Shown: positions 1-64,000 of the stretch, in pieces | Layout: each line of letters opens with the position of its first letter | Numbering within the stretch: position 1 is the first letter of the stretch | Assembly (NCBI GenBank): GCA_001692895.1 | Contig: KV748252.1 | Coordinates: forward strand, 558,001 to 622,000 | Length of the DNA stretch: 64,000 nt | Reading direction: 5' to 3' | Origin: Cenococcum geophilum 1.58 | Taxonomy: Eukaryota; Ascomycota; Dothideomycetes; Gloniales; Gloniaceae | The notes under the pieces: model-generated | Databases searched by the model: none | What the model was told of the DNA's origin: nothing | The model's input: only the letters and a program-made list of their open reading frames with translations | Translations under genes and position numbers: made by a program

Positions 1-2200
1 ACACTTAAGTCTCTACTACAACTGTCGCCCGTATTCTTAAGAGAGCTTATTAGTTATAGAAGGTAGTTATAGCTCGTGCAGCTTAAAGGAACGCCCCCCT
101 TTATAACGCCTGGATTAGTATATAGAAGAGCTAGGTAGCAGAGCAGCTTATATTTCTTAATAAGTTGGCAGCAAATAAAAGAACTGGTAATTGGAAGTAC
201 GGCTAGTTACTAGAAGGGACTATATATGCTATATTACGCGTACTTAAGAGGTTAGAAAGGTAGAGTATTCTACTAGCGTTAGTAGTTAACGGATATCTTA
301 GCTACCTTATCTTTTAAGGTTCTATTACCTTTGCGATATTTAAAGCCTTTATAAAGGAGTAGGTACTACCCCATTATATACCATATTTAGGGCTATAATT
401 AGTCCTTATTCTTAACAACGCGTTAATCTATAAATTAACACGGCTTTAAGAGCTTTATAAGCAATACGGCGTCCTACTAAAATTCCTACTACCGTACTCG
501 CCAGATTATAATCTAACTAAGGCTACATTTAATAATATTAAGGCTTAAATTAGAAGGAACCAGCAGCTAGCTAAGGACTTTAAGAGCTTTAAGAGCTTCT
601 TATATTTTACTATTAGTTAAGTATATAGTATATACGCAGGAGCTTACTTCCGAGAAGCAGGATATATTATAGATTAATAGACAAACACTATCTTAATCGC
701 TTAAACTTTAAAATTAGAGCCCTAATTCTATATAGCGTTCCAATCTTAAAGCTATAGTTCTCCCACTAATCTAACGTTATACCTTTACCTAGCTTATATA
801 ACTTTAGCGAGTTAATATTCTATTCTTCCTCTACTAACTTATCCTTAATTAACTCCAAAATAGCCCTCTGCCTCTTACTATTAAACTCTAGCTAGTTAGC
901 CAGCTACTTAAAGAACTAGCTAAGTAGCTTAACTAGATCTATTTCCGACTAAACGGGGCTTAAGTTTTAGGGTGCTTTGACATTTAAGTATAGCGGAGGA
1001 TATTATTAAGAAAGGTAAGGATTTTAACCTATAGATTTAAGCTCCTTTATAAGCATAACTAACGCAAGCTTTTTAAGATGCAACGTAGTAGAATCTTCCT
1101 TCTCTACTACCGGCTCCTTCCGGCTCTTCTAACTCCTCTCCTTATAGTTAACTAAGTTAATAATAAGATGTTACAACGGCCGCTTAATAGTAGAGTTACT
1201 AGAGAGAAGCTCCTTATTCCACCGCTAGAAGTTTTCTATACTAATAGGATAATAGTTAATTGTAGTATCGGGTAAGTTAGGCAACTTCTTATCCTACCAG
1301 CACGTCTTACCTTTATTATGGCAATATATATTTATACAAGGCTACCTATTTATAATTACCGGCATTTTATTACCAAAAGCATCCTTAGCTGTAAGTACGT
1401 TAGGTAGATTAGTAAGTTAAGCTTATATAGCTGTCCTTCTACCTATAGGCCTGATAACTACTTACTAACTTAGAGTTATGGCAGGAGCCTAAGTCTCTAA
1501 CTCCTTCTCCTTAACTAAATATAAGGTAAAGTTTAAGGATAGAGACCTTAACGGCCAGCGCTTATACTACTCCTTAATTATAGCAAAAGCTTAATTTAGA
1601 ACCTTACTTAACTAAATATCTTAAGGGCAGCAGTTAGCTTGCCAGGCCTTCTTATAGAAGGCGATAGCTTAGAGCTAAGTAATCTTAAACTTCCGTGGTA
1701 ATAGACGTTGTATAACCTTATCCTGCTATAAATCTAGCTTAAAGTAGTATATATTTTTAGTATTAAATACAGCTAACTTTGTGCCAGGAAGAGACTTATT
1801 TTTACTACTTATAACTACCTTCTAAACACTTATAAAGCGTGCAGGCGGTAGCGGCGGCGGCGGCAGCGGCGGCGGCAAGTCTATATCCTCATCTTCCACC
1901 TCTACAGGCTCCTCGGTATTCTTATCCTCGCCCTTATTAACCTTATCTACAGATATAGGCTCTGCGGGCGTTACCGGCGCCAACGGCGGCGGCAACGGCG
2001 ACAGCGACGGTAACGGTGACAGTGATAGTAACGGTAATAATAATAGTGACGGTAACAATAATAGTAACGGTAACGGTAACGGTAACGGTACTAGTATTAT
2101 CTTCTGCCTCTTCTTTACTACCTTCGCCTTCCTCTTCGCCTTCTTCTTAGGTGGCTGTAGGATAGCAGAAGCAGGCATAGATTAAGCCCGCTTTCATTTG
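1..2200 (-). pseudogene. RIP-decayed copy of an unidentified repeated fungal gene
   Basis: The minus strand reads as a long protein-like frame broken by many TAA/TAG codons, with CpA/TpG-poor composition, so this is a RIPped repeat. A 118-aa open piece at 1822-2178 starts MPASAIL, has a Lys-rich stretch (KKKAKRKAKVVKKRQK) and then a Leu/Pro simple repeat. Further downstream on the same strand I read a Cys/His-containing patch (CINIYCHNKGKTCW, about 1300-1350) and, near 700-760, a segment ending FKIGTL. I have the impression of a dispersed, uncharacterised Pezizomycotina gene family with these two landmarks, but I cannot name it and saw no catalytic domain. The true 5' and 3' ends are not determined, and the left end lies outside the window. 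Confidence 0.4.
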
Positions 2201-5200
2201 GAAGGCTTTTAAGAATAACCCGACGATTAAGTAGGCTGCTGCTATTAGGGCGCCATAAGATGCAACACCAAGATTTCTATATAATTAACTTAACTAGGTA
2301 ACGCGCCAGCTTTAATATTTAGGCACTTACAATAGGTGGTTAACGTATTATAGGTGGTTAAAATCAAAAAAATTACCCCTCATACAAATTTTGGTGGGGG
2401 GGGGGATGCGGCTCTTTCGCGTCCTAAGCGAGTTCCCGATATTTCGGTGATGGCTATATGCTATAAAGTAGCCCCATTTAGTTAACTTGTCTACTATTAC
2501 TAAAATTATATTATGCTCCTATCCAGTAATAGGATCTTTTAATTTTAGCAATTATATAATAAAGTCCTATAATATAACTTCTTATAGTCTTTTTAGTATC
2601 CTAATAGGCTATAGCTTTCCATACAGCTTGTGCCTCGTTAGCTTATTTCTTTAGTAATCTAGATACTTTCTTATAACTTCTCTTACTAAGCCCTAGATTC
2701 TATTAATAATATACTTCTTCTAGAGTCTTAACACTAAGTCTATAGCCCTATTATGTCCCTATATTATTCCTTTATAGAATTCTTTAATAAACTCTTTTAC
2801 TATACTCCTTAGTATATATATTGCTTCTTAATTCTTATACTATTCCGAGTTTAGATTCTTGCCTTATACTTTTTAGATTCTTTATACCTAATTAGTCTCT
2901 AGTAATTTATACTCTTAGGTAGCTATAATCTTAGGGTAATTATATCTAATTAATCTATTACTATCTTTCCGTAGTATTGCCCCTAATAGTTTCTTATTAT
3001 TTTATAATATAGCTTTTCTACTTAATGCGTCGGCCCTTATATTCTTAGTACCCTTAGTATACTAAATCTTAAAATGGTATTCTGTAAGTATCTCTGCCTA
3101 TTTAACTTATCTTTAGTTAAGTTCTTTTATTATTAGGAACCCTATTAGGTTTTTATAATCCGTCTTAACTATAAATAGTTTCTCTGTGCCTTATAAGAAT
3201 GCTCTCTATTTTTTAAATACTATAATTATACCTAATAATTCCTTGTTATAAATATTATAGTTTAGTTCCGGTGGTATTATTTTTTAACTATAGTATACTA
3301 CTAGATGCTATATATTTCCGTACTTTTATAGTAAGTATACTCCTAGTATAAAGTCTAATACGTTAATTTTTATAACTATCTTTAATCCTAATTAGTAGAT
3401 CTTAAGGATTAGTTCCTAGGTAAATAATTCCTTAAGTTCTTTAAATAACTTCTTCTGTTCTTTTCCCTATACCTATAGTTTCTCTTTCTTAGTAAGTCTT
3501 ATAAATAGTTTAATATTCTCCAACTACTATATTATAAACCTCCTATAGTAGTTATAAAATCCTAAAAATAACCTTAACTATATTACGTTCTCTAGTTCTT
3601 ACTAACTTACTATAGCTTTAATTTTCTTTAGGTCTATACTAATATAACCTAGCTTAATAATAAATCTAATAAAATTAGTCTTTTTTATAAAGAACTTATA
3701 TTTCTTAATTACTACTAGTATCTATTTCTCTTATAATCTCTTTAAAACCTATTTAACGTATTCTCCGTATTCTTCCTTACTTACTAAGTAGATAATAATA
3801 TTGTTAAGGTATGCTATAATAAACTTATTAAAGTGCTCTTCTAATATACTATTAATTCGCTTCTAGAACGTTGCCGGTGCGTTTATAAGCCTAAATTATA
3901 TAATTAATAGCTTATATAGTCCTTCTTTTAAGCTAAAGGCTGCCTTCTATTTATTGCCTTCCTTAATCCTAATCCGGTAATATGCCTATCTTAGATCTAT
4001 TTTTATAAAGATTTACGCGTTACCTATGTAATCCTAAATTTCGCTAATTAAGGGCAAAAAATACCTATCCTTTTTAGTAATACTATTTAACTATTTATAG
4101 TTAATATATAGCCTAAGTTTCTTATTCTTCTTTAATACAAATAGTACTAGATATCCTGCTAATAATTATAATAGTCTAATATATCCCTTTTATAGGTTCT
4201 CTTAAATAAACTCCTTAAGTACTCCTAACTCTTCTTTAGTTAGCTTATAGATTAAAAAGAACCTTAGACTTATTCCTAGCTCTAATTCTATCTTATAGTC
4301 CTATATTATATACTCTAACAGCATTTTACTTTTTAGGCTTTATAGTTTTTTGCCGTACTTATAGTATCTTTTTAGTATATAGGATAACCCCTTTTTAGTT
4401 TCCTTATATATCGCTCTAACTTAGTACTATACTATCTTAGTTTATTATCGCATTCTACGTTATTAAGTATCCTTAATATTAACCTAACTTATAACCCAAT
4501 CGGTCCTTAGATTATATTTCTATAACTAAGGCATACCTAATACTGCCATATCCCGTCCTAATTAAAAGATATCTTAATTTATCTCCCTTTAATAGTTATC
4601 TAAATAGGTCCTATTTTAAGATTAATAATACCCCCTTTATAGGCTATTAGATCTCCTAAAATTATAACTAATAGATATAGGTACTTCTTCTGCCTATAAG
4701 GTAATCCTATTTATTTAACTGCTACTAGTAAGATATAGTTCCTTATTACTCTACTATCTATTAGTACTTTAAACTGTTAACCTTACTAATTAACTTATAA
4801 ATTTAGGTGCAGTTCTTAAGTTTCTTTAAGGGTCTAAGGCTCTATTACTAGCTCCCTTTAGTTTTATAGGGCTCGCCTTTTCCTAACTATTAGCTAATTA
4901 ATCCTACTGCGCTTAGCTTACTCTTTAGCTAATACCTAGTTTGCTTTTTATCCTCTATATACTATAGACATATATTCTTTAGGCATTCTTACTACTATTA
5001 TTTATCTAAGGATTCTTCTATAAGGAATCTTAGTTAAAGTATTAAGTCCCCTAACTTCTAACTTCTATTAAATGCTAACCGTATATATACTTAGTATTTC
5101 TATACTGTTGCTTATCTAGCGCCTATTATATCCTTATAGGGTACTTCTAATTCTTTTCTTTTGGATTTTTATATATATTATATATATTATCTACGCATAT

Positions 5201-6970
5201 AATCTATACTAATATATAATATACTAGGTGCTTTAGATTAACTTTTAGCTTGTCTTTATCCTTAAGTTTAAACCTTTATCTAGCTAATCTAAACGTTAGT
5301 CTCTTATTTGTAGGTACTATAATTTACCTTTTACTCCTTTAGTTCTCTAATCTTTCTTTTAGATTTCTTAACATTATAATTAATACTCCTTTAATGTGGC
5401 TTATACATTTCTCTATAATTGCTTAATCTTAAACAACTTTTTCGTCTAGCTATATATAAAAATCTTCCCATTTAACGTTATGTCGCTATCTATACTACTT
5501 TTAGTATAGCTCTATAAGCGTATATGATCTATCTATAAGAAAATATCTTATTATTACTGCATTATTATAACCTTTAGTATACCGTTCTTTAAATCTGGTT
5601 AAACCCCATAGGTCCTCTTCTTATTTTAGTTCTTTAAGCCATTTTACCTTTAGCGTGCCTACTCTAAGCCTATTAGTAATTTTTTATATAGGTGCTTTAA
5701 CCCTTAGTCTGCCTAGTATTCTTAACCCTTAGTAGCCTCTTTATTCTTACTATACTTTAATTTAACTCTTAAATCCTTTCTAGTTTTCTTTAGTTTATAA
5801 GATCCTTTAGGTCTATAAACTTTATAATTTTAATATTAACTATTTAACTCTTTCCCTTTATCGCGGAATTCTTATCTTCCTAATCTTCTACTTTAATCTA
5901 ACCTTATAGATAACTAGCTTATACTTTTATCTTTTCTTTAAATTTTTAAGCCTTTAGCCTTTTACCTTTATTAAGTGCTAAAGTGGTTTACTATTCTACT
6001 TCTCTTGCGTCTTATAAAGTAATAGATATTGTATTTAATAGAGTCTCGATCCCTATTTAATCCTTTCTTTATAGTAGATTTAACTTCTGCCTTAATTATA
6101 ACTTCTTTAAAGTCTATATACTTTTAGTAAGCTACCTTTATTACCTTATTATTACTAAATATTTCGCGTATATTAAATTTATCGTCCTTAATATCTAATC
6201 TACGTAATAGTTTATTAGTTCCTCTAAACTTTAATAATTTTAGCTCTATAGCTAATAGCTTTCGCTATACTTAGCGTCTTTATTAATTTGGTATGCGTTA
6301 TTATAATAAAACGCAAAACTTTTAATTAAATACTCTTTGGTTCCTTATAGTATACTATCGTCCCTCTATATATATATATCGTCTACTAGCCTAGTTCCCT
6401 TTACCATGTAGTTACTCTAACTATCTTTATAGTTTCTAGTAAAATAACCCTATTTTCTATAATTTATATAAGCTCCCTCTTTAAACTATTTTTCTTATTA
6501 TAAAGTCCGCTTAAACGTCTTCTGCTACTAAGATCCCTAATTTAGCCTCTGCTCCTTAAACCTTTAATTACTTAATTCTTATCCCCTAGGTTTCTATAAT
6601 TGTTTATTTCTATATTCTTTAGTACTACTTAGGTCTATTAGCTCTAGTCCGCTATTTTATAATTTTTAACTTAATTAATGCGTGCTCTACGCCTTATATA
6701 ATTGTATAATTATTTCTTAACCCTTTTTAGTCTATTCTTATTAATAGATTCTATTATTAATCTTAATTACTTAATCTATTAATTCCCTAAGTATATCCAT
6801 ATCTTCTATTAAGATAATTATATCTTAAACTTTTACCTTAAGTCCCTGTTTATACTATGCTATAAGCGCCTTATTATTCTACTTAACCTATATAGCTAGC
6901 GTTTAGAACTGTATTATATACTTAATTGTTAAAGTTTATTATACTAAGTTTTAAAGCTTTTATTTCGCTA

Positions 6971-7269
6971 TCCCTTAGCACGTCAATTCGGGTCCAATTG
7001 TTATCGATAAGATCCAGCCAATCAATTGAACTGCATTTAACGCCCGTACTCAGGAATACGAAGCTTTTAATAGAGGCCAAACTCCATAGTATTTTAATAT
7101 ATAAGCTTATTCTTTGAAGTTGAGTCGCTCAATATGAGGTTACTAGCACTTATCCTTTCTGCAGAAATTCTAGCACGAGTAGAAGGCATTGCGGTAGGTA
7201 TTTGTGCGTTTTTGAAAACGGTGTTCCCGCACGGACCACTTACTCGTTGGACCCTGACGTGCTAAGGGA
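6971..7269. mobile_element. 299-bp MITE with TA target duplication
   Basis: The ends are perfect 15-bp inverted repeats (TCCCTTAGCACGTCA and its complement) and are flanked directly by TA on both sides (6969-6970 and 7270-7271). That is the hallmark of a Tc1/mariner-type non-autonomous element. No transposase frame is present; the small open frames here are not convincing. It has normal GC and little RIP damage inside an AT-rich gypsy relic, so it arrived after RIP of the host element or was too short to be RIPped. It shares subterminal sequence (TTATCGATAAG near the left end, GTGTTCCCGCACGGACCA near the right end) with the 152-bp element at 9021-9172. Confidence 0.85.
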
Positions 7270-7508
7270 TAATTATTACTTTTAGGTCTCTAAATATCTA
7301 TATTAGTTAGCTTGTAAACCTATTCTAGCTTAAAAACATATATTTAACCTTTAGGTTAGTAGTTATATCCCTATATATCTATACCTTAGTAAGGTAAGAT
7401 TTAAACCACTTAAGTGCTCTCCTTAATAAGAATAGTCCTATATAGACTACTTGGTCTATAGGTATAGCAAGCTTTACGCCTTCTTATATTACCTTAAAGC
7501 GCATTTAT

Positions 7509-7701
7509 TGTCACAGAACCCCACCGCAGGGGCCTCCATAGGAGAACCCCGTGCTCTCGCGTACACCTCGCGTACAGCTTATGTCAGCTACTCGTAGGTA
7601 TATCACCTCCTTACGCCCTCGACCCTTACGATCGATCGCGCAATGTCTTGTAGACTCCTCGAATACATACGCTCTGTAGCCACTGCCCCCGCCCCGTGAC
7701 A
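7509..7701. mobile_element. 193-bp solo LTR with TTTAT target duplication
   Basis: The sequence begins TGTCAC and ends GTGACA, the TG...CA ends of an LTR with a 6-bp inverted tip, and is flanked by TTTAT on both sides (7504-7508 and 7702-7706). A 5-bp duplication is usual for gypsy and copia elements. No internal coding region is attached, so this is a solo LTR left by recombination. Its GC is far higher than the RIPped surroundings. No full-length partner was recognised in the window, although GyC LTRs have similar tips. A 63-aa open frame spanning it is not credible as a gene. Confidence 0.75.
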
Positions 7702-7997
7702 TTTATATAAGAAACTCTTTAAGCTTTAACTTTTCTCCTAAGAATTGCTTAACTAATAGTAACTTAACCTTTGCTACTCTAATTCCATTAATTCGCTCCT
7801 TAAGTATTTAATTATCATCTATTAATTAATTAACCATTTTTTATAGTTAACCTACCGTAACTAGCTGCGAATCTATATTCTGTATACTAGTATCCCTACT
7901 TATTTCTAAAGTAGTTACTACTATTAACGGCGTTATAGTTGGTACTTTTAGTGGCATATAATTTAACTTTATTAATACTATAACTAGGTAGTAAATA

Positions 7998-8434
7998 TGT
8001 AACAAAGCCTTATAGTAAAAACTATATTCGACTTATTAATAGGCTAGATATATAGGTAAATAAGAAGTTAATAATATAATAATAACTAGTAGAATACGTT
8101 GCCTAACAGATTAACTCTAATTATATTCTAAGATTTACTATAAAGAAGAGAACTATTTAGGTAGGGACTGTAGTCCTTTAAATATATAATACTGCGCCTA
8201 AGAAATATACTAAGTATGTTAGTACGTTAGTACGTTAGTACGTTAGTACGTTAGTATATTACGTTTCCACATTCCCACGTTCCCACGTTCCGAACTTATA
8301 ACGTAACTAGCTATATAACTCGCTACCCCTTATCCTATAGCTCGATCGGTTCTAGCGCCTCTTATACTGTCTTAACTAACCCGTTTATATCTCTTCTTAG
8401 TAGTTATACTACTGCCAATATAAGGTCCGTAACA
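7998..8434 (-). repeat. 5' LTR of GyA
   Basis: It starts TGTAACAAAGCC and ends GTCCGTAACA, and lies just upstream (minus strand) of the GyA gag start. It aligns by eye with solo copies at 25820-26244 and 32025-32440 and a damaged copy at 43512-43866. It carries an 8-bp tandem run (TACGTTAG units, 8219-8260) that differs in the other copies. Many G-to-A and C-to-T differences relative to the 25820 copy indicate RIP. Confidence 0.7.
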
Positions 8435-8738
8435 TTTAAACTTCTTACTAAGTAGGAAGGATATAAAATATAAACCTAGAAAACCTATAACTAGATTAAG
8501 GCTAACGCTCCTTCCTTAGTAAAAGAATTCTATAAGGAACTTCCTTTGTAGCCTACTTTAGCTAAATAGATATAATATAAAGGCAAATAACTACCGCCTA
8601 ATATAAATATATATAAAACGATAGTAGGAAGCTTAAAATTAAAAAGAACTTAAAATAAATTATAATACTCGTAATACGGTAAAACTAAAAGCCTTAAAAT
8701 ATTAAAATATTTAAGCCTCTAGCTAAAAGGGGGGGTAG
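8435..8738 (+). mobile_element. 3' internal end of another RIPped LTR element
   Basis: This AT-rich stretch ends in a polypurine tract (AAAAGGGGGGG at about 8725-8735) directly before a TG-type LTR start at 8739 (TATAATAGGAC, the RIPped form of TGTCACGGGAC). The same polypurine tract plus LTR start occurs at 20045-20068. Most of the element is missing. The reading frame is uninformative. Confidence 0.45.
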
Positions 8739-9244
8739 TATAATAGGACTAGCCCAGTTATAGTGAGAATATCTTAGTAAAACACTTAATAGATAAATTC
8801 TGCTAAGTTCTGCCAACTTAATCAAATTCTGTCGAATTCTGCTAGCTTAATTAACTTCTGCCAAGTTCTACCAGATTCTACCGAAGTCCGTTAAAGACTA
8901 CGTACGTGCGTGCGCATATACGTACGCATCGACCACTAAGACCCCTAACTATTTAATTATAAGATTCTCGCGTTATTCCTTTCTCTTCTTTACGCAACGT
9001 CTTGTTCCTAGCAAGAGCTATCCCTTAACCCGCCGAGTTACGTCCATCTGTTATCGATAAGGATTTAGCCAATCAGATCAATAGGATCAAGGGTCCGTGA
9101 CCACACGCGTACTTTTGATTCTGGTGTTCCCGCACGGACCATCTACTAGATGGACGCCGGCGGGTTAAGGGATATACCCTCAGATTTAGATAGAATTTAT
9201 ATTGTTCCTTCGAATCTTCCCCGAAGCCTCTTCGCGCCCTTACA
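8739..9244 (+). repeat. RIPped LTR fragment interrupted by a MITE
   Basis: The start matches the LTR at 20058 in its first 11 bases, allowing for RIP. Both contain clustered TTCTGCCAAGTTCTGCC-like motifs and a shared ACGCAACGTCTTG motif near 8993. The right end is uncertain: CCCTTACA at 9237-9244 is a possible terminus but no matching target duplication was found. The 152-bp MITE at 9021-9172 is inserted in it. Confidence 0.4.
9021..9172. mobile_element. 152-bp MITE with TA target duplication
   Basis: Perfect 15-bp terminal inverted repeats (TCCCTTAACCCGCCG and complement) are flanked by TA at 9019-9020 and 9173-9174. The subterminal blocks match the 299-bp MITE at 6971, so this is a shorter member of the same family. 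It has no coding capacity. Confidence 0.85.
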
Positions 9245-9505
9245 TAATGTCAGTTAACGGGAAAAATGTCGATCCCGCACGGACAACCATATGGTACGTG
9301 CACCCGTGTAAGGTACCTGTGGTGGTGCGTGCGGGATTCATGGTACAATTTGTGGTTCGTCTGCAGAACACTAGAATAACTGACTATGATGGGTGCTCCG
9401 CCAATTTGTACCGCCACCTTAGGCGCTCCTCCAAAGCCCTATCTATCTTAGCTGTTGGCGCGGCAAACCGCCCTACTCATCTACTGACGCCATGCACCCT
9501 TCCCC

Positions 9506-10468
9506 TTACCTGTCCTCCTGCTCGTCTTCCTCTAGTGATCTTCCATTGACCTTCTGGCCATTCAGACCTTCTCTCAAAGCGTCTACCGCTTTCTCCAAGC
9601 TGCCCAAGCCTTCTACACCACCTCTCTCGGTAACGGTCCTCCCTAGTAAATCATAGATTTCTGCCACCCTCCCAAGCACTTTCGCCCGCTCGCCCCACCC
9701 GCCGTCCTCCTCAAAGCACTGCCCAATCTGCACCATCTCCTCTACCCATCTGTACGCCTTGCCCGGACACGCAACCACGCCTCCAGCCGCCAGCTTGCCC
9801 GTCATGGGACTGTATTCAGAAAGGTAGCTTTGGAGCTCGGGCAGTACGTTGAGCGACGATGCGGTGCTGAAGGACTGGAGAGCGAGTCCTATAAGACCCT
9901 TCGTGAGGGACGCGAAGCAGCATTTCAGACCGGACGCGGTACCAATGGTGGGGGAGAGATATTTGGTATTTAATGTTTGAGCAAGATGGGCTCCATTTGC
10001 CTCGGCATCGCGGAGAGGATGAGGGCCTGAGAGGGGGATGCCGGGCCGTTTCCAAGACGTCGAATCGGCGATTGGAGAGGGAGGTGGGCCTATAATGCCG
10101 CCGTCAACGAGACGGAGCTGTGGTGCGTGCGAACGGAAATTGGACTCAATTTTCCTGGCTGTGGAGGGTGATATGGCATTGAGGTCAAGGAAGTATAGAG
10201 GTGGAAGGGTTGCTGATCGAGGAGAAGGAGTTGTATTCAACGCAGCAATAATGCGGGACGCGGTGGGGATGGCATCTCTTGGTGCAACAAGCTCTATATC
10301 CGTGGTTACAAGAGTTATTGAAGCTGAAGAAGCACGTGACTGTGTTGAGGGGCTGCGATCCGCAACGTTTGTGAGGACGCGGTAGTTGTGCGCTTGGAGA
10401 AGTTTGGCGACGCCCAGGCCCATCGAACCAATGGAGAGAACTCCGACTGTCGCTAAAGGCGCAGGCAT
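9506..10468 (-). CDS. NAD(P)-binding 6-phosphogluconate dehydrogenase-like protein (DUF1932 family)
   Basis: Single-exon gene of 320 codons. The Met at 10468 (MPAPLATVGVLSIGSMG) is preferred over an upstream in-frame Met at 10636, because the Rossmann nucleotide-binding strand begins just after it and the extra 56 residues look non-coding. Residues 7-20 carry the Gly-rich dinucleotide loop (GVLSIGSMGLG). Around 92-125 follow FLDLNAISP and DGGIIGPPP, the substrate-domain hinge motifs of this family. The C-terminal helical half (GTASGLKCCFASLTKGLIGLAL, given here as GTASGLKCC then LTKGLIGL) is the DUF1932 dimer domain containing the likely catalytic Lys. Probably a cytosolic 3-hydroxyacid/beta-hydroxyisobutyrate-type dehydrogenase; the substrate cannot be inferred. 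It ends in an acidic tail. Confidence 0.85.
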   Translation of the reverse strand: MPAPLATVGVLSIGSMGLGVAKLLQAHNYRVLTNVADRSPSTQSRASSASITLVTTDIELVAPRDAIPTASRIIAALNTTPSPRSATLPPLYFLDLNAISPSTARKIESNFRSHAPQLRLVDGGIIGPPPSPIADSTSWKRPGIPLSGPHPLRDAEANGAHLAQTLNTKYLSPTIGTASGLKCCFASLTKGLIGLALQSFSTASSLNVLPELQSYLSEYSPMTGKLAAGGVVACPGKAYRWVEEMVQIGQCFEEDGGWGERAKVLGRVAEIYDLLGRTVTERGGVEGLGSLEKAVDALREGLNGQKVNGRSLEEDEQEDR

Positions 10469-11057
10469 GATTGATAGTAGGCGGAATGTCGCTGTTGTTG
10501 TTGAAGGTGGGCTTTGGTGTTCACAGGAAGATAACGATACTCCCGCAGTGGGGTTGTCGATCCCAGACAGCCACCCAATGGCTATTCTGACTACTTCATA
10601 AGCATGTAAACTAACCCATGTCAGTCCATCCTCCACACAGTCATAGGGGTTTGAGATATTTGCTGACTACGTGGGAAAGCTTCTAAAATACTTCAAAGAG
10701 ATTCACCGCATCATTTTTCACATGCTGGGTGGTTCGATAAGCGTCATACTTTTTCTCATTCGAACTACACCTAATTAAACTTCATACAGAAGCCATTTGT
10801 TATCCAGCGCATCATTACAAGTCCATAAAGAATTGGAGGGTATCGTCATTTCGAATCTCCCAAACTCAAGGCACTCCAAAAACACCTATCCTTCGCAGTA
10901 TCAATTTGAGCCGATTGCATGGTAGTATGCAGGTTTGCATGATATGATAGAGCCTGCGAAGGTTTAGACGTGGGACCTGCCCCAGCGGCGGCGACTATTT
11001 TGCAAATGCTCAGTACAATGGCCAAGTAGAGTGACTGGAGCTCGTTTAACGGAGCAC
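10469..11057. other. Intergenic region between two minus-strand genes
   Basis: Normal GC, no credible frame. It holds the 5' region of the dehydrogenase gene and the 3' flank of the MARVEL gene. No repeats or RNA genes were noticed. Confidence 0.5.
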
Positions 11058-11636
11058 TTACTGGGTAGCAACGCCGTCAGTTGCAACGGTGCGGTTTTGG
11101 AGATGATGATAGACATAGAAGCCCTACAGGTTGTCAGTTGAGCTGTTTGAATGGGTAGCGGAATCTTTATTTACTAGAATTGCGGAGGCAAGCCAGAAGC
11201 AAGCCGAGATGAAGCTGAAAGCCTCAGCAGCTTTCCACTGGCTGCAATACGAGCCATTGGTGAGCCCGCCCCAATGGAAGATACCGCCACAGTTCATACG
11301 ATGAATCCAATTGACGAGCGCTCCAAATGCAGCGAACCAAGCGGCCGAGATGAGGAGATCGAATGGGTAGTGGAGGAATTGGCTGGTGAAGGGCAACAAC
11401 CAGATCAAAGACAGCACGGCGCTGAGTACAGCGATGACTTCAGTGTAGATCTCTCTGCCTTCAGGACCAATATTGTATTTGTGATGCTGGTGCAGGAAAT
11501 AGGCAACGATACCCATCACTACCTAACTAGAGTTCAGTGAAGTGCTGATGAGTTATACATCTCGTTGGTGACGTACTGCAGCGCAGACGAATTCGCCAAA
11601 GCGCAGGAAGACGGAGAAAATGCGCGACAAGAGCAT
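11058..11636 (-). CDS. MARVEL-domain four-helix membrane protein, three exons
   Basis: Spliced gene: exon 1 11577-11636, exon 2 11175-11522, exon 3 11058-11123, giving 157 residues. Intron 1 (11523-11576) has donor GTACGT and acceptor TTAG. Intron 2 (11124-11174) has donor GTAAAT, a CTGAC branch site and acceptor GTAG. Both joins keep frame: exon 1 MLLSRIFSVFLRFGEFVCAA continues with VVVMGIVAYFL, and exon 2 ends SAIL then GFYVYHHLQNRTV. Four hydrophobic segments (about 12-30, 46-66, 72-92, 118-138) flank a short loop with NCGGIFHWGG and two Cys, the usual layout of fungal MARVEL proteins of membrane-apposition sites. Exact function unknown. The splice model is by eye; transcript data would confirm it. 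Confidence 0.85.
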
Positions 11637-12856
11637 GACTGCTGTAGATGCTTCTGAGAAACTGTTGGTGGATTCTAGAGGACTGGATGGTAGAGGCTAC
11701 GGGCTCGTTGACAAAGGCTGATTGAAAGAGTCGAGGACGCAAGCGGGAGAGCGAGGCTTAAACTTTGTGGAATACAGATTATTTGTTTGTCTTGCTGGCG
11801 AGCAAAGTTGGTGAAACAATCAGAGATAGCGTTAGGAGCCACGTAACTATTTATCGTTGACTACCCTCCCTGGCCTGGATGGGCATCATCATCGATTGCT
11901 CATTCTGAATTGCCCGCCCAAACTCACCTGCCACACGTCGCACGAGGATAAATCGATGCCATTCCATGTTTTCCCTTGGACATTTCCCTTTCAATGACCT
12001 CACAGGACCGGACATCCTTGCTAAAACGAGCGAAACAAGCCTTGCGGAGAGTGGAAAGGGCCATCAGGTGATCAGAGGTGTGAAAGACACGCGATGTCTT
12101 GCGCTCTTGCTGTGCGGTACAACCAATGTTCTGCAGCTCAAGCCACTCTGGGCAACTGGGCAGACAATCCAGAGTGTTCGGGATGACCTGGCCGTCGAAT
12201 CACCATGGAGTTGCCACAACTGTGGGTTCATGATCACAGCGAAAGAGGACGGAATGAGCGAATCACTGACGAGTGGAGAGATGTCTGTGAATCGCAAACC
12301 GGAATGCCAGGCAGCCGCCAAGGGAGATGGAATTGTCCAGAGCAACGTGGACAGGAAATGACTGCTAGGGCTAGAGACTTGGATCAAAAAACCTGTCGTT
12401 GAGCAACATGACGGGAACGAATCGGAACCGAGCGAAAAAGCTCTCATCCGTGCGTTTGCTCCCAACCACGCCCACTATCCTGGAGTACTTTGTATCTCTC
12501 CATCCAACTTCCTCCCTATCAGCCATCTACGTTCCGACGCCTCTTCCATACACGTGTGCTACACTCGACGACGCCTTCCTGCTCCTGTCCGATATTGCTG
12601 CTACGCGCCAATATGTACGCGGCATCTATCCACTAGCGAAGTACCTCGTGCGGTCTGAAAACACAACAGCATTTTTCGGGGACAATAAAAGAACATTCTA
12701 GTATGCAGAATTTTGGAGAAGCAAACAAACCCAAGGCCGTTTAGCGCTTTATACATGGTGCAAGATTCCCCTAACTGAACTACATGAAACCGTCACAGGA
12801 ATCCGTTGAGCCAGCCTAGCTATAAACATGCGAACTCCTTTCCCCTCCACGATCCT
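11637..12856. other. Intergenic region without a supported gene
   Basis: About 1.2 kb of normal-GC DNA between the MARVEL gene's start and the 3' end of the coiled-coil gene. Open frames of 65-133 codons on both strands overlap each other, lack recognisable domains and look like chance. The MARVEL promoter should lie at 11640-11900. Confidence 0.5.
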
Positions 12857-14071
12857 TTACGTTGAAGTCTTCATCTTCGTAACCGGTTGTTCTGATTGCG
12901 TCATTCCTTTCGCCAACGACGATACTCTCTTTGGCGTAACTGGTGAGGTCGGCGAGGTCGATGAAGCACCAGTTACCTTCGTCGGACTTGGCTCATAATC
13001 GTATCCGACAACGGTTCTCCCGATCTTCCGCGGCGGAGGATGCACATTGTGGACCTGGCAGCTGGCTCCACTTGAACTAGGGGGTGCGGGTGGAGGCTGA
13101 ATAATCTGCTGCTTGCTTTGCTGCTTGAATTCCTTGAGCATATCGCCAAATGCCGCAATGAGTTTCCCCTGTCCTTCGCTGACCTGCTTGATCTGCGATG
13201 CATTTTGATCGATGGCAGATTGTAATGTTTGTGTAATGGCACCATTGCCGTTTGTCTTAGAAGGCGGGGCAGGCTCCGCTTGCTGCTGTTGTATACGCGT
13301 TTGATTCTCCGCGAGCTCCTTGATCTGGGTGGTGTTCTTTTCCAGAGCAGACTCCATTCGTTTTATGATTGCGTCATAGTCCTCCGTGAGCTTCCTGACT
13401 TGAGTAGCGTTCTGCTCCATCATCTCGTCCATCTTCTTCTGGCTTGCTATCTGGCTTTCGACTAACTTTTCTACCAAATCCTTCATCTGTGAAGCACTTT
13501 GCTCACTTAGTTCCTTCGTTTTGTCTTTCTCCTCCTCACGTTCTTGCACTAGCGCCTTGATCTGACCCTGGTTTTCCTGCTGCCCATCAGCGAGTCCTTT
13601 CATATGAGAGCTATTTTCCTCTATCGTTTCCTGTAGACGGTTCAAATGTGTAGACAGCTCCGCCATATCAATCCTTGCTACTCCTCCAATGCCACCACCG
13701 CCTCCGCCGCCGCCGAGAGGAAACCCCTTCGCATCTTGCAACGGTATTGGATCCAATGGCTTCCCGCTTGTCCCTGTTGCATCTCCAACCTGCCCATACA
13801 ACCACCGTGTTTTGAGATGTGCGAACTGCTTACTTGCAGCAGGTTTTGCAGGGAAATCGTCGCCAGAGAAGGTGAAAAGTTGAGGACCGTTTCGTGCTGC
13901 GGCGTCAGGATATTCCTGCTCAACCAGAGACCACCATTCGTCCGCCACGTCAGCGGTCTCAAAGATTAGGATATAGCGAGAGAATTTGTCATGGTCAGTC
14001 TGTAGTAGATTAGTATTTGTATAATACGCAATGTTGTTCGATGATGTTCTAAGTGCGTACTCTACGGGCAT
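12857..14071 (-). CDS. Hypothetical coiled-coil protein with repeated NxxQ(I/M)K(x)L heptads
   Basis: 404 codons from MPVEYALRTSS. Residues 1-110 form a compact, probably folded region (YILIFETADVADEWWSLVEQ, then FTFSGDDFP). A run of eight Gly (near residue 122) leads into a long charged helix (about 135-320) in which a motif of the form N-(A/S/T)-(S/T)-Q-(I/M/V)-(K/R)-x-L recurs at least five times (ENSSHMKGL, QSASQMKDL, QNATQVRKL, KNTTQIKEL, QNASQIKQV). The last 80 residues are Pro/Ser/Thr-rich with PPPRKIGRTVVGYDYEPSP. No catalytic motif, signal peptide or membrane segment was seen. An overlapping upstream frame (14049-14300) could supply a spliced N-terminus only through a 33-bp intron, which is shorter than normal, so I keep this start. 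Function unknown. Confidence 0.75.
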   Translation of the reverse strand: MPVEYALRTSSNNIAYYTNTNLLQTDHDKFSRYILIFETADVADEWWSLVEQEYPDAAARNGPQLFTFSGDDFPAKPAASKQFAHLKTRWLYGQVGDATGTSGKPLDPIPLQDAKGFPLGGGGGGGGIGGVARIDMAELSTHLNRLQETIEENSSHMKGLADGQQENQGQIKALVQEREEEKDKTKELSEQSASQMKDLVEKLVESQIASQKKMDEMMEQNATQVRKLTEDYDAIIKRMESALEKNTTQIKELAENQTRIQQQQAEPAPPSKTNGNGAITQTLQSAIDQNASQIKQVSEGQGKLIAAFGDMLKEFKQQSKQQIIQPPPAPPSSSGASCQVHNVHPPPRKIGRTVVGYDYEPSPTKVTGASSTSPTSPVTPKRVSSLAKGMTQSEQPVTKMKTST

Positions 14072-15485
14072 AGGCGTAAAATAAGCTATTACTTGCTCCA
14101 GTAGCCGTAATCAGACCCATATCCTTGGAGGCAAAGCTCACAGAGGAGGTTTGAATGGAATACGAGTAGCTATTCGTCTTCTGCTCGGAGCTCTCGCCTG
14201 ATCCTTCTGCTGGGCGCGGCATTTCGTCGAGCTGAGAGGAACGTCTCCTGTACTTCAGGCGGAACTGGGTGGGTGAGAGTCGGAAAGACATCAGGAACAA
14301 GACGCAGCACTCCTTAATACAAGTAGTTTAGTAGGGAAAGATGCAAAAAGAAAAAGCTGACGCAATGCACCTGAATTGATGAAGATGCCTTGTACTGCTT
14401 CGGTATTGCTACGCGACTTTTCTGCACACCAGTGAGGATGCGGCTTGAGTTTTCATGACGCAACTCTGCCAGATTGGCAAAGAAGAGATGCTATTTGCGG
14501 GTTGGGTTTGCAAGAAAAGTGGCCTACAAGGCCCTACTGCGGTCCACAGGGCCCTACTGCGGCCTACTGCAAGTGACCAAGGCAGAGTTGTGCCGCTGTC
14601 GCAAAGGTACATGTAAGTGCATTTGCGACAGCGGCACGGGGAGCTTCAAGTTGGTGGTCAGAAGATCCAAGCGGACCGATCGACGATGGTGGGGATCCCA
14701 CCTCCCCGAGAACTACCAAGACGGCACGCAGTTCGCCCCTCTGCTTCCCATTTGTCTCCCATTTGCCTGTGTTCTTTATCTTTCCTCATTCCTACTTGAA
14801 GAAGAAAGGCCGCTCCTAGAGATCTGCTTGATGGAAGCTTAAAGCAGTAATCACTAGCGTGTGGCGTGCAGCCAATCGCAGAGCTTGCATCTTAGCCCTC
14901 GACATGGCCGCCAAAAGCTGCCAGGCCTCTTTATACGACAACCCTGTATACATTTACATTTACATTTACAAAAGCTCCAAGAACTGCCATCACGGTCCTA
15001 GAAGCAGGGGTAATTTCACTGTCGTCGTGGCATCAAAATCTTCCTTTGATTCTGGTATTTAGCTTCCTTTCTTCACCCCTTGACCATGTCTTCGATGACT
15101 TGTCTTACTCACATGTAACTCTAGTTCTATCTGCAAGAGTCATGGCCAACCCCTATTTGTAAAGGCCGGAACAGCCACACGTCGGACACTGACGTGGCTT
15201 GAGTCGATGAAACCTACCACTTTTTCCAAGATACATCCAAGGGCTAGCAGCACTGCCACGTGGATTCAAATGAGCCAGCTTGGCAACTTGAAACACCTTC
15301 AAAAATCTCAACTACTACACAAACACGCACACGTGCGCCCACCTCTTCTCACCCTTGATCCTATACACACCTTCAGCCAACTCCCCACGACCCGCCTTAA
15401 AACCGGTCGTTCACATATATTAAGCATTCAACTCCCTCCCCCATCACAATCCTCAGAGACCGCCGTCTGACGGCTGGCCATCAAA
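14072..15485. other. Intergenic region with small inverted repeats
   Basis: No supported gene. A 122-codon plus-strand frame (14474-14842) has no recognised domain and is built partly on direct and inverted repeats (see the hairpin at 14589). A TTTACA-type simple run occurs near 14950. The rest is featureless to me. Confidence 0.5.
14589..14636. repeat. Perfect 16-bp inverted repeat (hairpin)
   Basis: GTGCCGCTGTCGCAAA is followed after a 16-bp loop by its exact complement TTTGCGACAGCGGCAC. A second inverted pair, CAACTCTGCC at 14461 and GGCAGAGTTG at 14581, and direct copies of GGGCCCTACTGCGG near 14530-14565 lie just upstream. This may be a small decayed fold-back element; no target duplication was found. 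Confidence 0.6.
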
Positions 15486-15800
15486 ATGTCGACGCCATCC
15501 CAGCGCCAGCCACAGCACCAGCACCAGCACCATCTCTCTTCCACCAAGCGCACTAGCCCCTTCACGGTTCACCAGCGTCATTCCCACAGCCCGTAGCCCC
15601 CAAGTCCGCTTCAGCCCTCTTCGGAAGCGCACAATTCGGACCTGCCTGAGCGCCCACTCCATCGCACATACAGCTCGCAGACCGGAATCATGCAGCACAG
15701 ACGAAGCACGCCATGCTGAACCCCTTCGCTCTCCCGGGCCCGTGTCGAGGAACGCAGACGTCGGGAAGCAGCCCACCGTAAATTGAACCGCAAGTAGCCC
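15486..15800 (+). pseudogene. Possible broken gene with Gln/His-rich N-terminus
   Basis: A good fungal start context (TCAAAATGTCG) opens MSTPSQRQPQHQHQHH...STKRTSPFTV. It stops after 36 codons, but another frame continues in similar composition (PQPVAPKSASALFGSAQFG) before its own stops. This is consistent with one or two small indels breaking a former low-complexity protein. No domain was recognised, and a non-coding explanation is possible. Upstream, 15400-15480 has a pyrimidine-rich promoter-like stretch. Confidence 0.3.
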
Positions 15801-16991
15801 CAACCGCGCACTAGACGATGCCGCGGACCGCAGCGACCGCGATTTCCCCAAACGCGCAGCCCCGGGTCGTCGAGATGTCCTTTTCGCACGCGTCTTTGCG
15901 TTCGTTGGCCCCCTTCCCCAGCACCAGCACCAGCACCAGCATCAGCACTACTATCATCACCACCACCATCATCACCGCCATCATCATCATCATCACCACC
16001 AAAACCATCATACCCAATCCCGAACCCCCAACTTCCCACAGAGGAAACACAGCAAGTGAACACAGCACAGGTACACTCCCCTCCAACTTCCCCAAGAAGC
16101 CCTTCCTAATGCGCGCCGCGCCGTCTTCTAGTCGCAGACGCAGCGCCGGCGCAGCGGTCGGGTAGTCGCGCACGCGCGAGGTCATGCCGGACGTGTTGAC
16201 GGAGAGGAGGATGTGGTCCCGTGCGAGGGACGGCGGTTGCTGAGGAGATGGTGAGGTCGAGGTCGGAGTCGGAGTCGAAGTCGGAATTGGAACCGGAATC
16301 GAGGTTCAGAATCGAGGTCGGAGTCGAGGTTGAGGTCGGAGTCGAGGTCGATGCCGGGGTTTCGGTGCTGGATGTTCTGTCCAGGTGACTTGTGGACGTA
16401 GACGTGGGTGTCGATGCAGCCAAGTATCCCTGACGCGAGGACGCTGCGGAATCTACGACTGTGCCGGGAATAACGAGGAAAGGAAATCATCGTCCCGGGT
16501 GGGGCTTTGGCAGGGAAGGGCCGGGTTCGATGTCCATCGGCTTGTTTCAAGTGTCGGACATTGGTGTGGCCTTTCTGGTATGGTTTTCGAATATTAGGGG
16601 AGGCCTCGGGGTGGACTCACGCGATGTGTGGGTTACCTGGAGGAGCTCGATAGAGAAGTACTAAATTGCCTTGGGGTGTCTGGAGGGCTTCAGCATCTAA
16701 TTAAGAATATCAAATCAAGTGCTCACACGACCCTAAAGTTCTCCCTAGTATGATTGTATAACTATGAAGTTTTTGTGGTTTAATACTTGTGGCTATGAAT
16801 CTATCTAAACCCTGCCGAGAGTTAATACTTGGCTTTCTACCGTTGGATACTCTACGGTACCGGGGGTCCAGAAAACTTTCAGAGGATCTTGACTTCCTTT
16901 AACAGCATGTCCCAAAATGCCAATACCACCCCCACGCTACTTCCGCCCCTGCACTTGTGCCAACAAGCCCCTTGACAGGAGGCCTCGTTTT
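15801..16991. other. Intergenic low-complexity region
   Basis: Contains an (AGCACC)n / (CATCAC)n simple repeat at about 15920-16000 and a degenerate hexanucleotide tract of GAGGTC/GGAGTC units at about 16255-16350. Open frames over these tracts are repeat artefacts (Asp/Ser or Thr/Ser runs). No gene is supported. Confidence 0.55.
16255..16350. repeat. Degenerate hexanucleotide (GGTCGA/GGAGTC) microsatellite
   Basis: Repeated GGAGTCGAGGTC-type units with point differences. Because the unit is 6 bp, all frames read as dipeptide repeats, which explains the apparent open frames. Confidence 0.7.
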
Positions 16992-18890
16992 TCAACGCAA
17001 GCCACGCCCCCTTCCCCGTCCGCCCTGCCACCCGCCCTGCTGTCGACCACTCTTACCAGGGAAAAAGTCCAACAGCGGCGTCGGCGTCCTGGCGGAGGTG
17101 TCGATACCCTCGGCCAATTCAACCTCAGGCTCCACGAGCCTTCTCATCGTGAACGCCTGTGCCTGCGTCATCGGTAAGACCGAATAGCCCGCCTTGACGC
17201 TATCCGTGATCGTATTCCTCAGGAAGGTCGTGAACTGCCCCTTGCTCGGCATATTCACAATGCCCATGCTCCTCAGAAATCCGGGGAAATGGGCGACCTC
17301 GCGGATTTCCCGGATCTGCTTCGCCATGCGCTCCGCTGTTCCAAGCGGAGGCGCGCCGTGCGTGTCAAACATTTCGTCGCGCAGACTCTCGAGCGACTTG
17401 CCGGGCACGCGCGCGGTTTTGCAGAAGAGGCTGAGGAACATCAGCAGCCGGTACGACGTCTTCGATGCCTCGAACGTCCTTTTGAGACGGTACTCGGAGA
17501 CAGCTGATGGCTCCAGATAGCTTAATTCGGCCATCCCAGCGCCCTTCCTGTCCAGCATCCAGACTACATTTCGTAATATGGTCTCCTTGATGATGGCGAG
17601 TGTGAGCTCTTCCGTGAGACCGTGATCGGATATGAGCACTGCAACGAGGAGGAGGCCGAGATTGGGGAAGTGCGTCTTGGAGGTAGAGCCTGATAGGAAA
17701 CGAAGAATCATGCGGTTCACGTCGCGAACGAGTTGGAGGTTCTCGGTTGCGAGGCAGAGTAGTAGGTGAAAGAGGGCAAAATAAGCCTCTACCGCTTTCT
17801 CCGAGGCGTGATTGAGAGTGCTTTTCGAGCTAGAACCCACGCGATAGGCGTCCTCAGCATCACGGCTGAAATGCACCACAACGTCGTTCATGAAATGATA
17901 TATCACGTTGACGTTGGCTGAGTTTTCCAGCCTCGCCTCTCTGGATAGGTCGACGAGCGCAATGTCCAGATCGGGCTTCACCATACGCCAGTGTCGTCTT
18001 GATATAGGCAGCGGCAGCCAATGCTCAAAGGGCACCCCTTGAATGGAACGGCGGACTTTATGGTTGTCGAAAGCTTCTTTGCTCAGGAAGTCAAACTCTG
18101 ACGCGAAGCTTCCTTCCTTTCTCGTGTGTAGTATTGATACGCCGACACCAAGTTTGGTCTTCATGAACCCTTTCTTGAGGCAGAAACATTGAAGCTCACG
18201 AACCCGTATGAAGTCATATGACGACAAGATTCCCTGTACTTCAGGAAACGCTCGACAAATGGCCCATAGATCTTTCGTGTCCAGCTCCGCAAAAATCATG
18301 AGTAGAAGCTCATCAGCTAGTGTCAGAAACTTTGGGGTCCGTTTGTCCAGGTCCATGGGTTCGGCATGGGTTTGAGCTGCATTTCCAGCCTTAGAAACCT
18401 TCTTCTTGGTGACATTTCCATTGGACCTTGGCGTGCCAAAGCCGCATGTCGAGCATTGGTAGTGCGCGCTCTGCCCTTGCACACGCCAACTATCCTGGTC
18501 CTCGCCATATTCCTTCAAGTTAATGACTTTGCCATAGCTTTGTTCAATCTTGTCACTAGCAAAGAAGCTAAGCAACTGAATTGCAACACCTTTCAGTGTA
18601 TAGGCCGGTGTCCACCCGTCCACAGTATTGAGAATTGATGCGCAGATGTAATCGCCGAAGACGTTCGGGTGGATAACTCTCGATTGCATTCGGACTCGCG
18701 GCGGCTGGAGGGGATAGTCGTCGGTGAATTCTATCGCCATATGCAGAGGTTTGTTTCCGTGGGGGGTTAGGACAAGACATCCTTGGGTAAAATTTCCGTC
18801 GTCGACATGGATCTTGATATTGGGATATGGGTCGCTTTGGAACTCGGCCAGGTCGTGCAGGAGACGTTGACGAAGGGATGATTTAAACAT
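16992..18890 (-). CDS. Ubiquitin-conjugating (E2, UBC fold) protein fused to an F-box-like region
   Basis: Single exon of 632 codons from MFKSSLRQRLL. Residues about 5-125 are a UBC fold: P-rich strand (YPLQPPRVR, 59-67), HPN at 74-76, the active-site Cys at 83 (YICASIL), and Trp93 in DGWTPAYTL. HPN, the Cys spacing and the Trp are all retained, so ubiquitin transfer chemistry is plausible. Residues 146-149 form a lone CxxC. Residues 187-225 (FLTLADELLLMIFAELDTKDLWAICRAF is split here as LADELLLMIFAELD and LWAICRAF) look like an F-box. The rest (about 230-600) is helical with no domain I know, ending in an RG-rich tail (GGWQGGRGRGRGLR). Joining an E2 to an F-box would place the conjugating enzyme next to an SCF-type adaptor; that role is inference. 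Probably nuclear or cytosolic. Confidence 0.85.
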   Translation of the reverse strand: MFKSSLRQRLLHDLAEFQSDPYPNIKIHVDDGNFTQGCLVLTPHGNKPLHMAIEFTDDYPLQPPRVRMQSRVIHPNVFGDYICASILNTVDGWTPAYTLKGVAIQLLSFFASDKIEQSYGKVINLKEYGEDQDSWRVQGQSAHYQCSTCGFGTPRSNGNVTKKKVSKAGNAAQTHAEPMDLDKRTPKFLTLADELLLMIFAELDTKDLWAICRAFPEVQGILSSYDFIRVRELQCFCLKKGFMKTKLGVGVSILHTRKEGSFASEFDFLSKEAFDNHKVRRSIQGVPFEHWLPLPISRRHWRMVKPDLDIALVDLSREARLENSANVNVIYHFMNDVVVHFSRDAEDAYRVGSSSKSTLNHASEKAVEAYFALFHLLLCLATENLQLVRDVNRMILRFLSGSTSKTHFPNLGLLLVAVLISDHGLTEELTLAIIKETILRNVVWMLDRKGAGMAELSYLEPSAVSEYRLKRTFEASKTSYRLLMFLSLFCKTARVPGKSLESLRDEMFDTHGAPPLGTAERMAKQIREIREVAHFPGFLRSMGIVNMPSKGQFTTFLRNTITDSVKAGYSVLPMTQAQAFTMRRLVEPEVELAEGIDTSARTPTPLLDFFPGKSGRQQGGWQGGRGRGRGLR

Positions 18891-20057
18891 GGTGGATTTT
18901 GACGGCTTGAATAAGAGACTAAATGAATAGCTCCAGAGTATCTAGCCGATTAAGGTCTGCTTCTTGAGTGGATGGGTTTGGAAGTGAAACAGAAGTTGCT
19001 GGAATGGTCGCTGTTGGCTGGAGAAGTAGCGAAGGAGCGTTATATACTGCAGGTTGCCAACTTTTAGCCTCACCGGATGACTGGAAAGGGCTGAATATGA
19101 GTCAAAAGTCTTGTTTTTGTTTCCGAAGAGGCTGCGCCGGTGAGAAACAGCCTCACGGTGTTTAGCGGGAGGCAAAGCCTCCCTCTCCTTTCTGTTGTAT
19201 TGGAAGTGAGTCTGCCCATGGATTAAGAGGAAAGGCATGCGAAGATATGCCTCCTGAGCTGAAGGCATTTTCAATCGCTTCTCGAAATCAATTTTTCACC
19301 CGAGTATGCTTCACTAAATTTTATCGGTGGGTTATCAGCGCCTAGCGGAGTCGGTGCCCTGGTGGCTGCCTAGAGTAATTTCATTAGTTATCCTTTCGTT
19401 AGCTTTCCTTCGTCTTGGCAATATCTACTCTTTCAGCAATTCTCAGACAGAGATTCTATGGGCTTACAGCTCGGCGTGGTCACGGAAAAACTCGGGGTGG
19501 TCAGAAAGGAGGGATCAGTTAAGCTCACCTGGTTTAAAAGCTCGGCTCACGTGTGCGATACCGCCAGTCGCGCCAAGTAAAAGGGGTTGAGCTTACTACT
19601 AGGTGAGCTTAGCGAAACCGAATATCGGATAAACTTTTATTGACCCGAGGTATGAGTGGTCTATATATTCGGGTCCTGGGATTCAAACCCCCCCAAGCCT
19701 GCTTCTAATTGGTTAGAAAAAAAGTTGCGCGCGGTAAGTTATGGCAGAATCCACGTAACGAACATTAAAATATTATAAATATCAAAATGTCCTAGTATTA
19801 CGCCTTTCCTTTTTGCTAACACCTCTATTAATACCACATAATATCGCTAAACTATAACAGCAGACGGCCCTACTAAGGCGCTATCTTAAATATTAAGCGC
19901 TGTCCTACTTGCAAGCGAAAATCAGAGGCTATGTATAGAAAATTAGCGCTAAAAAAGGAAGAGGGCAAAGCGGCGCACGTATATAGCTAAGAGGGGGGGG
20001 GTGTTCTATTAGGAGTAGAAGGGGCCTCTTGTGCACAAGCTGCCCAAAGGGGGGTAG
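18891..20057. other. Intergenic region, then remnant of an LTR-element 3' end
   Basis: 18891-19730 has normal GC with no supported gene; it should include the promoter of the E2/F-box gene. A pair of TA-flanked short inverted repeats (AGCTCACCTGG at 19522, CCTAGGTGAGCT ending 19609) may be a tiny MITE. From about 19730 the sequence becomes AT-rich and ends in a polypurine tract (AAAGGGGGGTAG) before the LTR at 20058, as expected for the truncated 3' internal end of an LTR element. Confidence 0.45.
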
Positions 20058-20134
20058 TGTCACGGGACACCCCCGTAACACCTTACACACGTCCACCTGT
20101 TTCCACCAACTCAGCAATTAGAGACCGACCGTGA

Positions 20135-20199
20135 GACGGCAATCTGACGGCAATCTGACGGCAATCTATGGCAATCTGATGGCAATCTAACGGCAATCT
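20135..20199 (+). repeat. 11-bp tandem repeat inside an LTR
   Basis: Six units of (G)ACGGCAATCT with single-base variants and one 10-bp unit lie in the 5' part of the LTR, where U3 regulatory repeats are expected. Confidence 0.7.
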
Positions 20200-20299
20200 A
20201 CGGTATTCTGCCATATTCTGCCAAGTTCTGCCAGGACCGCTCCCCGAATCCTATTCTGCTCCGTGCACATGTTGACCAAGCGACCAAGTTAACGATATA

Positions 20300-20443
20300 C
20301 AAGGGGGTAACACGAATTGCTCGGACGCCCCCCTGCTAGTATGGTATACAAAATAGCCTAGCCCTGCTATATTACTTGGGGCTCGCTTATTTTCCTCTCC
20401 ATACTAGCAGGGGGGCGTCTGAGGCATTGATGTTACCCCCTTG
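20300..20443. mobile_element. 144-bp fold-back MITE with TA target duplication
   Basis: The ends CAAGGGGGTAACA and TGTTACCCCCTTG are complementary, and imperfect pairing continues for about 45 bp per arm (CCCCCCTGCTAGTATGG against CCATACTAGCAGGGGGG) around a loop of about 54 bp. TA flanks both sides (20298-20299, 20444-20445). It has no coding capacity. It differs in sequence from the MITEs at 6971 and 9021. Confidence 0.8.
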
Positions 20444-20565
20444 TACACCCCTTCTTCCCTTCTTTCCTTACGCAACGTCTTGACTTCATCACACAGTTTA
20501 TGTACGTAGCTTAATAATATCTACTTTGCCATATATTATCGTCGCTTTGTACTCACTCCGTGACA

Positions 20566-20914
20566 GGTAGCAGAGGGGGCAGTAAAGGCAGCGGTTGAGC
20601 GACCGCAACGATCACCACACAAGTGCAGCATGTGCAAATCATTAGAACACACGGCACGTACATATCCTAGACGTCAGACAACTAGCGGTTGAGTAATTCG
20701 CTGTATTTGCCCTTCGGTAGGGTGTTGGGTGGGCCGCAGGCTGATGTGGGCTGCAGGCTGATCGATTACGTTACTATTGTTATGTTAAGGCTTAGCGCCA
20801 CATCAAATGCATGGGGGCCGAAATCCTTCGCCAAGTGCGAATTAATCCCATAAATGACAGCCTTCCCGCAGCGGTTTGGTAAACCCTTAGCTCTAAAATT
20901 GAGGTTAAAGACCC
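20566..20914. other. Intergenic, upstream of the Cys-rich membrane protein gene
   Basis: Normal GC, no frame or repeat recognised. It should contain the promoter of the gene starting at 20915. Confidence 0.4.
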
Positions 20915-21883
20915 ATGTCTCAATATTTCTGTTTCCGGCATTTCTTCTATGCTCTGCTTTTCTTGTTTTCTCAATCTTGGGCAACATGTTACTGGCGAAG
21001 TTCCAGTAATGTAGGTACACCTACAGGATGGTTTCCATGTCCGAACACAGAAAAAACTCCCGGGGGAGCGGAGCTTTGTTGCTTCATGTCCGAACACAGA
21101 AAAAACTCCCGGGGGAGCGGAGCTTTGTTGCTTCATGTCCGAACACAGAAAAAACTCCCGGGGGAGCGGAGCTTTGTTGCTTGAACGGTGCGCAATGCGG
21201 AGAAGACTCCATCTGCCATACTCAAGGTAGTGACGGTGGGAGTGGGTGGTTTGTAGGTGGATGCACGGACGGGAATTATGCGGACCCGGTATGTCGAACG
21301 TCGTGTAGTAAGTTCCACCCTATTGCTAGGTTTTGTCCCCAGCTATATATGGCAAGGCTCACGCTTATTGCGCCACAAAGCGGGTGACGCCGCAACCTGG
21401 ATCCAGTACAATAACACTGAAGGACTATGGCATTGCTGTGGCAGCAAGGGTTGCACTGGAATTCCAACATCTGAATCCTTCCAAGCCGTCGCACCGTCGC
21501 AATGGTCTGCGCTGCCCTCCACGTCGACGGCCCAATCTTCCTCGACCACATCCAGTACGACAACAACTCCTTCCTCCTCCCTAAGCCCCTCGTCTACCGG
21601 GAACGAGGGTTTGAGTATAGGCGCCAAGGCTGGAATCGGTGTTACTGCCACCATTGCTGGGGTTGCTATAATTCTGGCGATAGTATTTCTTGGTCTATGG
21701 AGGAAAGCACGCTCTCGACATCAAGGGATGCCGCATGAAATAGCTGGACAGCAGCAACAAGCATCACCACAAAGTAGGATGTATCATGGTGGGTTTATCA
21801 AATCACCCTTTTCACGGCCAATGCATACTTCCCCTCCGTCTGAGATGGCGTCCGCTGAACGTAGGTTGGAGTTGCAAGGATAA
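20915..21883 (+). pseudogene. Secreted Cys-rich, single-pass membrane protein gene, frame interrupted by a 49-bp triplication
   Basis: The start MSQYFCFRHFFYALLFLFSQ is a signal peptide. A Cys-rich ectodomain follows (CYWRSSSN, TGWFPC, ELCC, GGCTDGNYADPVCRTSC), then a spliced segment (intron 21308-21356, GTAAGT...AAG, phase-consistent) with WHCCGSKGC. Next come a Ser/Thr-rich stalk, a membrane helix (TIAGVAIILAIVFLGLW) after GAKAGIGV, and a basic cytosolic tail. The layout is that of fungal WSC/Mid2-like putative wall sensors. Between 21036 and 21182 a 49-bp unit is present three times. The extra 98 bp shift the frame, so the assembled start frame ends at 21184. With one copy, or four, the frame from 20915 would run through to 21883. 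Either the allele is dead, the copy number varies, or splicing removes copies. Confidence 0.7.
21036..21182 (+). repeat. Three perfect tandem copies of a 49-bp unit within a coding exon
   Basis: The units begin at 21036, 21085 and 21134 (CATGTCCGAACACAG...) and each contains the near-palindrome CTCCCGGGGGAG. I saw no differences between them apart from the 3' edge, so the duplication is recent or has been homogenised. 49 is not divisible by 3. Confidence 0.9.
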
Positions 21884-22770
21884 GATGACTAATTGCTACA
21901 TGACTACCTTAGCGTCGCAATACAGATAATATACTTAGGGTTGCAGGAGGGCTAGTTAATGTAATAAATAAGCCTGCTTCCTAGCTGCATTAGAATCCCA
22001 TTCTGTGATTTCGTGGTGTGCATGAATACCTGTTTTGGATCCTTTCTGCGAAATTAACATTCTCTCACGCCTAGGTCCGAAGTGTTAGACTGCGTATGAT
22101 TGATGAGAAGGCTCAGGCAGAAACAAGGTAAAGACAAAAGAAACGGCCAATCGATTACCAAGCCATGTAGTTGACGCAGGTTTTCTAGCGGTAATGTCTC
22201 TTGATTTACCACATTAATAGAGGGCTAACGGTACTCTCTATAACACGTCCCCGACCACATCTACGGGTTAGCTAGACTGTTTAGCCAAGGACGAGGAAAT
22301 ATTGCTATAGCTGGCAGCTACTACTATTTAGTATCTGTTGACCTGAATCGGATTTGCTTACCACCGTCTTACTACTGTCTTTAATTCCTACCACCTTCCT
22401 TTACAGCCCGCGTCTACCTTATGTATATAGAGAGCTTCTAGAGCCAGCTTGAATCGGCAGAGTTCTCATTCTGAATTGTCCGGTCAACAGTATCACAGGT
22501 AAATTGTTAAAAACTATTCTATAACCTTTCTACGTACCCAAGCTTTTTTTTGCATGCTGATATGCCCTGGCTGTCGCAATAATGCGCTAAATTGCAACGC
22601 CTCCCGGATTGTCGCGGTGAAGAGGTGCAAGTCCAGTTGTTGACGTATGCCGTCTTGTACTAAAAGTCAGCATCACCTCACCATAAACAGTCCAAATAGA
22701 GGTTCGATTGGTGAGCACATCTAGCAAAGCGGTTTTTTAAGCCCCAGTCGTGCCCAGACAGTTCCCGGTT
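21884..22770. other. Intergenic transition to AT-rich DNA
   Basis: Falling GC with no supported gene or repeat. The switch to CpA-poor, RIP-like sequence occurs near 22770-22800. Confidence 0.4.
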
Positions 22771-24660
22771 TGACATATATAAGCTTTACATATAAAACAT
22801 TTAATTTTAAGTAACGTATCTAAAATCTAAAATCCTAACGTATTAACTAAATTCTACCTTCTCCGCTAGCTTAAATGCGTTCGGGATAAGGGCTAACCCT
22901 ATTAGTAGTTCTTTCCGCTTGAGCTCGGCGAACCAAATATTTACTCTATTCTATCCAACTCTTGAACCCCGGAAGGGTATTCCTACACGGAAAGTTATTA
23001 AAAAAAGGAGCTACCTTGGGATAAGAGGATTAAATACCCCAGAGGCTATTCGCCGCAATATAGCTTAGAAGCTTACTCTTTGCACTATAATAGTAGAAGC
23101 ATAGCACTATAATTAGACCCTAAAGGCGCTACAGGTACCGCTGTTTGCTAGTTTTGTCACTTATACCCCTATTCCCAACTAGTTCCAGCTACCAATATGT
23201 CTAATGATCAGCCTAGGTACGGGCTTGCCTTAGCAAGCTTAGGCGTAATTTTTAAGCTAGCGTTAAAATATAAAATTACGTCTAAGGCAGTTTAGCGAGC
23301 TTTATCAAAAGTATAAGTAAAATCCGCTAAACGGATATTACGGATATCTAATTAATTAATTTATATAACGCGTTATTATTACTAAAAGTTAATATAATAT
23401 TTTAAAGGCTTAAAACTTCTAAATAATATAAATTTTATAATACGGCTATCGCTTAGTTCTAATATTAATTTTATTAAAGTTAAAAAACGTATTATTAAAA
23501 GTATAAGCACATATTCTATCTTTTATTTTTTATATCTATTATATTATACTACGTATAATACTACATATATAGCCTTTAGGCTATAGCGCTATAGTTCTAT
23601 ATATATTAATCCTTTATAGGCAGCTTAATATATTTTAATGATTAAGTAGATAATCTCACCTATTTTAAGTGTTAGGGGAGCTACGAACTATTAGTTTTTT
23701 ATTTTAGTATTTTACTTCTTAAGATCTAGTTTATAGTAAAGAAAGGAGATCCTAGCTCGTTTATCTATTTCTACTATATTCTACCGTTTTTAGACTAAAA
23801 TAAGCGCTCTAAAAGATATATTTTTATATAGAAAAATAAAGGGCGCGGTATTATCTGCTAATTTAGAGATAACTACCAGTTATTCTTATATAATTTTTTT
23901 CTTCTATACCTCGTTCCTCTTCCTTACAAAAAAAATAAGTAGGGAATTAGTAATTAATAGCTACTAATCCTAGATTCATATTTTAGAAAACGGGTATTTT
24001 ATAAGGGCGAACCTCACTATATAAACCCGCTCCTATAGGGAAACTTTTATAAGGTTATCTTATATAGGGTATAAATACTAATTTACCTATATACTTTATA
24101 TTTAACGTATTAAAGTAATACAGGCTAGCCCCTTTCCCCCCTACTATAGCTACTCTTAGCGCACCTACGATATACCTATTGTATGTAGTTATCCGTAACG
24201 TAATAGCTTACAGTTCGTCTGCGGTAAATTAGTAGTATAGTATAGGTAATAGTTGTTATTATAGTAAACCAGCCGTCTATAGTGCGGTATAGGTAGTAGT
24301 TATTATCTATAGTAGACTAGCTGTCTATATCTACAGTGCGTCTACAGTACGCCTATAGTACCTCTGCCGTACGCCTATAGTATAATAGTTGCCTATAGCG
24401 TAATAGCTTTTAGTGCATCTATAGTAAATTAGTTATCTATAGTGGACTAATTATAGTAGAATAGTTAGTTACGGTAGCTGGTATTCGGTAACGTGTCTTT
24501 TAGGGGCTATATAGTCTACAGCGCCCTATAATAACGGCGGAGGAGTAAAGGGAGGCGATGGTAAAAATATATTTTATTTTATTAAATAGTTTACTAATAT
24601 AGGCGAGATTATATAGATATATAGATATTTATTACCTAAAGCTATTATAACACCTAGTAG
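22771..24660 (+). pseudogene. RIPped unidentified repeat, plus-strand frame
   Basis: Very AT-rich. From about 23197 the plus strand reads MSNDQPRYGLALASLGVI and then a segment resembling a helix-turn-helix (KITSKAV, ALSKV, KSAKRI). A long frame follows whose stops are mostly TAA/TAG at likely Gln codons. This suggests a former DNA-binding protein of a transposable element, but I cannot name the family. From about 24180 there is a degenerate tandem tract rich in GTAATAGTTAGTT- and CTATAGTGCGTC-like units. No termini were found. Confidence 0.35.
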
Positions 24661-24665
24661 GTACT

Positions 24666-24867
24666 TGTTAGGCGCTAAGGCCCTTAAGGTTTATAGCAAC
24701 GTAATAATAGTAGCGGAATGCAATAGGTATCTAGTTCCTAATAAAGTAGAACTATAAAACTAAATTCTGCTATTATCTAGTGTGGGGCAACTACGTTTTA
24801 TAGGCGCCTTGCCTATACCTTACCTACGCTAAGCCGGTTACGGTAAGTGCGTCTTTATAGCCTAATA
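24666..24867 (-). repeat. 3' LTR of GyB
   Basis: Starts TGTTAGGCGC and ends CCTAATA on the plus strand. It matches 31634-31824 with RIP-type differences. It is preceded by the GTACT duplication. Confidence 0.75.
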
Positions 24868-25119
24868 ATTACCCTCCCTTTTTTAAGCGGCTATTCTTAG
24901 CTAACGCTATTATACAATAGGAGTGTTATTATTGTCCTTCGCTAAATAAGAAATATGTAGTAAAATATAATATAATTAAATAATAGGATAATAGGACAAT
25001 AGGACAATGGAATAATAGGATAATAAAACGCTAGGGTCTATAAAGACCTATAAAGGTAAGAGTTCCCACCTAGTAAGGATACCAGATTTCCCTTCCCTTT
25101 CTATTTTGCTTTATTTAGC

Positions 25120-25819
25120 CTATAACTCGCATTCTTTACGATTTTCAATTAATTATAAATCGCAAGCGTTATGCCGCCGGTTTGCCCGCTAGTAAGCCTT
25201 CTATAAGTATTCTCTATACCTACTTATAGCGGGCGCTAACCCTACTAGACGCTATTTAAGCTTCTACACCGCTTGCAAGGTACTTCCCTAGCCTTACTTA
25301 AACCTATTTACCTCCACTACGCTAAGCACGTAGCTACTGCTAGGTGGGCTACCGATAGTAAGTAGGCTAACCGTAATTACAGTTACTGTTAATAACTAAA
25401 TAAGTTGTGCCAAGTAGTAAGTCTATATACGTTAGTTTAGGTTCTAATAGCTAATAGAACTAGGTCCTTAAGACCTTCTATAGCCACCTAAATAAGCTAC
25501 TCGCCTTTATTAATAGGGCTAAGCGCTATTATATCACTAGTAGGAACGGAGCTAACCTTAATACTCGCGTCGCTGCCGCCCAGAGATCCTTTACGAAGGA
25601 TATTAAGGCTTTACTGCATACTAGCGCTAAGTATAGTCTCTGCTAGCGCCTAAAGGGCAAGGACTTTCCTTTGCTCTAAGTGTAGGAATTATAGGCTATC
25701 TATTAGACCCTTAAAGGGGTTCTTAATATAATACGCGCTTTAGTATATATTATAGCGCAGGTATTTCGCCGGCGTAGCGTATATTAATAGTACTTATAGG
25801 CTAATATGCCTCTTATTAT
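25120..25819 (+). pseudogene. Plus-strand frame inside GyB, opposite to its pol
   Basis: From about 25188 one plus-strand frame reads ...AGLPASKPSISILYTYL and continues past roughly twenty stops that are all TAA or TAG, with sense patches such as NGANLNTRVAAAQRSFTKDI. The preserved-frame/Gln-to-stop pattern argues it was once coding on the strand opposite GyB pol. It may be an accessory antisense gene of GyB or a separate nested element; its ends are not identified. No domain recognised. Confidence 0.4.
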
Positions 25820-26244
25820 TGTAACGGAACCTTATAGCAGGAACTACGATAGGCTCGTTATTGGGCTAGGCGTGTAGGAAATGCAAGTATAGAAATTAAC
25901 AACGTAATAACAACTGGTGGAGTGGTTGCCCAACAGATTAACTCCAATTATATTCTGAGAATCACTACAAGGAAGGAACTATCTAGGTAGGGACTGAGGG
26001 TCCTTAAATACATAACCGTACTCCTATAAAATCCTTCTTGTACGTGATGTACGTCTTGTACGTAAGGTACGTAAGTTCCTTCCGTTCCTCTCGTTCAATA
26101 CGTAGCACATCATGTAACCTCGGCTACCATTCCTCGTCACATGGTTCTATCGGCTCTATCCTGGACCGTGCCTAAATTAACTAACTAGCTTCTTCCGACT
26201 CTTCTCCAAGTAGTCGTAACATCGTACTTAAAGCGTCTGTAACA
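25820..26244. mobile_element. Solo LTR of GyA family, little RIPped, ATTAT target duplication
   Basis: TGTAACGGAACC at the start, GTCTGTAACA at the end, flanked by ATTAT at 25815-25819 and 26245-26249. It aligns with the GyA 5' LTR at 7998. It retains normal GC and many CpA sites, so it is a young insertion into an already RIPped element. Confidence 0.85.
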
Positions 26245-26960
26245 ATTATAAGGGATAAGGAGGAGGATAAGGATAAGGATAATAAAAAGGAAGAAGAGGA
26301 GGATATAGAGGGAGAGAAGAAAAAGGAAGAGGAAGAAGAGGAGAAAAGGGAGGATTTAATAGAGCTGTAGAGTATCTATATTTCTATTAGCGTACTACCG
26401 TTACTCTACTATTATTCCATTATTGCCCTACTAGCGGGGCGTAATCCTAGTTATAATTTTTTAAAATTAGTTTTTCCTCCTACTTTCTTTTCTATTTACC
26501 CCTTAGGGTAAAGTAACTATTATATATCTCCTTTACGTCCTTATTAATATCCTCTATTAGAACCTATTAGTTATATTCTTTTAGCTAGCCTTTTTACTTA
26601 ACTAGATACTATAGGATCTAATAGCGTCTCTTCCTTTTACGTATTTCTTCTACCTTATATTAGTCCTTTTAGTCCTCTTAATTATCTAGCTTAATAGGCC
26701 CTAGTAGGGGGTCTCTAGTAGTACTTTTACGTTATTTATATAGCTTTAGTAAGCTAATATAGAATATAGGGTAGATATAGCTGGTATACTTACTTTCTAA
26801 CTAGTTCGGCTATATTAAAAGGTCTAATAAAGCGTGCTATAAGCTTTATATTTAGCCTTTTTTATTTAAGGTCCTTAGTTAATAATAGGACTAAATCCCC
26901 TACATTATATATCTATGGTTTATAATAATAATTATAGTATTTCGCCCACGCTGTAAAGGC
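26245..26960. other. Purine-rich and AT-rich 3' part of GyB
   Basis: 26250-26350 is a run of GGATAAGGA/GAAGAGGAG-like purine repeats on the plus strand (Lys/Glu codons one way, pyrimidine-rich the other). The rest is RIPped sequence downstream of the integrase. No separate gene is seen. Confidence 0.4.
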
Positions 26961-26989
26961 TTAGTTAAAAGAATAAGAATTTATTAGTA

Positions 26990-27103
26990 GCTAGTGAACA
27001 AGAATTCTAAGACGAGGACTGGAAGAAGGTTAAGGAAAGGACGCGTCTATATATATAGCGCCAAGGCTTAGCCGAGCCCCTAACTAGGGTCTGTAACAGT
27101 GCC
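26990..27103. repeat. Fragment of LTR family C
   Basis: ACGCGTCTATATATATAGCG, then CCAAGGCTTAGCCGAGCCCC, then a CTGTAACAGTGCCATAAC end. These match 45110-45165 and, more loosely, the 39361-39380 end. Boundaries and duplication were not resolved. Confidence 0.5.
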
Positions 27104-30100
27104 ATAACGTACGCCTTAAGAGCGCTTTCCTAGCGTTTTACTAGCGCTTCGCGTTTAAGGGATATTCTTTTAATTTTCTTAAAGGCGGCTAGAACTAAAC
27201 TACTATTATCTACCTTAACTTTATATTCTAGACGTAGGTAAAACCTATAGTAGATATAAAACGGGCTTATATCTATTATACTATATTTAGCATTATTATA
27301 GGTGAATTTGGCTAGTAATAAAAGGCCTACCTAGTTACTTTACTTTTCGTTATAAAATACACGGAATTAATACTCTAGGGTTTAGTTCTAGCGTTCTATT
27401 TACCCATCTATTTACGGGTAAAGGGCCATACTTAGCCTACTTTTTACCTTTATAGTAAAGTATAGCTCTAACTAGAACTTACTAGTAAAGATACTACTAT
27501 AATTAGATATAATCCCTCTAGGAATTCTAAAATGGTATACTACTTTATTAAGGAAGAGATCCGCAAGTTTAGTTATAGTAATAGTTTTTACCATAGGCAA
27601 ATATAAGGCTATCTTAGTATAGCGGTTAACTACTATATATATCGCATTATATATCCTATTGCCTTATCTGCTAGGTAGTATGCCTATAATAAAGTCTATT
27701 ATAATCTCCTACTATAGCTAGTCTGGGCGAGGTAGCGCTTAGAGCTTGCTATAAGGGCAATATTAAGGCGTACGTATATATTAATATAAGTTATAGATAG
27801 AGATATAGTTTATAACGTCCGTATTTATATTAGGCCAGTAGTACTTACACAAAAGCAGATCTAGAGTCTTTTTCTTACCAAAGTAGCCCGCTAGGGCATT
27901 ATTATAGTAGATCTATAGAAGTTTTATATAAACTGCTAAGTCTAGGGGTATATATAGTCTTCCGTAATAATAAAGTAGTTTAGTGGAATTAAACTGCCAT
28001 ACTGGCTTTAAGCAAGCTCGTTAACGGCGTCTTACCGTATCTAAGCTATCGCTGTGCTTTTATAGCATAAAATTATCTATAGTTTAAAGTCTTTTAATAA
28101 GCTTAATAACTATTTCCGTACTAGGCTCGTAAGTACTCTCTTAAGTACTTACTTTTCTAACTTGGGTCCTTATTATATACTACTTAACGGTATATATATA
28201 GGTTACTCAGTTAAACTATAATACTATATTGCCTAAGCGTACCTCCTTTAGGTTGCTAGCTTATATCTATAAAAATAACGCCTTTATAGAAAGCTTGTTT
28301 TCCTATACACCTAATAGGACTTTTATCTTAGGTTAGTAGCCCTACATTCTTAAAGTCCTTTAAAGTAGTAGTAGTAATATAGTGTCTTTCTTCTAGCGGA
28401 CCCCCTACCCCTAGGGGTCGCCTTAATAGCACGTCTATAGGGTTTCTTTTTCCCGCCCTATATTTAATTATAAAGTTATAGGCAGCTAATACTATAGCCT
28501 ATCTAGCTTGCCGTCTATTAAGGGCTTTTACTTTTATATAATCTTTTAAATTATTATAATCTGTAAGCACTTCTAGGCGGCTTAATAGCCCCTTAATATA
28601 GTGTCTCTAATACTTAAAATCCTCTATAATAGCTAGTAGCTTTTAATTATAAGTCTTATAATTATACTCTACTAGTAAAAGCTTCCTAGACTAAAAGGCT
28701 ATTAGATACTAAAGGCCGTCTTTAAATAGCTATAATATAATCACTAGTAGGCCTTATATTAAGGCATTAGTCTCTAACTAAGTTAGTAAGCCTAGTGTAT
28801 AGTATTATAGAAACGGCGCTGTTATAAAGGCGTTATAAAGCTAACGTATTACCTGCTCCACCTTATTTAGCCAACTAAAGGGCCTAGCTTTACGGCCGTT
28901 CTTTACTTCCTTAAAGATATTAGTAATAGGCTTTGTAATAATAGAGTACTTATAGATAAACTGGTAATAGAAGTAAGCAAAACCTAAAAAAAACCTAGAC
29001 ATCCCTATAGGATTAAGGGCTCTCTTACTTAGCAATAGCTTCTTCCTAGCTAGGATCTATTGCTACGCCTTTAGGGCTAATAATAGATTCTAAGGACTTA
29101 ACCCCTATACGCTAAACCTACATTTCTTAAGGTTTGTATATAGTTAGTATTATTATAACCTACGCAGTACGTCTGCTATATGGCGCTAATATTCCTTTAG
29201 ATTTTTGGAGAAATTAGAATATTATTAAGGTAGACTATATAGAAGACGTCTACTAGTTTTAATAAGGCTCGATTAATATAGCCCTAAAAGGTCGCTGGTT
29301 TATTAGTTAGCCTAAAAGGTAAAACCAAATACTTAAAGTGGCCGTAATGCGTATAGAACTCCATCTTTTACTTATCGCCCCGATGGATATAAAGGCGGTA
29401 ATACGTATTTATTAAGTCTAACTTAGTAAAGATCTTAGAACCTACTAAGCGGTTTAAGGTTTTACTAATTAATAGTAGTATAAAATGATTCTTAATTGTT
29501 ACCTTATTAAGGCCTTTATAGTCTATATAGAGTTATAGCTTTCTACCTTTTTTAGGTATAAATAGGATAGGTACTCCTACGGGACTAGTACTTAGTTAGA
29601 TTTAGCCTTTAGCTAAGGTGTTATTTAAGTACTCCCTTAGTACCTCTAGCTCCTTAACTAAGAGGTTATAAAGCAGTCCATATAGGACCTCTTATCCCTC
29701 TTTTAGGTTAATAGCATAATCGCCCTAGTAGTATTAGGGTAGCCTCCCTGCTTCCTTATATAAAAAGATATTACTAACTTTCTTTAACTATAAGGGAAGG
29801 ATTAGTAAGCTGCCGTCGTTTTACTTACTAGGTATTAGTCCAGTAATTACTAAGGCGAAGACTCTAGATTCCGTCTAAAGAGACTTTATAAAACCTTTAG
29901 AGGTTTATAGCAATAGGGATAAGTCGTCTAGATTTTATCGCTTCGCCTTCGCCTTATAGTTAATAAGAAGCCGGGCCTTCTTTAACCCTAGTATACCTAG
30001 GGTAATAGTAGGGGATGCGTTAGCTATTTTATAGTAGATAAGGGTTACTTCCCTAATCCTACTCTAGCTGTTCTTTATTCTTAGTGGTACCTTATAGGCT

Positions 30101-31633
30101 TTATAGTAATATACTTAAGTTTTATTTAACTAGGAGTAGGTAAGTGATTTTACGTCTAGCGTTTTAAAGTTACACTCTATAGCAAATCGCTGGTTAATTA
30201 TATTTACTTTAGCGCCGAGATTTAGTATTACTAATGTCTCCTTTTAGGTCTACTTAAATAGGACTTTACCTAAGATAGTAATATATTCCTTATAATCTAG
30301 TAGTAGCTTACACCTTATAGGTATAAGGGGCTCTAAGGGCACCTGCCTTTTCCCGGCATAAAGATAGCGTTTATACTATTTAGCGGCGGCTACTACTATT
30401 GCTACTCCAGATACTATCGCCACTAATATCCTAATTTACTATAGTTTTTACAGTTCTTATTAAATGAGGTTAAACTGCTAGCGGTATTATTTCGCCCTAC
30501 TATTAAGTTGCTAGCGGTAGTTTTAAAATCCGCTTTCCTTAAGTTACCTAACGGGGTAGTCTTTATATTTAAGGTCGCGGCGCGCCTATTGCTCCTAGCT
30601 TATAGGGCGCTTACGCTCTTCTAGTTTTCCTTTAATAGGGCAGCTAAAGAGACTAGCTGCTCTTACGTTTATAGAAATTCCTAATAGTTAGTAATAGTAA
30701 GCCGTAGCTCTAGCCGTAGCTTCGCGAATAGGTATATTATTAGATACTTTACATTATAAAAAGGGTTAATTTACGCTTTTAAGGAGGTTAGGTAAGCAGT
30801 AAACTTATTTATAAGTTAATCGGTCTGCTATATTACCCTTATATAGGTTAGGGCTATATAGAGTTCTTAATTAATAGGACTCTTAATCTAATTAAGTAGG
30901 AATTCTATAAGATTCTCCTAGGTAAACTATATATCTAAATAGTTATCTTTATATTATAGCTAAAGGGTTCTGTTAGTCCCCTTTATATATTATATATTAA
31001 ACGTAACTCTAGTATCCTTATTTATAAAGGCGTTAGGCTCTAAGTAGAACGCTAGCTTTAAGCTATTACGGAAGTCTTAGTGCTCTTAAATAGTCTTGCC
31101 ATTATATGGGGAAATCTTCTATATTTTAACGGCCCGTTTTAATAGAGCGCGTATTATATTAATAGCCTTCCTCTTAAGGTTTAAATGTATTAAGCTACTA
31201 TCTAAGTACTCTAATAGGATGCTTTAAGGTAGTAGATCTGGGTTAGGAGTGGGAGTTAACATTACCTTACTACGTTAACGCCGTCTTAGCATTTCCACCT
31301 CTTCCCTAAGAAACTATAGTTTTCCTTACTCTAGGAGTTATAGCTTCTTATTCTCTAGCCGTTGTATTTTTTCCTATAGTGTCCTCACCTATAACTTCTA
31401 GTTTTATCTAGGATATAGACCCGCCTGTATTATCCTAAGGCCAATCCCCAGATTTAGTACTACGTACTACGCTAGTATTACGCCCGCGTCTCGCTATTAG
31501 GTTAATAGGCTGCGATATAGTTAATAAATATAGGTCGTCTTTTTAACAGGGGGCTGCCGCTATATAGTTGTGGCCGTAGCAAACCGCTATATTGCTAAGC
31601 CACTACCCCTAAAAAGGGAGGAGAATTTAGAAC

Positions 31634-31824
31634 TATTAGGCGCCGATGCCCTTAGGGTTTATAGTAACGTAATAATAGTAGCGAAATGTAATAGGTATTT
31701 AGTTCCTAATAAAGTAGAACTATAGAACTAAATTCTGCTATTCTCTAGTATAAGATGACTACGTTTTATAGGCACCTCGCCCGCGCTAAGCTAGTTATGG
31801 TAAGTGCGTCTCTATAGCCTAATA
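31634..31824 (-). repeat. 5' LTR of GyB
   Basis: Pairs with 24666-24867. TATTAGG is a RIPped TGTTAGG and the end is GCCTAATA, followed by the GTACT duplication. Confidence 0.75.
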
Positions 31825-32024
31825 GTACTATAGTTAAGTGCTTTCTTAAAAAATATTCTTCCTTAGCCTAAAGTACCTCTACTATTACTAGGCATTCTAT
31901 CCGTATAGAAAACCTACTATAGCTTAGAATAAAAGCACTAGTTATTAGGGTTAGAAGACTATAGTTAAATAGAAATATTAATAGGTTTCGCGAAGCTTAT
32001 AGGAGCCAGATAACTATATATAGG

Positions 32025-32440
32025 TATAATAAAGCCTTTTGGAAATACTGCGATAGATTTGTTAATAGGCTAGGTATATAAATAGATATAAAACGATAAG
32101 CTCTAATTAGTAGAGTATATGCCTAACAAATTAAATCTAATTATATTCTAAGATTTATTATAAAGAGAGAACTATCTAGGTAGGAACCATAGTCCTTTAA
32201 ATATATAACCGTACTCTAAAGAAATCCCCTTATATATAATATACGTAATATACGTATAACACGTAGGTCGTATCTCGCGCACACTGTACATAATACGTAT
32301 AATATTACCTAACCTTATATAACCTCGCTTACCACTTATTACATAGTTCTACTGGTTCTATTATGGCCTGTACTACGTCTTATAGCCTATTTAGTTTACT
32401 AATAAGTATCCGTAATACTTCTAGTATAAGGTCCGTAACA
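32025..32440. mobile_element. Solo LTR of GyA family, RIPped
   Basis: TATAATAAAGCC (RIPped TGTAACAAAGCC) to GTCCGTAACA. The flanks are ATAGG and ATAGA, a 5-bp duplication with one RIP-type change. It is clearly more AT-rich than the copy at 25820. Confidence 0.7.
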
Positions 32441-32925
32441 ATAGAAAGATCTTACGTTCTAAGTAGAGAGGTAGTTATAGGACGTATAAGATAAGCTTCT
32501 AGCCTTATAGGAGGTAAGTAAAGATAAAATTTTAAGCGCGATAGATAGAGCTATTAAGTTTCTATATCTGTATAGTAGACAACTTAGTTAAATTAAGGTA
32601 TTAATGCAGGTAATATATAGGCGGAAGGACTTATTTCTAGCGGCGAAGATATTATAGGATAAGAGTATAATATTATAAGTAATTTTATTATTAATTTGCG
32701 CTTTTATTATAGTATCTTTAAATATAATTAAAGAGAAGTAGTTATTAAAGATATAGGCTATCTTAGAAGTAAATCCTGTATTAATATATATGGAGGTAAT
32801 AAAAGCGTATTAGATATCCTAGAATATATTAAAGCGGGTCAGTTTACGTATATTTTAATATCGCTAAAGTTACTATTAAGTAAATGGTTTTACTATATCC
32901 TTACTTAGTCCACTTTTCACTTATA
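32441..32925. other. RIPped sequence of unknown origin
   Basis: AT-rich, CpA-poor, no motif recognised, lying between the solo LTR and LTR family C. Confidence 0.4.
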
Positions 32926-33163
32926 TACTTCTTATTAGCGACTTAGTCAATCGAGGCACGAGCACGGCAAGAGGGGCGCGCAAGCCTGTACGATTGGTAG
33001 TCTATAAACGAGGATCTAAAGCTAGAGAAAGAAAAGGAGACGGCGGGCGGCGCCGCTCGACGTTATATACGATCCTCTGGTCACGTGACGGCAACTGTCT
33101 GGAACTGTATAAAACTATCTGCGACTGTCTGACATAATCCACCGATATCCATCAGTCGCAATC

Positions 33164-33375
33164 TGTCACGGCTTAAACAAATGCCTCTGAACCGAAGCTT
33201 GAACGAATGCTGTATTACGAAGATACTAAGCTAAAGAGAAGGAAAAGGGGTCGCCAGGACCGATGTAAACAAATATATAGGGTGAGCCGCCAAGGCGCTA
33301 GCTTTAGGCGGGCCCAATCGCGGGTCAGCAGAATATGGCAGAATTTGGCAGGTAACGTGCGATAGCGCCGTTACA
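33164..33375 (-). repeat. 3' LTR of GyC
   Basis: 212 bp, TGTCACGG...CGTTACA on the plus strand. It differs from its partner at 39139 by a handful of transitions and small indels, so the insertion is relatively young. Confidence 0.9.
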
Positions 33376-33686
33376 TCACCCCCCTCTTTAAAGAAAGCCT
33401 GCCCTTAGGCTTAGTTAGAAATAGGGTAGTACTAGGCTTATAAACGTAGGATTACAAAATATAAGATGAGGAGAATAAAGGGGACACAAATACGTCCAGA
33501 CTAAGTACAAAGGGCAATTGTAGGCTAAGTGGAAGCACTAGGCCAGAAAGAGTAGCCGCTAAAAGTCTTAGCACAGATCTGACTAATTAGACAACTTCAA
33601 CCGGCGGTCAAAGTTCCTGGACATCTAATATTTTACGGTACTGGCAGAAAACGGCAGAATATGGCAGAATTTAGCAGACAGCTATA

Positions 33687-36600
33687 TTAGGGCTTTGGGG
33701 CGTTTTTATCCCTATATTCTTCCGGTAACTTATCGTCTTTATCATACCAGCATTCCATCCATTCGTCTAGGTACTTCGGGGGTCCAGGCGCATCAGGGTA
33801 TTGGTTATAGAATTCTTTAAGCTTCTGGGGGCAGCCTATAAAGTTACACGCAGGGTACTAGGTTGGGTCAGGATCGTAGCCCTTCCATTAGACACGGTAT
33901 TTTAGCGTTCCCCATACTATCTTATAGGCCAGTATTTTATTAACCTCCCATTCGCTGTCACCGTTTACTTAAACTAGTAGGGAAGGCTCATTCTTTTGTC
34001 CAGGCAATGGGTCGTTCGCAGCTTTCCGTAACTTATCCAGCAAGAAGATAGGGTGAACCCTAATTAAATCTGGGAGCTTTATCTTGTACAAGTTGCCTAT
34101 CTTCTTAAAAACCTTATACGGTCCTGCCATCTAGTAGTCCAGCTTACAGCTAGGTCGTTCGGTCTTCCAATTCCTTGTTATAACCCAGACCATATCGCCA
34201 GGGGTAAAATCGGGCTCTCGACGGTGTTTATTCGCCTGCTGTTCTATCGACCTCTAAGCTTTTTCCAGGTTCTTACAGGCTACCATCTAGGCCTCCTCTA
34301 ATTGTTTGGCGTACTATTGGGCCTTAGCATAGGATAGCTTCTCTCATACAGTCTGGGGTTCTTCTGGCCTTTTCCAGTCAAAGCTTATACGGGGTAAGTA
34401 TCCCATTTCCAGCTAAATCGGGGTAAACCCTATAGAGTCGTGGGGTAAGGTTGCTTGCGCGTAGTCCATTAAGGGTAGTAGTTCAGACCAATTGTCCTAG
34501 AAATAGTTGATGAAGGGCCTAAGCCTTTGGTCCAGGTACTGATTTACAATCTCTGTCTAACCGTCTGTCTAGGGGTGATAAGCCGTAGAAAGCTTTAGCT
34601 TAATGCCTAGGATCCAGGTAAACTCATTCCAGAAGGCCGATATAAACTATGGCCTACAATTAGACACAATAGTATCTAATAGTCCGTAGATTTGGTAGAC
34701 GTAATAGATATATAGCCGGGCTGCCTCTTTAGCATCGATGTTTTTATAATAGGGAATTAAGAACGGGCGTTTACCAAAGCGGTCAACTATAACCATGACC
34801 ATATCATATCCGTCACGGTCCCTAGGTAGTTTATAGAAGTCTATAGAGATATACTACTAAGGGCGCTCTGATATTGGGAGTGGCTTAAGTAGTCCTAGGG
34901 TCTTATCCCGTGGGATTATAGCTCTCTAGCAGTCTTCGCAGTTCCGTATATATCAATCAATATCCGTAACCATTCTCGGCCAGTAGTAGCGGTAGTTAAT
35001 GATTTTACAGGTCTTGTTCTTACCAGGGTATACCGTAGAGACTTAGCAATAAGCTTCGCGGATTAGTTTAGTCCGTAGATTATCGACGTTAGGGACTATA
35101 AGCCGCCCCTGGTATAGGAGCAATCCTTCCTCCATCTCAAAATCGGGGTCTCCTTTTACGGCTTATTCGCGGAGGGCCCTTAGGGCGTCAGCCGTGCGGT
35201 TTGCAGTTAGGAGGCGGTCAATTAGCCCTATTAGCTCATCCAAGGACTCCTCCATTAGTGCTAGCTCGTTTTGCTAGGAGTCTAGCTCCTTAAAGATCCG
35301 CGGGTTAAGCTGTTCTAGATAGAGGAGGGCGCGCGTCCGATATTAGGTCTTTAGCTTATCCTAGGGTCCTATATCTTGTTCTCTTTGGGTAAGGGCATTA
35401 GCCTTAAAGTTTTGCTTGCCAGAACAATACATAATTATAAAGAAGAATTAGGAGAGTATTTCGGCCCACTAGGCCTATCATCCAGTAAGCTGCTTTATAG
35501 TTATAAAGTACTCTAGGGCTTTATAATCTGTATATATCTTAATCCGGGAGTTCGTACCTTCGAGCTTTGCGCGCTATTAGGAGAGTAATTAAATAATAGC
35601 TAGNATTTCTTTNTNGTGTACTTNNTAGTTANACTTAGCNGGGTNTATTNTCTTTAANAANAAAGCTANAGGGTACTATTCGCCGTCTAGATATAACTGT
35701 AATAGGATTCCCGCTATAACCCTATTAGAGGCGTCCGTTTCTAGCATTAATTTAAGGTCCGGGTTATAGTGACGAAGGATTAGAGAAGAGATAAGCTGAT
35801 CCTTTATCTCTTCGAAGGCTTCCATACAGCTATCGTTAAAGACAAAAGGCGTGTCCTTCCTGGTTAGTCGTATGAGAGGTTTTGCCGTAATTCCGTAGTT
35901 ATAGATAAACCGGCGGTAGAAGTTATAGAAGCCAAGGAAGGACTGGATTCCTTTTACCGTGTGAGGGGGCTTCCAGTTACGAATTGCCTCTACCTTCTCA
36001 GGGTCGACCTTAATTCCTTCTATAGTCACGATAAACCTGAGGTATTTTGTACGTTTTACCCCAAACTCGCATTTCTTGATATCAACTTATAAGCCCGCGT
36101 TCCGTAGTCTCTCTAGGACCTTCTTAACATAAACTTAATGCTCAAGTTCGTCGTCCGAGTATATAAGAATGTCGTCTAGGTATACCGTGCAGAATTTGTT
36201 AAGGTAATTAAAAAGAACGTCATTCATATACCTTTAGTACGTAGCCGGTCCGTTTATTAGTCTAAAAGGAAGAACTTTATATTTATAGAAACCATAACAG
36301 GTACGGAACGTTATTAAATCTTCGGATGCAGGGTCTATCCTAATTCGGTGGAAAGCTTAGCGGATATTAAGTTTAGTAAAGATCTTCGCCTAGCTTAGAC
36401 GTACAAGGGTCTCGTTAATTAAAGGAATAGGATACCGGTCCTTTTAAGTAATAGCGTTTAGCTTCTAATAGTCAATACAAAAACAAAGGCCTCTATTAGG
36501 CTTTTTTACGAACAGGATAGGGGAAGCAAAAGGGGCTTAACTTGGCTCGATAAACCCTTTATCCAAGTTATCAATTAAGTACTACTTTATTACTTTTAGC

Positions 36601-37840
36601 TTATCCGTTAATTAATAGTAGAGGGGGCTATAGCCTAGCGAGTTATTGGCTTCTAATTAAATCTTATAATCGTACGTCCGGTAGGGGGGTAACTTATCTA
36701 AGGCCGCCTTTGAGAATGCATCCTTGTAGTTTGTATAAATGGTAGAAAGAAGGCGTTCAACTAGTTCCTCGTCGGTTTCCTTAGCTGGCCTTTCCTCTCT
36801 ATTATTAATAATTCGGTCAATCTTATATAGGCTCGTTGTAAAGACCTTATTATCCTTCCGGTATATATTAAAGTGGAACGCTACAGCGCTAATTGCGGCA
36901 ATGTCTACGGTAGGGGGGTTACCTGACAATAGGGGCGTATGTAACTTTAGGGACTTCCGGGGTACTGGCGTTATCGTTACCCCTTTTAGCTCCTATTACA
37001 TCTTTCGGAGGTTATCCCTCATATCCTATTAATACGTTCTTTTCCATACCGGTTAGATCCGTGCGATTTAGATATCGTCTACGTCACTATCTGTCCCGCT
37101 TCCGTACGTAGAGTCCTCTTTAAACGTAGCGCTTTGGGAGAGTATCTTTATCGGTACAGAGTTTTTTCCAGCTTCGCGGCGGGCGTCTTCTTAGGTAAAG
37201 GCTAGATCACGGGCCCGAACATCCTGCTGGTAGGTAAGGTCAGCCCTCACAGCTAGTGTCTTACGGTCGGTTCGGATCTCCCTAACAAAGGAGGGTAACC
37301 TCGGTCTATCCTCCGGCCAGATAAACCGTCTTTATCGCACGTTTAACCAGATATCAAAATAGGACATCCATTTTCGTCCGAGGATTATATCGTAAGACCC
37401 CAGGTCTAGGATACAAAAGGGGATACCGTATTGGCGTCGTCCGTTAAGAGCAATATGCAACTTTAAGACGTAGGTAACGGGCCGACCGGCTTAGCCGTTA
37501 TAGCCTTTTACCTAAACAGGCTTCTCTAGTTAGATGGCTTCTGCATTTAAAAACTTGGCAACATCATTCGCACAGGCAGTATTCATAAAGGCGAAGCCAT
37601 ATGCTCCAGTATTAATAAGGGCGGTTATATTAACTCCATATCCATTTCAAGATACTATACATAGAAACGTAAAATGCTTTCCACCCATTAACTAACTAAG
37701 ATTAATCTCTTCAAGATCAATAGGGTACCCTAGGGGGGAGTCTTTCCCTAGGGTTCCTCTTTTCCCAACTTATCTAACGTTTCTCCTTCCTCTATCTCCT
37801 TAATATCGCCTATATCCTTTAGCTCCGGGCAGGACAAGGC
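33687..37840 (-). pseudogene. GyC pro-pol with C-terminal chromodomain
   Basis: In one minus frame (different from gag): protease active site NTGAYGF near 37595-37613, where DTG is expected, so the catalytic Asp codon is mutated to Asn. An RT palm follows with [14 protein letters not shown] near 36150-36190, the RNase H/tether piece at 35676-36029 (PEKVEAIRNWKPP, SFLGFYNFYRRFIYNYG), then integrase. The end carries YRVQWKGYDPDPT-like (one stop) and CPQKLKEFYNQYP, a chromodomain that would steer integration to heterochromatin. Stops at Gln/Trp codons interrupt it. The 36657-36929 open piece is the linker before the RT. Confidence 0.8.
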
Positions 37841-37849
37841 AAAGTGACC

Positions 37850-38953
37850 CTACTTATCGCAGTTAAAGCACATAGCCAAGGCAGGGTCGATCGGAGTATT
37901 GCGGCGAATACTAGTCAATAGCGTGGTACATAACTGGTCGGGCGAGGCTCGCCGGTGCGTAGTTGTAACCGCCTTTGGTAAAAGAGCAGTCGTAACCCGT
38001 CCTCCTGCTCCAGCTCCTGCAGGTATAGCTGGCGAGTTCCGATCGTTACGGAGTCGCTTCTGCCGATCAGGGCAGGCGTCAATCCGCTTTAGTTCTGAGT
38101 CCAATGATAGGCAACAAGCTACAAGTCTTTCGTGGGTTGGCAGGTTATCTAAGGTTACAGCGATCTTTTCTTATAGCCAGATTGTCAGCTTATCGTACAG
38201 GTCTAATCGGTAGTTCTTAAGGGGGACCTGGCCTTCTCCTGCAAGGTATAAGAATTGAGTCTAGAATTCAGCAAAGGGTTAGTTCGGTTTCATCATCAGG
38301 CGATTATAATCATAATAGGCATCCCGTACTTTATTCGGGTTAACGTAGATAGCCGCTAGGTACCGTATCATCTCGTTAACGGATGTAAATTGGACAGGGG
38401 AGTCGTCCTCAAACTTGGCTTAAAGGTGCCGTTGGGCGTCCCCAGTAGTTCGACTAAAGAGGTAGAGCATTTTGGCTTCTTCGGAAAGGAAATAGTTATA
38501 GTTAACGCGGAGCTTTCCTCGTACTTAAATCCTCCAATTCTTAAAGGTAAGGTCTATCCCGTCAAATAGTAGTAGGGGGTCAGGGAGCTTAACGGACTTT
38601 AATTGCTTCGTCATTATATCCGTACTCCCTAGTATATCGCATTTAGTGGAGTAAACAGGTCGGCTAGGGCTTCAAGAAGGGGAAGCCAGGCTATTTTATA
38701 GGGCCGTAAGGCTTTCTAAGATCTCTTATAGGGTCTCTTATATATTTCTCACTTTAAGACAATCGGCTTCCTGGCTGGCTGCAAGGGCACGAATCTGCTC
38801 GCGTACGTCTACAACGTCATCATTATCTTCGATTTCTGATCCCAATTGGATCTCAGGTTCCTCTCGGGTAGAGGCAGCTCTCTTAAATAAGCTTGCTTTA
38901 GGTGCCATCGTTAGCTTCCTAAGGTTCGTCGGTATCGTACGCTTTGGTTTCAA
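37850..38953 (-). pseudogene. GyC gag with CCHC zinc knuckle
   Basis: Starts MKPKRTIPTNLRKL (38953) or the nearer Met at 38908 (MAPKASLFKRAAS), has an acidic N-terminus, a helical capsid-like middle (FDGIDLTFKNW, YLAAIYVNP), and a CFNCDKxGHFALSC knuckle near 37825-37870. A few stops at Gln codons break it. The protease and pol follow in the -1 frame relative to gag, compatible with programmed -1 frameshifting, though an indel is not excluded. Confidence 0.75.
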
Positions 38954-39138
38954 TTCCGGGGGTACAGGTCCAGTCCTATCTGGCTCGTGAGGTGGGATAT
39001 TATCCAGGCCTTCCCAGGCAATGTAGAGTTGTTTTGGTGTCTAAGTATAGCGCGTCGATGCGTCGTTGCAGACGAAGTTTCTTTGGGGTGGGATATTATT
39101 AAGGCCTTCCCAGGCAAGGTAGGGAGAGCTTAGTATAA

Positions 39139-39349
39139 TGTCACGGCTTAAACAAATGCCTCTGAACCGAAGCTTGAACGAATGCTGTATTACGAAGATA
39201 CTAAGCTAAAGAGAAGGAAAAGGGGTCGCCAGGACCGATGTAAATAAATATATAAGGTGAGCCGCCAAGGCGCTAGCTTTAGGCGGGCCAATCGCGGGTC
39301 GGCAGAATATGGCAGAATTTGGCAGGTAACGTGCGATAGCGCCATTACA
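39139..39349 (-). repeat. 5' LTR of GyC
   Basis: Partner of 33164-33375. The CAATC duplication lies directly to its right. Confidence 0.9.
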
Positions 39350-39380
39350 CAATCCACCAGTTTCCACTAGTGCCGTAACA

Positions 39381-41580
39381 CTTCTTTAATAGTAATTAAT
39401 AAGTATTATCTAGTTGTTAACCAGGGTAAGAGCTTTTAGCCCTATTGCGTATAGCTCTTTAAGATCTAATTACTACTTAGTCTAATAGTATTATAGTTTA
39501 TATATATTATAACACTTAATAAGGGGATGTATATAAAGAAAATAAAGCTAATAGAGTTATATTAAAGTATAGTAGATCTTAAATAAATAAATATTAATTG
39601 GCCTAACCTATCTATTATTAGAGGCTATATTAAGAAGAGGAATAAGAATAATTATAGAGTACTATTCTTTATTATTAAAGAGGTATTTAAGAAGGCAGTA
39701 GTAGAGGAGGATTATATCTCTGTAACCCCTAGCTAGATATCTATAGGGTCTAATAAGATATCTATATTATCTAGTTAAACGCCTATAGCAACTAGTATAT
39801 CTATATCTTCTACTTAAATATCTACTACCTCTATTTATTAACTGGTTAGGTAGATCTAAAATCTAGTAAGAGGTACTATTTAGTTTAAGGGATAAGAAGT
39901 TCTAAGTCCTTAATTAATTCCTACCTATAGGTATATAAATTATATCCGCTCGTAGCTTATAAATAAGAGCTATACTATTAAGTAGGCTAAAATAGTAGTA
40001 TAGAGTTATTATATAATATTATCCAAATATAATAAGAGTAGGAAGTATTGAAATTTTTATATAGAAGACTTCCTTACCTATATTCTTATTATGTCGGACG
40101 TTCTAGCCTATAGTATAGATATTTTTTATTTTATTAATTTTATTATATATAGTTATTATCGTAATAGAAGCCTAAATATAATACTATAGAGATTTATGCG
40201 GGCTACCTAACGTAATAGTATTACCGGAAATATAATTATTCTTATTAAAGACTGGTATAAAAGCGCTCTTATAGATATTATACCGCTAAAGTAAAAGCCT
40301 TAAAAGCCCCTTTACTTACCTAGCTTAGGTATAACTTTATTACTATTAGGGAGGAGATATAGGAGGATAGAGTAATAGATTTCGCTAGCGATCTAGCTTT
40401 ATTTAGTATAGCTAATAGTAATATTACCTTATAGGTATATACCCAGGACAAAAAAGATTAAATACTTAATAAAAATATATTATTATTAGCCCTATTAATT
40501 AAATATATAGAGAAATAGAAGATAGTAAGACTAATATAAAAAAACGGGTAGTACTTCTAAATATACTATATAAGCTTGCGAATAAAACTACTAGATATCT
40601 ATATAATATTCTGCTTAAGCTATATAAGAAGAAGAGTCCGTTATCTAAAGGCCCGTATTATTACCCTAATTATAATGATTTATTAGAGGCTTATAAAAGT
40701 ACATTATTATTATACTATATACTAGGAATATTACGAGGAGTAAATACCTAAAAGACCTATTTATAAGTGTTAAAAAGTAGATTAAGAAATAGCTTAATAT
40801 AACGTATTAAGAAATGGTTTAGAGTCTAATTTCTAGTTATATTATATCTAACAATTAAATCTATATACTCTATATTATATATAAATTATATAACTAGTAG
40901 GTATTAATACCTAATTATTCTATATATAGTTAATATAATACTAGAAATACTATTCTAATATTTAGTTTAGTCTCTATTAAACCGTCCGTCTATAATTAAT
41001 ATATAGTAAAAGTTACTACCTGTACTCCTTATTCTATTAAAAAGACTTCCTAAAATACTATTATAGATTTTAGATCTTTATCTAATGTAAGTTTTATTAA
41101 CGTAGTTTATAGGCACGTAGCCTATACGGGCAAGTAGCCTACCTTAAAACTTACTAAAAAATAGGAAATTTATACCTTAATATCTTAATAACTACTTAAT
41201 AATAATTTTTAATAATTTAGATTTATATACCCTATAGCTTCTATTAAAGTTTTATTATAAATTGTTTAAGAGTTTTTAAGATATAGTAATTTAGCTTTAT
41301 TTTAGCCTCTAAATTTTAATATCTTAAAAACCACTAAACTATTTACTGTATAACTTTAATGGAAGCTATAGGGTATATATGAAAGTCTAAATCTAAATTA
41401 TTGCAGATTGTTATTAGGTGGTTGTTAAGATATTAAAGTATAAATTTTCTAATTTTTGGTAAGTTTTTAGGTAGGCTACTTACCTATATAGGCAACTTAT
41501 CTATAGACTACGTTAATACTCTATGTCTTATAAACACTTCTTTAATATAGATTTTAGCTATATCTTCCGCTAAAATCTCT
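39381..41580. other. RIPped repeat of unknown family
   Basis: Very AT-rich. Long stretches of the plus strand (about 39540-40870) read as protein-like sequence with TAA/TAG stops, but no domain was recognised. Around 41140-41460 two blocks appear as imperfect inverted copies (e.g. GGCAAGTAGCCTACCTTAAA near 41130 versus a related complement near 41460), with a similar gap. This may be an inverted-repeat relic. Confidence 0.35.
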
Positions 41581-42350
41581 TCTATATATACTATTAAATA
41601 GCCTTACTTAATTAACCTATCTACTATTATTAGGATTATATTATACTCCTATCTAGTAAAAAGGTCTTTTAATTTTAGTAAATTTATAATAAAGTTCTAT
41701 AATATCGTTTTCTATAGTCGTTCTACTACTTTAACTAGCTATAATTTCTCGTATAGTTTATGCCTTTCTAGCTTATTCCTTTAGCAATTTAAATATTCTC
41801 TTATAACTTGTCTTACTAGTCTCTAAATTTTTTAGATAATATATTCTTTTTAAAGTCTTAATACCAAGCTAATAGCCCTATTATATGCTTATATTATTCC
41901 CTTATAGAATTCCCCTTAGAATATATATAGCCTTTTAATATTCGTATTATTCTATGTCTAAACCCTTAAGCTGCGCTTCTTAAATCCTTTATAACTACTC
42001 GCTTTTTAATACTTTATAGGTCCTTTCCTCTTAAATATTATAATTTTTAGGTAGTTATACCTAATTTCCCTGTCTTTGTCTTTTTATAATATTACTCCTA
42101 ATAGCTTTTATTGTTCTATAGTTCTGCCTTTTTACTAAGTACATCTTTCTTATGTTTTTAGTACCCTTAATATACTAAATTTTAAAATAGAATTCTAAAA
42201 GTGTTGCTGCCTATTTAATCTATTTTTAGTTAAGTTTCTTTATTATTAAGAACCCTATTAGGTTCTTATAATTAATTTTAACTATAAATAGTTTATCTAT
42301 ACTATAATAAAGCCTTATATTAGATTCTATAGTAAACTTATTATATATAA
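41580..42350 (-). pseudogene. Second GyA copy, pol 3' fragment
   Basis: Aligns by eye with 2460-3200 of GyA over hundreds of bases (shared CTACTATTA, GGTCTTTTAATTTTAG and TTATGCCT... blocks) with independent RIP differences. It is cut at about 42350 by a GC-normal island, and the GyA LTR at 43512 may be its other end. Confidence 0.65.
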
Positions 42351-43508
42351 GATTCAATTTACCGTCCGACCTGGTCCCCCTAATGCGGATACGCAGACTA
42401 ATGCCTATGGGAAAAACCTCCTTATTTACAGAGAAAAAGCCTATTTTTTTTTGGTGAACAAAAAACCCCCAGGGGAGACGTAAGAGGTAATACTCTAGAT
42501 AGCATCCGTACTACATTAACGGGAGGAAAAACACCGTCAGGTTACTGCTTTGAGACTCCCTTTGTATAGGAGTGTCTAAAATGCCTGTCTTGCCCCATCT
42601 GCCATTTAAACCATCTTTGCCACGTCTGTGTGCTGCTTGTCTGTCTAAGTCGTGTGCCTGTCCCTAGCTCCTTTTCCAAGTCTCCTGTAAATATCTCCTG
42701 ATAATGATAATACTTGCGTTCCGCCCGGGCCTGCATGCTAAGGTCTCTTATTTATTCCTCTATTAAAGGGTTTCTACAACGGGGTGTATATAACTTGGTA
42801 TCGCTTTTGCCCTGGGGCCCAAACCCAGGCCCTTGCACCCATACATTAGGTGTAGGAGGACAATCTAGTATTTAATAGGGGGCCCAGTCCCTATAACTAG
42901 ATACCCAGGTTACCGGATAATGTTAAAATAGGGGGCCTCTACTACGCTCAGGGCGCGGATTGCATGTGTATGTAGATGCTGTGCGGTGTATGTAGTATTC
43001 GTAGGAGGGAGGGGGTACGCCGAAGGAATGATACTTGTCGATTTGATGTCCAAATATGTACATTAGAGACGTAGTAGCAGTGTTCAAACTTTTGCTGAGG
43101 CTTACCCCTCAGTGAAAAATCTTTGCACCACCACCACGTCGCTGCGCAGGCGCTGCGCAGCCGTACACACGTCTCTGCGTTCGCTCTGGTAGTCTATTGA
43201 CACGATCCAAATGGAACATCAATAGTAGCTGCCAGGTTCCCGGGCTCCACCGCATGGGGGTGCAGAGGTCGCTTTTATGGAGTCGTCTTTTTGACTGGTC
43301 TTGGCGCCAAGGCTTGTGAAAACTCTGCTGTTCTGACGGCGTCAAGGGTTGAGTATTCGAAGGCCCCCTCTAGCCACAACGTAACGCTGCTGCATCAGTA
43401 ACAGACGAGATCCTCACTCTCAGCTTGACCATGCGGACAAGATGAGACGGAAAGGACCCCCCATAGGACCGTATGGGTCGGATCTCGATTTTGGTGTTCC
43501 TTTGGTAA
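42350..43508. other. GC-normal island of unknown origin between RIPped GyA pieces
   Basis: About 1.15 kb with balanced composition. It has a T9 run and an A6 run near 42450-42470, and small minus-strand frames (42542-42736, 43109-43345) with no known domain. No terminal repeats or target duplication were found. The right end carries GATTTTGGTGTTCC, which resembles the right subterminal block of the 299-bp and 152-bp MITEs. Confidence 0.4.
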
Positions 43509-43511
43509 ACT

Positions 43512-43866
43512 TATTAATAGGCTAGGTATAGAGGTAAATAAGAAGTTAATAACATAAATATAACTAGTGGAGTGGTTACCTAATAGATTATAAAGAGAGA
43601 ACTATATAAGGTAAGAACTATAGTCCTTTAAATATACAACCTAACTCCTAAGAAAGGTATTTAGTATATTAATACGTTAAGTACATTAGTACGTAGTACG
43701 TTAATACGCTTAGTACGTTAAATATATAAGCCCGTAACTCGTTATATAACCTATTTATCCCTTATTCTATAGTTTAACTAATTTTAATATCTTCGGCGCT
43801 TCCACTACTGGTCTATTTATATTCTTTTTAAGTAGTTATACTACTGCTAATATAAAGTCCGTGATA
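43512..43866 (-). repeat. GyA LTR, left end damaged
   Basis: TATTAATAGGCTAGGTATA to GTCCGTGATA aligns with positions 8034-8434 of the GyA LTR. The first 35 bp are missing or changed. Internally it has the same ACGTTAGTACG-type short repeats. Confidence 0.6.
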
Positions 43867-45020
43867 TTATCTCCCTCCTCTCTATCTTTATCCTTAAAGA
43901 TACTACCTATCTCTAAGTTGTTAATTAGAGGTATAGTACGGAGGACGGCCTAGAAAGATTTCTCCTTCCTATTTAGGAAAAGCGCGGTTTTAAGCGCTAA
44001 GACCTTACCAAAATCAACTTAATCAGCTTGATTAAAGCTTTTAATACTAGTATATTGTCTATATAGCTTCCAAAACGTTGTGTTTTAGTGTAAGGGATCT
44101 TTTGGCACCTCCTTATAAGCCCCCTTAGGCTTACAGCCCTCTTATCCTCCTTATCGGTTCGTCTCTGTACTTAGGCTATTGCCTACCCTTATTACCATAT
44201 CGTCCTCTTCCATCGGCCCTCCTTGTAATTCACGCTCGGCTTGTCTGCTCCCTACTGTATACCCTAGCAATGTGCCTTATATTTAGTGTCTAGCATTTAC
44301 CTAATTGATCTCATTTTACCGCATCTTATATTCTATAGGCTTTCGAGGTTTTTAAGGCCTTAATTGCCTCTATTGTTCTTAGCTCTCTTCCTAGCTCTCT
44401 ACCCGTTTAACCACCTGATTGCGATCGTTTCTTTAGAGTCTCCAGTTATAGAGTTATTAACCTACAATTAAGCCAAAGCCTTAAGTATTTTAATGTCGAT
44501 TTGGAACAACTAAATTAGCTAATTTTTGCCACTCTTCCTTAGTAATTTCCTTAATTTCCTTATAGCTCTACGTAGGTAAGAAGAATTGTAAATAGGTGTT
44601 AGATAGACTATAGTAATTGCGTAATATCTTATAGCCCGTTTTAAGCACCTTAGCGATTATAAAGAGCTTATAATTGGCTTTCTTACGGAGCTGCTTCCGG
44701 CTTCGCTGCTTTTTATCTACTCCTTTTTTATAATTGTTGCCTCCTTTAAGTTCTATAATCTTCTTAATATAGTAAGGGATCCTCTTAATTTACTGCTAAA
44801 TTCGTTACTATTTAAGATCTTACTAAGCTCTAAGCTAAGCTTTCTCTATAGCTACGCGGGAGGTAAATAGGCCTCTTTCTATAGTAATCCGTTTTAGGTA
44901 GCCCTAATAGGGCTTAATTATATCTAGATTAGGCGCATTACCTAGCTAAAGAAGACATTAAATCTCGTAAGCATTAAAGTAGATTTAGTAAACCCTTATA
45001 ATATAAGCAGTAGCCTTATT
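43867..45020 (-). pseudogene. RIPped frame, possibly the C-terminal part of a pogo-type transposase
   Basis: Minus-strand reading gives RGLFTSRVAIEKA, IKRIPYYIKKIIELKGGNN and EITKEEWQKLAN with stops between. This is the kind of basic, helical tail seen after DDE domains of Fot1/pogo transposases in fungi. Further right in the same direction is EDDMVIRVGNSLSTETNR, not recognised. Assignment is tentative. Confidence 0.35.
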
Positions 45021-45165
45021 ATTACGGCGACTTAGTTAATTAAGATACTAGCACGGAAATATAACGCGCGTAAGCCTGTACGATTAATAGTCTATAGACT
45101 TGAATATTAAGATAAGGAGCTAAAGGTGGAAGAGGACACGTCTATATATATATGCCAAGGCTTAA
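45021..45165. repeat. LTR family C copy
   Basis: GCGACTTAGTTAATTAAGAT... through GCGTAAGCCTGTACGATTAA to CGGTACTATAACA. Similar to 32926-33163 and 26990-27103. RIPped. Confidence 0.5.
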
Positions 45166-45879
45166 CCAAGCCCCTAACCAGATCCGTTACGGTACTATAA
45201 CACTTATCTTCCTATATAATTATATTAGGATTTAAGTATATAAGACTCTAGGTAAATGGAAGAAGTTTTAGTATTAAAATATTTGTTAGATATTGCCACT
45301 AGCTAATTCTACCTCTATCTAACCGAGTTGAAGCTCCGTATAACGCCGTAAACTTCTATTTAGTAGGAGCGCCGTCTATTTGCCTCTTATAACGTAGTTT
45401 GTATAAACTCCTTTTAGTGGCTTAATTCTAGATCTTAATAATAGATTTTAATTTATTAAATCCTTTCTTTATTTAAGGCTTCTAAATTTATAGTAAAATC
45501 TCCTTAATACGATATAGGGTATATAACGATACCCTCTACATTACGATCTATACCCCTTGATTAAGCCTTTTTGGTATAATATTACAATAATCTAACCTTT
45601 GCCGATATTGTTAAGTACCTGCTACCAATATCGGTATAAGCAGATTTTAATTCGTCGGATTTAACCTTTGCTTACCATAAGTTTAGCTATTAAATCTATT
45701 ACATAACAATTAAAATCTATTAAAATTACCCTTAGATCTTAATCTCTATACTTAATTCTATCTTATTTATTATGGTAAGATATTAAAATTCTATAAGGCA
45801 ACGCCGTTACGGCTTTACTAATTACAAGCGCTAGAAAATACGCGCCCACTACTAAAAATACCCCGGTCTACTATAATTA

Positions 45880-47240
45880 GAGGTTGCTCGCTGGGCAAGC
45901 AACTTCCTCTATCGTAATATTAATTAATCCTCAATATTAGAAATACTAAGCGATAAATTCTAATAGCTTAATTAAGCTAAATTATAATGTAGGTAAAGCA
46001 CGTAAGAGTAAAAGAAAGCCGCTAAACATTCTCTTTTAGAGGAGGCTTTCTTTAAGTGGCACTAATACCTACAGAACTCTCGTATTCCTATTACTAGCGA
46101 CCTTACACGTACTGCCGCTACTTAATTATGGCAACGAATACCTATATTAGCCATAATAATTAAGCTAAAGTAGTTGCTTGGCTAGTTGGAAGGCTTTAAA
46201 TCATATAATAGTATTAATAAAAGAAAGCAGCACGGCGAGGCTGCTTTAGCTAATATGGATAGAGCAGAAGATTTTATGGTAGAGCTTTAAGTAATTATTA
46301 AGCCTTATTTACTAAAGGATATTTATAATATAGATAAGATAGGGCTCTTTTGGAAGGCTATACTAGATACTATATTAGCTATTAAGGCTCTATTAAGAAT
46401 AAAGAAGTAAAAGGCACGAATCTCTCTAAGCAATCACTCTAATGCAGATAGCTTAGATAAGCTTCCTCTCCTTATAATTAGCTTATTACTAAAGCCATAT
46501 TACTTTACGCGTAATCGAATTAATATAGCCTTAATAAATAATATATGGAGGCATAATAAGAAGGCCTGGATAATAACGGTAATTATACTTAAGTAGCCTA
46601 CCTAGTTTGATAAAAGGATGCACAGCAGGAAGATACTGCTCTTAATTAACGGCTTTAGCGCCTATAAAGCAGCTGTTTAAATACTTATTAAGAATGGCTC
46701 TCTTAAGAATATACGCGTGGAGTTCCTTCCTCCTAATTATACCTTATTTTTCCTTATAGGCGTTTAGTACTATGCCTAATTTGTTATAGGATCTAGTATT
46801 TAATCTAAGGCCTCTTATTTTAAGGGTAAACTCGCCTCTACCCTTACTCTAATATAGTGTCTTTATACCGAAAAGCTTATATACTTAACGCTTAACTAGC
46901 TGCTTATGCTTAGTTATACTGTCTTAAAAAGGGTTATAAGAAGGTCTATTTAAAGGTACGGGCGTACTACTCCTTATTTAATAAATTATCTATAGAAATC
47001 TGCCTATACGCCATCCCCGCGGTCAAGGTATATATAGATGTTACGCCCGGATAGTATGTGTGCTAGCTTAACTCAGCCTTTTATTACCTAGAGCTCGGTT
47101 AACGTTACTCTAGATACTGTCCTATAGGTCTAATTAGGGGCTAAAGTGTACTATTTACAAGTAAGAACCTATTATAGTTAACTCTTACTTCGCTACTCTG
47201 CACCTAACCGCTAATCTAGTGGCTTTTTTAGCGATTATAA
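45880..47240 (+). pseudogene. RIPped pogo/Fot1-type DDE transposase relic
   Basis: Plus-strand frame with LWQRIPI, FMVELQVIIKPY, IYNIDKIGLF (the MDEKG-like first Asp), IIWRHNKKA-like text and RKILLLINGFSAY (second acidic position, D to N), followed by FLPPNYT. These are the landmarks of the DDE_1 transposase fold. Stops are at Gln/Trp codons. Terminal inverted repeats were not located. Confidence 0.55.
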
Positions 47241-47480
47241 TTGCTCGGGCGATTTTTTACTTATTTAACGGCCTGGATATACAAATATAGGCTAGGACAA
47301 TACGTGGTGTTTCTAGTTTGTAGATGCTGTAGTAAAACTAACTTTTTCCGCACTTCTATTACTCCTCCTAGAACTAGATTTAAAAGGCTTTGCAATAGCT
47401 ACGCATTAAAAATCCTAAAATTTAAGGAAAACTATGTAATTAAGAAAGTTTATATAGAGGAGATTAACAAAGATAGGGAC
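47241..47480 (+). pseudogene. Tail of the RIPped sequence into which the copia element inserted
   Basis: An open frame of 120 codons begins here (MLGRFFTYLTAWIYKYRLGQ) but its last third lies in the copia LTR, so the end is artificial. The host part reads IKKVYIEEINKDRD and would continue beyond 60778 in the uninterrupted site. No family recognised. Confidence 0.4.
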
Positions 47481-47750
47481 TGTATAATTACAGCACCTGT
47501 TGTACCAACCGCGTGCTTACGCGGTCGGTACACCAGGTACGCGTTTACGCGTTCAGTGCACCAACCACTCGCTTACGCGTCTAGTGCACTTATAAAGCAC
47601 TGACTAATCGGGGGGGGGTGCATCAGTATATAGACCACGTAGTCTGCTTTATACAATCGACAGTCACCATCATCCAAACGAGCATACAATACTATACGTA
47701 TTTCGTGCCCCTAGATCTGACTCACTCGTGCCATTAAATTGGTACGAACA
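47481..47750 (+). repeat. 5' LTR of the copia element
   Basis: 270 bp. The first third contains three degenerate copies of a GCTTACGCG(G/T)(T/C)(C/T)(G/A)GT(A/G)CACC-type unit (47510-47590), then a G9 run, and ends GGTACGAACA. Confidence 0.95.
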
Positions 47751-48171
47751 CTGATCAGTGAGCGCGTACAGATCAGCAATTACTCGACACCTCCCACCGA
47801 GCGATATACGACAGCGACCACCCGTTTAGACTCCTAGTACGACCTGCTAGAAGGTCGGAAGTCGGGGATTACGGACTATCACCAACTCTGTATACTTATT
47901 TAAGTCTTAGTACGGTTTACCGGAAGTTATAGACGCGAATACAGACCTATACGGAACCCCCTACCCTCCTTCAAACCTTAAACCCCTATTCCTACTACAC
48001 CCTCCTCCAATACCTCCAACCTCTCTTAGACCCCTTACGGAGACCCCTTACCCTCCCGCGAACTACTACGGACCTGCTAATTACCTTTACGGACCGTTAC
48101 AAGACCTCCTCCACCCGCTACAAGCTACTACTACCTACTACAGCTTATATAGACATACTACGCCATATAAA

Positions 48172-51100
48172 ATGGCAGATACAACTAAGCAAATTAGTAA
48201 AGGTTAAAAGAAGTGGAGTTAGGGAGTCGACCTCACGTTTATAAATAACGTTAACGACTATATTAATTTTAAAATCCTTAAATACGGACACTATAAGCTT
48301 CTAAACGACGACCTATAGGAGCAATACAAAGAAGACTTTGCGGACTTTACGGAAGCTATTCTTAAGGCTTGTAACCCTACTGCCATCTATAACTTACGAA
48401 CCCTTTTACGTTACTAAGGTGTTTGGGTTAAAAAGGATAAATAAGTCACTGTTGTACGGTCCTTATATAACACAATATAGGAGGAGGACCAAATGGAATG
48501 GACTAAAGAGAAAATCCTAGACTAGGTTAAAGCCACTAATAATCTCTCTGCTTCTCCCAAACTTAATAGTATTACTAGCCTTATACCTAACCTACTTAAC
48601 TAAATTTGTCCTATAAACCTAAGCGATTTCGGAATTAATCTTACGGGCTAAAGTATACCCAGTACCTAAGTTACGGACTGTAATACCCCCGCAACCTAAA
48701 TTACGGACCGTAATACCCCCGTAACCCAAAATACGGAACAAACCCCTTCCGTTATTTAAGTTACAGATCCGTAAGCTATATATCCGCAAACCATATATCC
48801 GTAAGCCACATATCCGCAAGTCATAGATCCGCAAACTACCTAAGTAAAGACCTACGGTAAGGAACTAGCTAATCTAGCTAAGCTCTATACCGACGAATCT
48901 AAGTACAGCGGTGAAAATAACAATTTTGACTTTAAACTAACCATCTTTACGGACCTTTGCTAGAAGGCTGACATTCCTAAATAAGAGTTTAGCTAAGCCT
49001 ACTCTACTATACTACGCGGCCTAGCACTTAACCACTACTACACTAACCTTAAGAGCAACCCCTATGGCGTTCCCTTTAATAAGCTATACGTAGCTACCCG
49101 TAACTACTTTAAAGGACCGGAATATAAGCGTAATATCCTTACTTAATGAAATGCGACTAAGCTACGGACCGTAATCAATAAGAATACTAAAAAATCGACT
49201 ATAGAGTGCCTGTAAATTCTTATTAAAGACCTTCAGCACCTATAGTACGGCCTTAACGCTAAGCTTTAAATAGACGACTTCCTATATAATAAACTTATTA
49301 CGGCCTGCCAGGAAGTAGAGCCCTATAAGTACGCCTACTATAAGCCTATAGATACCTTAGCTGGCCTCATTAATAATCTACGCTCCTCTATTATAATATA
49401 TAAAGTCTTAAACCCACCAGGCAGCACTTAAGCCTTTATTACGGATATTTAATATCCATAAACAGACTTAGACGTCTACTTTACGGACCGCCACTACCGC
49501 TAGCAGCACCCGTACTAACTAAGTCCAACCTATAACCCCTATAGCAACCCCCATACGAAAATATACCCCCGTAGACGAACCAGCTAGAAGTGCTTCGTGT
49601 GCGGTAAGGAAGGATATTAGTCTATAAGGTATACCTAGGAAGAANNTAANAAGTNNANNAAGAGACTTAANAGCNNTATTANCNAGTTTATTTNNGAATA
49701 NAAAGGANANNAAGTAGAAGAGCCCCCTAATAAGTTAATAGAAGCCCTTATAATTAACTTTAACTTAGACGCTTAGGAACAAGAGACCTTAGAGATATTC
49801 CTAACTACTTTCGGACCTTTTACGGACAGCTAAGCCTTTAATATTACAACTATATTAGCCGACCGTTCCTTTATACACTTAGTTACGCCCAAAAACCATT
49901 CCATAAGCACCCCTGTTATAGACGTTATAGATTATAAGCAGGACCTATTTGCATATATTACTATAGAACGCTATACCCCCAAGGAATTCTACGGTGTTAT
50001 AATCGATATAGGTACCTCTAAAAAGTCTACTATAGGCTACGGACAATACCTCGTATATAGGACCACCACAAATAACAATATGGATATTGATATTACGTAA
50101 ACTGGGGCCGTAAACGTCTAATTCGGCATCGGCTTAACCGCATTAATTGGATTAGTTAAAGTTAAGACTCTAATTAGCCTAGTTAACTTCCACGTAGTAA
50201 AAGCGGATACCCCCTTCCTACTCTATTTTATAGATATAGATAGGTTATAGGTGTACTATAATAATATTACGGACACCCTAATTGGCCCCATAACTGCCCT
50301 AGAAAGTAAGCATATTACCCTACTAATTATACGACGATTTGGACACCCGTTCCTTATATAGGGAGAGACTCTACAAACCTATATTTAGGAATCTTTTGAC
50401 TATAACCCGTGCTACCTTACTAGTACTAAAATCCACTGCCTATACCGCCGTTTCGGCCACCCGTTAGCTGAAAAGCTATATAGAGTCCTTAAACGCTCTA
50501 GATACGACAACGTTAATAGGAAGGCAATTGACTACCTAACTAAATACTACTCCTTTTGCTAGAAATACGGACGTTCCCTAGGCTAATTTAAGTTCACCCT
50601 TTATAAGGACCTTAACTTTAACTATTTAGTATACGTAGACATTATATATATTAACGGCAGCCTAGTATTACACATAATTAACGAGGTAACCCGCTATTAA
50701 GCCGCCCGTTAGTTGCAAAATATATCTATAAAATATACTTAGGACATTTTACGGACCTACTGGATTAATATATACGTTAGACCCCCTAAGTATATCACCC
50801 ACAACGCTGGTAAAAACTTTATCAGTAAAGAATTCCAACAGTACGCTATGGCTATGGCTATTTTAATAAAAGCCGTTCCAGTTAAGGCGCACTAGTTTAT
50901 TAGGCTTATTAAGCGAGCTTACCTAGCTCTATAGAGAGCTTATTAGATTATTATAGACGAGTATAAGGATATTTAAAAGGAACTAGCTTTACAGATAGCC
51001 GTAAAAGCCGTTAACGACACCGCTGGCCCTAACGGACTAGTACCCACCCTCTTAGTTTACGGAGCCTACTTAAGGATAAGCAACCTAGGCCCTTCTACCC

Positions 51101-53214
51101 CGTCTATTACGGAATAAGTAGCTGCAATACGGAAGGCAATGGCCGAAATAGTTAAATTACGGGCCAAACAAACTGTTAATAACGCCCTATACTACCGTAA
51201 CGGACCTAATACAACCTCAGTATATAACCTCCCGCTTAATTCTAAAGTCCTTATATGGCGTAAAAGCGGTAATTAGACTAGACCTTACCGTCTACTAGCC
51301 GTAGAAGACGAGACCTACTATATATAGCTCCCTAGCGGACTAATAAGCTTTAGAAGCACGTCCGTAAAACCCTATTTTCGGTTTAAGAATACCTATAACG
51401 TTGAGCTAGACGAACTAGAAGCACCCGCCGAGCTAGATAAACTAGAAGCACCTACCGAATTAGGTAAACTAGAAACACCTACCGAATTAAATAAACTAAA
51501 AGCACTCTTACCTACCCTAGAGGTCCCCTAGAAACCCACTAAACCTACTAAACCTACCATAAAGCGTGGCCGAGGACGCCCCCGTAAGAACCCCGTAATG
51601 GAGAATCACCTAACCTCTACAGGTATATCCGCAAGGCAATCTCCGCCTATAGATATATCAGTTTTAGTACAGGAAACCCCTTTTACGGACTTACGACGTA
51701 AAGAGATTAATGGACTACTTAAAAAGGGCGTCTTTGCGGTTATAATAGAAAGAGACGTTCCGCAAGGCGTCTGTATATTTAACTTACGCTTTATTAACGA
51801 AATTAAGCACCCTAGTACTAATAAAGCCTTTAAGAAATTAAGGCTTATTATACAAGCTTATAACAACTAGGGAAAGGGCCTAGTCCTTACGCAATTACCT
51901 ATAATTTAACGAGTTAGTTAACAGATTATACTTGCACTTACGCCTAGACTACAGCAAACTAAACCCGTAGCCCTCTACTTATGGGACATCTCGCAAGCCT
52001 ATATGCAGTCTAATACCTACCTAAGTAGGGACATCTTCATACGGCCACCCCGCGAGCTCAACCTATAACTAAGAACAATTTTATAGGTTGTAAAACCTCT
52101 TTATAGAGTATTAGAAGCTAGAAACTATTAGTTTAAGATATACTACTAGCACTACATTAGTAAACTTAAAATGGAACAATCGACCTACAACCCCTGCCTC
52201 CTATATAGCCCATTAAACGGCCTTGGTATTATTGGACTCCAAACAAACGATACCCTCTTCTTAGCAGACTGGATATTTGCGGACGCTAAAGAGACTAAAC
52301 TATAAGAAGCTAAGTTCTTAGCAAAGCCGCGAGAGCAGTTAACTAAGTAGACTCCAATTAAGTTTAACAGAGGCTTAATTACACAAAAGGGTAACTTAAT
52401 CTAGCTAACCCAGGAACGCTAAGCTTAAAACCTAAAGCTCGTTATAGCAAAGCCTATGGACCTTACTAGTTCCCGTGGAGAGACCTGTAAGACCATAAAT
52501 ATAAAGGACTAATACGCTGCATAGCGTATAAGAGGCGCCTATATTGCTATAGTCTGCCAACCCAAATCTGCCTATGACTTATCCTTTGCGGCCTAGGCAG
52601 TAAATCCGCAAGAGGAAAATGTTAAGCAGCTTAATAAGCGCATTTAGTGGCAAATTAATAATACAGCAAGGGGACTTACTTTTGTACCACTAGACCTAAA
52701 CTCCCTTAGCCTACTAGTATTTACGGACGCCTCCTTTGCTAATAATAAAGACCTATTATTATAAATCGGCTTTGTAATTGTATTTACGGACCGTAATTAG
52801 GACGTAAATATACTGCACTAGTCTTTAATTAAGTGTAAACGAGTAACCTATAGTATACTAGCTTCTAAACTATATGCATTAGCTTATAGCTTTAATATAG
52901 CAGCCGTAATTAAATTAACGGTTCAGAAGATTCTATAACTGGAGTAGTTACCCCTAGTCTTATACACCGATTTAAAGTCCCTCTACAACTGCCTAGTTAA
53001 ACTAGGTATGACATAAGAGAAGAGGCTTATAGTTAACCTTATGTGCTTACGTTAGGCCTATAAACAACGTGAGATTACGGAGGTTAAATGGATTAGCGGC
53101 GGAAATAACCTAGCAGACGCTATGACTAAGGTAAAGCCGTGTTAAGCCCTTAAAACCCTAATTGACACGAACAAGCTTAACCTAAAAGTCATAGAATGGG
53201 TAGAACGGGACTAA
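48172..53214 (+). pseudogene. copia gag-pol, one frame of 1681 codons interrupted by stops
   Basis: ATG at 48172 (MADTTKQISKG) and TAA at 53212 are in the same frame over 5043 nt. In order: gag with a short tandem repeat region (48640-48840); CCHC knuckle start CFVCGKEG (about 49590); protease VIIDIGTSKKST (about 49995); integrase with HPLAEKLYRVLKRS, then YCSF-like zinc-binding Cys and VYVDIIYINGS (about 50440-50660); RT with open piece 51598-51870 (VFAVIIERDVPQGVCIFN, RFINEIKHP) and DISQAYMQS; RNase H with FTDASFANNKDL (about 52720), LYTDLKSLYN and ADAMTKVKP near the end. Stops are TAG/TAA in place of Gln/Trp. A patch of scattered Ns lies at 49645-49712. Non-functional as assembled. Confidence 0.85.
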
Positions 53215-53371
53215 CGGAGTACCTACGGCCCGTAGGAAGGCCGTACGGCTTATTGTACGGCCTATTCTACGGACCATAAGCTATCAGATGGAAAATGGTG
53301 GAAAAGCTACGGTGGAACTTAGTGGACTCACGTGACCTGCGAATTCTGCAGGGTGGTTGAATTGACTACTA
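53215..53371 (+). other. copia 3' region before the pogo insertion
   Basis: Non-coding, with several (A)CGGACC/GGCCGTACGG palindromic motifs. It continues at 55472 after the pogo element (TTTTACGGACCGTAAGC near 55595). The two halves share CGTACGG(C/T)(T/C)-rich text. Confidence 0.6.
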
Positions 53372-55469
53372 CGTTTCCCCATTTGGCGATCGCCCCGGCT
53401 TGGCGACCGATTTTGAACAATCTAGCAACAACCTTTTGAGGCCTTGAAGCTATTAGAATAATCCTCAATAATTGTATTATAACTAAATCAATACGCGCGA
53501 AACGATTGGTGAGGTCTATAAGTCGCGATATCGTACAGGGAGGTTGATTTGCCTGCCCCTGCGCGTTGAGGCCAGGGTCAGCTCGGGCACCTCCGCCAGC
53601 GACTGAGTATCCTTAACATCATCCTCCTTAATAACAATAGGCTGCCTAGCCTTCCTCTGAGGCTTCTTAGTCTCTTTAATATCATTTTAAAGCTGACGAT
53701 TAGCTGCTTTAGCTATAGCTTTTTCCTCTTTAAGGGCCTTCTTTTGGGCCGCCTCCCTAAGCCGAAGCTCCTTCGCTGTTGCCTTTATGCGCTTACGTTC
53801 CTCTATTACCCTTTATTTTTCCTCCTTCTCAGCCTTCTTAATAGCCTGTTTTTCCTCCTTTTGAATGCGCTGAGCTTCTGCATCGCGTTCTTTTTGAGCT
53901 GCTCTCTCCCGAGCTTGTTAGACCTTGCTGGGGCTATAGAATAAGGCACCACCATCGTGATTTGTAGGTTGTTCAAACTTAATGGCCTTCCCTCGTTGAC
54001 GGCGTTTCTTCTCATTAATTAGGGCCTTTTTAAGGCCAGTATTCTCGCTTTGGAGCAGTACATTTTAAACAGTAAGGCTATAAATTGTATTAGAGAGGAC
54101 CTAAGCCCGTTAATTATGACAATCGTTAATAAGCTCGCGTAGGAGCTTCTGGATTTGTCGCCAATCATTTGCTGTTAATACTGACCTAGAACTCTCGCTA
54201 GAAGAAGGTCGATTGGCCTCTGGGTTAGAAAACCGTTTTAATACAACCTCCGGATTAAACGGGTGAAGTCCGCATGCTTTAAATCCCTGGAGGATATTAT
54301 TTTGGTTAAACGTCTCGGTATAAGCTTAATGAAATAGCCGGAAAAAGTTACGTTTTGTGAGAGCTAAGAAAGCTATTAATTCCTGCATAAAATCAACAAG
54401 CTGCTTAGAGTAGGCTTGAGAGAGAGGTCCAAATAAGCAGACATCTAAAGGCTAAAGAGAATGGGTAGAATGAGGCGGGTATATGGCCAGGAGGATCTTG
54501 TTCTCATCGCAATAGTTGATAAACTTTATTAAAATATGCGATCCATAGCTATCTAGTATTAAAAGCCTGTACGATCGCCGCGCCTTCTCTTTTGTATATT
54601 TATTAAAGCAGCTTTTGAGCCACTTAAGGCCAAGTTAATTATTCGTCCAGCCTAAAGGAGATAAGGCAAATAATGCCATATAAATCTTTGGGTCAAAGTC
54701 CTGCAGCCAGGTGTCTTAGATATTCCTAAAAACGGCTTAATAGATAAGGGAGGGAGGTAGGGAGCTACCGTCGGCGCAAATACAACAAATAGTCGTTATC
54801 CACTCGCAATTTCCGTCCTATATTACCTGCCGTAGTCCTCCTTCTTTATATCGCCTTCGAGAGAAGACCCGCTTTATTTTTAAGAGCACTCCAATAAGGA
54901 AGCCTTTTTCATCCATATTATACATCTAACGTTACTCTATATTATATTCCTTAATTTTACGCTCTATAAGCTTAAAATAGAGCTTGTATTTAAACGCAGA
55001 ATTAGCCCTCTTTCTCTCTTTATCCATGCCTGTTATCCACTTTAAAAGAAGGTCGATGGAGTTCCGTTCGATGAAGCGATCTACCCAGTTTTTTCCTACT
55101 TCTTTGCCGCTTATTTCTGCTGCAAAATTGTGTATTATGCACCTCGTAGGTAGTAGGCCTCGATTGCAAAGCTGTTTAATGTATATAATAAGCTCCTTCT
55201 CTTAATAGTTGTTAAGGATTCTATTGTTTTCATACTGGGCTGCACGGGTGCCCTGAATGCCCCGATGCCTCCGCGACAGCGTAACTCTGTTAATTCCATA
55301 TTTTGCAGCAACCTAAGTATAATTAGGAGTTTCTCCAGGCTTCAGGGATTTTAATGATTTAAGCGCGGCCTCCATAGGTTGTGTAGTTATTGAAAAAAGC
55401 GTTGTTGAATTTTGGCCGAATTCTGGTGTTGTGTGCGCCAAGCCGGGGCGATCGCCAAATGGGGAAACG
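53372..55469 (-). mobile_element. pogo/Fot1-type DNA transposon, 2098 bp
   Basis: Perfect 34-bp terminal inverted repeats (CGTTTCCCCATTTGGCGATC at both ends, continuing to GGCTTGGCG) are flanked by TA (53370-53371 and 55470-55471), as for the Tc1/mariner/pogo superfamily. One transposase gene fills it. It was inserted in the copia 3' region after that element arrived. Confidence 0.95.
53516..55375 (-). pseudogene. pogo/Fot1 transposase (DDE_1), interrupted by stops
   Basis: Start MEAALKSLKSLKPGETPNYT at 55375, then an N-terminal HTH (YTQVAAKYGINRVTLSRRHRG), a CENP-B-like second HTH, and the catalytic fold: MDEKGF (first Asp), LILDSYGSH (second Asp), then IYPPHSTHSLQPLDVCLF (third Asp). The C-terminus is Lys/Arg-rich coiled coil (LSAFKRRKNRLLRRL) and ends LPVRYRDL at 53516. 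About 620 codons, with roughly seven in-frame stops, each TAA/TAG at a likely Gln or Trp. The catalytic triad is still present, so only point damage keeps it inactive. Confidence 0.85.
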
Positions 55470-55471
55470 TA

Positions 55472-55709
55472 GTAATCACGATTTTCCATCCCCGGGATGG
55501 AAAATCGCTATTGGCTTGCTTAGCACTAGCGCCTTGGCGGCCCTTAAGATCTGACTTATGGCTCGTCTACTGCCCGTCAAAAGGCCGTACGGTTCATTTT
55601 ACGGACCGTAAGCAGAACTTACGTCTAGCTTGGGGCACCATTTGGAAGGCAGCCTAGACGGCACCTCGGGGAGATTCCCTATGTATTTTCCTTTGTATTT
55701 TATGGTTTT
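55472..55709 (+). other. copia 3' region between the two nested elements
   Basis: Includes a short hairpin (GATTTTCCATCCCCGGGATGGAAAATC, arms of 13 bp, 55481-55507) and GGCCGTACGG motifs. No frame. Confidence 0.5.
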
Positions 55710-55857
55710 ATCTATTATTCACACGCTTGCGGAGAAGAGGATTAATTAATCTAATTGGTGGGTACGGGCTCAAAGGCATTAATTGAGAATGGGTATATTC
55801 GCAAGGCCATTTGCAGGGGATTGCCCTGCCTTAACTAAACGTGATGCCCATAGACCC
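55710..55857 (-). repeat. Split direct repeat B2 of the YR retrotransposon
   Basis: 148 bp, beginning ATCTATTATTCACACG and ending GACCC. Matches 56039-56186 except at a few C/T and G/A positions. The outer edge (55710) is the element's 3' end. Confidence 0.9.
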
Positions 55858-55933
55858 GTGCGCAAGCATATCGCTACAGTATCTATTTATAAAGCCCAAA
55901 ATATACAACCAAAGAAAAAGGTGCGGGTGGGAG

Positions 55934-56040
55934 GGAAAGCAAGTAAGCAAGGCTCAATTTTGTAAATGTTGATAATATTGGTGTTGCTAAGATGCAGGGG
56001 TGCTGCTGCAGTGCTCGCTTAGCCACATAGACATATCCAT
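55934..56040 (-). repeat. Split direct repeat A2 of the YR retrotransposon
   Basis: 107 bp (GGAAAGCAAG...ATCCAT). Matches 60347-60453. It overlaps B1 by the 2 bp AT at 56039-56040. Confidence 0.9.
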
Positions 56041-56186
56041 CTATTATTCACACGCTTGCGGAGAAGAGGATTAATTAATCTAATTGGTGGGTACGGGCTT
56101 AAAGGCATTAATTGAGAATGGGTATATTCGCAAGGCCATTTGTAGGGGATTACCCTGCCTTAACTAAACGTGATGCCTATGGACCC
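56039..56186 (-). repeat. Split direct repeat B1 of the YR retrotransposon
   Basis: Second copy of the 148-bp repeat, joined directly to A2 and lying just past the recombinase frame. Confidence 0.9.
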
Positions 56187-56349
56187 AGAAGCGCAGCGCC
56201 CGTACCACACAAGGTAGAGTAGGGGGAAGAAAAAATAAAAAATAAAAAAGGGGGGGAAAGGAGAGATTCGAGTTAATGTATTAGAGTGCCAAAATAGGCA
56301 CTCCTGCACGCCGTTGTGCCTGAATACCTTCGCCCATTGCATCTAGGGC

Positions 56350-57309
56350 GAGTGACGATGAGAACGGTATTGGCGTTCCACGTTAGAAGTTTACACTTAG
56401 CCGGAATAGGTCTTTTAGGGATAATAAACAGTAAAGCTGGAACGCTTGTGAGGACCACCGGCCCAGTTGCTGTATTTAGCCGTCCGTGAAACCGTTGTCT
56501 CGAGCGTGTTGAGCAGCACCTTTCCGAAACGAGTGTCCGTTATAGAGCTTAAAGTAGAGGCCGAGAGCGGCGACTCTACACTTTAGCTCATTCCTAACCG
56601 CGTAGCTCGTAAAGGCCGATCTCTTAAAGCGAAAGAGAGGGGCGTTTCCGGGTTAGGGGTCATTTTTAAACAGGTGTTTTATAGCTCGAACTACGCATTT
56701 AGGTTGCCCTGAAGCGGCAATCATGATTAAAACTCCTTGGTAATTGACGTCCGTTTTACTACGCTTTAGACATAATATCATGTGGTCCTCTACCAGCGTT
56801 ATGTCGTTTCTGGTACATTTTATAGCAGAGAAGGCGTGGCTATCTTTCTAAGCCTTAGTGTAGGTAATCTCGCCTAGACAAAGGAATCCCGCAAAGGCCG
56901 TGGTGACGGCGGCGTTAAAGTTAAGATCCTTAACGGATTAGGCATTCGGGGTGACCAATTGGGCGAGGATGTCTTTGGTAATTAGCAATCTTTCAGCCGT
57001 AGTAGAGGGATTTATAGATGTTGCACCGTCCAGGATCCTCTTAATGATAGGATTATTGAAGACGGAGGTGTTATAATTAGCGTCAATATAGTGGGATCGA
57101 ATTGCGGAGACGTAGGCTCTAACTATAGTAGGCTTGATACGGCTTATTCCTAGACTAGCATTGCCGAAGATCCGTTGGGTAATCCATTCTCCCAGGTAGT
57201 AGAGGGGCGCTGGGTACTTTACCGCTCCGTAAAGGTTGCAGTAGCCCTCCCAACTCTTAATTGCGGGACGGTATAAATCTCTCGTTCCATCGGAGAGGCC
57301 GTACCACAA
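56350..57309 (-). pseudogene. Tyrosine recombinase of the YR retrotransposon
   Basis: The N-terminal core-binding part is an intact 123-codon piece (56938-57309: WYGLSDGTRDLYRPAIKSWE, then IVRAYVSAIRSHYIDA). The catalytic part follows: GFLCLGEITY, where R-x-G-E is expected and the first Arg reads Cys; GHSFRKGAAQHARDNG, the H-x-x-R motif intact; and LGRWSSQAFQLYC, with the W/H and the nucleophilic Tyr (codon at about 56431-56433) intact. A few stops interrupt it. This recombinase would integrate the circular cDNA by strand exchange. The Cys for Arg (CGT to TGT) would by itself disable catalysis. Confidence 0.75.
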
Positions 57310-58850
57310 TAGTTGGCCGAAGCATTCTGAGGGGGCTTTTACCTTAATCCAGAAATCAGGTAGGGGGTCTTTGAGAGGGACTAGGTCTCCTATTTCGGCG
57401 TTAGATTAAATGTAATGAAGAAGCGTATAGTAACGGTAAATCAGAAGTATCCTAATGCGGGCATAGTAATAACACCCTATCGCGATCAAAATGAGATAGA
57501 GTATTAGCTAGCCCGTTTTCTGCAGAGGAAACCCACTCCGCATAGAGCGTAATATCGTAGGCTGCGGCCAGTTGGAGGATCTCACGGAGCGGGTAATTAC
57601 CCGGTCCTTTCACCACCGTATTCTGGAATCCTAAGAGTACTACTGTGTTATTTGTATGGATACAGACTGAGCTGTGCTCCTACCGCGTTGCCCAGAGCTA
57701 AAATGAGGTTGTAATCGCTCGGACCTCCCGCTTATTAATTAGGGTAAGGCGGTGTTCTGCATTAGGGTAGCAGCTTAAAGAATCGTCTTAGGGTAGAGAT
57801 ACCGAATAGGGCGGCTATGTTGTCCCTCGAGAATCCTTAAGGAAGAAGAAGGCCCCGTAACCAAGAATCCCGGATGCGTCTAAGAAGAGATGGAATTATT
57901 TTCAATCCGTATCGTCAAAGAAGAGGATACCATTCAAAAGGGTAAGAGCATCCCTCCACCATAACAAGTCTTGGCGAAGTTCAGCTGTTAGCCGTTGGCG
58001 AGGATAACCACCTGCCTTTATAAAAGTGGAGATGAACTCCCAGATAGAGCGGTTGTATGAACGCCCAAGCCTGATTACCCGGGCGCTCCAAGCGAGTCTA
58101 CCAGCCAGTTTTTAACTCTGAACCAGCGTCAGGGATCTACCACTCAACGCTTTATTAATCTCCTCGATCGTAGTGGCCTGTTTTAAAGGAGAAAGACGCA
58201 GCTCAGACTTTAGAGTATCTATAATATAACCTAGGACTTCAGCCGTAGTGCCTTCGATATTCTTTGATTCGTTTCGTGGGATGCCTAATTCGTCGCTCAA
58301 TTGGTTATACACACTAAGCAATTGAGGGAGGATAGAAGCGTCAGAGAGTATAAAGATGAAGTCATCTAGATAGTGCTCTAAGGCGGCGTTCGGGATATGT
58401 TGGATAAGTATCCAGTGGAATCCCTCCGCAAAAAGATTGAATAAAAAGGGTGCAGTTCGAAGGCCGAATGAGAGGTAACGTTTGAAATACACCACACCCT
58501 TCCAGGAGAACCCTATAAGGCGTTGAGCTTCAATGGAAAGTGGGATGTTCCGAAAGGCGTCCTTGATGTCCCTCTTAACAATTATGTAACTACGGCCTGT
58601 ACGTATAACGTGTTGGAGAACCTAATCGACTGTTAAATATTATAGTGTGGCGAATGCTATAGGGATTGAGTCGTTGACAGATCGGCCAGATGGTGAGGAT
58701 AAGTTGTGAATACGGCGCCATCCCCTATCCGCTTTAGGTACCAAACCTAGCGGCGAGGACATAACGGGAGACGTTGCCATTGCAATCCTGCCTATATCTA
58801 GATCGGCGTTGATCTTCTCTGAGATTAGGACCATATTTGCGGCTATCAAG
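57310..58850 (-). pseudogene. RT and RNase H of the YR retrotransposon
   Basis: RT: 58640-58849 contains SPLGLVPKADRGWRRIHNLS, the fingers motif of DIRS RTs. It continues with DIKDAFRNIPLS and GVVYFKRYLSFGLRTAPFLF, and the catalytic box is HYLDDFIFIL (58112-58495). RNase H follows with LFLDASGILGYGAFF, CIHTNNTVVLLGFQN and NGLANTLSHFDRD down to about 57440. No methyltransferase-like domain was seen between RNase H and the recombinase. Several TAA/TAG codons interrupt it. Confidence 0.8.
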
Positions 58851-58861
58851 GCTTGGTTCTT

Positions 58862-60280
58862 CTAGGAGAGGAGCTCAATTTCTAGGTCTACCCCAATCTG
58901 GCATCCAAACTTTAAGATACCGATAATGTTACGTTGGAGGTTGCCGGGGTACAGGGATAGATAACGCCCCCACGCTTGAATAATTAAGGGGGAGGGAGAG
59001 TCCTGTAGAGGAGAGGAGGGCAGGAAGACTGGAAATGATGGTATAGTATTCGGCCTACCCGTACTGTAAGGGTAGAGCACGGTTTCGGCGGAGTGTAGGT
59101 ATAGCTTGATGAAATCCTCTTCCTCCTCTTCCTTTTCCTTATTGACACTTTCCTCTAGTAATTGCTACTTGCAATTCCTCGCAGTATACGGGCCACCGCA
59201 CTTGCTGCAGGTATGCGGGAACTTGCAATCCTTACCCAAGTCACACTTCCCTCTATTAAAGCTGTAACAGGTCCTTAAGATATCGGTGCTTACTCGCGCG
59301 CGTTTTGAGATAGATGCGGATTTATAAGTACTGGGATTGCAATAGATATCCAGAAAGTTACTAAAGATCTTCTAGTTAGCTGGCTCTAACTGGTTCTTTT
59401 AAATAACCATAGAGTGGTGCTCCAAGGCCATAGTCATCAAGGGAGCAATTTAGTAGGTGGCAGATAGCCAGATAACTTGATTGCAGAAGGCAAGCATTTA
59501 GGGAATAAGATCTACCGAAAGATTCTTACACATAACGATCAAAATCATTATATAGTTAAGGAAGCCCTCTACCCACACTTCGACGGACGGGTAGTCCTTT
59601 ATCGTCCCTTCTTTCGGTCTCATAGAAAGGACGCTGTTAACGATAAGGATATCATTCTAAGGCTTAGACCAGAGCTAGTGTATCCGGAGGCGAGAGAGGT
59701 TATTAGGCAAGAAAGTACCCTGAAATACCTTAAGTATCTCTTTATTCGGGACGCCAGGGAGGAGGGTATTTAGGATATTGGCTGTAGATGGGAGCAACTC
59801 ACCCGGTTCATTAATTGGGGTTAAGGATGACACTGCCGTAGCTGATCTCGCTGTTACCGTAGCGAGGCTCAATGTATGGAGTTCAGTCGCCCGATCTTCC
59901 TGTTCTTTTTAAACGCGTAGCATTTCGGTACGGTCCTCCTGTTCCTAAAGGAGTCTTATTTTCCAGTCGGTTGCCTGGTCCTCAACCTCCTTTACCTGAG
60001 CTCTTCTAATCCTTAGGTCCTCCTCGTGTAGTTGCTGGAGCCGTTCTTTGGCTTTTTCAGCGGCTAAAGTCTCGCGTTAAGCCGCGGAGAGAGGCGCCAT
60101 TATGGAGGATGGAGACTATAACGCCGGCGTATCGCCTGAAGGTGTAGGGGAAGGTGAGGGAGACTGGTAGGTAACCTCTGAGGAGTTTAGCTCGTCGAGT
60201 GTGTTGTTGTTGGTCGAGTTTTCGAGGTTTTCACGGACGATTCGCGAAGGTTTAGACGAGCGTATAGGTTGTTGAGTCAT
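58862..60280 (-). pseudogene. Gag-like protein of the YR retrotransposon
   Basis: Start MTQQPIRSSKPSRI at 60280, then a Ser/Pro-rich stretch, a charged coiled coil (AAEKAKERLQQLHEEDL), and near 59180-59290 a Cys/His cluster CYSFNRGKCDLGKDCKFPHT followed by CSKCGGPY. This C-x-F-N-x-G-x-C...C...H plus second-finger pattern is typical of DIRS-type Gag proteins. The part 58862-59080 (PYSTGRPNTIPSF) leads into the RT. Broken by stops. A 98-codon plus-strand frame at 59477-59773 is a shadow of this region. Confidence 0.65.
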
Positions 60281-60346
60281 CAACAGCAACAATCAATTAT
60301 TAGAAATTGAGTAAATAAGGCATTGGCTCTCGAATGAGACTAATAT

Positions 60347-60453
60347 GGAAAGCAAGCAAGCAAGGCTCAATTTTGTGAATGTTGATGATGTTGGTGTTGC
60401 TGAGATGCAGGGGTGCTGCTGCAGTGCTCGCTTAGCCACATAGACATGTCCAT
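60347..60453 (-). repeat. Split direct repeat A1 of the YR retrotransposon
   Basis: 107-bp repeat at the element's 5' end, upstream of the gag start at 60280. It retains G/C where A2 has A/T at several positions, so A2 is the more RIPped copy. Confidence 0.9.
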
Positions 60454-60507
60454 TAAAGCAATTACGGAGGCTGTACACAGGTGGTTTCATTTTTCAAGTA
60501 CCGCCAG

Positions 60508-60778
60508 TGTATAATTACAGCACCTGTTGTACCAACCGCGTGCTTACGCGGTCGGTACACCAGGTACGCGTTTACGCGTTCAGTGCACCAACCACTCGCT
60601 TACGCGTCTGGTGCACTTATGAAGCACTGACTAATTAGGGGGGGGGTGCATCAGTATATAGACCACGTAGTCTGCTTCATACAATCGACAGTCACCATCA
60701 TCCAAACGAGCATACAATACTATACGTATTTCGTGCCCCTGGATCTGACTCACTTGTGCCATTAAATTGGTACGAACA
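60508..60778 (+). repeat. 3' LTR of the copia element
   Basis: 271 bp, differing from the 5' LTR at only a few positions (A/G, T/C) and one indel in the poly-G run. Followed by the GGGAC duplication. Confidence 0.95.
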
Positions 60779-61950
60779 GGGACGAATTAGCAGCTAGTTC
60801 TAGCTCTAGTTCGAGCTCTAAAAACTCTATTATAAAGCACTTTTATAGCTAAAAACATAGCTATTATCTCTAGCTTCGAGAGTTTAGCAACGAATTTAAA
60901 ACTAGAAAATAGAGGGAATCTCTTTAAATTGGTAAAAACTGTAGTCTTTACCTATTTTTGCATTCTTTTCTATCTTGAGAGGTAGTAAGAAAGAAGCTGT
61001 ATAAGAATATCTAAGCCTAGTAGAAAATCTATAAAAATCCCTAATGTGGGACTTAGTAAATATATACTATATAAATAGTTTTAAAGACAATAAATTAAAT
61101 ATAGTAGCCATCTATAAAATAGGAGAGAGAAATATGATTAAATATATAATAAACTATAATTTAGAACCCCATATAGGAGTTATAAATATAGAGCTTTATA
61201 TAGTCTATAGGGCCCTAAAATACCTAAAATAATATAGACTAGAAGAGAAATAGGCTTATATTTTTATAGATAGCTAGGCGGCTATTAAAAGATTATAGCT
61301 TTATTCTCTTATAGGGGGACAAGAACTAGTCTTTAAAATTACGTAAAATTGCTCTTATTTAGCTAGTAAAAATATTTCTATTAACTTCTATTAAGTTCCT
61401 AGCCACTTAAGAATGTATAGAAATAAATAGTAGATAAGCTAGCTAAAAAAGGCCTTTTAAAAAAATCTTCTTATACTTCTTTAGCCTATATAAGGAGAGT
61501 AGTAAGAGAAAAGATACTAAAATAGTAAAATATATAATTGGAAATAGAAGGGAAATAAAGGAAAATACTATACTAGAATCTATAAAGGAAGCTATTCCTT
61601 TTCTCTTAAAGCTCCTAAGAATAGATATCCTAAAAAGTAAAAAAAAAGCTACTTTAAATCCCTCTCTAAAATAATAGAGAAGGATAAAGAAAGAAGATGC
61701 TTTAGGGAATATAGCGCTATATAAACCCTAAGGTACTTATTACTAAAATGCAACTTATATAGAGGAGAGAGAAAAGAGATGTAAAGGTATCTAGGTTCTT
61801 CTCTCTCTTTAAAAAAGCTATTTTATATAAAGAAAAGAAAGGAGGCACTTTTTTAATTTTTAGATTAGATAGGAATAGCCACTTAAAAGTAGCTAATAGC
61901 AGTAAGATCTTTAAAAGGGGGCAACTTCTACTAGGCTCCCAGTAAATAGA
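60779..61950 (+). pseudogene. RIPped Tad-like LINE: RNase H domain and ORF2 tail
   Basis: Open piece 61044-61232 ends GVINIELYIVYRALKYLK, then FIDSQAAIKRLQLYS and YQVPSHLRMYRNK.VDKLAKKG. These are the acidic and His positions of the RNase H found after the RT in Tad-type LINEs. Further on, YLGSSLFKKAILYKEKKGG resembles the C-terminal end of such ORF2 proteins. The RT itself is not in the window. Stops and AT-richness indicate RIP. Confidence 0.6.
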
Positions 61951-62276
61951 TATTAGTAAGTAAAAGGATAGAAATAAATTATAAATAGGATAGGCGGTTT
62001 CTTATAGTCTTATTTTTTCTACTGCTCTCTTACTATCTAGTAGTTGCTAGTAATCTAGTATTTTACTAAGGAGCGGTAAACCCCTAATTTAGAGGTTTAT
62101 AAACTACTAGGATATAGCTATTAGTATATATTAAGCTACCTAGAAAGTATTTATATATATAGAACTATAGCGCCATAGCCTAGAGGCTGTATGCGTAGTA
62201 TTGTACGTAATATAATACAATGGATAAATAAAAAAAATCTCTTTCCGCAGGTTGAGATAATCGGGTCAGGTCGTAC
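61951..62276. other. AT-rich sequence with no recognised feature
   Basis: RIP-like composition ending near 62230, where GC returns to normal. Nothing identified. Confidence 0.4.
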
Positions 62277-62340
62277 GTCTGCAAGCCCGCACGATTGGTC
62301 ATCCACAGGAGCTAGCTCCATGTAGTGTCCTTGATAACTA
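62277..62340. repeat. Possible fragment of LTR family C
   Basis: GCAAGCCCGCACGATTGGTC resembles GCAAGCCTGTACGATTGGTA at 32981. Short, without termini. Confidence 0.35.
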
Positions 62341-62530
62341 TAACATGTTTGTGACGCTGAAGTACTCCCGGGAGATGAACGCGACGAGGCAAAAACGAGG
62401 ATTTAGTTCGGTAACCAAGCATACATGAATGCAAACAGTTAGTTGTGATTTATCAAATTTCTCATTTCGGTTCTTTTCATTCAAAACACAATAGCTAATC
62501 TATCTTCCGGGAACCCCAGCGCCCCTTCTC

Positions 62531-64000
62531 CTAATCCAAAAATACCGGAATCCCATACACTACCGCCGCTGCCCCGTTCAAATATTTCAACACACACGCC
62601 TCCCTAGCCCCTCTAATAGCCTCATCGAGCCCAGCACCCCTCCTCCTCACCCCCAGCGCCGCCCCCCCAGCAGCCTCAAAAGCCCCCTCACCCTTTCTCC
62701 CCCTCCTAGCCATCCCGGCCCCCCTCGCACTCTCCACCTCCGCAACCCGCGCCAGAACCCTGCCCTTGCCCTTGCCCTTCCCCTTCTCACGCTTCTCCTC
62801 CTTCCCCGCCTTTCTCCCGTCGCCGGCAGGAGTCTCAGGCCACAGCCCCCAAATCTCCCCCGCGCGCACCGCAAAGCGGTCACAGTCCTTATCCGTCACA
62901 TCCCACAGCATGCCCACGACGGCCGGCGCGCCCGCGGCCAAGTACGCCGTCAGCATGCCCGAGGGCTCGAAGACGCCGTGCTCGGCCACCAGCGCCGAGG
63001 AGCAGCCAAATAAGAACGACGTCGCGCAGCTCGGTTTCCGCTCTGGAGGCACGGACGAGGTAGGCTCTTCAGCGGAAGAGGGCGAGGAAGGGAGAGGGAC
63101 GCGCTCGTGGAGTTTCTTCACAACCCTCGAGCGGATGTACTGTGCGCCACTTCCGTGCCCGAAGTAGAGCAGCAAGTCCTTTTCGTGCAGCGCGGCTTCG
63201 AACTCTTTCTCGCTTGGGCCGTGGGCGATGATATGGGTCCAGTCGCCTTCCATGGCGTCTAGGTGTGGGCGAAGCGTCCTCTGTGTGTGTGTCAAATCAC
63301 CCGACGGGTTTAGGATGCTCGTCCCGCCGGCGCTTGCAGAGATGTGATGTCCTGGCTCCGCGTCCTTATCTGTGACGTGGAGGGGAGGCCTGGCAGTAAC
63401 AAGACGTTCCCGTAGTGCGGCTAATGAAGGAAGGCGAGAGATAGACAGAGGCTGGAGGCAGGGGAGGGATTCCCATGGGAAGGCGTGGAGGTCTTTGTCA
63501 AGGATAAGAATCGTGTGGGTTGGCTTTGTTGAGATGTTTTGGGATGCTGAGTGATAGGCGCGGAGGGCATCCAGTGTTTCAACAACGACCTGGTTGAGTT
63601 AGTAAGATAATTTATTTGGGATCATGGGTGTTTGAGAAGAGTATGTGAGGTGTCTTACAGAATCGAAGTCAATTTCGTCGTATGCATTCCGCTCGCCGCT
63701 AAATTGCAGAATGTCTACGACAAAATAGACCAAGTCCATCAATGGCTCATCCAGGTCGAGTTCTTCATTCATTGCATCTCCCAGACCAATGAATAACTCC
63801 AGGATTCTCGGTTCCAGGTTAACTTTTTTCTGCTGCCCTCGACCCTGACGAGAGGGGAGATGCCTGTTTAAAATATTCTGGAACGATTTTTGGAAACGGG
63901 CTAAGAGATTGGGCTGTCGAACATGCTGAGAAAATATTCCTCTAAAACCCCCGAGCCAAATGTTCTCAATGTTGACTAGTAGATCTCGAAGTCGGTTGTC
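62531..64000 (-). CDS. Separase (peptidase C50) C-terminal catalytic part, 5' end outside window
   Basis: Separase is the caspase-fold cysteine protease that cleaves cohesin kleisin at anaphase. The two exons visible are 63659-64000 (partial) and 62531-63589, joined by a 69-bp intron (63590-63658) with donor GTAAGA, a CTAAC branch site and acceptor CAG, phase 0. The upstream exon reads LRDLLVNIENIWLGGFRGIF and LDLDEPLMDLVYFVVD. The next reads HTILILDKDLHAFPWESLP, then the catalytic His in LLLYFGHGSGAQYIRS (codon 63155-63157) and the catalytic Cys in FLFGCSSALVAEHGVFEP (codon 63002-63004), then GMLWDVTDKDCDRF. Both catalytic residues are present. A Lys/Gly/Arg-rich insertion (GKEEKREKGKGKGKG) precedes the last helix (ACVLKYLNGAAAVVYGIPVFL). 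About 466 residues are visible. Nuclear at mitosis. The gene continues beyond 64000. Confidence 0.95.

What the first reader, a model, noticed from the sequence alone, without database searches (positions are those of the whole stretch)
55710..60453. Tyrosine-recombinase retrotransposon with split direct repeats, in a filamentous ascomycete
Seen directly: RT with a YLDDF box, RNase H and tyrosine-recombinase motifs (HSFRKG, QLY) on one strand, and two repeat pairs (107 bp and 148 bp) in the order A1-ORFs-B1-A2-B2. Established: PAT, Ngaro and related YR elements have this architecture, while DIRS1 itself has inverted termini. Gag with a CxFNxGxC...CxxC cluster also fits. I regard such elements as uncommon in Pezizomycotina, so this may be a lineage not yet described; that rarity is from memory and must be checked. 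RT/RH with no methyltransferase domain and PAT-type repeats would be a combination worth placing.
Basis: partly seen in the sequence, partly recalled or inferred. Interest (0 to 1): 0.88.

Follow-up and report, generated by a model that had tools for sequence, protein, structure and literature searches.

The report
Ngaro jumping gene crippled by RIP
This is one of many copies of a known kind of jumping gene (Ngaro, a retrotransposon that inserts itself with a tyrosine recombinase) in a filamentous ascomycete, disabled by the fungus's own mutation defence; it is a clear example of a kind that is thinly documented in these fungi, not a new kind of element.

Summary
Window 55710-60453 is a 4,744-bp retrotransposon coded on the minus strand (gag, RT-RNase H, tyrosine recombinase) with split direct repeats A1-ORFs-B1-A2-B2 (107 and 148 bp). 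Borders are proven: 26 of 26 fetched full-length copies end at the same positions, and uninserted relatives of the target were found for 9 of 26, the window copy included, plus one weak case. Insertion neither duplicates nor deletes target DNA; the two sides share one T at a DTNTA-like target. No methyltransferase was found and there is no room for one. [quoted passage not shown] Ngaro was nearly unknown in Ascomycota in 2013, but a complete family was reported in Zymoseptoria in 2015. Of 1,568 variable columns among the 26 copies, 1,554 are pure transitions: a recent burst, then RIP; all 26 carry at least 21 stops in gag-pol. A second family (43-45% protein identity) has the same layout; 331-bp solos and one 4,415-bp form also occur. 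New member of a known kind. RT/YR trees could not be built.

The parts
55710..60453 (-). whole element, 4,744 bp counting the variable target base 55710 and the shared T at both ends
   Evidence: 26 of 26 fetched copies share these ends; empty sites
60347..60453 (-). A1, 5' terminal repeat, 107 bp
59192..60280 (-). gag region (first ATG at 60280) with a Cys/His cluster at 59192-59269 that resembles CCCH and CxxC fingers; broken by stops
   Evidence: Pfam zf-CCCH only E=0.057, below its cut-off
58112..58621 (-). reverse transcriptase, open 169-aa piece with YLDDF
   Evidence: RVT_1 E=1.2e-13
57485..57892 (-). RNase H-like region (HLFLDASG ... AEH ... HTNN ... SAENGLANTLSHFD)
   Evidence: motifs only; no Pfam match
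56428..57405 (-). tyrosine recombinase (Lys at 56749-56769, HxxR at 56518-56535, GRW and Tyr at 56428-56466); the first catalytic Arg position reads Cys in this copy
56039..56186 (-). B1, internal repeat, 148 bp
55934..56040 (-). A2, internal repeat, 107 bp; shares AT at 56039-56040 with B1
55858..55933 (-). 76-bp spacer between A2 and B2
55710..55857 (-). B2, 3' terminal repeat, 148 bp
47481..47750 (.). LTR of the host LTR retrotransposon, GGGAC just outside
60508..60778 (.). other LTR of the host LTR retrotransposon, GGGAC just outside

Best explanation
A Ngaro-type tyrosine-recombinase retrotransposon, dead in this copy. Likely cycle: element RNA is copied by its RT/RNase H; the internal B1|A2 junction serves as a template copy of the joined ends, so that a closed circle with a B2|A1 junction forms (published model for split-repeat elements, inferred here). 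The tyrosine recombinase then recombines that junction with a short AT-rich, DTNTA-like target, crossing over at one shared T, so that no target base is duplicated or lost (product shown here by empty sites; the enzyme's part is inferred). The family spread recently from near-identical copies and was then hypermutated by RIP (shown by the mutation spectrum).
For: Split direct repeats in coding order A1-ORFs-B1-A2-B2. RT by Pfam; recombinase motifs and Cre-like profile hits. No methyltransferase or DDE integrase family in six frames, and only 79 bp between the last RNase H motif and the recombinase piece. Same ends in 26 of 26 copies. Empty sites for 9 of 26 copies. Target preference over 34 sites: A before the T 22/34, T at +2 25/34, A at +3 28/34. 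Same architecture in a second family, L055, 45% identical in RT-RH and 43% in YR. RIP: 1,554 of 1,568 variable columns pure transitions; C before A variable in 304 of 305 columns.
Against: Profile support for the recombinase is weak and for RNase H absent. No RT or YR tree could be made. Two of 26 copies (L002, L020) have words of 13 and 11 nt repeated on both sides, and the mean shared-word length (5.54) exceeds all 200 shuffles (maximum 5.42); they lie in tandem-like sequence but no empty site was found for them. The empty sites are related repeat copies, not alleles of the same locus. No circle, RNA or activity was observed.
Confidence: 0.92

Rival explanations
1. A PAT-like (DIRS-group) element that lost its methyltransferase and so only looks like Ngaro.
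For: Such a loss is reported for a Caenorhabditis briggsae lineage (PMC4157794, passages), and a Gag zinc finger marks Pat1 among PAT elements (section 7); this gag has a Cys/His cluster.
Against: A second family at 43-45% protein identity has the same layout with RVT_1 as its only coding-strand Pfam match; the internal repeats lie downstream of the recombinase, as in Ngaro.
Confidence: 0.06
2. An LTR retrotransposon with rearranged repeats.
For: It lies inside an LTR retrotransposon, so confusion is possible.
Against: No DDE integrase family in six frames; same unusual ends in 26 of 26 copies; conservative insertion at 9 empty sites.
Confidence: 0.01
3. Sub-question, rival to the novel case: the 331-bp solos and the 4,415-bp form arose in place by ordinary homologous recombination between A1 and A2, or B1 and B2.
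For: Solo AB repeats of Ngaro in Cafeteria were explained so (PMC8547959 section 11). The ends fit exactly: 7 of 7 fetched solos and the short form.
Against: Repeats 329 bp apart should recombine more often than repeats 4.4 kb apart, yet in the listed exact matches on contigs C1-C22 I count 6 solos, 1 short form and 44 junction-bearing copies. Small numbers; the lists stop at about 100 places and show only exact matches.
Confidence: 0.6
4. The stops are recoded or ordinary decay, not RIP.
For: Stops in gag-pol are nearly all TAA and TAG (704 TAA, 700 TAG, 14 TGA over 26 copies).
Against: Changes are C-to-T and G-to-A over the whole element, repeats included, with a CpA bias; ordinary decay would bring more transversions and indels (14 columns and 4 gap positions here, one column being the target base).
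Confidence: 0.01

Closest known systems
Ngaro retrotransposons of fungi (PMC3783388; parts 1-4 of 5 of the text read)
   Same: RT, RNase H and YR without methyltransferase; A-pol-B-A-B repeats; YR in the same or another frame
   Different: That survey of 177 genomes found Ngaro in Basidiomycota and one truncated copy, without repeats, in Ascomycota; here full-length copies with repeats, at least 113 with the A2|B1 junction
Ngaro (RYN) family of Zymoseptoria tritici (PMC4502367; passages)
   Same: complete tyrosine-recombinase retrotransposon of the Ngaro superfamily in an ascomycete
   Different: one family there; at least two families here by RT identity. Sequences could not be compared
Ngaro of Cafeteria burkhardae (PMC8547959; section 11)
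   Same: A1-[ORFs]-B1A2B2, gag/RT-RH/YR, solo AB repeats
   Different: a protist; several types prefer virophage DNA; 80 elements over four strains
PAT, DIRS1, VIPER (PMC4157794 section 7; PMC6681497 passages)
   Same: RT plus YR; PAT and VIPER also have split direct repeats
   Different: PAT and DIRS1 carry a methyltransferase; DIRS1 has inverted repeats; VIPER is known from trypanosomatids

Membership tests
Ngaro | reverse transcriptase | tested here: met
   RVT_1 E=1.2e-13
Ngaro | RNase H next to RT | tested here: inconclusive
   motifs in the right place; no Pfam match
Ngaro | tyrosine recombinase on the same strand | tested here: met
   Lys, HxxR and Tyr motifs (motif roles recalled), Cre/Tre in 17 of 18 PDB profile hits though weak, conservative insertion
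Ngaro | no methyltransferase | tested here: met
   none in six frames (the same scan also missed YR, so it is not very sensitive), and no room: 79 bp between RNase H motif and YR piece, about 240 bp between YR and B1
Ngaro | split direct repeats A1-ORFs-B1-A2-B2, internal pair downstream of YR | tested here: met
   second family the same
Ngaro | RT/YR clade membership | not testable with these tools
   protein database off; no named references; viral scans empty
PAT-like | methyltransferase domain | tested here: not met
   and lack of room
DIRS1-like | inverted terminal repeats with internal complementary region | tested here: not met
   only one inverted pair found, 30 nt at 77%, one arm outside the element
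VIPER-like | RT/RH and YR clade of trypanosomatids | not testable with these tools
   no reference sequences
Crypton | tyrosine recombinase without reverse transcriptase | tested here: not met
   RVT_1 present
LTR retrotransposon | DDE integrase and target duplication | tested here: not met
   empty sites; no abutting duplication of 6 nt or more in 26 copies

The most novel reading that the evidence does not exclude
A circular Ngaro DNA carries the B|A site twice (B2|A1 and B1|A2). The element's own recombinase could therefore split the circle into a 329-bp A-B circle and a 4.4-kb A-ORFs-B circle, each able to integrate at DTNTA-like sites; the 331-bp solos and the 4,415-bp form would then be mobile products, not decay products. 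The solos, several of them scarcely mutated, would also be a natural test of the length below which RIP in this fungus overlooks a repeat.
Probability: 0.2. Interest if true: 0.55.

Novelty: new member of a known kind. Interest (0 to 1): 0.36.

Why it matters
It documents a recent, high-copy Ngaro burst (113 places with the A2|B1 junction) in a filamentous ascomycete, where the 2013 survey of 177 fungal genomes found one truncated copy, and it gives clean evidence of how such an element integrates: exact borders, empty sites, one shared T. Because the copies differ almost only by RIP-type changes, the family is a good natural record of RIP acting on one burst. The genome size (177.19 Mb) is close to that published for Cenococcum geophilum (177.57 Mb, RIP-like 'Probably', PMC5445492 passages; 178 Mb and 81% repeats, PMC5023957 passages). 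The host was not verified. If it is that species, whose genome paper infers possible sexual reproduction from recombination and mating genes, RIP on so young a family would bear on that question, since RIP is tied to the sexual cycle (recalled).

Tried and rejected
LTR retrotransposon or rearranged repeats: rejected by shared borders in 26 of 26 copies and by empty sites. A and B as an unrelated dispersed repeat: not supported; the extra B places that I followed on C1-C22 are six solos, one short form, one copy split by 7 kb (C10:1350030/1357135) and one with a mutated junction (C2:2300060). Not resolved: the 24-nt A-end pattern gave 330 places with up to one mismatch, well over twice the junction count of 113; one-mismatch places were not listed, so some may belong to related families. 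The base before the shared T being element-derived: rejected, since empty sites carry the same A, T or G.

Dead ends: protein database search not sent; viral-contig scans with the RT/RH and YR alignments gave 73 and 77 pattern matches and no confirmed relative; the single-sequence fold of the recombinase was unusable (mean pLDDT 33.7), so no fold search was made; the RT/RH profile found nothing in the PDB at E<=0.01 and the single YR sequence only an unrelated chain at E=0.52; NCBIfam nothing; PHROGs weak (integrase phrog_1, E=0.045).

Ascertainment: the 26 copies are the scored best of 146 candidates. The 7 fetched solos were picked from the best 40 of 239 and 40 of 233 hits, which favours unmutated ones; of the 6 solos in the RIP-tolerant lists on C1-C22, 2 (C3:279437, C5:1681309) show several transitions at their ends. 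In the comparison of solos with each other 6 of the 7 were used; L050 dropped out of the script's anchor search.
Full report
What is there. Window 55710-60453 holds a 4,744-bp element coded on the minus strand. In coding orientation the order is A1, gag, RT-RNase H, tyrosine recombinase, B1, A2, 76 bp, B2. B1 and A2 overlap by the dinucleotide AT. Of 200 random sequences with the element's dinucleotide transitions none held an exact direct repeat over 15 bp, against 61 observed. Gag and RT-RNase H share one frame (ATG at 60280, last RNase H motif at 57485); the recombinase is in another frame.

Proteins. The 169-aa open piece of RT matches RVT_1 at 1.2e-13. RNase H is called from motifs alone. 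The recombinase is weak in Pfam (0.081); its two-row profile with a second family of the same genome hits Cre or Tre in 17 of 18 PDB sequences at E<=5, best 0.037, with HSFRKG and GRW over Cre's HSAR and GGW, though the best aligned stretch scores only 8 bits. The position of the first catalytic arginine is Tyr in 22, Cys in 3 (the window copy among them) and Arg in 1 of 26 copies. Six-frame Pfam found RVT_1 and two sub-threshold matches, no methyltransferase, DDE integrase or protease. That scan also missed the recombinase, so the stronger argument is space: 79 bp lie between the last RNase H motif and the recombinase piece.

Copies and borders. The genome has 177.19 Mb in 162 contigs. The first search scored 26 of 146 candidates: the window and 25 others nearly full length at 88-91%. 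All 26 have the same ends, allowing for C/T and G/A changes (where the alignment stopped a few bases short the end was extrapolated and then read). RIP-tolerant patterns with up to one mismatch found 113 places for the A2|B1 junction, 237 for the B start and 330 for the A end, with 0 in each reversed control. RT-piece hits (150 scored of 292) fall into two groups, at least 70% and at most 52% identity, so there are other families; 149 of the 150 hold stops, the window's piece being the one without. The recombinase piece gives the same split (150 scored of 277).

Integration. For 9 of the 26 copies an uninserted relative of the target was found among the fetched flanks or in the window, for a tenth (L022) only a weak one at 67%. 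At these sites the target reads straight through with one base X and one T where the element sits, apart from single transitions in some relatives; X is A, T or G in target and insertion alike. So insertion is conservative and the sides share one T. Over 34 sites (26 full copies, 7 solos, 1 short form) the target prefers A before the T (22/34, p=1.6e-4), T at +2 (25/34, p=1.8e-6) and A at +3 (28/34, p=4.6e-9; uncorrected). The donor junction read from B1|A2 is AT-CTA, so the target resembles it. Against the reading: L002 and L020 have words of 13 and 11 nt on both sides, and the mean shared word exceeds all 200 shuffles; both flanks look locally tandem and no empty site was found for them.

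The window insertion. It lies 54 bp before the 3' LTR of an LTR retrotransposon (LTRs 47481-47750 and 60508-60778, 97.4%, GGGAC outside both). About 230 bp to the left lies a 2.1-kb transposon with 43-bp inverted ends and a Tc5-type DNA-binding domain, absent at the same place in L003's flank.

Age and death. The 26 copies align over 4,744 columns with four gap positions in all. Of 1,568 variable columns 1,554 are pure transitions; 14 hold a transversion allele, one of them the target base. C before A is variable in 304 of 305 columns, before G in 168 of 182, before T in 160 of 328, before C in 73 of 199: RIP. At the 1,479 columns with only C/T or only A/G the window copy has T or A at 126, the others at 409 to 593. 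All 26 copies have at least 21 stops in the gag-pol frame. The family spread recently and was then disabled; I did not convert this to years.

Second family and minor forms. L055 (RT piece 49%; 45% over RT-RH, 43% over YR) has 121-bp A repeats and 159-bp B repeats in the same A1-ORFs-B1/A2-B2 order, with gag, RT and YR in one frame; RVT_1, below its cut-off, is its only Pfam match on the coding strand. Seven 331-bp solos with exact ends were fetched and two more are seen in the lists (C3:279437, C5:1681309). One 4,415-bp copy lacks exactly one repeat unit (C10:2714690-2719104). Six compared solos differ from each other at 0-13 positions, while the same 331 bp of the 26 full copies differ from one solo at 12-35; the fetched solos were chosen among the best-scoring hits, so this contrast is biased. 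Solo AB repeats are already known from Cafeteria Ngaro (PMC8547959 section 11).

Comparison. Ngaro is defined by RT/RH and YR without methyltransferase and by split direct repeats whose internal pair follows YR (PMC4157794 section 7; PMC3783388 part 1). The features that could be tested are met, RNase H by motif only; the tree could not be built. PMC3783388 found one truncated Ngaro in Ascomycota among 177 fungal genomes. PMC4502367 reported a complete Ngaro family in Z. tritici (passages). Repeat tables list Ngaro in three of four Sporothrix genomes, O. sinensis and Hortaea. Searches for Ngaro with Ascomycota, Dothideomycetes, RIP and Cenococcum and for tyrosine recombinase with Cenococcum listed no title about this family in the open library; not every listed paper was opened, and subscription papers and Repbase were not searched. 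Hence a new member of a known kind.

Noticed in passing
window 53363-55478: A 2.1-kb DNA transposon with 43-bp inverted ends (97.7%) and a Tc5-type DNA-binding domain (PF03221, E=8.7e-08), nested in the same LTR retrotransposon; its ORF is broken.
   Followed up: partly
window 62531-63598 (-): A 355-aa open frame matching separase (Peptidase_C50, E=3e-74), 1.75 kb from the LTR retrotransposon: a core cell-cycle gene at the edge of a nested-transposon block.
   Followed up: no
G000 C82:245160 and C82:245489: Two A2|B1 junctions 329 bp apart, as if one copy had an extra A-B repeat unit.
   Followed up: no
L055 2885-2994: A short tandem array of about 22-bp units between RNase H and the recombinase of the second family, in frame with both.
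   Followed up: no
L001-L026, terminal repeats: In the pattern lists the outer A1 and B2 ends often look less mutated than the internal A2 and B1, as if RIP faded towards the element's ends; not quantified.
   Followed up: no
window 61200-61460 (+): Remnant of what looks like a LINE-type RNase H in heavily mutated DNA to the right of the LTR retrotransposon; judged by eye from the sequence, not searched.
   Followed up: no
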